Assembly (NCBI GenBank): GCA_027486935.1
Contig: JAIXOF010000237.1
Location: forward strand, 1 to 60,821
Direction: 5' to 3'
Length of the DNA: 60,821 bases
Source: Cyanobium sp. C1_MAG_00004
Lineage (GTDB): Bacteria; Cyanobacteriota; Cyanobacteriia; PCC-6307; Cyanobiaceae
Part shown: positions 1-60,821 of the stretch, piece after piece
How the letters are laid out: every line of letters starts with the position of its first letter
How positions within the stretch are numbered: the stretch's first letter is position 1
Translations under genes and position numbers: made by a program
Notes under the pieces: generated by a model
Told to the model about the DNA's origin: nothing
Seen by the model: only the letters and a program-made list of their open reading frames with translations
The model's database searches: none

Positions 1-24
1 GCACAGCAGCCGAAGCCGCTGTGC
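1..24 (-). terminator. Hairpin downstream of the atp operon
   Basis: Positions 1-7 (GCACAGC) pair with 18-24 (GCTGTGC). On the minus strand the inner part closes with GC/GC around a TTCG tetraloop. It sits directly after the gamma-subunit stop codon, so it could be the operon terminator. The expected T run would lie outside the window, so this is unproven. Confidence 0.5.
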
Positions 25-25
25 A

Positions 26-979
26 TCAAGCCATGGCTGAGGCGCCGCCCACCACTTCCAGGATTTCCTGGGTGATCGCCGCCTGACGGGCCTTGTTGTA
101 ATCAAGGGTCAGGGATTTGGCCAACGCCTTGGCGTTGTCACTGGCATTGTTCATGGCCGTCATACGGCTGGCCAGCTCCGATGCAGCAGCTTCCTGCAGG
201 GCCCGCAACAACTGGTTTTCCAGATAGAGGGGCAGCAGCGCATTCAGCAGCTGATCGGGGCTCTGCTCAAAGACAACGTCTGAAGGCAACGCCGGGGTCT
301 GGTTGGCTGCCGTACCGGCCTCGACCACGAGTTGACCTTCACGGGTGGTGAGCCGGAAGATCTCATCATCCGGGGCGGCAATGCCCTGGGGGTCAAGGGG
401 CAGCAGGGTCTGGGATACGGGCTTGGAACTCACCAGGTTGATGAACTTGGTGTAGATGATCTCGACCCGATCGGTAGCGCCACCAAGAAATTCAGCCAGG
501 ATTTCGTTGGCAATACCCATGGCTTCAGAGGCCTTGGGCACCTGATCGAGGCCCGTGAACGTAGCCCGAATCGTGTACTGGGAGGCGCGATTCTGGAAGT
601 AGGTGATGGCTTTACGGCCGATCAACACCAGATCAACGCTGTAACCCTCAGCCTTCAACTGAGCATGACGCTGCTCAGTGCGCTTGATGATGTTGGCGTT
701 GTAACCACCACAGAGACCGCGATCACCGGTGACGGCGAGCAGGGTGATGGTTTCGACGGGGCGCTCCTCCAGCAGGGGGGCACCCACATCTTCAAAGCGC
801 ATGCGGGACTGGAGGTTTTCCAGGATCCGCGCCAGCCGGTCAGCAAACGGACGGCTGCGCAACACCTGCTCCTGGGCACGACGCACCTTGGCAGCTGCCA
901 CGAGACGCATGGCCTCGGTGATCTTGCGGGTGTTCTTGACCGAGCTGATCCTGTCGCGGATCTCCTTGAGATTGGCCAT
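26..979 (-). CDS. atpG: F0F1 ATP synthase subunit gamma
   Basis: Central rotor stalk of the thylakoid ATP synthase; gene called atpC in older cyanobacterial naming. The 317-residue product starts with the family signature [19 protein letters not shown] and ends with the conserved C-terminal helix ([19 protein letters not shown]). It carries the extra loop around residues 200-235 seen in cyanobacterial and chloroplast gamma. Only one cysteine is present (RGLCGGYN), so the plant thiol-switch cysteine pair is absent, as usual in cyanobacteria. It is the last gene of the minus-strand atp operon, 33 bp after atpA. Confidence 0.98.
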
Positions 980-1012
980 GGATGGGGATCTCCGAGGGTA
1001 AAAGCGTCAGAT

Positions 1013-3152
<2,140 letters not shown>

Positions 3153-3153
<1 letters not shown>

Positions 3154-3683
3154 CAGGAGTTCCCCAGATTGGCGATGGACGTGTCAAGCAGACGGACCTG
3201 AGCCTCGCTGTCCAGCTTGCCGGGCAACACCTTGAGAGCCTTTTCGATGGCCTGGCGTGCCGCCTCGCGGCGAAGAAGATCAGTGACGCGGGCCGCTTCA
3301 GCATTCAGATCGGCGACGGCCTCCTGCTTGAGCCTCGCCATCTCTTCAATCGTGCGCAACTCGCTATCAGTGCGGATGGCAGCCGCACGGGCCTTGCCAT
3401 CGGCGCGAATTTGCTCGGCCTTGAGCTGAGCCGCGGCGAGGTCCTGCTGGGCCTGGGCCAACGCTGCCGAAGCCTGACTCAAACGCGTTTCCGCATCCTG
3501 AAGCTCAGCCAGGATGGCTGTGCGTCGGCGCTCGAGGATTCCACCGAGAAAACCCCTCAGAAACCAGACCAGGACCCCGATCACGATGACCAGGTTGATC
3601 AGGTTGGTGTCGAGGATGTTGGTGTTGAGGCCGAACCCCCCGCCATGGGCGAACAGGGGCATCGTGGTGAGAAGAGCAATCAT
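3153..3683 (-). CDS. atpF: F0F1 ATP synthase subunit b
   Basis: Peripheral-stalk subunit b: one N-terminal membrane segment (around residues 20-45, [19 protein letters not shown]) followed by a long charged, alanine-rich coiled coil. The 176 residues fit the family. The start overlaps the upstream b' stop by four bases (ATGA), and the stop overlaps the atpH start, so this is a tightly coupled part of the atp operon. Confidence 0.97.
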
Positions 3684-4162
3684 TGGGCTGCCAGGAGACG
3701 GTTGACGATCAGATCACCGAGGCGGTCCGACTCTTTGCTGAGGGCAGCCAAAGCCTGTTCACGCTGCGATTCGATTTCGCGGCGGGCATGATCCCTGGAG
3801 GCATTGGCATCAGCCTGCGCCAGGGCAAGGGCTTCGCGATACAGCTTGTCGACCTCCTGCTCAGCCTCGACGATGAGCTGCTGGGCTTCCTGACGAGCAC
3901 CCTTGAGCTGCTCTGCCAGATCGGCTTCGAGACGTTGCACCTGAGCAAGCTTCTGCTTGGACTCGGTGCGGCTGAGGTTGATGAACCCCTCACGATCCTC
4001 AACGACCCGACCAACCGGACGGAAGAAGAGGGCATTCAGCAAAAAGGTAAGTACAACCACCTGAACTGCCATCAGGGGCAGGGTGGCGTCGAGGTCAAAC
4101 AGACCTCCTTCTGGTGCGCTGGTGGCCGCACCGGCAGTGGCAAGCAGGAGCCAGCTGGTCAT
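3680..4162 (-). CDS. F0F1 ATP synthase subunit b'
   Basis: Second, divergent b-type stalk subunit found in photosynthetic bacteria and plastids (b', atpG in cyanobacterial naming). The 160 residues have a short N-terminus, a membrane segment around residues 28-50 ([19 protein letters not shown]) and the motif [15 protein letters not shown] before a coiled coil. It lies between atpE and atpF and overlaps atpF by four bases. Confidence 0.96.
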
Positions 4163-4308
4163 CGCAGGAGAGCGCTGGAGGTTGGTGGATTCATCAGCGG
4201 ATCAGGGAGATCCGCAAGCTGTGAATCGGCAGCAGGGGCATCCGCGTGGCGGTGCCCCCATCAGCTGGGGAGATCAGGCCTCGAGAAGGCGACCTCCCCG
4301 GTCCGAAA

Positions 4309-4713
<405 letters not shown>

Positions 4714-4729
4714 TCAGCTGACGATCGGA

Positions 4730-5458
4730 TCAGTGGTGCTCTTCGTGGACAGCCTCACCGATGTAGTTAGCGGCGAGGGTCGCAAAGATCAGGGCCTGGA
4801 TCGCACTGGTGAACAGGCCCAGGAACATGGCCGGCAGGGGAACGATGACCGGCACCAAAAACGCCAGCACCCCCACCACCAGTTCATCGGCAAGGATGTT
4901 GCCGAACAGACGGAAGGACAGTGAAAGCGGCTTGGTGAAATCTTCGATGATCTTGAACGGGAGCATGATCGGGGTTGGCTCCACGTAGTACTCGAAGTAA
5001 CGGAGGCCCTTGCGGCTCAATCCCGCGTAGAAATAAGACAGTGAGACAAGCAACGCCATCGCCACGGTTGTGTTGATGTCGGCCGTGGGAGCCCCGAGTT
5101 CACCATTGGGAATCTCGATCAACTTCCAGGGGATCAGGGCGCCTCCCCAGTTGCACACGAAGATGAACAGGAAGAGGGTACCGATGAAAGGAAGCCAATC
5201 GCGGTAAGCCTTTTCACCAATCTGCTCGCGGGCCAGATCGCGGATGTAGGTCCACAGAAACTCGAGCAGGTTCTGAACACCTTGCGGGTCGCGCTTCATC
5301 GAGCGGGTACCCACCACAACCAAGGCAAGCAGGGCCCCGATGACCACCCACGAACTCAGAAAAACCTGGCCGTGGAGATGGAAATTGCCGAGATGCCAGT
5401 AGAACTGTTTGCCGACTTCCAACTCGGCGAGGGGAAGCAACTGAGGCAGCGGAACCAT
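4730..5458 (-). CDS. atpB: F0F1 ATP synthase subunit a
   Basis: Membrane stator subunit that forms the proton half-channels against the c-ring (atpI in cyanobacterial naming). The 242 residues contain five or six hydrophobic segments. Family motifs include [15 protein letters not shown], which carries the essential arginine region, and a C-terminal helix ending in [12 protein letters not shown]. It starts 14 bp after the atp1 stop. Confidence 0.97.
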
Positions 5459-5472
5459 GGGGTCTGGGTGGT

Positions 5473-5808
5473 TCAGGGGGCAAGGAACGCCTGCAGCAAC
5501 AGCGCAGGCTTGTACAGCACAAATCCAGCTAGGGCTGGCAGGAGCTGCAGAGCGGGGACACGGGCACAGACGATGACCAGCAATGCCGGGACCAGAATCT
5601 GAAACCGGCCGACAGAACGGGAATCAGTTCCCAACCTGGCGACGCTGCGGGCCAGTAAACGCAAATAGAGCAATCCACAGCTGGCTCCGAAGAGCAGACT
5701 GCAGGCCGCCACACTCCCAAATCGAAGCCAGGTGAGCAGGCTCACCAGAGCCGACAGGGCCAGGGTCGCCAGCAACAGCCTTCGCTGCAGACGTTGGTAG
5801 TCCTCCAT
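5473..5808 (-). CDS. ATP synthase protein I-like membrane protein (Atp1)
   Basis: First gene of the atp operon, the usual place of atp1 in cyanobacteria, where the product assists c-ring assembly. Starting at the internal ATG (5808) gives 111 residues, [19 protein letters not shown] onward, with about four hydrophobic segments. The frame stays open upstream to a TTG at 5955 (160 residues), but that extension is polar and looks unconserved. Identification rests on position, size and topology. Confidence 0.8.
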
Positions 5809-5968
5809 TGGACTGGAGGCCGCCACGTCAGCCGCATCGGCCGGCACGGTGCCCGGCGTGGAGCCGGTGTCAGCGGCCAGGGTTGCCTGCAAGCTTGCCC
5901 GGTGCGAAAAGCGCGCGGAATCTATCACGGAGACCCCAGAGCGCAGTTGCCCCAAGCCGTTTCAGCTG

Positions 5969-7180
5969 TCAGGCCCCAACCGCTCGCAACAACAACACCC
6001 GCTGCTTCAAGAGCTGCCTGGCGCGACCGCAACGCTCGGCAGCATCCTGATCCAGGGGCAGGGCTGCAAGGGGCAGCCCGGGATGCTGGTCCCAGGCCTG
6101 CAGCAGCGCCAGATCACCGGTCTCGAGCGTCAGGGGCATCAGGTCGGGGCCGAACAGCTCGGTCGAAGGCCAGCCCCAGAGGCAGCGGTTGCGCTCGCCA
6201 TGCGCCTGCAGCAGAACCCCATCCTGGCTCCAGTCGGGAGGGGAGACCTGGCCCTTGGTCAGAAAAAACTCCAGATGACTGATGTCGGGGTCCAGCTCCT
6301 CGACCAGGCGCCAGCGCTCCAAATCACCCAATCCCATGGCCCGCTCGAGCAAGTCGCCCTGCAGCAGGCGGGCCGGGTTCCAGACCTCCGGATTGGAGAA
6401 GCCGGCAAACGTCAGACCACTGCCAGCAACGAAGGCCAGCAGACGTTCGATCGAATAGCTGCACTCCTGCGGATGCAGGTACATGTCGGCAAAATTGGCG
6501 TCCGCCGTCGTGTCCAGGGCCCAGCGCTGCTGGTGATGGCGGCGCAAACGGTTCGTCTCGGGGAGGGTGGCGAACAGCTCTCGCCCCAACCGCAGCCCCT
6601 CGGCGCCGGTGCCGACCCCCAGCAGATTGAGGGCTCGCTGGGTGCGCTGAATCTCCCAACGGCCCCCATCGGCGTACAGAAACAGATGCAGCACCCCGCC
6701 GGGGCGCAACCGCGCAGCCAGGGCTTCGAGGCCCGCCTCGGGCTGGTGCAGGTGATGAAGCACACCGACCGAGTTGATGTAATCGAACGAACCTTCACCG
6801 TCCAGATCCAGGAGGCTGCGCTGCTCGATGCGCAGATCCTGAACCTGGTGGGCAGCCCCCGAACGGCGGCAGCGCTCGCGTGCCACCGCCAGAGCACCGG
6901 CACTGATGTCCACCGCCAACACGCTGCTGCCGGGATTGAGATGGCAGAGGTAATCGCTGCTGACACCGGTGCCGCAGCCGGCATCGAGGATCCGCCAGCG
7001 GCGGGGAGCCCCATCCGCGGGAAGGCAGCCGTGGACGAAAGCCCAGGCGCTGTCGACGCACCAACGCCAGTTGTATCCCGGGGGTGGGCCGTCCTGAAGC
7101 GGATCCCCCGGATAGGGGAATCGGTCATAGAACGCGCTCACCACAGGTGTGGCGGCATCGCTGGGAAGGGCAGGCGGCAC
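5969..7180 (-). CDS. Class I SAM-dependent methyltransferase
   Basis: A 403-residue protein with a central Rossmann methyltransferase fold. Motif I is ILDAGCGTGVSSDYL near residue 67, followed by an acidic strand end (VLAVDIS) and NSVGVLHHL. The N-terminus (SAFYDRFPYPGDPL) resembles cyanobacterial methyltransferases with a YDxFPYP motif. The long C-terminal part has no domain I can name, and the substrate is unknown. The start is a GTG at 7180. The gene follows the atp genes' direction upstream of atp1 and diverges from apcE. Confidence 0.85.
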   Translation of the reverse strand: MPPALPSDAATPVVSAFYDRFPYPGDPLQDGPPPGYNWRWCVDSAWAFVHGCLPADGAPRRWRILDAGCGTGVSSDYLCHLNPGSSVLAVDISAGALAVARERCRRSGAAHQVQDLRIEQRSLLDLDGEGSFDYINSVGVLHHLHQPEAGLEALAARLRPGGVLHLFLYADGGRWEIQRTQRALNLLGVGTGAEGLRLGRELFATLPETNRLRRHHQQRWALDTTADANFADMYLHPQECSYSIERLLAFVAGSGLTFAGFSNPEVWNPARLLQGDLLERAMGLGDLERWRLVEELDPDISHLEFFLTKGQVSPPDWSQDGVLLQAHGERNRCLWGWPSTELFGPDLMPLTLETGDLALLQAWDQHPGLPLAALPLDQDAAERCGRARQLLKQRVLLLRAVGA

Positions 7181-7220
7181 AACGTTGATGCTGTTGCCGG
7201 CGAGCTTTTCATGGAACCCC

Positions 7221-7239
7221 GCCCGGAAACGGACCGGGC
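7221..7239 (+). promoter_or_regulatory. Inverted repeat in the apcE upstream region
   Basis: Perfect 6-bp stem GCCCGG (7221-7226) with CCGGGC (7234-7239) and a 7-base loop, about 80 bp upstream of the apcE start in the 136-bp divergent region between the methyltransferase gene and apcE. It may be an operator or a leader hairpin; nothing else supports a role. Confidence 0.3.
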
Positions 7240-7316
7240 TGCAAACATTTGTTCATGCGCTCCCGGTGGGCCTTGGGGCCAGCCGTAACGTGTCCCAGCC
7301 CGGTTCGCTCCTGTCA

Positions 7317-10300
7317 ATGACCGTGACCGCCAGCAGCGGCAGCCCCAGGGTCAGCCCCCAGCGCTACGACACCCTGCCGCTCTCCAGCGTCCGTCAGGCC
7401 GAACAACAGGATCGTTTTCCAGACCGGGGTGAACTCGACAACCTGGTCACCTTCTTTCAGAGCGGCAACCTGCGGGTTGAGGCCGCTCGCCGGCTGTCAG
7501 CCAATGCCACCGCGATCGTGGCCAAGGCTGCCAACCGCATCTTTGCCGGTGGAACCCCGCTCTCGTACCTGGATCTGCCCGAGAGCGCCGCGGCCGATGC
7601 TTCGGCAACCCCTCTGGCTGCGGACGAAGCTGCCTTTGCCCAATCGGTGCAGACGTTCAGCGGCACCGCAGCCAGTGGCGGCGGCAATTTTCTGACCCGC
7701 CTGCTCGAAGGTGCCGGCGGCGACGCCGATGTGCGCGTGATCCTGCCGACCGGGTTCAGCCCGATCAGCGTGGCCCGTTACGGCAATGACCGGATGCGCA
7801 AGTCACTGCGCGACATGGCGTGGTTCCTGCGCTATGTCGGCTACGCGGTGGTTGCCGGCGATCCCAGCATCCTGGCGGTCAACACCCGTGGCCTGCGCGA
7901 CGTTCTCGAGAAGGCCTGTTCCCTGGCTGCCACCAACGTGGCGCTGCAGGAGATGCGTGCCGCATCTGCCGCCCTGTTCAAGGACCAGCCCCAGGCCCGC
8001 CAGCTGGTGATCGATTGCTTCAACGTGCTGCTGCAGGAGCTGGCGGTGCCGATGCCGTCGACCCGCCAGCGTCTCGGCAGCCCCGTCAACCAGGGTCTGC
8101 AGCTGCCCGCCACCTATGCCCTGGCCGCCGAAGGTCGCCAGCGCTACGTGATGAAACCCCGCATGAGCGGGGCCCAGAAGGCCGAGGTGATCCGTGCTGC
8201 CTACCGGCAGGTGTTCGAGCGCGACATCGCCAAGGCCTACAGCCAGACTCCCTGTCCGGTCGAAGCCACCCAGGTGCGCCAGGGCGACATCTCGATGCGC
8301 GAATTCATCCGTGCCCTGGGCCGCAGCAAGGAGTACCGCAACCAGTTCTATGCGCGCTTCTCCAACAGCCGCGCGGTCGAGCTGGCCTTCCGCCATTTCC
8401 TCGGCAGGGGCATCAGTTCGCGCGAAGAGTTCACCTACTACTTCGACATCGTCTCAGCCCAGGGCCTGCCCGGCCTGGTCGACTGCCTGGTGAACTCGAT
8501 CGAGTACGCCCGGGTGTTCGGTGAAGAGACGGTGCCCTACTTGCGAGACCTGGGCGAAGAGGCCCAGGAGAGTGCCGGATGGGGATCAAACCGCAAGCTG
8601 TTCCGCTTCAGCGCTCCGTTTGAAGGGGCACCCCAGTACGTCACTCTCTACGCCTCTTACCGTCAGGCCTTCCCTGATCAACATGCCTACGGCGGCGGCA
8701 ATGACCCGCTGGCACTGAACTACGGAGCGATCTTTCCATCGGGTACCGCTTCGGTGGCCACCCGCCCGGCTCCGGTTCCCTACGACAGCCGCAGGATTCT
8801 GATCGGCAATGGCATCGCCCAGCCCGGGCAGATGGACAGCCCCCAGTTCCGTTCAGCCCAACCCCGTCGGGTCGGCCCCAGGGTGGTTCGACTTCAGCAG
8901 ATCGCCACCGGGGGCAATTCAGTGCCCCGCCGCAGCGGTCAGCCCAGTGTTCGCAACACCGAAGCCAGCACCCAGGCGGTGATCCGCGCCGTCTATGCCC
9001 AGGTTCTGGGCAACGCTGGCTACGCCGGAGAGCGCAACACCGTCGCCGAGATCAAGCTGGAGAACGGCGACATCTGCCTGCGCGATTTCGTGCGCCAGGT
9101 GGCCCGCAGCGATGCCTTCCGGCGCCGTTACTGGAGCGGTCTATACATCACCAAGGCGATCGAGGTGATGCATCGGCGTCTGCTGGGCAGGCCCACCTTT
9201 GGCCGCTGGGAAATCGATGCCTACTTCGACACCGCCGCCCGCAAGGGTTTCTATGGCGTCGTCGAGGCCATGCTGAACAGCCGCGAGTACACCAGCTGCT
9301 TTGGCGAGGACACCGTCCCCTACGAGCGCTTCATCACCCCTGCCGACCGCAATGCACGCCGGGTCCCGGCGCTGCGCAGCCGCTTCAACCCGGGCGCCTA
9401 TGCCGACCCGGCCAGGGTGCGGCCTGATGTCAGTGCCGGCCAGCAGCTCAGGACCACCGGTGATCTCACCGACCGCAACCTGCCCAACCAGCGGCGGGTG
9501 ATCGTGGGCGGCTGGTCAGCCAAGCTCAGCGGCGGCCAGGTCCAACCCAAGCCCCAGGCCACGACCAATGGTCCCGCCAGCATCCGTGAGCTGCCGCTGC
9601 CAAGCCGCCGCTGGCGTCCCACGGGCACACCCCAATGGCGCGGCGCCCCGACCACCACGGGCCCGGCTCCCACTCTGGGTCAACCTCTTGTCCAGGCTGG
9701 AGGCTGGAGCGCCACGGTCAGCAGCGGTGCAACCGGGCTCGCCCGCCAACCCGGTCAGGCCATGGTCTCGGCCCTGAAACCGGCCCAGCCCCAAGGGTTT
9801 TCCCGTCGCCGCAGCCTCGGCAAGTCGATCCAACTTCCCGCTGGTGCCACCACCGCCCAGGTTCAGGCAGCCATCGATGCGGCCTACCGGCAGCTGTTGA
9901 ACAGAGTGCCCCTGGCCGCTGAACGCCTGGGCGATGCCGAGTCACAACTGCGCGATGGACAGCTGAGCATGGCCGGCTTCATCGCCAGAGTGGCCACCAG
10001 TGACCTGTTTACCCAGCGCCTCAACCGCATGGCCCCGCTGCGGGCCGCTGCCGCAGCCTCCCTTGCCCTGCTTGGTCGGGCCGCTCAGCCTGCCGAAACC
10101 AGCCGTTTTCTGTCACTGCGGGTCCGGTCTGGTTTGCGGACCGCGATCGAGGACTTGCTCAACAGCGCCGAGTATGGTCAGTCCTTCGGACAGGATCAGG
10201 TCCCTTACCTCAAGGGCATGAACACAGCCGATGGCATCCCCCTGAGCACGGTCAATCGCACCGCCAGCCTTTACAGCGGCAATGGAGGTCTGACACCGAA

Positions 10301-10319
10301 GCCCAACGGCGCCATCTGA
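7317..10319 (+). CDS. apcE: Phycobilisome core-membrane linker (LCM)
   Basis: Organises the allophycocyanin core, anchors it to the thylakoid and acts as a terminal emitter. I start it at ATG 7317 (MTVTASSGSPRVSPQRYDTL), giving 1000 residues; the open frame upstream is not family-like. An N-terminal phycobiliprotein-like domain spans about residues 20-245, with Cys201 (LEKACSLAATNVAL) as the likely bilin attachment site. Three linker repeats follow, at about 284-412, 550-672 and 844-968, separated by basic proline/glycine-rich arms. Three repeats are expected for a three-cylinder core. A terminator follows the gene. Confidence 0.97.
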   Translation: MTVTASSGSPRVSPQRYDTLPLSSVRQAEQQDRFPDRGELDNLVTFFQSGNLRVEAARRLSANATAIVAKAANRIFAGGTPLSYLDLPESAAADASATPLAADEAAFAQSVQTFSGTAASGGGNFLTRLLEGAGGDADVRVILPTGFSPISVARYGNDRMRKSLRDMAWFLRYVGYAVVAGDPSILAVNTRGLRDVLEKACSLAATNVALQEMRAASAALFKDQPQARQLVIDCFNVLLQELAVPMPSTRQRLGSPVNQGLQLPATYALAAEGRQRYVMKPRMSGAQKAEVIRAAYRQVFERDIAKAYSQTPCPVEATQVRQGDISMREFIRALGRSKEYRNQFYARFSNSRAVELAFRHFLGRGISSREEFTYYFDIVSAQGLPGLVDCLVNSIEYARVFGEETVPYLRDLGEEAQESAGWGSNRKLFRFSAPFEGAPQYVTLYASYRQAFPDQHAYGGGNDPLALNYGAIFPSGTASVATRPAPVPYDSRRILIGNGIAQPGQMDSPQFRSAQPRRVGPRVVRLQQIATGGNSVPRRSGQPSVRNTEASTQAVIRAVYAQVLGNAGYAGERNTVAEIKLENGDICLRDFVRQVARSDAFRRRYWSGLYITKAIEVMHRRLLGRPTFGRWEIDAYFDTAARKGFYGVVEAMLNSREYTSCFGEDTVPYERFITPADRNARRVPALRSRFNPGAYADPARVRPDVSAGQQLRTTGDLTDRNLPNQRRVIVGGWSAKLSGGQVQPKPQATTNGPASIRELPLPSRRWRPTGTPQWRGAPTTTGPAPTLGQPLVQAGGWSATVSSGATGLARQPGQAMVSALKPAQPQGFSRRRSLGKSIQLPAGATTAQVQAAIDAAYRQLLNRVPLAAERLGDAESQLRDGQLSMAGFIARVATSDLFTQRLNRMAPLRAAAAASLALLGRAAQPAETSRFLSLRVRSGLRTAIEDLLNSAEYGQSFGQDQVPYLKGMNTADGIPLSTVNRTASLYSGNGGLTPKPNGAI

Positions 10320-10368
10320 ACCAGCTGCAGGATCCAAACCTGCAACGTCACAACACGGCCTCACCAGC

Positions 10369-10410
10369 AACCATCCCTGAAACAAATTTTCAGGGGTGGT
10401 TTTTGTTGTT
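10369..10410 (+). terminator. Rho-independent terminator after apcE
   Basis: A 14-bp stem (10369-10382 with 10088 replaced by its true partner 10088 excluded: the 3' arm is 10388-10401) with one G-T wobble and a 5-base loop, followed by a T-rich run (TTTTGTTGTT region). It lies 50 bp after the apcE stop and separates apcE from apcABC transcription. Confidence 0.85.
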
Positions 10411-10703
10411 GGGTGGACGAAATTGCAGGCATCGATTGTCACACGCTGCAATGAGGAGCACAGTCATTCAGGCCTGCGAATCAACCAGCTTCTGAGCTGG
10501 GACAAGACGGGACCCTGGCCAGCAAAATCCCTTGCGCGCCAAGGGCTCTGACGAACAAAGGGGCCGTGAAGAACTGTTACCGCCGGCAGGGGGAGTGGTG
10601 GGCTCTGCCACAGAATGATTCGGCGATCGGGAACACCGATCCTCCCTTACCCACCGGATACCGGTCTCCGTCAAGGTGACCGCTTGTTTCGAGGCAGAAC
10701 TGC
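10411..10703 (+). promoter_or_regulatory. Upstream region and structured leader of apcA
   Basis: This 293-bp gene-free stretch must contain the apcABC promoter, though I cannot pick out a convincing -35/-10 pair. It holds four short perfect inverted repeats: CCAGCT/AGCTGG (10485-10500), CCCTTG/CAAGGG (10529-10545), GATCGG/CCGATC (10625-10641) and ACCGG/CCGGT (10653-10665). The last two lie close to the apcA start and would be in the mRNA leader. A GAGG ribosome-binding sequence lies about nine bases before the apcA ATG. Confidence 0.5.
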
Positions 10704-11189
10704 ATGAGCATCGTCTCCAACTCGATCATCAACGCGGACGCCGAAGCCCGCTATCTCAGCCCTGGCGAACTCGACCAGATCAAATCGTTCGTGGCTGCCG
10801 GCCAGCGCCGTGTGCGCGTCGCCCAGGTCCTGAGCGAGAGTCGCGAACGCATCGTCAAGACCGCAGGCGGAGCTCTGTTCCAGAAGCGCCCCGATGTCAT
10901 CTCCCCTGGCGGCAATGCCTACGGCGAGGAAATGACCGCGTCCTGCCTGCGGGACATGGACTATTACCTCCGCCTTGTGACCTACGGATTGGTTGCGGGT
11001 GATGTCACCCCGATCGAAGAGATCGGCATCATCGGCGCCAAGGAGATGTACCGCTCCCTGGGCACTCCCCTCGAGGCAATGGCCGAGTCCGTTCGTGAAA
11101 TGAAGAACGTGGCCATGGGCCTGCTGACCGGTGCCGATGCTGAGGAAGCCGGTTTCTACTTCGACTACGTGGTCGGCGCCCTCTCCTGA
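10704..11189 (+). CDS. apcA: Allophycocyanin alpha subunit
   Basis: Red-absorbing phycobiliprotein of the phycobilisome core. The 161 residues ([19 protein letters not shown]) match the family length. The chromophore-binding cysteine is in the conserved segment [14 protein letters not shown] near residue 81. It is the first gene of apcA-apcB-apcC, with 43 bp to apcB. Confidence 0.98.
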
Positions 11190-11232
11190 GGCTGCACGCT
11201 CCCCTTCCTTACAACGCCTAACAGCAGAACTC

Positions 11233-11721
11233 ATGCAAGACGCCATCACCAACGTCATCAATCAGGCCGACGTTCAGGGCCTGTATCTTGACGGTTCCGC
11301 CATGGGCCGCCTCGAGCAGTACTTCGCCAGTGGCGAACTGCGGGTTCGGGCTGCAGCCACCATCAGCGCCAATGCCTCGGCCATCATCAAAGACGCCGTT
11401 GCCAAGTCGCTCCTGTATTCGGACATCACCCGTCCGGGCGGCAACATGTACACCACCCGTCGCTATGCAGCCTGCATCCGCGACCTGGACTACTACCTGC
11501 GCTACGCCACCTACGCCATGCTGGCTGGTGACACCTCGATCCTCGACGAGCGCGTCCTGAACGGCCTCAAGGAGACCTACAACTCCCTGGGCGTTCCCAT
11601 CGGCGCCACTGTGCAGTCGATCCAGGCCATGAAGGAAAGCACCGCTTCCCTGGTTGGTCCTGATGCCGGTCGTGAAATGGCCGTCTACTTCGACTACATC
11701 TGCTCCGGGCTCGGCAACTGA
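11233..11721 (+). CDS. apcB: Allophycocyanin beta subunit
   Basis: Partner of ApcA in the alpha-beta monomer that builds core trimers. The ATG at 11233 gives 162 residues starting [16 protein letters not shown], the family start; the frame extends further upstream but inside apcA. The chromophore cysteine is in [17 protein letters not shown] near residue 81. It is followed 29 bp later by apcC. Confidence 0.98.
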
Positions 11722-11750
11722 GCGCCGCACACTCTGTTTGAGGATTATCC

Positions 11751-11951
11751 ATGCGGCTCTTTAAAGTCACGGCCTGCATCCCCTGCCCCGAAAAGGTGCG
11801 CAGCCAGCGTGAGCTTCAGAACACCTACTTCACCAAGTGGGTTCCCTACGAAAGCTGGTTCGCTGAGCAACAGCGAATCATGAAGCAGGGGGGCAAGATC
11901 CTCAAAGTCGAATTGGTCACCGGTCGTCGTCAGCAAAGCTGTGGCAACTGA
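11751..11951 (+). CDS. apcC: Allophycocyanin small core linker (LC 7.8)
   Basis: A 66-residue linker that caps the central cavity of allophycocyanin trimers. Its features are the start MRLFKVTACIPCPEKVRSQR, the conserved ELQNTYFTKWVPYESWFAEQ and a basic C-terminus, VTGRRQQSCGN. A GAGGA ribosome-binding sequence lies six bases upstream. It is the last gene of the apcABC operon and is followed by a strong terminator. Confidence 0.97.
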   Translation: MRLFKVTACIPCPEKVRSQRELQNTYFTKWVPYESWFAEQQRIMKQGGKILKVELVTGRRQQSCGN

Positions 11952-11974
11952 TCCAAGTTCGTTTTGAACACCAG

Positions 11975-11998
11975 GACCCGGCTCTGCCGGGTCTTTTT
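11975..11998 (+). terminator. Rho-independent terminator after apcC
   Basis: Perfect 8-bp GC-rich stem GACCCGGC (11975-11982) with GCCGGGTC (11986-11993), a 3-base loop and a run of five T (11994-11998), starting 24 bp after the apcC stop. Because the hairpin falls in the upstream open frame of the next gene, it supports a later start for ftsW. Confidence 0.95.
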
Positions 11999-12026
11999 GT
12001 GTCTGCCCCTCGACAAGGGAGCCGCC

Positions 12027-13271
12027 ATGGCTCTCAATAGGTCGTTCACCCCCCACTCCGTGGTCCGAACCGCAGCGTCAGTGCCAAGCCGGACAGACAT
12101 CCGCTCCGCTGCCAGCACACCCGGTTTCCGGCTGTCGCTACCGATCCCATGGCATCTCTGGCCTGCCGAGGCTCGCCTGTTGCTGGCGATGGTGGCCCTA
12201 TGGAGCCTGGTGGGCGTGCTGGTGCTGACCTCGGCCAGCTGGTGGGTGGCCGAACGGGAAATGGGCGATGCCGCCTACTACCTCAAGCGACAACTGATCT
12301 GGATGGGGGTCAGCTGGTCCCTGCTGTGGCTGGCTCTGCGCACCAGCATTCGCCGCTGGCTGCAGCTGTCCCCCATGCTGCTGCTTGTGGGTGTGCTGCT
12401 TGTGGCGGCGACCCTGGTGGTGGGCAGCACGGTTAATGGGGCCAGCCGCTGGCTCGTGCTGGGGCCAATCCAGCTGCAACCCTCCGAGCTGATCAAACCC
12501 TTTGTGATCCTGCAGGGAGCAGCCCTGTTCGCCCACTGGAAACGCATCAGTTCTGACCAAAAACTGCTCTGGCTGGGCGTGTTTGGGGCACTGATCCTGT
12601 TGATCCTCAAACAGCCCAACCTCAGCACCGCAGCCTTGACCGGGATGCTGCTGTGGCTGATGGCCCTGGCCAGCGGCATCTCACTGCCACTGCTGCTGGG
12701 CACGGCGGGGACAGGGGTCCTGGTCGGGGTGACCAGCATCCTCAGCAACGACTACCAGCGGACGCGGGTCACCTCCTTTCTCAACCCCTGGATCGACGCC
12801 CAGGGCGACGGCTATCAGCTGGTGCAGAGCCTGATGGCGATCGGCTCCGGTGGAGTGCTGGGCGAGGGGTTCGGACTGTCGACCCAGAAGTTGCAGTACC
12901 TGCCGATCCAGTCCACCGACTTCATCTTTGCGGTCTTTGCCGAGGAATTCGGTTTCATCGGATCGGTGGTGCTGTTGCTGTTTCTCTTGCTGTTCGGGTT
13001 TGTCGGTCTGAGGGTTGCCATCTCCTGCCGCAGCAACCAACAGCGACTGGTTGCGATCGGCTGCACGACGCTGCTGGTTGGCCAGGCGATTCTCAACATC
13101 GCCGTGGCCAGCGGCGCCATGCCGACCACCGGGTTGCCGCTGCCGATGATCAGCTACGGCGGCAACTCGTTGATGGCGAGCCTCTTGATCGCAGGGCTGT
13201 TGATGCGCTGCAGCCTGGAATCAAGCGGCCTGACCGGCGGCCGGCGGCGCGGCCCCAGACCCGCGCGTTGA
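12027..13271 (+). CDS. ftsW: SEDS peptidoglycan polymerase FtsW
   Basis: Polytopic division protein of the FtsW/RodA/SpoVE family that makes septal peptidoglycan together with a class B PBP. From ATG 12027, which has AAGGGA upstream, the product has 414 residues and about ten membrane segments. Signature parts are NGASRWLVLGPIQLQPSE, LQYLPIQSTDFIFAVFAEE and the C-terminal GLPLPMISYGGNSLM. The frame extends to 11964, but that part overlaps the apcC terminator. FtsW is preferred over RodA because of the AEEFG segment and family resemblance. Confidence 0.93.
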   Translation: MALNRSFTPHSVVRTAASVPSRTDIRSAASTPGFRLSLPIPWHLWPAEARLLLAMVALWSLVGVLVLTSASWWVAEREMGDAAYYLKRQLIWMGVSWSLLWLALRTSIRRWLQLSPMLLLVGVLLVAATLVVGSTVNGASRWLVLGPIQLQPSELIKPFVILQGAALFAHWKRISSDQKLLWLGVFGALILLILKQPNLSTAALTGMLLWLMALASGISLPLLLGTAGTGVLVGVTSILSNDYQRTRVTSFLNPWIDAQGDGYQLVQSLMAIGSGGVLGEGFGLSTQKLQYLPIQSTDFIFAVFAEEFGFIGSVVLLLFLLLFGFVGLRVAISCRSNQQRLVAIGCTTLLVGQAILNIAVASGAMPTTGLPLPMISYGGNSLMASLLIAGLLMRCSLESSGLTGGRRRGPRPAR

Positions 13272-13289
13272 GGCGATAAGCTGCCGGCG

Positions 13290-14009
13290 ATGGCAAGCAC
13301 CGCGCCCGTTCTGGCTGACTGGGCTCGACAGGCAGAAATATTGTTGCAGAGCTCACTCGGGGCCCCCGGTCCGGTGACCCTTGCCGTGGTCTTTGCTGCG
13401 GGTCTGCTGACCAGCCTGGGTCCCTGTTCGCTGTCGCTGCTGCCGGTGACCCTGGCCTACCTGGCTGGCTTTGCTGACGAACAACCGGCCTGGCAACGGA
13501 GCCTCAGCTTCGTGGTCGGCATCGTGCTGGCGTTGATGGGGCTCGGCCTGAGCAGCGCCCTGCTCGGCCGCATCTACGGGCAGATTCCAGGACTGGTACC
13601 GGTGCTGGTGGCGCTGTTGGCCGTGGTCATGGGCCTGCAACTGCTAGGTGTGATCCGCCTGCGGCTGCCGGCGGGGCCCGATCCAGAACGCTGGCGCCGA
13701 TCGGTGCCGACGCCCCTAGCCCCGATCGCGGCGGGATTGGCCTTCGGCCTGGCCGCCACCCCTTGCACCACGCCTGTGCTGGCGGTGCTGCTGGGCTGGA
13801 TGGCCCAGGCGGGACGGCCCCTGATGGGAACCCTGTTGCTGGCCAGCTTTGGTGCGGGACAGGTCATGCCGCTGCTGCTGGCCGGAACGGCTGCCGCCAG
13901 CCTGCCGAAGCTGCTCGACCTGCGGGCCGCCGGCCGTTGGGTTCCCCCGATCAGTGGGGTGCTTCTGTTGCTGTGCGGCGGGCTCACCCTTGCCGCCTAC
14001 TGGCCATGA
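13290..14009 (+). CDS. ccdA: Cytochrome c biogenesis thiol-reductant carrier CcdA
   Basis: Carries reducing equivalents across the thylakoid or plasma membrane to keep apocytochrome c cysteines reduced. The 239 residues have about six membrane segments and the two functional cysteines in [20 protein letters not shown] and [15 protein letters not shown]. It overlaps ccs1 by four bases (ATGA), so the two system II maturation genes are coupled. Confidence 0.94.
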
Positions 14010-15313
14010 AAATCCTGCAACGGCTGCTGGCCGTGATCTCGGACCTGCGGCTGGCGATCGGGCTGCTGGTGGTGATCGCCATCGCCAGCGGGGTCGGCAC
14101 CGCCATCCCGCAGCAGGAAGCCGAGGACTTCTACCACCAGCTGTACGACCAACAACCCTGGCTGGGGTTGGTCAACGGCGGTTGGGTGCTGCGGCTGCAG
14201 CTCGATCACATCTACAGCAGCTCCTGGTTTCTGGCGCTGTTGGCAGCCCTGGGGCTGGCCCTGCTGGTCTGCAGCTGGCGCCGCCAGTGGCCTGCGTTGC
14301 AGGCAGCCGTGCGCTGGGTGGATTACAGCCAACCCCGGCAGCTCAGCAAGTTGAGCGTGGCCCAGACCCTGAATTGCAGCGCCCCCTGTGGCCAACTGGA
14401 TGCCCTTGAGGCACTGCTGCGCCGGCAGGGATGGCAACTGCGGCGCCAATCCGAACGGCTGGCGGCCCGCCGCGGCATCGTTGGCCGGATCGGCCCCCTG
14501 CTGGTCCATGCCGGTCTGGTGCTGCTGCTGGTGGGGGCGGCCTGGGGCAGCCTGGCCGGACAGCGCAGCGAGCAGTTTCTGGCGCCGGGTCGCAGCCTGG
14601 AACTGCTCGATCGTCGGGGCCACAGCCAGCTGACGCTCGCACTGGACAGTTTTGCGGTCCAGCGCGATCCCGCCGGCAGGCCTGAGCAGTTCAGCTCACA
14701 GCTGCGGCTGCTGCAACCGTCCGAGGGCGAAGCCGGCGACGACGGGACCCTGCTCAAGACTGCTGCGATCAGTGTCAATCACCCGCTGCGGTTTCGCGGC
14801 ATGACGCTGTATCAAGCCGATTGGGCCCTGGCGGCCATCGGGGTTCGGCTTGGCAGGAGCCCCGTGCTCGAGCTGCCGCTGCAAAGTTTTCCCCAGTTGG
14901 GCGAGCAGATCTGGGGCCTGGTGCTGCCCACCCGCCCGGATGGCAGCCAACCGGTGCTGCTGCTGCTGAGCAGCGAGGCGGGCCCGGTTGACGTGTTTGG
15001 CGCCGATGGGCGGTCCCTGGGGCAGCTCAGCATCGGCGGCGATCCGCTCGAGGTGGACGGCCTGCCGATCCGGGTCGCCTCGGTGCTGCCGGCCAGCGGC
15101 ATCCTGCTCAAGCGGGATCCAGGGGTGCCCCTGGTCTATGGCGGTTTCGGACTGGCGTTGGCCGGCGGTGCCCTGAGTCTGGTGGCAACCCGTCAGCTCT
15201 GGGCGATCAGCGAAGGCAGCGGCAGCGAAGGTCGGCTGCACGTGGCGGGTCTGTGCAATCGCAACCTGACCGCCTTTGCCGGTGAGCTGCCGCAGCTGCT
15301 GCAACAGCTCTAG
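14006..15313 (+). CDS. ccs1: Cytochrome c biogenesis protein Ccs1 (ResB family)
   Basis: Haem-ligation component of system II cytochrome c maturation, partner of CcsA. The ATG at 14006 gives 435 residues ([20 protein letters not shown]). There are three N-terminal membrane segments, at about 15-35, 75-95 and 165-185, then a large lumenal domain with [13 protein letters not shown] typical of ResB, and a final membrane segment near 385. Needed for cytochrome f and c6 assembly. Confidence 0.93.
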
Positions 15314-15331
15314 CCCAGTCCAGCACTGGGG

Positions 15332-15742
15332 TCAGCAGGGCAGGCGACTGCCGTGGCTCACCCTGACGACCGTATGAACGTTCCCGCGCGGATGGAAGTC
15401 CGCCTCGAGCTGCATCCACTGGGGATCGCAGGCCTGGACCAGGTCATCGAGAATCCGGTTGGCCACCTCTTCGTGGGAAATGCTGCGGTCGCGATAACTG
15501 TTGATGTACAGCTTGATGGCCTTGAGCTCGAGCACCCGGGGACCGGGCTGATAGAGCAGGCGCATCACCGCAAAATCGGGATAACCCGAAAAGGGACATT
15601 TGCAGGTGAATTCGGGCAGTTCGATCGAAACCTCGTAGGAGCGCCCAGGCCGCGGGTTGTCAAAGCAGATCAGTTCGGCTTCGGCAATGGCACGTTCGCC
15701 GTACAGCGGAGTGAGGGTCTGGGCGGCAGGAATCGCGGTCAC
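15332..15742 (-). CDS. queF: NADPH-dependent 7-cyano-7-deazaguanine reductase QueF
   Basis: Reduces preQ0 to preQ1 in queuosine biosynthesis. I start it at GTG 15742, giving 136 residues of the single-domain type; the open frame runs much further upstream without homology and across the glnB region. The catalytic cysteine is in [12 protein letters not shown], and the C-terminal [14 protein letters not shown] and [11 protein letters not shown] are family features. Convergent with ccs1 and divergent from glnB. Confidence 0.92.
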
Positions 15743-15814
15743 GTCAAATTGAAACCAACTGCAACTGTAAGCAGCGGCATCCAACTGCTGCGCAGCGCTC
15801 CTGGCCGAAAAGCA

Positions 15815-15828
15815 GTAACAATGGCTAC
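15815..15828 (+). promoter_or_regulatory. NtcA-binding site of glnB
   Basis: A perfect GTA-N8-TAC palindromic core (GTA 15815-15817, TAC 15826-15828), 65 bp before glnB. A -10-like TGAGAT (15851-15856) lies exactly 22 bases after the box, the spacing of class II NtcA-activated promoters, which would place the transcription start near 15863. glnB is a known NtcA target in cyanobacteria. Confidence 0.88.
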
Positions 15829-15853
15829 GTCTGCAGGATCCAGGCTCGGGTGA

Positions 15854-16231
<378 letters not shown>

Positions 16232-16248
16232 CCGCTCAGGACCCGGGC

Positions 16249-17097
16249 TCAGGGGGACGTCAGGGTCTGTGCGACCAGCTCGGCAATGTGCCCTGAGGTC
16301 AGGGCAAGCCCTGGTGTCGGCGTTGGCGTCACCAAGCCATCGGGCTGCAACCACAGCAGATACTCGTGATTGCCCGCCGGTCCTGTGATCGGCGAGGCGA
16401 TCAACCCGGCGGCAACCAGCCCCAGTCCCTGGGCGGTCTCGATCACCCCTTCAATCGCCTCACGGTGGGCGACGGGATCGCGCACCACACCACCCTTGCC
16501 GACACGCTCGCGACCCACTTCAAACTGGGGCTTGATCAGCAGAATCAGGTCGCGACTGCTCTGCCCGCCGAGCGGCTGCATCAACCCCAGCAGGGCCGGC
16601 AGGACAAGGGCCAGCGCGATAAAAGACACATCGGCCACGGCCAGATCAGGGCGCGGTGCCTCTGGGCTGAACAACTGCTCGGGCGTCAGGTGGCGCAGGT
16701 TGGTGCGTTCCTTGAGCACCACCCGTGGATCGCTGCGCAGGCTCCAGGCCGTCTGCCCATAGCCCACATCGACCCCATAGATGAGGCTGGCACCCGCCTG
16801 CAGAAGGCAATCACTAAAGCCGCCGGTCGAAATTCCCCCATCGAGGCAGACGCGCCCCGCCACCGGCAGCGCAAACGCCTCAAGCGCGGCCGCCAGTTTG
16901 TCGCCACCGCGCGAGACGAAGCGGGGTTGGGCCTGCACCTGCAGCGGCGTTTGAGGCCGCACCTCGGTGCCGGGCTTGTCGAGCACCTGATCACCGCTGC
17001 GCACCAGGCCCGCCCGGATCAACTGCTGGGCCTGCTGCCGACTCGCCACAAGCCCCCTGGCCACCAGCTCCAGATCGAGTCGTTGTTTGCTTGCCAT
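16249..17097 (-). CDS. TlyA family rRNA (cytidine-2'-O)-methyltransferase
   Basis: A 282-residue protein with an N-terminal S4 RNA-binding domain (residues about 5-60, [19 protein letters not shown]) and an FtsJ-like methyltransferase domain with the SAM motif [18 protein letters not shown]. It is often annotated as haemolysin A; the established activity of TlyA homologues is 2'-O-methylation of rRNA. Convergent with glnB. Confidence 0.92.
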
Positions 17098-17227
17098 GAC
17101 CGAGCGGCAACAGAGCTTTGCCTTCCGTCATCGAACCACACAGGAAACGGAACAGATTCGGTGAAAGTTCAACAAGGCACAGAGACAACCAGAGGATGGG
17201 CAGCAACAGGGCACCTTTGCCAGCGCC

Positions 17228-17440
17228 ATGGCCTGCATCCGCTCCAAAGCCACATCGCCCAGCAACGTGGTCGAACTGCTGCCCCCCGGCAGCTTCGTCC
17301 GCCTGGTCAACCAACCCGACGATCTGCCCCCGTTTCAGCTGATTCATTGCAAGGGCGGTCGCTGCTGGGTGCGACAGCAGGCCTGGGGCCAGCTGGTCCA
17401 GTGGGAAGTCCCCCACCGGCGCCTGACCATCGCCAGCTGA
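17228..17440 (+). CDS. Small conserved-looking protein of unknown function
   Basis: A 70-residue product (MACIRSKATSPSNVVELLPP) with a compact beta-rich look, including PGSFVRLVNQPDDLPPFQL and a CXXXXCW motif (CKGGRCWV). No membrane segment or signal peptide is visible. It lies just upstream of purB in the same direction (46-bp gap), so it could be co-transcribed. I do not recognise the family. Confidence 0.6.
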   Translation: MACIRSKATSPSNVVELLPPGSFVRLVNQPDDLPPFQLIHCKGGRCWVRQQAWGQLVQWEVPHRRLTIAS

Positions 17441-17486
17441 AGGACCCCTCAGGCAAAGTGGACCTCACTGTGAGCCCGCGGCGGCC

Positions 17487-18782
17487 TTGATCGAGCGTTA
17501 CACCCTGCCCGAAATGGGCAACCTCTGGAGCGAAGAGGCCAAATTCCAGAGCTGGCTGGATGTCGAGATCGCGGCCACCGAGGCCAACTGCGAGCTGGGC
17601 AACGTGCCGGCCGAAGCGGTCGCCACGATCAAGGCCAAGGCCGCGTTCAGCGTCGAGCGCATCCTCGAGATCGAGGCTGAGGTGCGCCACGACGTGATCG
17701 CCTTTCTGACCAACGTCAACGAGCACGTGGGTGACGCTGGCCGTTACATCCATGTGGGCATGACCAGCTCGGATGTGCTCGACACAGGCCTAGCCCTGCA
17801 GCTCAAGGCCTCGGTGCAGGTGCTCAGGGCCGAGCTCGACGCCCTGGCCGGCGCCATTCGCAGCCTGGCCCGTGAGCACAAAGGCACGGTGATGATCGGC
17901 CGCAGCCACGCCATCCACGGTGAGCCGATCACCTTCGGCTTCAAGCTGGCGGGTTGGCTGGCCGAGGTCGAGCGCAACCGCGAACGGCTCGAGCGCCTCG
18001 AGACGGTGGTCAGCGTCGGCCAGATCTCAGGTGCCATGGGGACCTATGCCAACACCGACCCGCGGGTCGAGGCGATCGCCTGCGCCAGGCTGGGCCTGGT
18101 GCCCGACGCGGCCAGCACCCAGGTGATCGCCCGCGATCGCCACGCCGAATACGTGCAGACCCTGGCCCTGGTCGGTGCCGCATTGGAGCGCTTCTCGACC
18201 GAGATCCGCAACCTGCAGCGCACCGACGTGCTCGAGGTCGAAGAGAACTTCGCCAAAGGGCAGAAGGGCAGCTCGGCCATGCCCCACAAGCGCAACCCCA
18301 TCCGCTCTGAGCGCATCAGCGGCCTGGCCCGGGTGCTGCGTAGCTACGTGGTCGCCGCCCTCGAGAACTGCGCCCTGTGGCATGAGCGCGACATCAGCCA
18401 CAGCTCAGTCGAGCGCATGATGCTGCCCGACTGCTCGGTCACGCTGCACTTCATGCTGCGCGAGATGACCGCCGTGGTGCAGGGCCTGGGGGTCTACCCC
18501 GAAAACATGGCCCGCAACATGAATGTCTACGGCGGCGTGGTGTTCAGCCAGCGGGTGCTGCTGGCCCTGGTCGAGAGCGGTATCAGCCGCGAGGACGCCT
18601 ACCGCATCGTGCAGCGCAACGCCCACACCGCCTGGAATACCGCCGGCGGCGACTTCAGGGCCAACCTGGAGGCCGACCCCGACGTCACCAGCCGCCTGAG
18701 CGCCGCCCAGCTGGCCGACTGCTTCGCCACCGAAACCCACCAGGCCAACCTGGGCGTGATCTGGGAGCGGCTGGGGATCTGA
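17487..18782 (+). CDS. purB: Adenylosuccinate lyase
   Basis: Catalyses two steps of purine synthesis: SAICAR to AICAR, and adenylosuccinate to AMP. The 431 residues start at a TTG (MIERYTLPEMGNLWSEEAKF), the usual beginning of the bacterial protein. The fumarase/lyase signature GSSAMPHKRNP is near residue 265, and the catalytic-histidine segment GRSHAIHGEPITFG near 137. No downstream partner on the same strand. Confidence 0.97.
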   Translation: MIERYTLPEMGNLWSEEAKFQSWLDVEIAATEANCELGNVPAEAVATIKAKAAFSVERILEIEAEVRHDVIAFLTNVNEHVGDAGRYIHVGMTSSDVLDTGLALQLKASVQVLRAELDALAGAIRSLAREHKGTVMIGRSHAIHGEPITFGFKLAGWLAEVERNRERLERLETVVSVGQISGAMGTYANTDPRVEAIACARLGLVPDAASTQVIARDRHAEYVQTLALVGAALERFSTEIRNLQRTDVLEVEENFAKGQKGSSAMPHKRNPIRSERISGLARVLRSYVVAALENCALWHERDISHSSVERMMLPDCSVTLHFMLREMTAVVQGLGVYPENMARNMNVYGGVVFSQRVLLALVESGISREDAYRIVQRNAHTAWNTAGGDFRANLEADPDVTSRLSAAQLADCFATETHQANLGVIWERLGI

Positions 18783-18816
18783 GCCGCTGGGGGCTGACGC
18801 CTGCTGGGGAGCCCGT

Positions 18817-19491
18817 TCAAAGATCGTGCAGGCCCCGCACCGCCAGTAGCAACGCAAACCCTGCCGCCACTGCGGCATCGATGGCGCGGCGGTGGCGGCT
18901 GACCCAGCGGCCAAAGCGATCCAGCAACCGGGCTCCCGCCGGGCCGCTGAGCAGCAGCAACAGCGGCGGCAGCCAGACCGGCAGCAGGGTGATCAGATCC
19001 AGGGCGAGCCAGGCCGCCAGGCGCTCGCTCCAGGGCTGGGCCGAGCGACCCACCAGCTGGGCGGCCGGCAGAAACAACACCAACGAGGTGACATTCACCG
19101 CCATCAGGCCCAGGCCCTGCAGCAGCGCAGCCCCCAGGCCGGTTGTGCCATCCCGGCACGGTGGGACAGGAGTCGCAGCTGCCAGGGGCCGGCGCAGGGT
19201 CTGCAGGGCCAGGGCTGCCAGGGCCAGGGCCAGCAGCAACTGGACAGCGGCCGCCACCGGATCGGCTCCCGGTTGCCGACTCGGCAGACGATGGGCGATC
19301 CAGCCGGCGGCCAGGGTCCAAATCACCACCACCGCCAGGGCACCCAGCAGATACCCCAGGCTGCGGCGCAGGGCGACCAGGCGACCACCCGCCCCGCTGA
19401 GCTGGGCGAGCTGTCCCAACAGCACCAACGGGCTCACGGCCGCGCCAGTGGCCAGCGGCAGCATCCGTTGCCAGAGTTCAGCATCGTTCAT
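18817..19491 (-). CDS. GAP/SfLAP-family membrane protein
   Basis: About 224 residues from ATG 19491 (a TTG at 19506 would add five). Around six hydrophobic segments, with PLATGAAVSPLVLLGQLAQL at the start and NVTSLVLFLPAAQLVGRS in the middle, resemble the GAP (Sap, sulfolipid-1-addressing protein) membrane family. The cyanobacterial role is unknown. It lies directly downstream of rlmH on the same strand and is convergent with purB. Confidence 0.6.
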   Translation of the reverse strand: MNDAELWQRMLPLATGAAVSPLVLLGQLAQLSGAGGRLVALRRSLGYLLGALAVVVIWTLAAGWIAHRLPSRQPGADPVAAAVQLLLALALAALALQTLRRPLAAATPVPPCRDGTTGLGAALLQGLGLMAVNVTSLVLFLPAAQLVGRSAQPWSERLAAWLALDLITLLPVWLPPLLLLLSGPAGARLLDRFGRWVSRHRRAIDAAVAAGFALLLAVRGLHDL

Positions 19492-19506
19492 CAGGAACCA
19501 GTCCAA

Positions 19507-19926
19507 TCACTCCCGGTGATAGGGCGCCCCCTGCTGAATCGACAAGGCCCGGTACAGCTGCTCGAGCAGCAGCAGCCGCGCCAGCTCATGGGGAAAGGTG
19601 AGCGGCGAAAGGCTCAGCCGCCACTGGGCCCGGGCCTTGATCGCCGGGTCCAGGCCATCGGCGCCGCCGATCACAAAGGCCAGCCGCTCGGATCCCGACC
19701 CCTCAAGGGCCCGGGCCAGGGCCAGCGAAGTGTGGGGTTGTCCCTCTTCGCACAGGGCCACCAACCGCTCGCCTGGGCGCAGCTCGGCGAGGATCGCCTC
19801 GGCCTCGCGAGCCTTGCCGCCATCGCGCAGCTCGACCAGCTCAAGCCCCGGCAGGCGCTTGCGGTAGAGGGCCACCCCCTCGGCCACCCAGCCCTTGCGC
19901 ACCTTGCCCACGGCCAGGATGCGCAT
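19507..19926 (-). CDS. rlmH: 23S rRNA pseudouridine-1915 N3-methyltransferase RlmH
   Basis: SPOUT-class methyltransferase acting on helix 69 of 23S rRNA in 70S ribosomes. The ATG at 19926 ([18 protein letters not shown]) gives 139 residues; the open frame begins eight codons earlier. The conserved [15 protein letters not shown] and C-terminal [16 protein letters not shown] with GAPYHRE are diagnostic. Confidence 0.95.
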
Positions 19927-19976
19927 GCGGGAGGGGTTGATCACGGCCACTCAGGCGCTGCTGGCAGGCTAGGGGA

Positions 19977-20072
19977 ATGCCCTGGACCCCCTACGCCGAC
20001 TGGATCTACACAGCGGTCAGCACCGCCGGCCTGCTGCTGATCATCTGGCTGGTACTCCGGCCTCAGAAGTGA
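19977..20072 (+). CDS. 31-residue single-pass membrane peptide
   Basis: An ATG at 19977, preceded by AGGGGA, opens a 31-codon frame: a short polar/aromatic start (MPWTPYADWIYTA), one hydrophobic segment (AGLLLIIWLVL) and a positively charged end (RPQK). The layout resembles the tiny subunits of photosynthetic or NDH membrane complexes, but I cannot match it to a named one. It is divergent from rlmH (50 bp apart) and convergent with the helicase gene. Conservation would have to be shown. Confidence 0.45.
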   Translation: MPWTPYADWIYTAVSTAGLLLIIWLVLRPQK

Positions 20073-20096
20073 TGGGCCGATGCGCGGCTGGCTGAA

Positions 20097-20134
20097 GCTT
20101 GCCGTCAGGCTTCGAGCTTGCCGTCAGCCCTCGA
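20097..20134. repeat. 19-bp tandem duplication at the helicase stop codon
   Basis: Two adjacent 19-base copies, starting GCTTGCCGTCAG at 20097 and 20116, differ at three positions. The helicase stop codon (20124-20126 on the minus strand) lies in the second copy, so the duplication gave either a second stop codon or 3' UTR sequence. Confidence 0.7.
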
Positions 20135-23093
20135 GATCGCTGTGGGGGCTTGGAAAGTCCCCCGGCATCGCCGACTCAGGCGGCAGGTCCGGCTTGGGTC
20201 GCTCGATCGCTGCAGGCGGTTTGGGCAACAGGTCCTCGAGCTCGCACACCGGGAAACGGTTGATGGCCCGCAGGGCGGCGCGGGCGTTGTCGCGCAGCTG
20301 CTGGCTGACCGCTTCGCAGTAGGGAATCTGGGCCAGCAGATCGATGGTGCGGCGCAGCACCCGCACCACATCGCCTTCGTCGAGCGAGGTGTTGCCGATC
20401 ACGTCGCTCCAGCTGGCGCCCCTGGCCCAGGCCTCGACCAGGCCGGTGAGCTCGGGCTCCCACCAGAGCGGAAAGGACACCTTGGCCCGCTCCTGCTGGC
20501 GTTCCAGCTCGCGCCGGATGCCCCGCAGATCATGCAGGGCCTCATCAACTGCCGGGGGTGGCGGGTAGCCGCACCAGAGGTCCGGACGGTTGACCTCGGT
20601 CGAGATCGCTTCGAGCACGGCCGCCAGTTCGGGGGGCGGCAGCTCATCAAGGTGGCCGCTCATCAGCGCCAGGCCGAGCCACAGCTCGTTGTCGCCGCGC
20701 AGGGCGGCCACGGTGCGGCCGATCTCGGTGGGTTCGAGCCCCTCATCACCGGCCAGGGCTCCGAAGTGGCGCAACACGTCGATCAACGCCAAGAAGGTGT
20801 CCCAGTGCCTGTTGGACCGGAAGTGCAACAGCCGCTGGCGCTCCTCGATCTCGAGAGCCAGCTCCTCCATCCGGCGGCGGTGCTTCTTGAGCTGACGGCG
20901 GTCGCCCCAACGGTGGGCGGGATGGAGTTCGAGCTCCTCCTCCAGCTGCTGCACCAGCTGGGCCTGGCCCTGGACCTCGGCCGCAAGGTCGTACTGGGGG
21001 GTATGCATGTCATGGCGACGGGCCATCGAGGCCACCGCCAGGGCCAGCCCACCGCTGGCCTGATCGCCATGGCGCAGCTCACCGGCATGGCGCAGCTCGG
21101 GCGCGTCGAGCTGCCTGACCTGCAGACAGCTCAGCTCGGCGTGCAGGCTGACCACCGCCGAACAGGGCAGCAGAATCCAGAGGTTGTCGTCGGTCAGGCA
21201 CAGCAGTAGCGGGAACTGGCCCGGGCCGTTGACCTTCTCCACAATCACGGCCGGTGTGACCCGGCCCCTGAGCTGGGGCGCCTTGACGCTCACCAACGAG
21301 CCCTCACTGGCGAACTGCAATGCCAGCGTCAGCTCGTGGGCCAGGGTCTCTTCGGCCTGATGCTGCAGGATCCGCAGCAGGCGCCGCTCCTCGCGCAGGC
21401 GGCCGCGCTGTTTCTCGTAATCCTCAAAGTCTTCCCAGGGCACATCGCCCGAACCATCCTCGAGCTGGTCGAGCCGCTCGCGCAGGTCGGCGATCGCCGC
21501 CTCGTCATCGGCCAGATCCAGGGTGGCCAGGTAGCGGCCGAAGCTGCGCTCGACCAGCTCCTTGGCTTTGGCGAGGTCGTAGCGCTGCAGCAGGTTCAGC
21601 ACCATGCCGTAACTGGGGGTGAACTGACTAACCAGCGGATCGGCCGGGGCCGTCGCCAACTGGCCCGCTTCACGCACCCCTTCAAAGCGGCTCTGCACCG
21701 TGACCACATAGCCCTGGGAGTCGAGCCCGCGGCGGCCGGCCCGGCCCGCCATCTGCAGAAACTCACTGCCCATCAGCGGGCGGTGACCCCGCTCGGTGCG
21801 CTTCGACAGGGACGAGATCACTGTGGTCCGGGCCGGCATGTTGATGCCGGCGGCAAGGGTCTCGGTGGCAAAGACCACCTTGATCAGGCCCTGCTGGAAG
21901 AGCTCCTCAATCAGCTCTTTCCAGGCCGGCAGCACGCCGGCATGGTGGGCGGCGATGCCCCGCAACAGGGCATCGGCATGACCCCCTTCGCGGACAGCAT
22001 CGGGGGTGGCGGCCACAAACGCATTCAGCCGAGCCTGAATGCGGGCCTGCTCGTCGGGGTTGACCAGGCAGACCTTGCCCAGATCCCGCACCCCCTTGTC
22101 GCAACCGCGGCGGCTGAAGATGAAATAGATCGCCGGCAGCATCTGCCGATCGGCCATCTGGGCCACCACAAAGCCCAGGGGCGGGGCCTCGGGCTGGGGC
22201 GGTTTGGGGGTCTTGGGCCCTTTGCGGCGGTTGCCCTTGGGGGCGCGCCAGACCTTGCAGTTGGGATGCAGGCCCGTGCCCTCGTCATTGAGCAGCGGAT
22301 GCAGACCCTTGGCGCTGCAGAAGCTGAACGCCAGCGGCACCGGCCGGTGATCGCTCAGCACCAGGCGGGTGGGGCCATGCACCCGCTCAATCCAGTCGGT
22401 GAGCTGACCGGCATTGGCGACCGTGGCCGAAAGGGCCACCAGCTGCACGGCCGGCGGACAGTGAATGATCGATTCCTCCCAGACCGTGCCGCGCTGGGAG
22501 TCGTTCATGTAATGGCACTCGTCGAGCACAACCGCCTCGACGTCGGCCAGGGGATCGTTGTCGGGATGATCGATCTCCGCATACAACATGTTGCGGAAGA
22601 TCTCGGTGGTCATCACCACGATCCGGGCTTCGCGGTTCAGACTCAGATCACCGGTCAGCAGTCCGACATTCTCGTCGCCGAACTGCTCGCGAAAGTCGCG
22701 CAGCTTCTGGTTCGAGAGCGCCTTGAGCGGGGTTGTGTAAAAAACTTTCTGGCCGTGGGCGAGGGCGCGGTGAATGGCGTATTCACCTACCAGTGTCTTG
22801 CCGCTGCCGGTGGGGGCACTAACCACAACCGAATGGCCCTGATTCAGGGCATCGATCGCCTCGAGCTGAAAGTCGTCGAGGGGAAAAGGAAATAACTGCT
22901 CAAGCGGCGGCACACCGGTCGCGCTGACCGCGAAGGCTGCAGGATCGGATCGATCGGTGGCCGAGGAACGGTCGACGGGCCGTCGGGCAGTGAGATGCGC
23001 CAATCCTATGGGGCTGGGCCGATGGGCGGGATGACCCCGCCCAGCCGCGTCCCCTGCCGGGTCCCCTGCAGCGCCACGCGTCCCCCCCATCAC
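20124..23093 (-). CDS. SKI2/Mtr4-like DEVH-box RNA helicase
   Basis: A 989-residue superfamily 2 helicase. The ATPase motifs are APTGSGKTLVGEYAI (Walker A, near residue 92), LDECHYMND (DExH), LSATVANA and QMAGRAGRRG (motif VI). A long C-terminal region ends in a DSHCT-like domain (residues about 790-960), as in eukaryotic Ski2/Mtr4 and the cyanobacterial relatives. The role is probably RNA turnover or processing. The first 60 or so residues are low-complexity and the real start may be later, nearer the conserved FPFPLDDFQLEAI. Confidence 0.9.
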   Translation of the reverse strand: MMGGTRGAAGDPAGDAAGRGHPAHRPSPIGLAHLTARRPVDRSSATDRSDPAAFAVSATGVPPLEQLFPFPLDDFQLEAIDALNQGHSVVVSAPTGSGKTLVGEYAIHRALAHGQKVFYTTPLKALSNQKLRDFREQFGDENVGLLTGDLSLNREARIVVMTTEIFRNMLYAEIDHPDNDPLADVEAVVLDECHYMNDSQRGTVWEESIIHCPPAVQLVALSATVANAGQLTDWIERVHGPTRLVLSDHRPVPLAFSFCSAKGLHPLLNDEGTGLHPNCKVWRAPKGNRRKGPKTPKPPQPEAPPLGFVVAQMADRQMLPAIYFIFSRRGCDKGVRDLGKVCLVNPDEQARIQARLNAFVAATPDAVREGGHADALLRGIAAHHAGVLPAWKELIEELFQQGLIKVVFATETLAAGINMPARTTVISSLSKRTERGHRPLMGSEFLQMAGRAGRRGLDSQGYVVTVQSRFEGVREAGQLATAPADPLVSQFTPSYGMVLNLLQRYDLAKAKELVERSFGRYLATLDLADDEAAIADLRERLDQLEDGSGDVPWEDFEDYEKQRGRLREERRLLRILQHQAEETLAHELTLALQFASEGSLVSVKAPQLRGRVTPAVIVEKVNGPGQFPLLLCLTDDNLWILLPCSAVVSLHAELSCLQVRQLDAPELRHAGELRHGDQASGGLALAVASMARRHDMHTPQYDLAAEVQGQAQLVQQLEEELELHPAHRWGDRRQLKKHRRRMEELALEIEERQRLLHFRSNRHWDTFLALIDVLRHFGALAGDEGLEPTEIGRTVAALRGDNELWLGLALMSGHLDELPPPELAAVLEAISTEVNRPDLWCGYPPPPAVDEALHDLRGIRRELERQQERAKVSFPLWWEPELTGLVEAWARGASWSDVIGNTSLDEGDVVRVLRRTIDLLAQIPYCEAVSQQLRDNARAALRAINRFPVCELEDLLPKPPAAIERPKPDLPPESAMPGDFPSPHSDLEG

Positions 23094-23100
23094 GTCTCCT

Positions 23101-23170
23101 TATATCCCGGCAAGTCCCCTCATATCCCCTCATATCCCCTCAAGTCCCCTCAAGTCCCCTCACGTCCGCC
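23101..23170. repeat. 10-bp tandem repeat tract
   Basis: Five consecutive 10-base units, CAAGTCCCCT or CATATCCCCT, run from 23111 to 23160. Degenerate units flank them (23101-23110 and 23161-23170). The tract lies in the 284-bp gap between the divergent helicase and bioF genes and has one strand of almost pure pyrimidine blocks. Confidence 0.9.
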
Positions 23171-23216
23171 TTACACCCCCCATACCCCATCGCGCCCGTG
23201 CCGACCAAAACACGAC

Positions 23217-23312
23217 GTGCCGTGATGCAGGCGTGCCTTGATGTGCTCATGCCTTGATGCGCTCATGCCTTGATGCGCTCGTGCCGTGATGCAGGCGTGC
23301 CGTGATGCAGGC
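23217..23312. repeat. 16-bp tandem repeat tract, six copies
   Basis: Six head-to-tail 16-base units start at 23217, 23233, 23249, 23265, 23281 and 23297. Two sub-types alternate in blocks: GTGCCGTGATGCAGGC (copies 1, 5, 6) and ATGCCTTGATGCGCTC or near variants (copies 2-4). It ends 65 bp before the bioF start. Units abut without spacers, so it is a minisatellite and not a CRISPR array. Confidence 0.93.
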
Positions 23313-23377
23313 GTGCCCAGATCGGCTTACTGCAGAGACCGATCCCGCCTTCCGCACCTGGCAGCAGACTGGAAGGC

Positions 23378-24811
23378 ATGGGCCCATCACCAACCGATCA
23401 GCCTGTTCACCCCGAGCCCCGAGCCGAGCCTCCAGCCGAGCCCCAGGCTCAACCCCGAGCTGAGCCCCCAGCTCAGCCTGCAGGGCAACCCCCAGCTCAG
23501 GTTCGAGCCCAGCCTCCATCCAATCAACTAGCCCCGCCACAGGCCACCCCTCTGGCCGCCGCCCTGGCCACCGCCCTGGCCGGAGCGCAGCATCACCAGA
23601 GGTTGGATCACCCGGTTGAGCCGCACCAGCCCGCCTGGAAGCGGGAGCTGCAGCGGGCGATCAACGCCCTGCCAGCCACGCGCCGGCGCCACCTGCGCAG
23701 CTTTGACCCGGCTGAGGCCGGAATGCTGCAGCACTCCGGGCACCTGGGTGAACGCCCCGCGCTGCTGCTCGATCTGGCCAGCAACGACTATCTGGGCCTC
23801 AGCCGTGACCCCAGGGTGATCGCCGCCGCAACGGCCGAGCTTGGGCGCAGCGGCCTCGGTGCAGGGGCCTCGCGGCTGGTGTGCGGCACCAGGACGGTGC
23901 ACCACCAGCTCGAAGACGCCCTGGCCGGTTGGCTGGGCCGTGAGCGGGCGCTGCTGTTCCCCAGCGGCTTTCAGGCCAACATCGCGGCGGTCTGTGCCCT
24001 GGCGGACCGGCACAGCCTTGTCCTGGCCGATCGCCTGATCCACCACTCGCTGCTGGTGGGGGTACGGGCCAGTGGGGCCCAGCTGCAACGCTTTCGCCAC
24101 AACAATCTGACCGAACTTGAACAGCGCCTTGCCGCTGCCCGTGCCCAGGACCCCGGACGGCGCCTGCTGGTGCTCAGCGAGAGCCTGTTCTCAATGGAGG
24201 GGACCAGCCCCGACGTGGCGTCGCTCGAAGCGATCAGCAGTCGGTATGGCGCCGCCCTGCTGCTCGACGAGGCCCATGCCCTTGGCGTTCTGGGACGCGG
24301 CGGGCGCGGTCTGGGGCTTGGCCATTCAGGCATCGCCCTGATCAGCGGCACCCTGGGCAAGAGCCTGGGGAGCGGCGGCGCCTTTGTGGCGGGCGACGCC
24401 ACCACGATGGACTGGCTGTTGCAGCACAGCGGCGCCTTTCGCTACACGACCGCCCTGGCCCCTGCTCTCGCCGCCGGAGCCCTGGCAGCACTTGATGTGA
24501 TCGAGGCCCAGGAGGCCAACGGCAACCCCAGCGGAGCCAGCCTGCTGCAACGGGCCGAACGCTGGCGGGCCGCCCTGGCTGCAGCGGGCTGGCCCCGTCC
24601 CCCGGGCAACGGGCCGATCCTGGCGCTGCTGGTGGGCGACGACAGCCGCGCCCTGACCTTGCAGCACCAGCTAGAGACGGCAGGCTTGCTGGCTGTGGCC
24701 ATCCGCCCACCGACCGTGCCCGAGGGCAGCGCACGGCTGCGCCTGGTTGTGCGGGCCGATCTGCCGCCAGGCACGCTGGAGCGGCTGATCAGCGCCCTGG
24801 GCAAGCCATGA
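23378..24811 (+). CDS. bioF: 8-amino-7-oxononanoate synthase
   Basis: PLP enzyme that condenses pimeloyl-ACP with alanine in biotin synthesis. The family core runs from about residue 85 to 477 and includes LDLASNDYLGLS, LLDEAHALGVLG and the PLP-lysine segment SGTLGKSLGSGG. From ATG 23378 the product is 477 residues, about 80-90 longer than usual. The extra N-terminus is almost entirely Pro/Ala/Gln/Glu repeats and may be untranslated; an in-frame TTG near residue 76 is an alternative start. It overlaps the next gene by four bases. Confidence 0.93.
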   Translation: MGPSPTDQPVHPEPRAEPPAEPQAQPRAEPPAQPAGQPPAQVRAQPPSNQLAPPQATPLAAALATALAGAQHHQRLDHPVEPHQPAWKRELQRAINALPATRRRHLRSFDPAEAGMLQHSGHLGERPALLLDLASNDYLGLSRDPRVIAAATAELGRSGLGAGASRLVCGTRTVHHQLEDALAGWLGRERALLFPSGFQANIAAVCALADRHSLVLADRLIHHSLLVGVRASGAQLQRFRHNNLTELEQRLAAARAQDPGRRLLVLSESLFSMEGTSPDVASLEAISSRYGAALLLDEAHALGVLGRGGRGLGLGHSGIALISGTLGKSLGSGGAFVAGDATTMDWLLQHSGAFRYTTALAPALAAGALAALDVIEAQEANGNPSGASLLQRAERWRAALAAAGWPRPPGNGPILALLVGDDSRALTLQHQLETAGLLAVAIRPPTVPEGSARLRLVVRADLPPGTLERLISALGKP

Positions 24812-25554
24812 GCAACGCCTTGCACAGGAGCGACAGCCTGCCCAGGAGCGACAGCCTGCAACTGATCGCGATGCACGGCTGGTGCGGCGACAGCCGCAGC
24901 TGGGATCCCTGGCTGCCGCTCTGGCAGGGGCGGGGCTGGAACTGCAGCTGCGGGGAACGGGGGTATGGCCATCGGGCTGCGGTGGAGCCCAGCTGGGCCG
25001 ATGGCCCTGGGCCACGGGTGGTCATCGCCCATTCGCTGGGCCCCCATCTGCTGCCGCCGGCAGTGCTGCAGAGGGCCGATGCCCTGGTTCTATTGACCAG
25101 TTTCGCCGGGTTTGTGCCGACTGGGCGCGACGGACGCAGCCTGCGCGCGGCCCTCGATGGCATGGCCCGGGAGCTCGATGGGCCTGACCCGGCTTCGATG
25201 CTGATGGCCTTTCTGCAGCAGGTGGCGGCGCCCGCCCCGCCGGGGCTGCTGCAAGCGACCCCCGCGGCTGAACCACTGACGGCCTCGGGCCTGCAACAGC
25301 TGCAGGACGATCTGGCCCTGCTGGCCCGCACGACCGGGCTGCCTGAGGGTTTTCCGCAGGGGGCTGCGACCCTGCTGGTTCAGGCCGGCGCTGACCGGAT
25401 CGTTGCCCCCCAGGCCCGCCGGGCTCTCGAGGACGCACTTCCCGGCGCCGACGTTCTGACCCTGGGCCAAGCGGGCCATGGGCTGCTGGGCACCCCTGTG
25501 GTGGCGATGGTGATGGCCTGGCTGGATCAGGTGGAGGCAGCACAACGGTCATGA
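24808..25554 (+). CDS. bioK: Pimeloyl-ACP methyl ester esterase, BioK type
   Basis: Alpha/beta-hydrolase that would release pimeloyl-ACP from its methyl ester, ending the BioC-BioH-type pathway. The 248 residues show an oxyanion segment (IAMHGWCGDSRSW), the nucleophile elbow IAHSLGPH and a late catalytic histidine in GQAGHGLLGT. BioK is the known replacement for BioH in marine picocyanobacteria, and the place between bioF and bioC fits. The N-terminus carries an 18-base-period duplication coding RSDSLP-RSDSL. Both ends overlap their neighbours by ATGA. Confidence 0.82.
   Translation: MSNALHRSDSLPRSDSLQLIAMHGWCGDSRSWDPWLPLWQGRGWNCSCGERGYGHRAAVEPSWADGPGPRVVIAHSLGPHLLPPAVLQRADALVLLTSFAGFVPTGRDGRSLRAALDGMARELDGPDPASMLMAFLQQVAAPAPPGLLQATPAAEPLTASGLQQLQDDLALLARTTGLPEGFPQGAATLLVQAGADRIVAPQARRALEDALPGADVLTLGQAGHGLLGTPVVAMVMAWLDQVEAAQRS
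24825..24859. repeat. Direct repeat in the 5' end of bioK
   Basis: The 17-base sequence CAGGAGCGACAGCCTGC occurs at 24825-24841 and again at 24843-24859, an 18-base period that keeps the reading frame. It looks like a replication-slippage duplication. Confidence 0.9.
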
Positions 25555-26303
25555 ATCAGGCGGCCACACCGATCTGTGCGGCGTTCAACCGACAGGCAGC
25601 CGCCTACGGCCACCAGGCCCAGCTGCAACGGGCAGTGGCCTGGCGGCTGGCCCGACACATCGCTCGCCTCCCGCTACCAACGGGGCCACAGGCGGACCTA
25701 GGCGCCGGCACCGGCCTGTTGGGGCAGGCCCTGAAACAACTGGCACCCCGGTTGCACCTGCTGCAACTCGATGGCAGCCCGGCGCTGCTGGCCTGCAATC
25801 CGCTGCACCCCCGCCAGGTCTGGAACCTGGATGCCGGTCTGCCGGCAGCGCTGCAGCACAGCGCCCTGCTGACCAGCAGTTTCAGCCTGCAATGGCTCAA
25901 CCAGCCCGGCCCACGCCTGCAGCACTGGGCCAGGTCCCTGGCAACGGATGGCTGGCTCGTGTTGGCCGTTCCGGTCCAGGGCAGTTTTCCCCAGTGGCAT
26001 CAAGCGGCAGCGCAGGCAGGGGTTGCCTGCACGGCACTGCCCCTGCCCTCTGCCGATGAGCTGATTGCAGCAGCAGCAACCGAGCTGGAGCTCGTCCACT
26101 GCCGCAAGTTGTGGTTCAGCCGTCACTACGGGCCCGGCGGTCTGGCCTTTCTGCGGCACCTGCGCCAGCTGGGGGCGGCCAGCAGCAGCCAGCCTTCCCT
26201 GTCCCCCGGCCAGTGGCGCAGGCTGCTGCAATGCTGGCCCAGCACCAGCCGGGTCAGCTGGCAGATCCTGTTGCTGATCGGCCGCCGCACCCCACACCGA
26301 TGA
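25551..26303 (+). CDS. bioC: Malonyl-ACP O-methyltransferase
   Basis: SAM-dependent methyltransferase that starts pimelate synthesis by masking malonyl-ACP. The 250 residues have motif I ADLGAGTGLLGQAL near residue 45, and the BioC-like start ICAAFNRQAAAYGHQAQLQR and middle FSLQWLNQPG. It overlaps bioK upstream and bioD downstream by four bases each. Confidence 0.9.
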   Translation: MNQAATPICAAFNRQAAAYGHQAQLQRAVAWRLARHIARLPLPTGPQADLGAGTGLLGQALKQLAPRLHLLQLDGSPALLACNPLHPRQVWNLDAGLPAALQHSALLTSSFSLQWLNQPGPRLQHWARSLATDGWLVLAVPVQGSFPQWHQAAAQAGVACTALPLPSADELIAAAATELELVHCRKLWFSRHYGPGGLAFLRHLRQLGAASSSQPSLSPGQWRRLLQCWPSTSRVSWQILLLIGRRTPHR

Positions 26304-26983
26304 TGCCGAGCCTGCAACCGTCACCCGTGCAACTGGTGGTCTGCGGCACCGACACCGACGTCGGCAAGACGGTGGTCAGCGCCTGGCTGGTCCAAGGGCT
26401 GGAAGCGTCGTACTGGAAGCCGGTCCAGAGCGGTCTCGACGGTGGGGGCGACAGCACCACGGTGCAGAACCTGTTAAAGCTGCCCCCCCAACGGCTGCTG
26501 CCCGAGTCCTACCGCCTGAGCCAACCGGTTTCCCCCCACTGGGCGGCAGAGCAGGATGGCCTGCGGATCGAAGCGGAGCGACTGGCCCTGCCGTCCTGTC
26601 CGGGATCATTGGTGGTGGAGACCGCCGGTGGCCTGCTGGTGCCCCTAGGGCGCGACTGGCTGCAGATCGAACAGCTGCAGCGCTGGAACCTGCCGGTGCT
26701 GCTGGTAGGCCGCAGCGGCCTGGGCACGCTCAACCACTGCCTGCTTTCGATCGAAGCACTCAAGGCCCGGGGCATCCCCCTGCTGGGCCTGGTGCTCAAT
26801 GGCCCACCCCATCCGGACAACCCCCGCACGTTGACAGCCATCAGCGGGGTGCCGGTGCTGGCCCAGTTGCCGCCGCTGAGCCCCCTGAGCGCCGAAACCC
26901 TGGCCCATCAATGGCAGCTTCAGAACCTTCAACAACAGCTGCTGGCAAGGCACTTAGCCTGGAACCGATCGGCAACCGGCTGA
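26300..26983 (+). CDS. bioD: Dethiobiotin synthetase
   Basis: ATP-dependent carboxylase closing the ureido ring of dethiobiotin. The 227 residues start at ATG 26300, overlapping the bioC stop. The P-loop CGTDTDVGKTVVSAWL is near residue 15, the substrate segment YWKPVQSGL near 43, and VETAGGLLVPL near 107. It is the last bio gene; neither bioA nor bioU follows within the window. Confidence 0.95.
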   Translation: MMPSLQPSPVQLVVCGTDTDVGKTVVSAWLVQGLEASYWKPVQSGLDGGGDSTTVQNLLKLPPQRLLPESYRLSQPVSPHWAAEQDGLRIEAERLALPSCPGSLVVETAGGLLVPLGRDWLQIEQLQRWNLPVLLVGRSGLGTLNHCLLSIEALKARGIPLLGLVLNGPPHPDNPRTLTAISGVPVLAQLPPLSPLSAETLAHQWQLQNLQQQLLARHLAWNRSATG

Positions 26984-27139
26984 ATGGGCAGGCGCAACAC
27001 CTTGGTCAGCCTGGCGGTGCTGGTGCTGTGCGGGGGCATCCTGGTGCTGTTCACCGACCTGGAGCTGTCAGCGGTGCGTTGGATCAACTGCGGCCCCTGG
27101 GCCCTCGAGAGCGAACGCCGCGCCGGCCTTTGCCGCTGA
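26984..27139 (+). CDS. 51-residue membrane peptide after bioD
   Basis: An ATG two bases after the bioD stop codon region opens 51 codons: a basic start (MGRRN), one hydrophobic segment (LVSLAVLVLCGGILVLF) and a C-terminal part with three cysteines in total (VRWINCGPWALE, AGLC). Immediate linkage to bioD suggests the same transcript. I do not recognise a family; it could be a conserved small cyanobacterial membrane protein. Confidence 0.5.
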   Translation: MGRRNTLVSLAVLVLCGGILVLFTDLELSAVRWINCGPWALESERRAGLCR

Positions 27140-27163
27140 TGTCGCGTTCGAAGGGATCGGTGC

Positions 27164-27514
27164 TCAGAGACTGGCCTGTCCGTTGATCGGGCAATGGCCC
27201 GAGAGGCGGGCTGCATGCTGCTTGGCGGTGGCCAGTGGCCAGCCCTGACGCAGCTGATCGTGCACCAGCTCGATCTGGGAATGACACCAACCCTGCCGCT
27301 CCAGTTGCACCCGGATCGCCTGCCACTGCCCTTCAGCAAACAGCTCGCCGCCTCCCCAGGCCCGCTGGGGCCCGTAACGGGGCCGGCGGCCGAGCTCATC
27401 AGGCCCCAGAAAACGCCGCGAACGCGAACGGGTGGGGCGCTCGGTGGTGTCGGAAGGTCCCTCAGGCGTGACGGCCATGACGGCGCCGGCTGACAAGAGC
27501 GTTAAACCCATCAT
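27164..27514 (-). CDS. Small protein with a possible signal peptide, function unknown
   Basis: A 116-residue product. The N-terminus MMGLTLLSAGAVMAVTPEG looks like a short signal or anchor. A basic linker (PTRSRSRRFLGPDELGRRP) follows, then a helical C-terminal half (QWQAIRVQLERQGWCHSQIE). It is convergent with the bioD-linked peptide and downstream of the DUF3143 gene on the same strand. I cannot name it. Confidence 0.55.
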   Translation of the reverse strand: MMGLTLLSAGAVMAVTPEGPSDTTERPTRSRSRRFLGPDELGRRPRYGPQRAWGGGELFAEGQWQAIRVQLERQGWCHSQIELVHDQLRQGWPLATAKQHAARLSGHCPINGQASL

Positions 27515-27546
27515 GGCAACACAGGTCTCTGGTGTCTGCCAGGCCG

Positions 27547-27819
27547 TCAGGGTCCCGCCAGGATGGCGGCTTCGACATCGGCCCGGGGCAGGCCATAGGG
27601 GAACTGGCGCACGGTCTGCTGGCCGTCCTCCAGCCAGCTGACCCTGAGGTCCTCGACCTCCAGTTCAAGCAGGGCACTCCAGTGCTGCTGATGCAGATCC
27701 CACTGGCAGCCATGGGTCGCACGCTGACGGGCCCCCAGCTCGCGCAACCAGGCCTCGAGCTGGGGCAGGGGGTGCTGCACCAGCGGTGTGGATGGATCGG
27801 GCAATGGCGCTTCGCTCAT
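27547..27819 (-). CDS. DUF3143 domain protein
   Basis: A 90-residue cyanobacterial protein from ATG 27819 ([20 protein letters not shown]); the open frame has a further upstream start that would overlap the J-domain gene. The core includes LEAWLRELGARQ, LLELEVEDLRVSWL and a C-terminal FPYGLPRADVEAAILAGP, matching my recollection of DUF3143. It starts directly after the stop of the J-domain gene, a linkage common in cyanobacteria. Function unknown. Confidence 0.75.
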   Translation of the reverse strand: MSEAPLPDPSTPLVQHPLPQLEAWLRELGARQRATHGCQWDLHQQHWSALLELEVEDLRVSWLEDGQQTVRQFPYGLPRADVEAAILAGP

Positions 27820-28241
27820 GGGGTCTCCAACCACCATGACGGCCATTGGATCAGATCAACCCCCCGCAACCAGGCCAGGCCCACGCCCAGCACCAAGGCA
27901 AACACGGCGGCCAGGGCCAGCAGCAACAGGGCCAGCCATTCGCCCCCCGACAAGGGGCGCCGCAGCTCTGGCTCCCGCAGCACCACCCGCTGGGGCGGCC
28001 GGGACAACAGTCTCCCCTGGTCCACCAGCAACAAGGCGTCATAACGCTGGCGCTGTTCCGGATCGCTGAGCACCCCATAGGCGTGCTGCAGGGCCTGAAA
28101 GGCAGCCTCGGCTTCGCCCAGCGGCAGGCTGGTGGTGTCCGGGTGGTAGCGCTTGCTGAGCAGGCGAAAAGCCTGGCGCAGATCCTCGGCACTGGCGCTG
28201 TTCGGCAGCCCGAGGCGTTCGTAATGGCTCGGAGCGGACAT
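27816..28241 (-). CDS. J-domain membrane protein
   Basis: The 141-residue product has an N-terminal J-domain (residues about 5-68, [20 protein letters not shown]) with the HPD motif in [10 protein letters not shown]-terminal membrane segment (residues about 105-125, [20 protein letters not shown]) follows. It probably recruits an Hsp70 to a membrane site. It is followed at once by the DUF3143 gene and diverges from rsmG. Confidence 0.88.
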
Positions 28242-28291
28242 GGCCCCACGCTTTGCGGGATCTTAGAAAGACCACAGTCTTTGCGGCCTGC

Positions 28292-29062
28292 GTGAGCTCT
28301 CCAGACCTGGCCGCCCTCTGGGCCCGACTCGGCTGGCAGCCTTCAGCCGAGCAGGAGTCCCTGCTGCAGAGACTGCAGGATCAGTTGCGCCTGTGGAACA
28401 CCCGCCTGAACCTGACGCGCCTGGTGGAAGGCGACGATTTCTGGATCGCCCAGGTGTTCGACAGCCTCTGGCCGCTGGCCGGCGTGCTGCAGTCGGCCCG
28501 GGAGGGCGATGGCGGCGCCCCGTTACGACTGATCGATGTCGGCACCGGCGGCGGCTTCCCTGGATTGGCGCTGGCCATCGCCCTGCCGAATGCCCGGCTG
28601 ACCCTGGTGGATTCGGTGCAGCGCAAGGTCGACGCCGTGCGCGCCATGGCCGAGGCGCTGGGACTGGGCGCCCGGCTCGAGTTCTGCAGCGATCGGGTGG
28701 AAACCCTGGGGCGCAGCAAACCCTGGCGCGGTGGTTACGACTGGGCTCTGGCCCGGGCCGTGGCGCCGGCTCCCGTGGTCGCCGAATACCTGGTGCCCCT
28801 GCTCAAACCGACGGGCCATGCCCTGCTGTACCGCGGCCAGTGGTCGCCAGTCGACCAGCAGCAGCTGATGGAGGCTGTGGCGCTGCTCAAAGCCCGCATC
28901 AGCTCCATCGAGGGCACGGAGCTGCCCGCCGGCCGCGGTCAACGCCACGCGATCACGCTCACCCCGCTGGCCCCATGCCCGATGCGGTACCCACGGGCCG
29001 TGGGCCTGCCAGCCAAGCAACCACTGGGGGCAGGTTTCAGCCCCGGGGCAGGGTCCGTTTGA
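28292..29062 (+). CDS. rsmG: 16S rRNA (guanine-527-N7)-methyltransferase RsmG
   Basis: SAM-dependent methyltransferase (GidB) acting near the 530 loop of 16S rRNA. I prefer GTG 28292 ([19 protein letters not shown]), giving 256 residues; a TTG at 28253 would add 13. Family parts include [10 protein letters not shown], the motif I segment [17 protein letters not shown] and [16 protein letters not shown]. The 3' end overlaps the convergent ferredoxin gene by 26 bp. Confidence 0.94.
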
Positions 29063-29438
29063 CCCGGGCCGGCGCGGGCAACCCGAGCGGCTGAAGCTCC
29101 TGTTGGCGCAATCGCCGCTCCAGCTCAGGCAGATCGTCATACCCCACCCAGTGGATGCAGTCCACCGGACAGGTGTCGATCGCTTCCTGAATGCGCTCGG
29201 TGCTGTCACCGTCCTGGCGGATGGCTCGCGAACGGCCCCAGTGGGGTTCCAGCGCAAACGTGTTGGCCGCCACGTGGGCGCAATAACGGCAGCCAATGCA
29301 GACGGCCTCGTCGACCCAGACCGCCTGCTGGCGCAGGGCTCCGCCCAACAGGGGTTCCAGCCCATTGGCACGACCTTGCTGCGAAGCGGCAGGGACAGCA
29401 AACGCCAGTTCTGCCCCGGCTGAATGTTCGCCGGCCAT
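29037..29438 (-). CDS. Ferredoxin-like 4Fe-4S protein
   Basis: A 133-residue protein with one clear cluster motif: CIGCRYC near residue 47, and CPVDCIHWV near residue 90 supplying the fourth cysteine. The 40-residue N-terminal extension and basic tail are unlike plant-type 2Fe-2S ferredoxins. Its start overlaps the DUF1257 stop by one base, so the two are co-transcribed. A role in single-electron transfer is likely; the partner is unknown. Confidence 0.88.
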
Positions 29439-29827
29439 CAGGCCCAGCGGGTGACCACCAGCTCAATGGCGCCGTCGAGCTGGCTGGTCTGTTCAGCCAC
29501 CTGGAAACCCTCGGCGGCACTGGCCGCCAGAATGGCTTCAAGGGCATAGCGCTGGTTGAGCTGGGCCAGGAACCGCTCGGGCGGCACCGGCAGAGCCCAG
29601 AGGTCGAGATCGGTGACCAGCTCGTAGGCCCCGTTGGCAGGATTCCAGCGAAAGCCCAGATCACCGCCCTTGCTGCCGCTGATCACCAGGTCGGCCGTCT
29701 CCAGTTGGCCGCGGTAGCCGCGAACCTGGCGCGGTCCTGTTGTGGGTGCATGGCCCAGGGCTGTCAGGGCAGCCACCAGAGCATCACGGTCACGCAGCTC
29801 GGTCTTGATGGTGCTGAAGTGCGACAT
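29438..29827 (-). CDS. DUF1257 (Ycf35-like) protein
   Basis: A 129-residue protein starting MSHFSTIKTELRDRDALVAAL, typical of DUF1257/Ycf35, which is conserved in cyanobacteria and some plastids. GSKGGDLGFRWNPANGAYEL and a C-terminal LVVTRWA are also family-like. Function unknown. It lies between DUF2997 and the ferredoxin, a common cyanobacterial arrangement. Confidence 0.88.
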   Translation of the reverse strand: MSHFSTIKTELRDRDALVAALTALGHAPTTGPRQVRGYRGQLETADLVISGSKGGDLGFRWNPANGAYELVTDLDLWALPVPPERFLAQLNQRYALEAILAASAAEGFQVAEQTSQLDGAIELVVTRWA

Positions 29828-29847
29828 CGGAACCAGACGGAAAGAAA

Positions 29848-30105
29848 TCAGGACTGGGGAAAGGGGCCGGCGGGGGGCTCGGCGAGGGGAGCGACCTGCT
29901 GATGGGAGACCTGCCCCTGCAGGTCAACAACGGGCTGGTAGGCCTCTGCCGTGGGCTGGCGCTGCTGCACCGTGCCCAGACGCGCTTCGATGCGCTCGGT
30001 CAACCGTTCGCAGGCAGCACCGGCCAGACCCTCAACGGTTTCCTCGACCCGACCATCGGGGCGGATGCGGTAGCGAATGGTCTGCTGAGCAGGTTGCTGA
30101 GCCAA
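29848..30105 (-). CDS. DUF2997 protein
   Basis: An 85-residue protein whose first 45 residues (QTIRYRIRPDGRVEETVEGL) match the DUF2997 type that accompanies DUF1257. It has a conserved-looking cysteine (GAACERLTERIE) and a proline/glutamine-rich tail. Function unknown; it starts the DUF2997-DUF1257-ferredoxin group. Confidence 0.82.
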   Translation of the reverse strand: MAQQPAQQTIRYRIRPDGRVEETVEGLAGAACERLTERIEARLGTVQQRQPTAEAYQPVVDLQGQVSHQQVAPLAEPPAGPFPQS

Positions 30106-30156
30106 GGCCAGCGCCAGCGGGTTGGGTGATGCTAGCCGCGTTTCCCAGCGGCGTGG

Positions 30157-31008
30157 TCAGGCCAGCAGGCCTTCGTCCACCAGGGTCTGCAGCCGCTCCA
30201 GGACCTCAGGACGCTCCAGTTGCTCAAGCGCCAGTCGAGCTTCGTCGCGCACGCTGGCCTCCTGGTCCTCCAGAAGGGCGTGGATCAGGGCCTGAACCAC
30301 CGCCTGTTGGCGGGGGTCGACCAGGTCGGGGTAGAGACGCCCCAGGGCCCAGGCACTGTTGCTGCGGACGGCCGGTTCACTGTCGATGCGCAGGCTCTGC
30401 AGCAGCTGGGCTGCAGCGGGATCGGCCTTGGCCGCACCGGTGCTGCCGGCCTCGGCCAGGGACGTGGCCGCCCACAGGCGCACCGCGGCCACATCCACCT
30501 GCAGGGCGCGGATCAACGGGTTGAGCACCGGCGCATCGGGAAAGTTGCCCAGGCTCCAGGCCACGGCCTTGCGCACATACCCGTTGCTGTCAGAAGCAAG
30601 CAGGGCGAGCAGGGGTTCGACCGCCAGCGGGTGGGGGTTGCGCCCCAGGGCATAGACGGCGCTCATGCGTTCAATCGGGCAGGGCGCCTCCAGCAGGGGC
30701 AGCAATTGCGGGGTCGCCCGTGGATCCCGGTGCTCACAGAAGATGCGCAGCCCCTGCAGGCGTTGCTCGTGATCGCCCTGCAGCAGGGCCAGGCCCAGAT
30801 CGCATTCGGCGGCGGCGTCCGAGCTCTCGACGTCGTCAGGATCGATCTCGTCGAGGGGGTCCCCGAGCAGCTCCTGGGCCAGCTCAGCGGCCAGCACGTC
30901 GGGATCGAGCACCAGGTCGTGGGTGGCGTTCTCGTCGTAAGGACGCCAGCCCCCGGCCACGGTGGACCCGTCCGCCGGAACAGCAGGCTGTTCGGAAGAG
31001 ATGCTCAC
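30157..31008 (-). CDS. HEAT-repeat protein
   Basis: About 283 residues from GTG 31008, which has GAGG at a suitable distance; an ATG at 31050 would overlap the preceding small gene. After an acidic N-terminus, at least five HEAT/PBS-lyase-like helical repeats fill residues 70-280, for example RMSAVYALGRNPHPLAVEPL, VRKAVAWSLGNFPDAPVL and VRSNSAWALGRLYPDLVD. Similar cyanobacterial proteins include bilin lyases and NblB-like proteins; the exact role cannot be read here. Confidence 0.82.
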   Translation of the reverse strand: MSISSEQPAVPADGSTVAGGWRPYDENATHDLVLDPDVLAAELAQELLGDPLDEIDPDDVESSDAAAECDLGLALLQGDHEQRLQGLRIFCEHRDPRATPQLLPLLEAPCPIERMSAVYALGRNPHPLAVEPLLALLASDSNGYVRKAVAWSLGNFPDAPVLNPLIRALQVDVAAVRLWAATSLAEAGSTGAAKADPAAAQLLQSLRIDSEPAVRSNSAWALGRLYPDLVDPRQQAVVQALIHALLEDQEASVRDEARLALEQLERPEVLERLQTLVDEGLLA

Positions 31009-31018
31009 GGCCGCCGCC

Positions 31019-31189
31019 TCACTGAAGCGGCGCCGGGGCGGCCATGTCACCCGGCAGCCAGATGCGGGCGCTGACCGCGATCAGCGCCAGGCCAAACAAC
31101 AGCACGATGGCCGCCGGCAACAGGGTGGAGCGCAAGAACTGCACGGGTTGGGAACGCAGATGAACCGGCCGGATGCCGGCCCCCATCAT
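31019..31189 (-). CDS. 56-residue membrane peptide
   Basis: ATG 31189 opens 56 codons. The basic start (MMGAGIRPVHLRSQPVQFLR) is followed by one hydrophobic segment (STLLPAAIVLLFGLALIAVS) and a short tail ending in alanine/proline. It ends 10 bp before the HEAT-repeat gene on the same strand, so the two probably share a transcript. The frame runs further upstream across the divergent ampG-like gene, but that is a shadow. Family unknown. Confidence 0.5.
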   Translation of the reverse strand: MMGAGIRPVHLRSQPVQFLRSTLLPAAIVLLFGLALIAVSARIWLPGDMAAPAPLQ

Positions 31190-31222
31190 CGCCCTTAGGG
31201 TTCCGCCACCAGTGCCCCGACG

Positions 31223-32521
31223 ATGAGCCCGCACAGCGCAGCACCCGCCGCAGCCGGTACAGCCCGCCAACGGTTGGTGGCGGTGGCGGCCGAGGGCGTT
31301 GCCAGCGGCAGCCCGCTCAACATCGGCAGCAAGCTGCTGCAGGGTTGGCTCAGCGCCAGTGGGGTGTCGCTCGAGCTGATCGGGGTGATCCCCCAGCTGG
31401 CAGCCCTGCCCTACGCCTTCAAGGTGCTGTGGTCCCCGCTGCTCGACCGCTGGCCCCTGGGCTGGCCCGACCGGCGACGTGGCTGGATTCTGGTGCTGCA
31501 GCTGAGCCTGGTCGTTGTGCTGCTGGTGCTGGCCCTGGTGGCGGGCCTGACAGCACCAGGGCCGGGGGTGCTGCGGTTGGCGACGTTGCTGGCCCTGGTG
31601 CTGGCGGCCGCCAGTGCCACCCAGGACATCGTCGTCGACGCCTACCGCACCGACCTGCTGCCCGAGCACGAGCGGGGCCAGGGGGCCGCGGTGCACAACC
31701 TGGGTTACCGAACCGGCATGTTGCTGGTCAGTTCCGGCGGGTTCCTGCTGGCCAGCAGCCTGGGCTGGTGGGCCGCTTTTGCAGGCTGCGCCGTGCTGAT
31801 GCTGGCGGTGGTGCCATTCACCCTGATGGCGCCGCGCCTGGCTCCGCTGGACCATCCCCCCACCAGCCTGCGCCAGGCCGTCGTCGGTCCGGCGCGCGAG
31901 TTTCTGCGGCGCACCGGCGCAGGCACCGCCCCCTGGTTGCTGCTGCTGGTGCTGCTGTACCGCTGGCCCGACGGCCTGCTGGCGGCCCTGTCGATCGCCT
32001 TTCTCAAGCAGGCAGGTTTCAGCGATGCCCAGATCGGTCTGCTCGACGGGGGCTGGGCAATCGCGGCCACCATGGCCGGGACCCTGCTGGGGGGGGTGCT
32101 GTTCGCCCGTCTTGGGCTCAACCGCAGCCTGTGGCTGTTTGCCCTGGTGGGCGCCGCCGGCAATCTGGCCTATGCCGCCCTGGCCCGTTTCGGCGGCGGA
32201 CTGCCGGGGCTGATGGCCGCCGTGAGCCTCGAGAACGTGGGCAACGGCATGGTGGGGGCCGGGTTTGTGGCCCTGCTGATGAGCCTCTGCAACCCGCGCT
32301 TCTCGGCCACCCAGTACGCCCTGCTGTCAAGCATCTACGCCTTCAGCCGCACCCTGCTGGCCCTGCCGTCCGGCTGGCTGGCTGCCCGGGTGGGCTGGAG
32401 CGAGTACTTCGTGCTGACCGCCCTGGCCGCCCTGCCGTCCCTGGCCCTGATGGCCAGGCTGGTGCCCTGGCATGGCGATGGCTGCCGCGGCGCCTTTGAC
32501 CCGGCCCGCGATCCCACCTGA
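31223..32521 (+). CDS. AmpG-like MFS permease
   Basis: A 432-residue major facilitator with about twelve membrane segments. The AmpG-type signature SATQDIVVDAYRTDLLP is in segment 4, with FKVLWSPLLDRWPLG before it. AmpG imports anhydromuropeptides for cell-wall recycling; the cyanobacterial substrate is inferred from family only. Divergent from the HEAT-repeat group. Confidence 0.85.
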   Translation: MSPHSAAPAAAGTARQRLVAVAAEGVASGSPLNIGSKLLQGWLSASGVSLELIGVIPQLAALPYAFKVLWSPLLDRWPLGWPDRRRGWILVLQLSLVVVLLVLALVAGLTAPGPGVLRLATLLALVLAAASATQDIVVDAYRTDLLPEHERGQGAAVHNLGYRTGMLLVSSGGFLLASSLGWWAAFAGCAVLMLAVVPFTLMAPRLAPLDHPPTSLRQAVVGPAREFLRRTGAGTAPWLLLLVLLYRWPDGLLAALSIAFLKQAGFSDAQIGLLDGGWAIAATMAGTLLGGVLFARLGLNRSLWLFALVGAAGNLAYAALARFGGGLPGLMAAVSLENVGNGMVGAGFVALLMSLCNPRFSATQYALLSSIYAFSRTLLALPSGWLAARVGWSEYFVLTALAALPSLALMARLVPWHGDGCRGAFDPARDPT

Positions 32522-34024
32522 ACCGATCCAGCCAGCGCCGGCTCTAACTTGACGATCGCTTGAGTTCGATCCCAGTGCTGCGCAGAACACCCGTGCTGCA
32601 CGGGTTCACGCTGGTCATCGCAGCGGTCATCTGCCCTGCGCCGCTCCTGCCTGCCGCAGGTGCCGAACCGCCACCCCATTCTCCACGGGTGGAACGGTTG
32701 ATCAACCAGGCCGAGCGACTGTCAACCGTGTTGTCGCAGCGCCAGGTGCGGCTGGGCCAGGCCGAGGCCCTGGCGCAGGGTCTGGCCCGCAATCCCGATC
32801 TGGCTGGGGCCTATCAGGCGATCGAGGGCCGGGCCTGGACCCTGATCGCCACGCGCCGCAGTTGGTTTCCCTCGCTGCAGGTGGTAGGCAGCACCAACGC
32901 CCTGCGCAGCAATGAGCCGGTCCTGATCGGCCAGACCCTGGCGTGGCGCGACAGTGCATCGGGGTCCCAGCAACAAACGCTGTCCACCACCTCAGGACCA
33001 GGGGTGGTTTTGAACTGGTCGTTTTTTGACACCCGCCGACCGGCTGCGATCAACCAGGCCTTAGAGAACTTGAAGGCCGAGCGCTTTCTGTTTGACATCG
33101 CCGCCCGCAACCTGGCGCTCAACCTGCAGGTTGCCTATACCGGAGTGCAGGCCCAGACCGAACTGCTGCAGCGCTACGACTGGTTGCTGCAGCTGACCCG
33201 ACGTCAGCTCCACACCGCCCAGGCGTTGGTGCGGCAGGGCCGTCTGCGCCGCAGTGCGATCGACCAGCTGGCCACCGAAGAGCGCCTGCAGCTGACCCGG
33301 CTTCTGGACCGGTACCAGCAGCTGTTTCTCGCCTCAAACAGCCTGACCGCCCTGGTGGCCGGCCAACCGGGTCAGTACGTGCTGGCCTCAGAACCTCTTG
33401 CGCTGCAATCGCCCTGGCCCCTGGGACTGGACGCCACCCTGGCCCAGGCGCTCGACCTGCGCGAAGAGATCCAGCAGAAACTGGCCCTGGCGTCCCGGGA
33501 GCGCTGGGCCGCCACCCGGGCCATCAATGGCTACTTGCCTGTGTTCGGTCTGGTGGGGATCAGCAGCCTGAGCTCCAATCAAGAGAGCATCAATCAACAA
33601 CCCAGCGTGACCCGCGACAGCTGGGCCAACACCGTTGGGTTGAACTTTCGCTGGACCGTCTTTGACGGGGGCATCCTGGCCGCCGAAGCGACAGCCCTCA
33701 AGGCCCAGGCAGCCGAACAGGCCAGCGACGCCGACAACCAGAAGCTGCTCGTCAGCAAAGAAGTGATGAACGCGTTCGCCAGCTTCGTCACCGCGAGGGT
33801 GGCCGTCGAAAACACAGGCAGCGACTTTGCCCTGGCCCGGCGTTCGTTGGAAGAGAACGCAAAAGAGTTCCCCAGCCGCGGTGATGTGACGACCCTGATT
33901 CAGGGCTTCAACCTGTACATCTCAGCAGCCGACAAAGATGTCGGCGCCATCAGCCAGTTCAACAATGCCGTCTTCGGGCTGTACCGCAGTTCGGCCCTAT
34001 GGCCGCCGGGTGTGCCCGAACAGA

Positions 34025-41333
<7,309 letters not shown>

Positions 41334-41425
41334 CGGCTTGTCTTGGGCGGCGATCGGGGCAGTAGAGGGGGGATCACTGCTGTGCCTGGGAAAGGCCCTG
41401 TGATCCGTCAGCGATCAATCCACGA

Positions 41426-44716
<3,291 letters not shown>

Positions 44717-44813
44717 GCGGTGAACCTGCAGGAACGGGTTGGACGGGTTTTCAGAACTGGCCGGTCGGGGGACCTGCAACCTGGCGCATCGAAGAGCTCA
44801 GCCGACAGGAACA

Positions 44814-44842
44814 GCCGCCCCACCACTGAGGTGAGCGGCGGC
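44814..44842 (-). promoter_or_regulatory. Hairpin in the rpoB leader
   Basis: GCCGCC (44814-44819) pairs with GGCGGC (44837-44842), and CACC (44821-44824) with GGTG (44830-44833), around a five-base loop with a small internal bulge. It lies about 100 bp before the rpoB start, in the 211-bp gap after tatD. No T run follows, so it is more likely a leader structure than a terminator. Confidence 0.35.
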
Positions 44843-44927
44843 CTGCAAGGCCTGTCTCTATCCGACTCGCTTCAAGGCTGCAGGCGTCGACAACAAGGAG
44901 CGCTTCCGCTTCCAGGCCAATGGATCA

Positions 44928-45785
44928 TCATACATTGTGAAGGGTCAGTCCGAACAAGGCAGCGGCGTTACGGCTGCTGGTAATGGCAACCTGATCGAGC
45001 GGCTCGCCGCGCAGTTCGGCGACACGCTCAGCCACCGCTGCCACATAGGCGGGCTCGTTGCGTTTGCCGCGACGGGGCACCGGCGCCAGGAACGGGCAGT
45101 CGGTCTCCACCAGGTAGCGATCGGCGGGCACCGCCTGGGCACAGGCATGGGTCGCTTCGGCCTTGGGGAAGGTCACGACCCCGCTAAAGCTGATGTAGAG
45201 GCCCAGCTCCAGAAAGGCCTCCATCTCCTGGATGTTGCCGCCCCAGCAGTGCATCACGCCCCGCGGACAGGCGCCACTGGCTGCCCGCTGGCGCAACAGT
45301 TGCAGCATCGGCTCGGCCGCATCGCGGCAATGGACGATGACCGGAAGGTCGAGATCACAGGCCAGATCCAGTTGGGGTTCCAGCACCGCCAGTTGGGCCT
45401 CGAGGTTCTGCTCACGAAACAGATCCAGCCCCAGTTCGCCGATCGCGACCACACGGCTGTCAGCCCTGGCGGCCTCCCGCAACACCTGCTGGGTACTGGC
45501 AGTCCAGTGCTCGGTGTCGAGGGGATGGACACCCACCGAATAGCGCAACTCCGGGAAGCGATCAGCCAGATCCCGAATTGCCGGAATCTCACTGGGCTCA
45601 ACACAGGCATGGATCAAGGCCTGAACACCAGCCTCTCGCCACCGCTGGGACACCGCATCGAGGTCCGCATCGAAGTTGCGGAAGACGATGTGGCAATGGG
45701 AGTCGACCAGAGGGACAGACACGGGAGCTGACCAGGACAGGACGGACCGGGAAGATGCAGCCGAATTGGTCAAGCCGGACATCAA
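44928..45785 (-). CDS. TatD-family metal-dependent DNase
   Basis: A 285-residue TIM-barrel hydrolase of the TatD family, linked to DNA repair or quality control. Metal ligands are visible: VDSHCH near residue 30, AIGELGLD near 120, IVHCRD near 155 and VETDCPFLAP near 225. The first 20 or so residues are unconserved, and the true start may be a GTG just before PLVDSHCH. It lies between rpsT and rpoB, an arrangement found in related picocyanobacteria. Confidence 0.92.
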   Translation of the reverse strand: MMSGLTNSAASSRSVLSWSAPVSVPLVDSHCHIVFRNFDADLDAVSQRWREAGVQALIHACVEPSEIPAIRDLADRFPELRYSVGVHPLDTEHWTASTQQVLREAARADSRVVAIGELGLDLFREQNLEAQLAVLEPQLDLACDLDLPVIVHCRDAAEPMLQLLRQRAASGACPRGVMHCWGGNIQEMEAFLELGLYISFSGVVTFPKAEATHACAQAVPADRYLVETDCPFLAPVPRRGKRNEPAYVAAVAERVAELRGEPLDQVAITSSRNAAALFGLTLHNV

Positions 45786-45826
45786 GCCAGAAAGGTCAAG
45801 CCAGGGCAGAGCCCGTGGAAGACCGA

Positions 45827-46135
<309 letters not shown>

Positions 46136-46233
46136 TCAGACGCAAGGCAGGGCAAACGAGGATCCTACTCCCCAGGAGGCGGCCCCTATCCGCGCCTTAG
46201 CTTGAGCGGGCCTGCTGCTCTCCTGCCTGCGCA

Positions 46234-47544
46234 ATGGCCGTCTCCCCCGCAGCCCCGACGATCGACTGCCTGCGGGATGAGACGCAGGCTGGCCAGCGGT
46301 TGGTGGCCATCGCCGAGCGCACCGGTGGCCAGCAGATGGCAGAAGCCGCCCAGCGGGTCGACACCATCCTTGAGCAGGTGGCCGCGCAGGGCGATCAGGC
46401 CCTGCTGGAGTTGAGCGAACGGTTTGACGGCGTGCGGCCCGACCCGCTGCGCATACCTGCCGAGCGTCTGGCCGAAGCCTGGAATGGGCTGGAGCCCCGG
46501 CTGAAACAGTCCCTGGAGCTGGCCCACGGGCGGATTCTTGACTTTCATCAACGACAGCTGCCGGTTGACCTGAAGGTCAACGGCCCCCACGGCGAGCAGC
46601 TCGGCCGCCGTTGGCGCCCCGTGGCCAAAGCCGGGCTGTACGTACCGGGCGGCCGCGCCAGCTACCCCAGCACCGTGTTGATGAACGCCGTGCCGGCAAA
46701 GGTGGCGGGGGTGGAACGGCTGGTGATGGTGACCCCCCCCGGCCCCGGCGGCGAACCCAACCCGACCGTGCTGGCCGCAGCCCATCTGGCCGGCATCGAC
46801 GAGATCTATCGCGTTGGTGGCGCCCAGGCGATCGCCGCCCTGGCCTGGGGCACCGAATCGATTCCGCGCGTCGATGTGATCAGCGGACCGGGGAACCTCT
46901 ACGTCACCCTGGCCAAGAAAGCTGTCTACGGGCGGGTAGCGATCGATTCGCTGGCCGGCCCCAGCGAGGTGCTGGTGATCGCCGACCACACCGCTTCGGC
47001 CGACCTGGTGGCGGCCGATCTGCTGGCCCAGGCCGAGCACGATCCCCTGGCGGCAGCAATTCTGCTGACCACCAGCGAGGAGCTGGCGGCAGCGATGCCG
47101 GCGGCACTGGAACGACAACTGCAGGGTCATCCCCGCGCCGAGATCACGCGAGCGGCGATCCGCGACTGGGGGCTGATCGTGGTCTGCCGGGACCTGGAAC
47201 AGGCAGCCAGCCTGAGCGACCGGTTCGCACCGGAACACCTGGAGCTGCTGGTGGAAGATCCCGTGAACCTGGCAGAACGCATTCGGCACGCCGGCGCCAT
47301 CTTCATGGGTCCCCACACGCCGGAAGCGGTTGGCGATTACCTGGCCGGTCCCAACCACACCCTGCCCACCAGCGGCACAGCCCGCTTTGCCGGAGCGCTG
47401 AGCGTGGAGACCTTCATGCGCCACACCAGCTTGATTCAGTTCAACCGGGCTGCCCTGGAGGCCACGGGGCCGGCGGTGGTGACCCTGGCCGAGAGCGAAG
47501 GGCTGCACAGCCACGCCGAGTCGGTGCGCCGGCGGCTGGGCTGA
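46234..47544 (+). CDS. hisD: Histidinol dehydrogenase
   Basis: Catalyses the last two oxidations of histidine synthesis, using zinc. The 436 residues contain [20 protein letters not shown] and the signature region [18 protein letters not shown], followed by [13 protein letters not shown] with zinc-ligand residues. [20 protein letters not shown] is also a family segment. A long open frame on the other strand is a shadow. Confidence 0.97.
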
Positions 47545-47562
47545 GAGGGTGGCGCTGGAGGA

Positions 47563-48276
47563 TCAGCGCTTCACCAGATCGCGCACAGCGGCGATGCCAT
47601 CGGTGATTTCGCCCACCAGGACCTGATCGGTCAGGTTCACGAACAGGCCGTTTTCCAGCACGCCTGGCAGGTTGTTGATCTCCTTCTCGAGACCGACCGG
47701 ATCGCCGATGCCGCCGTCAAAGCGCACGTCGAGCACCAGGTTGCCCTGGTCGGTCACCACAGGCCCCGCCTTCTTGACCGCCATGCGCAGCTGGGCCTCA
47801 CCGCCCAGGTTGGCCAGCTGCCCCTGCACCTGGCGCCAGGCGCCAGGAAGCACCTCGACCGGCAGCAGAAAGCCCAGATTGAGCCGTTCCACCAACTTGG
47901 TGGAATCAACAACCACCACAAAACGGTCGGCGCGACGGGCCACCAGCTTTTCCTGCACATGGCAGGCTCCGCCACCTTTGATCAACTGGAACGAGGGGTC
48001 AACCTCGTCGGCCCCGTCGATCGCCAGGTCGATGCGATCGATGGCATTGAGGCTCTTGAGCGGGATCCCCAGCTCGGCGGCCAGCACCTCGCCCTGAAAC
48101 GAGGTGGTGACACCGGTGATGTCCTGCAGCTCTCCACGCTTGAGACGCTCGCCCAGCGCTTCGATCATCAGGGCAGCGGTCGAACCTGAACCCAGGCCAA
48201 CCACCATGCCGCTCTGGATCTGGTCGGTGGCCGCCAGGGCGACGGCCTGTTTCATCTGGGTCTGCAGATCGGACAT
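47563..48276 (-). CDS. rpiA: Ribose-5-phosphate isomerase A
   Basis: Interconverts ribose-5-P and ribulose-5-P in the Calvin cycle and pentose phosphate pathway. ATG 48276 ([20 protein letters not shown]) gives 237 residues; the longer open frame upstream is not conserved. [32 protein letters not shown] and the catalytic-lysine region are family motifs. Convergent with hisD, 18 bp apart. Confidence 0.96.
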
Positions 48277-48331
48277 CGCACCGGTGCGCGGGCCGCGACC
48301 GTAGCAAGGTCTGCCGCGGCGGTCGAACCGC

Positions 48332-50288
<1,957 letters not shown>

Positions 50289-50301
50289 GGACCTAAGTTG
50301 C

Positions 50302-50613
50302 ATGACCGCATTCACCCTGGCTATGGCTTCGATTCCCCCCGGCAGCCGTCAACGCTGCAGCCTGTGCCAGGTGGAGATACAGGGCATGGCCGGCGGCCAG
50401 GATTTGGTCTATTTCAGCCATGGCGGTCCGGGCAGCCGGGCCAAGCTCTGGGCACGCGTCTGCCAGTACCTGCGCAGTGACGATCAGTTGAAGCAGTGTC
50501 TCAATCAGGACCCCAGCCGACGGGGCACGGTGCAGGCCTCGGATTACTTTGCCGAGGCTCCGGTCATCGATCTGCCGCCTGCCGCTGGCGGCGGGACTGG
50601 ACAACAGGCATGA
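50302..50613 (+). CDS. Small cysteine-containing protein heading the rimP operon
   Basis: A 103-residue product from ATG 50302 (MTAFTLAMASIPPGSRQR). It has a CxxC pair (RCSLCQVEIQ) and a later cysteine pair (VCQYLRSDDQLKQCL), with YFSHGGPGSRAKLWARV between them. The stop overlaps the rimP start (ATGA), so it is the first gene of the rimP-nusA-ylxR-infB operon. I do not recognise the family; the CxxC could suggest metal binding. Confidence 0.65.
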   Translation: MTAFTLAMASIPPGSRQRCSLCQVEIQGMAGGQDLVYFSHGGPGSRAKLWARVCQYLRSDDQLKQCLNQDPSRRGTVQASDYFAEAPVIDLPPAAGGGTGQQA

Positions 50614-51086
50614 GCACCACTTCACCACTGCCAGAGCTCGAACGGCTTGCCGCTGCAGCGGCTCTGGATGCCGGTTTTCGTGTGGTGGAGCTTCACCTAC
50701 TGAGCCACCGTCTGCCGATGACCCTGCAGGTGATGGTGCAACGGGCCGACGGCAGCGATGTCTCGCTCGACGACTGCGCCGGGCTCAGCGCGCCCCTTGG
50801 CGAGGTGATCGAAGCCTCTGGACTGCTAACGGCCGCCTATGTTCTGGAGATCAGCAGCCCCGGGATCGGCGAGGTGCTGCGCAGCGACCGTGACTTCCGC
50901 AGCTTCCGCGGTTTTCCGGTCGCCGTGCTGCACCGCGATGCCAAGGGCGTTGAGCAGCGAAGCGAAGGTCTTCTGCTAGAGCGTGATGAGGATGCCGTGC
51001 ACCTCAACAAGCGCGGCAGGCCGAAACGCATCAACCGTTGCGACGTGATCAGCGTCAACCTGATCACCCCCAGCTCCGACAACTGA
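50610..51086 (+). CDS. rimP: Ribosome maturation factor RimP
   Basis: Assists 30S subunit maturation. ATG 50610 gives 158 residues. Conserved parts are FRVVELHLLSHRLPMTLQVM, DDCAGLSAPLGEVIEA, LEISSPGIGEVLRSDRDF and the SH3-like C-terminal domain. Located upstream of nusA, as in most bacteria. Confidence 0.95.
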   Translation: MSTTSPLPELERLAAAAALDAGFRVVELHLLSHRLPMTLQVMVQRADGSDVSLDDCAGLSAPLGEVIEASGLLTAAYVLEISSPGIGEVLRSDRDFRSFRGFPVAVLHRDAKGVEQRSEGLLLERDEDAVHLNKRGRPKRINRCDVISVNLITPSSDN

Positions 51087-51114
51087 ATCACCTCAAAACT
51101 GAATCACCCCCGCC

Positions 51115-52539
51115 ATGGCACTCGTCCTACTGCCCGGTCTCAACAACCTGATCGAGGACATCAGCGAAGAGAAGAAGCTGCCCCCCCAGGTCGTCGAAGC
51201 GGCCCTGCGCGAAGCCCTGCTGAAGGGCTACGAGCGCTACCGCCGCACCCTCTATCTGGGGATCAGTGAAGACCCGTTCGACGAGGACTACTTCTCGAAT
51301 TTCGATGTGGGCCTCGATCTCGACGAAGAGGGCTACCGGGTTCTGGCCAGCAAGATCATCGTTGAAGAGGTGGAGAGCGACGACCACCAGATCGCGATCG
51401 ACGAGGTGCGTCAGGTGGCTGAAGACGCCCAGATCGGTGACACCGTTGTGCTGGATGTCACCCCCGAAAAAGATGATTTCGGCCGCATGGCGGCAGCCAC
51501 CACCAAGCAGGTGCTGGCCCAGAAGCTCAGGGATCAGCAGCGGCGCATGATCCAGGAGGAGTTTGCCGACCTGGAGGACCCGGTTCTCACCGCCCGCGTG
51601 ATCCGATTTGAGCGCCAGAGCGTGATCATGGCCGTCAGCAGCGGCCTGGGCCGACCCGAAGTTGAGGCCGAGCTGCCGCGACGGGACCAGCTGCCCAACG
51701 ACAACTACCGCGCCAACGCCACCTTCAAGGTGTTCCTCAAAGAGGTCAGTGAGGTGCCCCGTCGTGGCCCCCAGCTGTTTGTTAGCCGGGCCAACGCAGG
51801 ACTTGTGGTCTACCTGTTCGAGAACGAGGTTCCCGAGATTCAGGAGGGCTCGGTGCGCATCGTGGCCGTGGCCCGCGAAGCCAATCCCCCCAGTCGTTCG
51901 GTGGGTCCCCGCACCAAAGTCGCCGTTGACAGCGTTGAACGCGAGGTGGATCCGGTCGGTGCCTGCATTGGCGCCCGCGGCTCCCGCATTCAGCAGGTGG
52001 TCAACGAGCTGCGCGGCGAAAAGATCGACGTGATTCGCTGGTCCCAGGACCCCGGCCAGTACATCGCCAACTCCCTGAGCCCGGCTCGGGTCGAGATGGT
52101 TCGCCTGGTGGATCCCGAAGGCCAGCACGCCCACGTGCTGGTGCCACCCGATCAGCTCAGCCTGGCGATCGGCCGCGAAGGCCAGAACGTGCGGCTGGCC
52201 GCCCGTCTCACCGGCTGGAAGATCGACATCAAGAACGCCAGCGAATACGACCAGGCCTCTGAGGATGCTGTGGTCTCCGGCCTGATCGAGCAACGACGGG
52301 AAGAAGAAGCCCTGCAGGCCGAAGCCGAAGCCCGCCTGGCGGCCGAGCAGGCCGCCCGCGCCGAAGAAGATGCCCGCCTGCGGGAGCTCTATCCGCTGCC
52401 AGAGGACGAAGACGAGTACGGCGACGAGCAGGACCAAGATCAAGAACCCTTCCAGGAACAGGAAGCTGAACTGGATCAGGACGCCGAGCCTGCGGCGAGC
52501 GACGAGACCACAGGCGACGACGAGGGCGGAGAGCGGTGA
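51115..52539 (+). CDS. nusA: Transcription termination/antitermination factor NusA
   Basis: Binds RNA polymerase and nascent RNA to control pausing, termination and antitermination. The 474 residues comprise the N-terminal polymerase-binding domain (to about residue 125), an S1 domain (about 130-200) and two KH domains (about 205-370, with VGACIGARGSRIQQVVNEL and AIGREGQNVRLAARLTGW). The tail after residue 400 is highly acidic. The stop overlaps the GTG of ylxR. Confidence 0.97.
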   Translation: MALVLLPGLNNLIEDISEEKKLPPQVVEAALREALLKGYERYRRTLYLGISEDPFDEDYFSNFDVGLDLDEEGYRVLASKIIVEEVESDDHQIAIDEVRQVAEDAQIGDTVVLDVTPEKDDFGRMAAATTKQVLAQKLRDQQRRMIQEEFADLEDPVLTARVIRFERQSVIMAVSSGLGRPEVEAELPRRDQLPNDNYRANATFKVFLKEVSEVPRRGPQLFVSRANAGLVVYLFENEVPEIQEGSVRIVAVAREANPPSRSVGPRTKVAVDSVEREVDPVGACIGARGSRIQQVVNELRGEKIDVIRWSQDPGQYIANSLSPARVEMVRLVDPEGQHAHVLVPPDQLSLAIGREGQNVRLAARLTGWKIDIKNASEYDQASEDAVVSGLIEQRREEEALQAEAEARLAAEQAARAEEDARLRELYPLPEDEDEYGDEQDQDQEPFQEQEAELDQDAEPAASDETTGDDEGGER

Positions 52540-52817
52540 CGCCTCGCTTGGTGCTGCGGCGCTGCGTCTCCTGCCGGCAGCTGATCGATCGCGATCAGCT
52601 CTGGCGGGTTGTGCGCCTCGCCGGTGGCGGTGGCATCCAACTGGATCGGGGCCAGGGCAGATCGGCCTATGTGTGTGCAGACGCCAACTGCCTTGAAGAC
52701 GCCCGTCGCCGCAAGCGCCTGCAACGGGCCCTGCGGGCCCAGGTTGCGGATTCCATCCTCGAAAGCCTCGAAAGCCGGTTGAACGGCACCGCCTCAGCCA
52801 GCTCTGAGGCAAGATGA
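52536..52817 (+). CDS. YlxR-family (DUF448) RNA-binding protein
   Basis: A 93-residue protein from GTG 52536, overlapping the nusA stop by four bases. The motif RCVSCRQLIDRDQLWRVV and GRSAYVCADANCLEDA define the YlxR family, which lies between nusA and infB in many bacteria. It probably binds RNA. Confidence 0.93.
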   Translation: MTPRLVLRRCVSCRQLIDRDQLWRVVRLAGGGGIQLDRGQGRSAYVCADANCLEDARRRKRLQRALRAQVADSILESLESRLNGTASASSEAR

Positions 52818-52899
52818 ACATTGGCCGCAGAGCACGTGCGGCCCGGTAAGCCCAAGGGTCCCATCGCGAGGCCCCAGGCCCCGCCCTTCGGAGACCTGA

Positions 52900-55800
52900 A
52901 TGACCAGCAGCGGCAAAGTGAGAATTTATGAGCTGTCCCGGGACTTGGGCCTGGACAACAAGGACGTGCTCGACGCTGCCGAAAAACTCGGGGTTGCTGC
53001 CAAGAGCCACAGCAGCTCGATCAGCGACGACGAGGCGCTGCGCATCCGCAACCTGATCAATCCCAATGCCAGTGGTGCTGGTTCCAAGCCCGCACCCCCG
53101 GCAGCCCCCGCTCCGGCCAAGGCGATCCTGTCGGTGAAGAAGGCCGCGCCAGCCGCGCCTGCTGCCCCCGCCGCTCCGCCAGTCACCGCACCGAAGGCCG
53201 CCGCTTCGGCCCCGGCCAGACCTGCCGCTGCAGCAGCCCCTGTGGCCAAACCGAGCGCGGCCCCAGCTCGGCCGGCTGCACCGACCTCACCCCCGCCCAG
53301 GCCCGTCGCAGCAGCGGCTCAGCCACCCCAGGCGATCAGCAAGCCGGCACCCGCCCGTCCGGCGGCAAGCAAACCCCAGATCATCAGCAAACCAGCTGCA
53401 CCCAGCCGGCCCGTGGCGCCCCAGCCAGCCGCCAAGCAGTCCCCGGCCCGCCCTGGTGCACCTGCTGCCGGCAGTGCACCGAACCGACCGCAGATCCCCG
53501 GACGGCCCCAACAGCCGAGCCGACCAGCCCAGCCGAGCAAGCCGGTCGTGATGGCCAGCAAACCCGCACGGCCCAGCGCCCCCGGCGCTCCGCAACCGCG
53601 CAAACCCGAACAACCGGGTCGGCCGGCTCCCGGCAGGCCCCAGCTGGTCGGCAAACCGATCAGCGCACCGACTGCCCCCCCGACGCGACCGACGGCACCG
53701 GCCCCGACCCGCCCCGGTCAGCAGGGTGTGGGCCGCGGTACCCCTGGCGTAACCCGCCAGAGTCCCGGACCGGGACGCCCCGGTCAGCCACCGCTGGAAC
53801 TGGTGGGCAAACCGATCCGGCGGGATGGACCCGCCGGCAGCGGCAGCCGCCCGCCGGGACCAACCCGCCCGGGGATGCCTGCAGGCATGCGCCGACCAAT
53901 GGCACCCGGCGAGCTGATGCAACTGCAGAAGCCTTCGCCCGGCAGGCCGACAGCACCGCCGCCGCGGCGACCGGGCGACACTGCTGCACCGCCGACTCGA
54001 CCGGAGGGCAGCACCACCCCCGACCTGGTGCGTCCCAATGCGGCCCCAGCCGCTGCACCCCGTCGACCGGGCTTCAGGGCACCGCAACCCGCCGGAGCGG
54101 CAGGACGTCCACGCCGCCCCGACTGGGACGACAGCGCCAAGCTTGAAGCGCTGCGCAGCCGTTCGCCCCAAAAGCAGCGCACCAAGGTGCACATCATCGG
54201 CGAAAACGATGATGCGCTGACCGCCGAGACCGGCGGTTATGCCGGCGAACAGGAAGCGGTGGTGCTGCAGGCCAGCCTGGCCCGCCCCGCCAAGCCCCGC
54301 AGCGCTGGAGGGGCGGCGACCAAGCCAACGGTGGCCGTGCGCAAGCGCAAGAAGGAAACCACCCGACAGCGCCAGCGGCGCCGTGCCATGGAACTGCGGG
54401 CCTCCCGCGAAGCCAAGGCGGTGCGCCCCGAGATGTTGGTGGTGCCCGACGGCAACCTGACCGTTCAGGAACTGGCCGAAAAGCTGGGTGTCGAAAGCTC
54501 CGAGATCATCAAGAGCCTGTTCTTCAAGGGGATCATCGCCACGGTCACCCAAAGCCTTGACCTCTCAACGATCGAAACGGTCTCCGAGGAATTCGGTGTA
54601 CCCGTGCTCGAGGACGATGTTCAGGAAGCGGCCAAGAAGACGGTCGAAATGATCGAGGCCAGCGACCTGGCCCACCTGATCCGGCGTCCGCCCGTGGTCA
54701 CCGTGATGGGCCACGTCGACCACGGCAAGACGAGCCTGCTCGATGCCATTCGCAAAACCCGGGTGGCAGCCGGCGAAGCCGGAGGCATCACCCAGCACAT
54801 CGGTGCTTACCAGGTGGAGGTGCCCCACGCCGGCGAGACCCGCAAGATCACCTTCCTGGACACCCCGGGCCACGAAGCCTTCACGGCCATGCGGGCCCGC
54901 GGTACCAAGGTCACTGACGTGGCCGTGCTGGTCGTGGCGGCCGACGACGGCGTGCGTCCCCAGACCCTGGAGGCGATCAGCCACGCCCGCGCCGCCGAGG
55001 TGCCGATCGTGGTGGCGATCAACAAGATCGACAAAGAAGGGGCTTCACCCGACCGGGTCAAACAGGAGCTGTCCGGATTGGAGCTGGTTGCCGAAGACTG
55101 GGGCGGCAACACCGTGATGGTGCCGGTCAGCGCCATCAAGGGCGAGAACGTCGACACCCTGCTGGAAATGATTCTGCTGGTCTCCGAAGTGGAAGACCTT
55201 CAGGCCAATCCCGACCGCATGGCCAAGGGCACGGTGATCGAGGCCCACCTCGACAAGGCCAAGGGTCCTGTCGCCACCCTGCTGGTGCAGAACGGCACCC
55301 TGCGGGCCGGCGATGTGGTGGCCGCCGGCCCAGTGCTGGGCAAAGTGCGGGCCATGGTCGACGACACCGGCAAGCGGGTCAAGGAGGCCGGGCCCTCTTA
55401 CGCCGTCGAAGCTCTTGGCTTCAGCGAAGTCCCGACCGCCGGCGACGAATTCGAGGTCTACCCCGACGAGAAGACAGCCCGTTCCGTGGTCGGCGACCGC
55501 GCCAGCGAAGCCAGAGCCACGCGCCTGGCCCAGCAGATGGCCTCTCGCCGGGTGTCCCTGGCCTCGATGTCGGGCCAGGCCAGCGAAGGTGAACTCAAGG
55601 AGCTCAACCTGATCCTCAAGGCCGATGTGCAGGGCTCGGTCGAGGCGATCCTCGGATCGCTCGAACAGCTGCCCCAAGGCGAAGTGCAGGTTCGGGTGCT
55701 GCTGTCAGCCCCGGGCGAAATCACCGAAACCGATGTGGACCTCGCGGCCGCCTCTGGTGCCGTCATCGTTGGTTTCAACACCTCGATGGCTCCCGGGGCC

Positions 55801-56211
55801 AAGCGGGCCGCCGATGCCACCGGTGTGGATGTGCGGGACTACGACGTCATCTACAAACTGCTCGAGGACATTCAGATGGCCATGGAAGGCCTGTTGGAAC
55901 CCGAGCTGGTCGAGGAGTCCCTGGGCGAAGCCGAGGTGCGTGCCGTGTTCACCATCGGCCGCAACGCCGTGGCCGGCTGCTACGTCACCAACGGCAAATT
56001 GCAGCGCAACTGCAAGGTGCGCGTCTGGCGCGGCAAGGAGAAGCTCCACGAAGGGGACCTCGACTCTTTGCGGCGCAACAAGGACGACGTCAAGGAAGTG
56101 GCCACCGGCTTCGAGTGCGGCATCGGCTGCGATCGCTTCAATGCCTGGCAGGAAGGCGATCGGGTCGAAGGCTTCAAGCTGGTGACCCAGCGCCGCACCC
56201 TCAGCACCTGA
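52900..56211 (+). CDS. infB: Translation initiation factor IF-2
   Basis: GTPase that delivers initiator tRNA to the 30S subunit. The 1103 residues begin with an IF2-N domain ([20 protein letters not shown]). A roughly 400-residue Pro/Ala/Arg-rich linker, unusually long, is followed by a second IF2-N domain near 520. The G domain ([16 protein letters not shown] near 602, [22 protein letters not shown]) and domains II-IV come after it. It is the last gene of the rimP-nusA-ylxR-infB operon. Confidence 0.98.
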
Positions 56212-56218
56212 TCGTCCC

Positions 56219-56983
56219 GTGAACCCCCGCAGCGAACCCCTGCTCTGGGTCCAGCTGATCAGCCTGGGGGCCCTGCCGCTGGAGCTGCTGTTGTTGCTGC
56301 TGCTGCTGGCAGGTGGGGACCCCGGTCCCCTGCCCCAGCTGGAGCGGCTGCTGACCTGGGGACTTGGGGCTGCCGGCCCGGCCGTGTGGCTGTGGCGTCG
56401 ACCTGCTGACCTGCGCTCACTGCTGCTGGTTAAGGCCGCGCCATCACAAGCGACGGCCCAGCAGCTGCGACTGGCAGCGCTGCAGACTCACCTGCTGCCG
56501 CGCCTGCTGTTTGTGCTTGGGGTGGCAGGCCTGCTGCCCCTGCTGGGCTGGCTGGATGGACGCGCTGCCCTGGCCAGCAGCTTCAGTCCGGTTCAGGACG
56601 GCGCCCGCTTGAGCAGCCTGCTGCTGGCAGCGATGCTGCTCGCCGTGATCGTCTGGCAATGGCAACAGCTGGTGCAGTCCGTGTGGCTGCTGAGCCGCAG
56701 CGCCACCCAATTGGAGGCAGCACCACCACTGGAAGCAGAACGGCTGAGCAGCGAGCGCAGCAACCCAGGCCTGCCGCTGCTGCTGCTGGCCCCCCTGAGC
56801 CTGGAGCAACAAGCCAGGACCGCTGCGCCTGCAGGCGTGTCCGCAGTTGAAGCCTCTCCGGAGCCTGAGCCGGAGATGGAACCTCAACCTGCGCCTGAGG
56901 ATTCAGGGCTCCCGGTTGCGGTCGAACCAGAGCAACCCCCCGAAGAGGCCGAACGCCCCGAGCTGGATCAACAGATCGACTGA
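56219..56983 (+). CDS. Low-complexity-tail membrane protein
   Basis: A 254-residue product from GTG 56219, seven bases after infB. Four hydrophobic segments fill the first 165 residues (LISLGALPLELLLLLLLLAG, LLPRLLFVLGVAGLLPLLGW, LLLAAMLLAVIVWQWQQL). A Pro/Glu-rich tail from about residue 205 is predicted to be disordered. This matches the cyanobacterial low-complexity-tail membrane protein; function unknown. The 3' end overlaps the convergent DUF3493 gene by 81 bp. Confidence 0.78.
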   Translation: MNPRSEPLLWVQLISLGALPLELLLLLLLLAGGDPGPLPQLERLLTWGLGAAGPAVWLWRRPADLRSLLLVKAAPSQATAQQLRLAALQTHLLPRLLFVLGVAGLLPLLGWLDGRAALASSFSPVQDGARLSSLLLAAMLLAVIVWQWQQLVQSVWLLSRSATQLEAAPPLEAERLSSERSNPGLPLLLLAPLSLEQQARTAAPAGVSAVEASPEPEPEMEPQPAPEDSGLPVAVEPEQPPEEAERPELDQQID

Positions 56984-57154
56984 GGGCACCTCACCACCGG
57001 CGGCCGACCGCATGGCCATCGTGGCCAAACCGATCGTCGCCGAAGCCGCAAGGGCCACCCAAAGACCCCGCCGCAGCCCACGCCAGGGGGTGCGCGCCTC
57101 TTGCAGCAGACGGGCCTTCAAAGCTGGATCGATGGACCTGGGATCTTTGGGCAA
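56903..57154 (-). CDS. DUF3493 membrane protein
   Basis: An 83-residue protein beginning MPKDPRSIDPALKARLLQEA, with GLRRGLWVALAASATIGLAT as first membrane segment and VDLLIQLGAFGLFGGLLWF as second. It resembles the DUF3493 family, conserved in oxygenic phototrophs and related to a plant photosystem II assembly factor (LPA1/REP27 type C-terminus). Convergent with, and overlapping, the preceding gene. Confidence 0.82.
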   Translation of the reverse strand: MPKDPRSIDPALKARLLQEARTPWRGLRRGLWVALAASATIGLATMAMRSAAGGEVPSVDLLIQLGAFGLFGGLLWFDRNREP

Positions 57155-57198
57155 CCGCCACCTTGAGCCGGGCTCAAAATGGTAGGGTCATGGCCCGC

Positions 57199-57270
<72 letters not shown>

Positions 57271-57410
57271 TTGTTTTGAGCGCAGTCAAGCTGCTGAGGT
57301 TCCCAAAAAATTCCCAAACCAGTCCTGGGAGGGGTCCCTCGCCGCAGATCCGCAACACTGACCACCACACCAAGCCATCCTGACCAGACTGGGCGCCCCC
57401 AGCGCTGCGC
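57271..57410. other. Non-coding stretch after tRNA-Thr
   Basis: 140 bases with no supportable gene. The A-rich AAAAAATTCCCAAACCAG segment just after the tRNA is where an integrative element's left boundary would be expected. No copy of the tRNA 3' end is found further right in the window. Confidence 0.4.
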
Positions 57411-57605
57411 TTGGAACTCCCCGACGACATCAGCCTTGATGATCTGGCGAAGGCACTGGCCGAGCGTTACCAACCCCTGTCGCTGAAGTACCTCGCGGGC
57501 GCTCTCGAGGGCATCGCAGAGCAGCAATTGTCAGGCCTGACGCCCGAGGAGCACTGGCTGGCTCAGCGCGGAATCATGCCCTCGAGAGGGTGGAAGCGGG
57601 ATTGA
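57411..57605 (+). CDS. Small orphan protein of the island
   Basis: A 64-residue frame starting at TTG (ELPDDISLDDLAKALAERYQ), mostly helical in appearance, ending MPSRGWKRD. There is no upstream ATG before a stop codon and no clear ribosome-binding site. It is in the same direction as the following ribbon-helix-helix gene. The family is unknown and it may not be expressed. Confidence 0.4.
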   Translation: MELPDDISLDDLAKALAERYQPLSLKYLAGALEGIAEQQLSGLTPEEHWLAQRGIMPSRGWKRD

Positions 57606-57716
57606 CACCCCCTGCCTGCAGCAGCCATACAGCAGATCTGCATCACCCGCTGCAGAAGCGCCGCAATCTGCGGTCTAAGGTTGGGGTGGGACGGCGCTGC
57701 GTCAACAGCCCGCCCC

Positions 57717-57935
57717 GTGACCAGTCCAACCGCAATTGAACTGATGTACTCATCATCTCAGCCCCAGCGGGCTGCTGGCTCTGCTGTGCCGGCTTCGGAA
57801 CTCGCCCGCCGCAAACCGTCCCGGATCAGCGCCACCCTGCCGTGGCACCTCGTCCACAGACTCGAGGAACGGGCGGCCTACGAGGGGCGCAGCCTCAGCA
57901 ACCTGATCGCCCACATCCTGGAGGGGGCGGGGTAG
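57717..57935 (+). CDS. Ribbon-helix-helix (CopG-like) DNA-binding protein
   Basis: About 72 residues from GTG 57717; an ATG at 57744 or a TTG at 57681 are alternatives. The C-terminal half, RISATLPWHLVHRLEERAAY followed by EGRSLSNLIAHILEGAG, has the short beta-strand plus two-helix pattern of the RHH fold. Such proteins are repressors or antitoxins; no partner toxin is visible. It is 64 bp upstream of the first lanthipeptide precursor and might regulate the island. Confidence 0.7.
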   Translation: MTSPTAIELMYSSSQPQRAAGSAVPASELARRKPSRISATLPWHLVHRLEERAAYEGRSLSNLIAHILEGAG

Positions 57936-57999
57936 CCCCCATGGCTGACAGCAGCGGCGTCTTGGGCTATGACTTGGGCGCTGTCTGCCGTCTAGGCCG

Positions 58000-58284
58000 A
58001 TGTCCGAAGAACAACTCACAGCCCTGCTTGCCAAGCTCAATGATGATGCGGGGCTTCAGGAGAAGCTCAAGGGTGCCGCAGACCTTGATGCTGCTGTGGC
58101 GATGGCTCAAGAGGCGGGTTTTGATGTGAGCAAGGCAGATTGGCTCAGGTATCAAGCCAAGCAGACCTTGGAGTTGAGCGATGAGGAGCTGGAGGGGGAC
58201 CTGGTGGGTGGAACGGCTGGCACATGCTTTCATTCTCAGTGGCGGACCGACCACAGCCTCGGAGAGATCCCAATGTGCAGATAG
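58000..58284 (+). CDS. Prochlorosin-type (Nif11-leader) lanthipeptide precursor 1
   Basis: A 94-residue precursor. A Nif11-like leader of 71 residues (MSEEQLTALLAKLNDDAGLQ to SDEELEGDLVGG) ends in the double glycine cut by a PCAT-type exporter. The 23-residue core has Cys at 5 and 22 and Ser/Thr at 1, 4, 8, 12 and 15, suited to lanthionine rings. Leader wording matches ProcA peptides of Prochlorococcus and Synechococcus, which are modified by a LanM enzyme (ProcM). That enzyme is not in the window. The leader end has DLVGG instead of the usual VAGG. Confidence 0.9.
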   Translation: MSEEQLTALLAKLNDDAGLQEKLKGAADLDAAVAMAQEAGFDVSKADWLRYQAKQTLELSDEELEGDLVGGTAGTCFHSQWRTDHSLGEIPMCR

Positions 58285-58311
58285 TGCTTCTAGCTATCCC
58301 GCTACCCACAC

Positions 58312-58340
58312 AAAGCCCCTGCCTCTGCAGGGGCTTTTTT
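58312..58340 (+). terminator. Rho-independent terminator after precursor 1
   Basis: Perfect 9-bp stem AGCCCCTGC (58314-58322) with GCAGGGGCT (58327-58335) and loop CTCT, followed by six T (58335-58340); flanking AA/TT can extend the stem. It lies 28 bp after the precursor stop. Confidence 0.95.
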
Positions 58341-58392
58341 ATTTCATCAATCACTTCCTCACCCCAAAAAAGCCATCCAATACCTGGCGCCA
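58331..58392. repeat. 3' flank shared by both precursor genes, copy 1
   Basis: The terminator tail GGGCTTTTTTATTTCATCAA (58331-58350) and, after 15 unmatched bases, a segment ending CATCCAATACCTGGCGCCA (58366-58392) recur after precursor 2 at 59081-59100 and 59117-59142 with few changes. So the duplicated unit includes about 110 bp of downstream DNA. Confidence 0.85.
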
Positions 58393-58557
58393 TCACCCGC
58401 CTCCGCCGACAATCCTGAGCCACTTTTCGTGCCAAGATAATTCTCAAATAATTCTACTCACAGCAAAACTATAAATCTCTATTGCCAATCTTTACTGATA
58501 TATCTATTTAACCAACGCAGTTGTCTAATGGCTCGCTTTTTATTATACTCACAGATG
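58393..58557. other. AT-rich gap with a candidate promoter
   Basis: About 165 bases without a gene. From 58435 to 58550 the sequence is markedly AT-rich compared with the rest of the window. It contains the candidate promoter listed separately and otherwise nothing I can identify. Confidence 0.5.
58521..58549 (+). promoter_or_regulatory. Candidate sigma-70-type promoter upstream of precursor 2
   Basis: TTGTCT (58521-58526) and TATACT (58544-58549) are separated by 17 bases, close to the -35/-10 consensus. It points to precursor 2, implying a leader of about 200 nt that crosses the mpg remnant in antisense. Confidence 0.55.
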
Positions 58558-58650
58558 CTATTGGGGTTTCACCAGCAGGCAGCAGATAAGGTCGGGGGCG
58601 ACCACCTCGGCGGGGCGGGCGAAGAAGGATTGGGGAAGGGCTGGGAGGTC
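58558..58650 (-). pseudogene. Remnant of a 3-methyladenine DNA glycosylase gene (N-terminal part)
   Basis: On the minus strand, 30 codons read DLPALPQSFFARPAEVVAP followed by DLICCLLVKPQ and a stop (TAG at 58558-58560). This is the characteristic N-terminal segment of the MPG/AAG-type glycosylase, where the normal text is close to FFARPAEVVAPDLIGCLLVKR. Homology stops at the TAG, no in-frame ATG is found upstream, and the rest of the roughly 190-residue gene is missing. The gene was probably cut by the event that created the AT-rich segment. Confidence 0.7.
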
Positions 58651-58758
58651 TTGGATGGGCTTGTTGGCTATAGAGGTGGCTGGGTCAGGAAGTGCTACGG
58701 GATACTGACGGGGTGGGGCATATGGGCTAATAAAGGAGAGTTGTTGCGATTTCTCGCA

Positions 58759-59043
58759 ATGTCAGAAGAACAACTCACAGCCCTGCTTGCCAAGCTCAAA
58801 GACGATGCGGGGCTTCAGGAGAAGCTCAAGGGTGCTGGAGATCTGGATACAGCCGTTGCAATTGCTAAGGAGGCTGGCTTTGATGTGAGCAAGGCGGATT
58901 GGCTCAGGCATCAGGCGAAGCAGACGCTTGAGCTGAGCGATGATGAACTGGAGGGAGTTGCGGGTGGAAAGCCAGATTCCAACAATATGCGATGCCCCAC
59001 CATCCAAAATTATACTGATCCCTGCTCGAGTTGCTGGGCTTAA
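58759..59043 (+). CDS. Prochlorosin-type (Nif11-leader) lanthipeptide precursor 2
   Basis: A 94-residue precursor with a 70-residue leader ending SDDELEGVAGG. By my count the first 66 residues match precursor 1 at 59 positions. The 24-residue core is unrelated to the first: Cys at 9, 19 and 22 and Ser/Thr at 4, 11, 16, 20 and 21, allowing up to three thioether rings. AAGGAGAG lies at 58733-58740, far from this ATG but close to in-frame TTG codons (58741, 58744), so a five- or six-residue longer leader is possible. No modifying enzyme is present. Confidence 0.9.
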   Translation: MSEEQLTALLAKLKDDAGLQEKLKGAGDLDTAVAIAKEAGFDVSKADWLRHQAKQTLELSDDELEGVAGGKPDSNNMRCPTIQNYTDPCSSCWA

Positions 59044-59057
59044 CGTGAAGCCACTCA

Positions 59058-59090
59058 ACCCGAAAACCCTGCAACCACACGGGCTTTTTA
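59058..59090 (+). terminator. Weak terminator after precursor 2
   Basis: CCCG near 59058 can pair with CGGG at 59080-59083, with a long loop, ahead of a five-T run (59085-59089). It corresponds in position to the strong terminator after precursor 1 but has lost most of its stem, so readthrough is likely. Confidence 0.45.
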
Positions 59091-59142
59091 TTTCTTCAAT
59101 GAGCCCAGGTAAGACCAAAAAGTCATCCGATACCTAGCGCCA
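59081..59142. repeat. 3' flank shared by both precursor genes, copy 2
   Basis: GGGCTTTTTATTTCTTCAAT (59081-59100) and the segment ending GTCATCCGATACCTAGCGCCA (59117-59142, last 20 or so bases) match copy 1 at 58331-58392. The 16 bases between the two blocks do not match. Confidence 0.85.
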
Positions 59143-59175
59143 AATAGTCCTCTTCTCTAAGCGCTTCATTTCTCA

Positions 59176-59424
59176 TTACCACTGCGCAGGCACCCTTCGC
59201 CAGCCGGCCTTCTGCAGCCCCTTCCATTCGATCAGCGCCGCATCCCTGGGCACCCTGCGCCGACGCTTCAGCAGCGCAGGTTCACCGGGTATGGGCAGCC
59301 CGCTATCGATCCAGATCGTTGGGTTCCGCCCTGGGCTTCCTGGGTCACGGTGATAGCGCCGGACTTCGCGGGCGTCTGGTGCTTCGAGCCAGCCATCTTG
59401 CATGAACTGATTCTGGCTGGACAA
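59176..59424 (-). CDS. DUF1651 protein
   Basis: An 82-residue product; the conserved part starts at MQDGWLEAPDAREVRRYHRD. IDSGLPIPGEPALLKRRRRV and the ending WKGLQKAGWRRVPAQW fit the DUF1651 pattern (a GW-L start, a run of arginines and a GW-RPVP-W end). This is a small family largely restricted to marine-type picocyanobacteria and often multi-copy in accessory regions. Function unknown. It is convergent with precursor 2. Confidence 0.78.
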   Translation of the reverse strand: MSSQNQFMQDGWLEAPDAREVRRYHRDPGSPGRNPTIWIDSGLPIPGEPALLKRRRRVPRDAALIEWKGLQKAGWRRVPAQW

Positions 59425-59497
59425 CTCTGCTCAACGGCTGGTCTTGTTGGCGTTCTTGCGGCTTGTGGTCAGGATGGTGGCAGAAGCCTCTTGAAAA

Positions 59498-59701
59498 ATG
59501 GGCAAAAGCAAAATTTCACCTTTCTTCAGACCTGGAAAGATGTTGGATGCAGATTCAAACAGCAACCCCAGGGGTCGCATTCAGAAGGCGATAGATCGAA
59601 TCATCCGAGACGGTCGAAAGCTTGATCAGTTAGAACCACAAAAGGGGCACTATAAAAATGCGGTTGATTTAGCCAAAAGCCTTTTTTATACTGAGACCTA
59701 G
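59498..59701 (+). CDS. Small basic orphan protein
   Basis: A 67-residue frame (MGKSKISPFFRPGKMLDADS) with a helical, charged C-terminal half (KAIDRIIRDGRKLDQLEPQK, NAVDLAKSLFYTET). Lower GC than the core genome. No recognised family and no clear partner. Confidence 0.45.
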   Translation: MGKSKISPFFRPGKMLDADSNSNPRGRIQKAIDRIIRDGRKLDQLEPQKGHYKNAVDLAKSLFYTET

Positions 59702-59711
59702 CTAGGCCAGT

Positions 59712-59903
59712 TCACAACCGAGCCATCACCCCATCAGGGGCGTCTTTCTCGATGAAGGCCTTCTGCATCGGCTCGCAGAAGTCTTTCTGACGCTGCTCTG
59801 GCACCCAGCCTTCAAGCCATTGGCCGACTGGACGGGAACGGCGTCGGGCGTGCCTGTTGCAGGGCAGCGACTCCAGAAAGTTGATGTATTCGCGGCTAAG
59901 CAT
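59712..59903 (-). CDS. Small orphan protein downstream of the capsid gene
   Basis: About 63 residues from ATG 59903 (MLSREYINFLESLPCNRHAR), arginine-rich in the middle and ending DAPDGVMARL. It overlaps the preceding small gene by eight bases on the same strand as the capsid gene, so it probably belongs to the same phage-like operon. Unknown family. Confidence 0.5.
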   Translation of the reverse strand: MLSREYINFLESLPCNRHARRRSRPVGQWLEGWVPEQRQKDFCEPMQKAFIEKDAPDGVMARL

Positions 59904-60099
59904 TTCGGTTCTTCGCGGCTTGGCAAAACGTGATGGCAACGTCGAGCGGCATGGTGCCGTCGCTGCGCAGTCCTCCTAGCGACTTATCAGCGGCAACAAG
60001 GCTGGCCAGCTTGATTCGCTGTCCGGGTGAAAGCTTCATCATTTTGACGACGGTCACAAGGTCAATAAAACCTTGGCGTTCTTTATCTGCAGGATTCAT
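59896..60099 (-). CDS. Small helical protein downstream of the capsid gene
   Basis: A 67-residue product (MNPADKERQGFIDLVTVVKM) with mostly helical character: SPGQRIKLASLVAADKSLGG and LDVAITFCQAAKNRNA. It lies 75 bp after the capsid gene on the same strand. It might be a phage structural or accessory protein; I cannot name it. Confidence 0.5.
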   Translation of the reverse strand: MNPADKERQGFIDLVTVVKMMKLSPGQRIKLASLVAADKSLGGLRSDGTMPLDVAITFCQAAKNRNA

Positions 60100-60174
60100 G
60101 GCATGTAAAAGGAAAAAGGGCGGCGTGCCTCAGTACCGCCCCGAACCGTGGTGGGGTCAACCACTCCCCTTGCG

Positions 60175-60821
60175 TTAGGCGAACCCAACGCAAACGCTGG
60201 ACGGGAAGGTTGTGACGAAATCCATGGCGTTCAACACATTCACTGTGGTCTCTCCGTTTAAAGCCCCGCTGTAGGGGTCAACAACGACCTGAGCGGCACC
60301 GAAGTACACGATGCGGCTGAAGCTGGGATCCATGGCAATGACCTTGTCCTCCGTCACGTTCGTGCTGATGAAGACAGGCCGGCCATGGATGCGGTATGCA
60401 CCATCTGCGTAGGTCAGAACCAGTTGTCCCGTGCTGGTGGTGACCTCTTTCTGCATCAGGTCAGCAGCAGTGCTTGGGTGCATCAGGAATGCAACCTTGT
60501 TCAGGTCGACCTTGGCGTCACCCAACTTTTCAAGCATCTGAGCCAGTTCAGCGCTGGTGGGTGTTGTGGCCGCAAAGCTCTGATTCAGGCGCCCAGGCAA
60601 GTTCAGCAAGCCAAGCGGCTCCTTGTTGGTGCCGGTGCCGGTGATACAGCCCGATTCGATGAGGGAGCTGACAGCACGGCCAACTTCTTGCAACACCACG
60701 CCTTCCACATCGGCAGCCAACACCCTGAGACGGCGTGAATACCTGAGGCGTGCTGCCGCCATACGCGGGGTGGCGTCAAGACTCGTGGTGGTGGTGGTCA
60801 GTGCGGGATAGGGACCTTCAC
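60175..60821 (-). CDS. HK97-fold phage major capsid protein (C-terminal part)
   Basis: The frame is open to the window edge, so the 5' end is missing; about 215 residues are visible. DATPRMAAARLRYSRRLRVL, then VVLQEVGRAVSSLIESG with GTGTNKEPLGLLNLPG, is the typical HK97-like pattern in which an E-loop/A-domain is followed by a TG-NEPLGLLN segment. Later KVAFLMHPSTAADLMQ, RIHGRPVFISTNV and a C-terminal strand-rich end also fit. It indicates a prophage, a phage remnant or a capsid-bearing satellite to the right of the island. Confidence 0.82.
   Translation of the reverse strand, partial: EGPYPALTTTTTSLDATPRMAAARLRYSRRLRVLAADVEGVVLQEVGRAVSSLIESGCITGTGTNKEPLGLLNLPGRLNQSFAATTPTSAELAQMLEKLGDAKVDLNKVAFLMHPSTAADLMQKEVTTSTGQLVLTYADGAYRIHGRPVFISTNVTEDKVIAMDPSFSRIVYFGAAQVVVDPYSGALNGETTVNVLNAMDFVTTFPSSVCVGFA

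Follow-up and report, generated by a model that had tools for sequence, protein, structure and literature searches.

The window, a stretch of 60,821 nucleotides from a draft Cyanobium genome (G000 below), contains a helicase gene and bioF in divergent orientation with two tandem arrays between them. The arrays had been predicted to occupy a divergent spacer, and the gene content bears this out: a DEAD/DSHCT helicase lies on one side, and bioF, with bioC and bioD downstream, on the other. A picocyanobacterium is the probable host, judging from gene content such as a zeta-carotene desaturase match. The features of the region are as follows.

20124 to 23093, minus strand: helicase reading frame with DEAD and DSHCT domains (gene calls, domain matches)
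23002 to 23010: AATCCTATG, reading CATAGGATT on the minus strand, a putative -10-like site
23106 to 23165, no strand assigned: 10-bp tandem array CCCCTCATAT/CCCCTCAAGT, one degenerate and five clean copies (sequence, TRF)
23199 to 23217, plus strand: decayed left end of the element, TGCCGACCAAAACACGACG (TGCCGATCTCGGCACG in intact copies; alignment of copies)
23218 to 23313, plus strand: six 16-bp units of two sub-types, consensus TGCCGTGATGCNNNCG (sequence, TRF, pattern matches)
23314 to 23327, plus strand: right terminal unit, TGCCCAGATCGGCT (TGCCGAGATCGGCA in intact copies; alignment of copies)
23378 to 24811, plus strand: bioF, with the ATG context CAGACTG...ATGGG similar in congeners
23414 to 23497, plus strand: third tandem array, 12/36 bp, within the 5' part of bioF (TRF)

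The helicase probably starts at or below about 23010, and the minus-strand CATAGGATT may act as a -10 element. In three congeners (G001, G003 and G005) the helicase-proximal part of the spacer carries an ATCCTAT motif, and in a fourth (G004) ATCTTAT. A scan of the spacer region for sigma-70 type promoters gave 0 matches (0.1 expected), and the one terminator-like site found there is weak. A search of a plasmid collection with the spacer returned no match.

Both arrays are real and lie at the predicted positions, and each exceeds what chance produces in simulations. The copy numbers given in the original prediction, five clean 10-bp copies and six 16-bp copies in two sub-types, also agree with the sequence. 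The clean 10-bp copies (23116-23165) read CCCCTCATAT twice, CCCCTCAAGT twice and CCCCTCACGT, with the degenerate copy at 23106; TRF scored this array at 79-95, and the best period-10 match was 43/50, compared to a maximum of 30 among 20 simulated windows of order 2. The 16-bp sub-types are TGCCGTGATGCAGGCG and TGCCTTGATGYGCTCR, with TRF scores of 100-130 and a best period-16 match of 68/80, compared to at most 39 in the same number of such simulations. The prediction fell short on extent: the second element is longer, spanning 23199-23327 (129 bp), and the third, 12/36-bp array was overlooked. This third array codes for part of a Pro-, Glu- and Gln-rich N-terminal stretch of the bioF product, which lies outside the homology with congeners, whose matches start at residues 64-101. 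The stretch amounts to ~80 residues (window positions 23378-23617) and consists partly of 12-bp-type repeats.

The 10-bp array is a separate minisatellite, private to this locus. Its unit has 12 matches in the draft genome (up to 3 mismatches), of which only the 5 at the bioF locus cluster. On the minus strand the array reads GGGGACTTGA, a quadruplex-type motif of GGGG-N6 repeats (23116-23159) with four or more G-runs and loops of 6, and it is the sole site on that strand of the window with four closely spaced runs of at least 4 G. On the plus strand, the sole window site with four runs of at least 4 G is at 2547-2586.

A dispersed element family with inverted ends

A BLAST comparison of the 16-bp array with the other G000 contigs gave strong matches on many of them (best E 2.3e-24). 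When up to 3 mismatches were allowed, a pattern of two units matched the genome 80 times, compared to 0 for the reversed control. The resulting family has 17 loci, 16 found initially and a 17th added, all of which were re-found. A reading of the array upstream of bioF as a device specific to biotin is not supported: it is one of these 17 dispersed copies, and the neighbouring genes that can be named share no common function.

The better copies consist of a hairpin arm, TGCCGATCTCGGCA, followed by TGCCGTGATGCNNNCG units, at times 8-bp halves of them, and then the opposite arm, TGCCGAGATCGGCA. Loci contain 3 to 12 cores. The inner stem positions 4-8 of the arms are complementary in 14-16 of 16 loci, a count in which C80 was omitted as a duplicate of C196 and two ends were placed by hand. 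With automatic ends, element length is 2 modulo 8 in 15 of the 17 loci, the right end of C175 being misplaced by one unit; with this end and the left end of C12 placed by hand, 16/17 fit, at lengths of 74 to 154 bp. Over 90 units taken from the 17 loci, agreement was highest at positions 1-3 and 7-11 (84-90 units), intermediate at positions 4-6 (72-78) and lowest at positions 12-16 (37-66). Unit choice used likeness to positions 1-10, which inflates agreement there but does not affect position 11 or the variable part. Hairpin folding was pronounced (z of -3 or below on at least one strand) in 8/17 copies, and the intact copy C196 folded as DNA into one hairpin with z of -4.8 and -5.9. The window copy gave z of -0.5 and -1.0 (as DNA, -0.2 and 1.2), no hairpin beyond that of shuffled sequences. 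Since it does not fold, unlike intact copies, we call it a worn copy. Its arms are decayed, and its length is the exception to the 2-modulo-8 register.

The flanks of the copies are mutually unrelated, with the exception of C80 and C196 (L166 and L168), which lie at two contig ends and are 89% identical over some 560 bp that include the element. Either this segment was duplicated or the assembly produced the resemblance. Two loci of the congener G002 similarly share about 1.2 kb, and together these stretches suggest that some of the spread occurred by larger duplications. Of 12 element spacers bounded on both sides, 7 are divergent, compared to 41 of 130 controls of at least 130 bp, both by rough gene calls. 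One copy is in a convergent spacer, another (C68) falls within a called gene, and C199 takes up the 110-bp gap that separates called genes. Contig C201 carries two octad elements (L064 and L103) about 7 kb apart. We discounted a role in termination, since no fewer than 7 copies occupy divergent spacers; the terminator-like site near bioF is weak. An Rfam scan of 16 element loci at the gathering threshold found no match.

Traces of a mover were sought in several ways. Target-site duplication, which is frequent in MITEs, was not found at 16 loci (mean best symmetric match 1.4, compared to 1.5 for mismatched pairs). A Y1/RAYT gene was found in 0/6 genomes of the genus, the control matching in 5/14, and a GTAG/CGTC tag or its complement occurred in 5/68 six-base segments beside the arms (expectation 3.8%), without a constant position. 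Element ends matched at 25 sites in all, five of them outside the 17 loci; in the 3-kb stretches of the draft assembly viewed around these five, no partner end of a parent or longer element was seen.

Orthologous sites and distribution in other genomes

Many relatives retain the helicase-bioF pair, which allowed the spacers to be compared. From the ATCCTAT motif to the bioF ATG, the distance is 375 bp in G000 and 61 bp in G001, G003 and G005, so that the description of the setting as compact suits this spacer poorly. The G004 spacer (182 bp from ATCTTAT) contains a related array with divergent units in the same phase; G002 was outside this comparison as its contig shows no helicase. Downstream of era there is a 90-bp element in G000 and an array in G004, and the next gene is close in G001, G002 and G005 (G003 gave no era locus). 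At fda, five units in G000 compare with about 1.5 in G003 and none in G001, G002 and G005, and the G004 spacer is different. At crtQ the element is present in G000, hairpin-like arms alone are present in G005, and none was seen in the other four genomes. Element presence and length thus vary between species at the bioF, era, fda and crtQ spacers. The predicted variation in copy number therefore holds between species, at bioF and at other orthologous spacers, on the basis of one genome per species.

In a five-protein tree, for which proteins were missing from some genomes, G000 was sister to G001, G002, G003 and G005, with G004 outside and supports of 85-100 inside the genus. Arrays common to G000 and the more basal G004 imply that each such array was either lost once in the sister clade or gained in parallel, and the remnants in G003 (fda) and G005 (crtQ) favour loss at some sites. 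Some copies accordingly look old, and sites without an element could reflect loss from the sister clade instead of a gain by insertion in G000.

We scanned 201 genomes of the taxonomic family, the own genome included, with the two-unit pattern. Fifteen had matches, and the reversed control gave 1 match over all 201. Apart from the 80 in G000 there were 5 in G002, 3 in G004, 1 in G001 and 0 in G003 and G005, the congener genomes being incomplete drafts (73-88%). Ten further genomes had 1-2 matches each, at the mismatch limit, and G065 had 9, all from a pure 8-bp array. This G065 array, from another genus (L114:1457-1545), consists of about 11 TGCGTTGA units and may be related to the octad unit. 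A DNA-similarity scan of the 201 genomes, among 4 candidates scored per genome, matched G000 and G002 alone. Viral contigs scanned with the exact unit pattern had no match. In the wider genome contigs, own genome excluded, the exact pattern matched twice, in unrelated organisms; these two matches were taken as chance rather than as family members. A palindrome scan of the five congeners gave 46 matches with up to 1 mismatch; by eye, nearly all of the 18 viewed look like chance matches in genes, and one on G001 contig C42 resembles an element remnant. On these scans, the family looks nearly confined to the genus.

Tandem arrays beside the element

Unrelated tandem arrays lie near most copies of the element, and the 10-bp array of the window is one of this kind. 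We counted a second array where TRF scored 50 or more and delimited spacers with a home-made gene caller. Over 615 kb of genome, 14 of 16 element spacers had a second, private array (the 17th locus being in a called gene), a count in which C80 and C196 are not independent. Among spacers of 130-900 bp effective length the proportions were 12/13 for element spacers and 19/134 for controls (Fisher p 1.2e-8), although some control spacers may be uncalled genes and controls came mostly from large contigs; on the same contigs, 5/24 controls had an array. With fixed 200-bp flanks and C80 omitted, arrays were found at 14/16 element loci and 10/98 controls. Varying the flanks (150 or 200 bp) and the threshold (40-70), again with C80 omitted, gave 7-14/16 for element loci and 3-17/98 for controls, with p from 2.6e-5 to 6e-10. 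Possession of an ordinary array did not have the same association: control spacers with one had a second in 3/12 cases, compared to the 14/16 of element spacers (Fisher p 0.0015). The effect is large, even though the test was post hoc and the gene caller rough (it called the bioF start at 23602). Such frequent pairing with a second array was unexpected, and it looks like a feature of the whole genome, not a biotin switch. Two further private 10-bp arrays beside elements are TTAGGTCTGT at L072 (contig C228), with about 17.7 copies, and CTGCTGCTTC at L103 (C201b), with about 13.6 copies.

In G001, G003 and G005 the bioF spacer has neither the element nor a private array, and the same holds for the era spacer in G001, G002 and G005. 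Either the element and the private arrays both gather in relaxed spacers, or the element provokes the private arrays. In the second case the element would be a nucleator of minisatellites, its fold stalling or slipping replication so that locus-private tandem duplications arise beside it. This would explain the companions at 14 of 16 loci, the lower 3/12 for ordinary arrays, and the element-less bioF and era spacers, which have no room. We regard nucleation as a tentative suggestion and rather unlikely.

Related systems and alternative explanations

Small dispersed repeats (SDR) of 21-27 nt are found in Nostoc. The known system closest in build to the element is BrickBuilt of Porphyromonas gingivalis, described as a minisatellite within a MITE, with 19 intergenic copies, unit numbers that differ between strains and predicted stem-loops (PMC4596501). 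MITEs are defined there by terminal inverted repeats, no coding capacity and a length of 50-1000 bp (PMC4596501). The cyanobacterial element likewise has terminal inverted repeats, no coding capacity and a length within this range, with the arms decayed in the window copy. Both have tandem units inside inverted ends, many intergenic loci, a narrow host range, units that are partly conserved and partly variable, and no Rfam match. They differ in that BrickBuilt has 23-bp units with long leader and tail segments and ends that resemble IS5-family elements of the same species, whereas here the units are 8/16 bp, arms alone flank the array, the ends are in register with the units, and the search found no parent.

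In REPINs, inverted palindromic ends and a spacer form a hairpin and are dispersed extragenically, as in our element (PMC3116915, PMC3733652). The folding expected of REPINs was seen in the eight copies given above, the window copy not among them. Unlike the REPIN/RAYT system, the element has no consistent GTAG/CGTC tag, no Y1/RAYT gene in the genus and a tandem array as its spacer (PMC3116915, PMC3733652). Dispersed G-rich heptamer repeats of Nostoc and Xanthomonas, GGGGA(C/T)T in Nostoc, form quadruplexes (PMC4692102). The 10-bp array resembles them in its G-runs and the minus-strand GGGGACTTGA motif, and differs in being a decamer at a single locus rather than dispersed (PMC4692102). TAACTGA repeats are intergenic tandem arrays of short units at many loci, in cyanobacteria among others; their 7-bp unit has another sequence, and their published abstract makes no mention of inverted hairpin ends (PMC4679880). 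The element is unnamed in the papers found by our literature search, whose scope most subscription journals lay outside.

Taken as a whole, the 16-bp array is best explained as one decayed member of a family of small, non-coding and hairpin-ended elements dispersed in the genome, a reading to which we assign a probability of roughly two in three. An element of about 74-154 bp, built of 8/16-bp tandem units between inverted ends that form a hairpin, would have reached about 17 mostly intergenic sites in the lineage through a mover. Its copies would gain or lose whole octads, most likely via slippage or recombination between units, and if bioF or helicase expression changed at all, that would be incidental. 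The comparisons show the dispersal, the common ends, the register, the near-confinement to the genus and the presence or absence at orthologous sites; active transposition, the slippage step and the status of empty sites as lost or never inserted are what we infer. An alternative is that nothing moved: a slippage-prone genome could make minisatellites in relaxed spacers, and octad arrays could have grown from old palindromes or been copied solely by larger duplications and gene conversion, the empty sites then being losses. The frequent private arrays near elements, the arms without an array at crtQ of G005, the short remnant at fda of G003, the bioF and era arrays common to G000 and G004, and the stretch shared by C80 and C196 would all fit. 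Yet the 17 loci have unit, ends and register in common but, C80/C196 apart, not flanks, and it is implausible that one 16-mer arose repeatedly on its own; we consider this alternative unlikely.

Two explanations assign the array a regulatory role. In one, the core TGCCGTGATGC, repeated every 16 bp, would be bound by a putative regulator at many promoters. The conservation of unit positions 1-3 and 7-11 over the variable 12-16 is consistent with this, the selection of units having inflated it for positions 1-10. However, a regulon would not lead one to expect hairpin ends, neighbours lacking a common function, copies in a convergent spacer and inside a called gene, or absence at four orthologous sites from most assessable congeners, and we judge it improbable. 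In the other, expression of the helicase and bioF would be tuned by the number of repeats lying between their promoters. The position of the array in a divergent spacer, the differing array lengths between species and the share of divergent spacers among bounded element loci (rough gene calls) agree with such tuning, which is in this respect partly supported. The element itself is not specific to bioF: it recurs at 16 other loci beside unrelated nameable genes, in three congeners the gene pair is intact around a spacer of 61 bp, and the promoter scan was empty. Because the family is dispersed and the pair persists with the short spacer, a biotin-specific reading is weak, and tuning at this locus seems to us very improbable as the explanation of the array.

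Together, these results favour a non-autonomous, hairpin-ended minisatellite element that possibly seeds adjacent minisatellites. What appeared to be a local curiosity becomes a countable element family, with 17 sites and lengths that shift in octad steps. The family lends itself to testing whether DNA expands because a structured element lies beside it. If nucleation is true, the site at which a bacterial minisatellite originates would have a movable, deletable cause.
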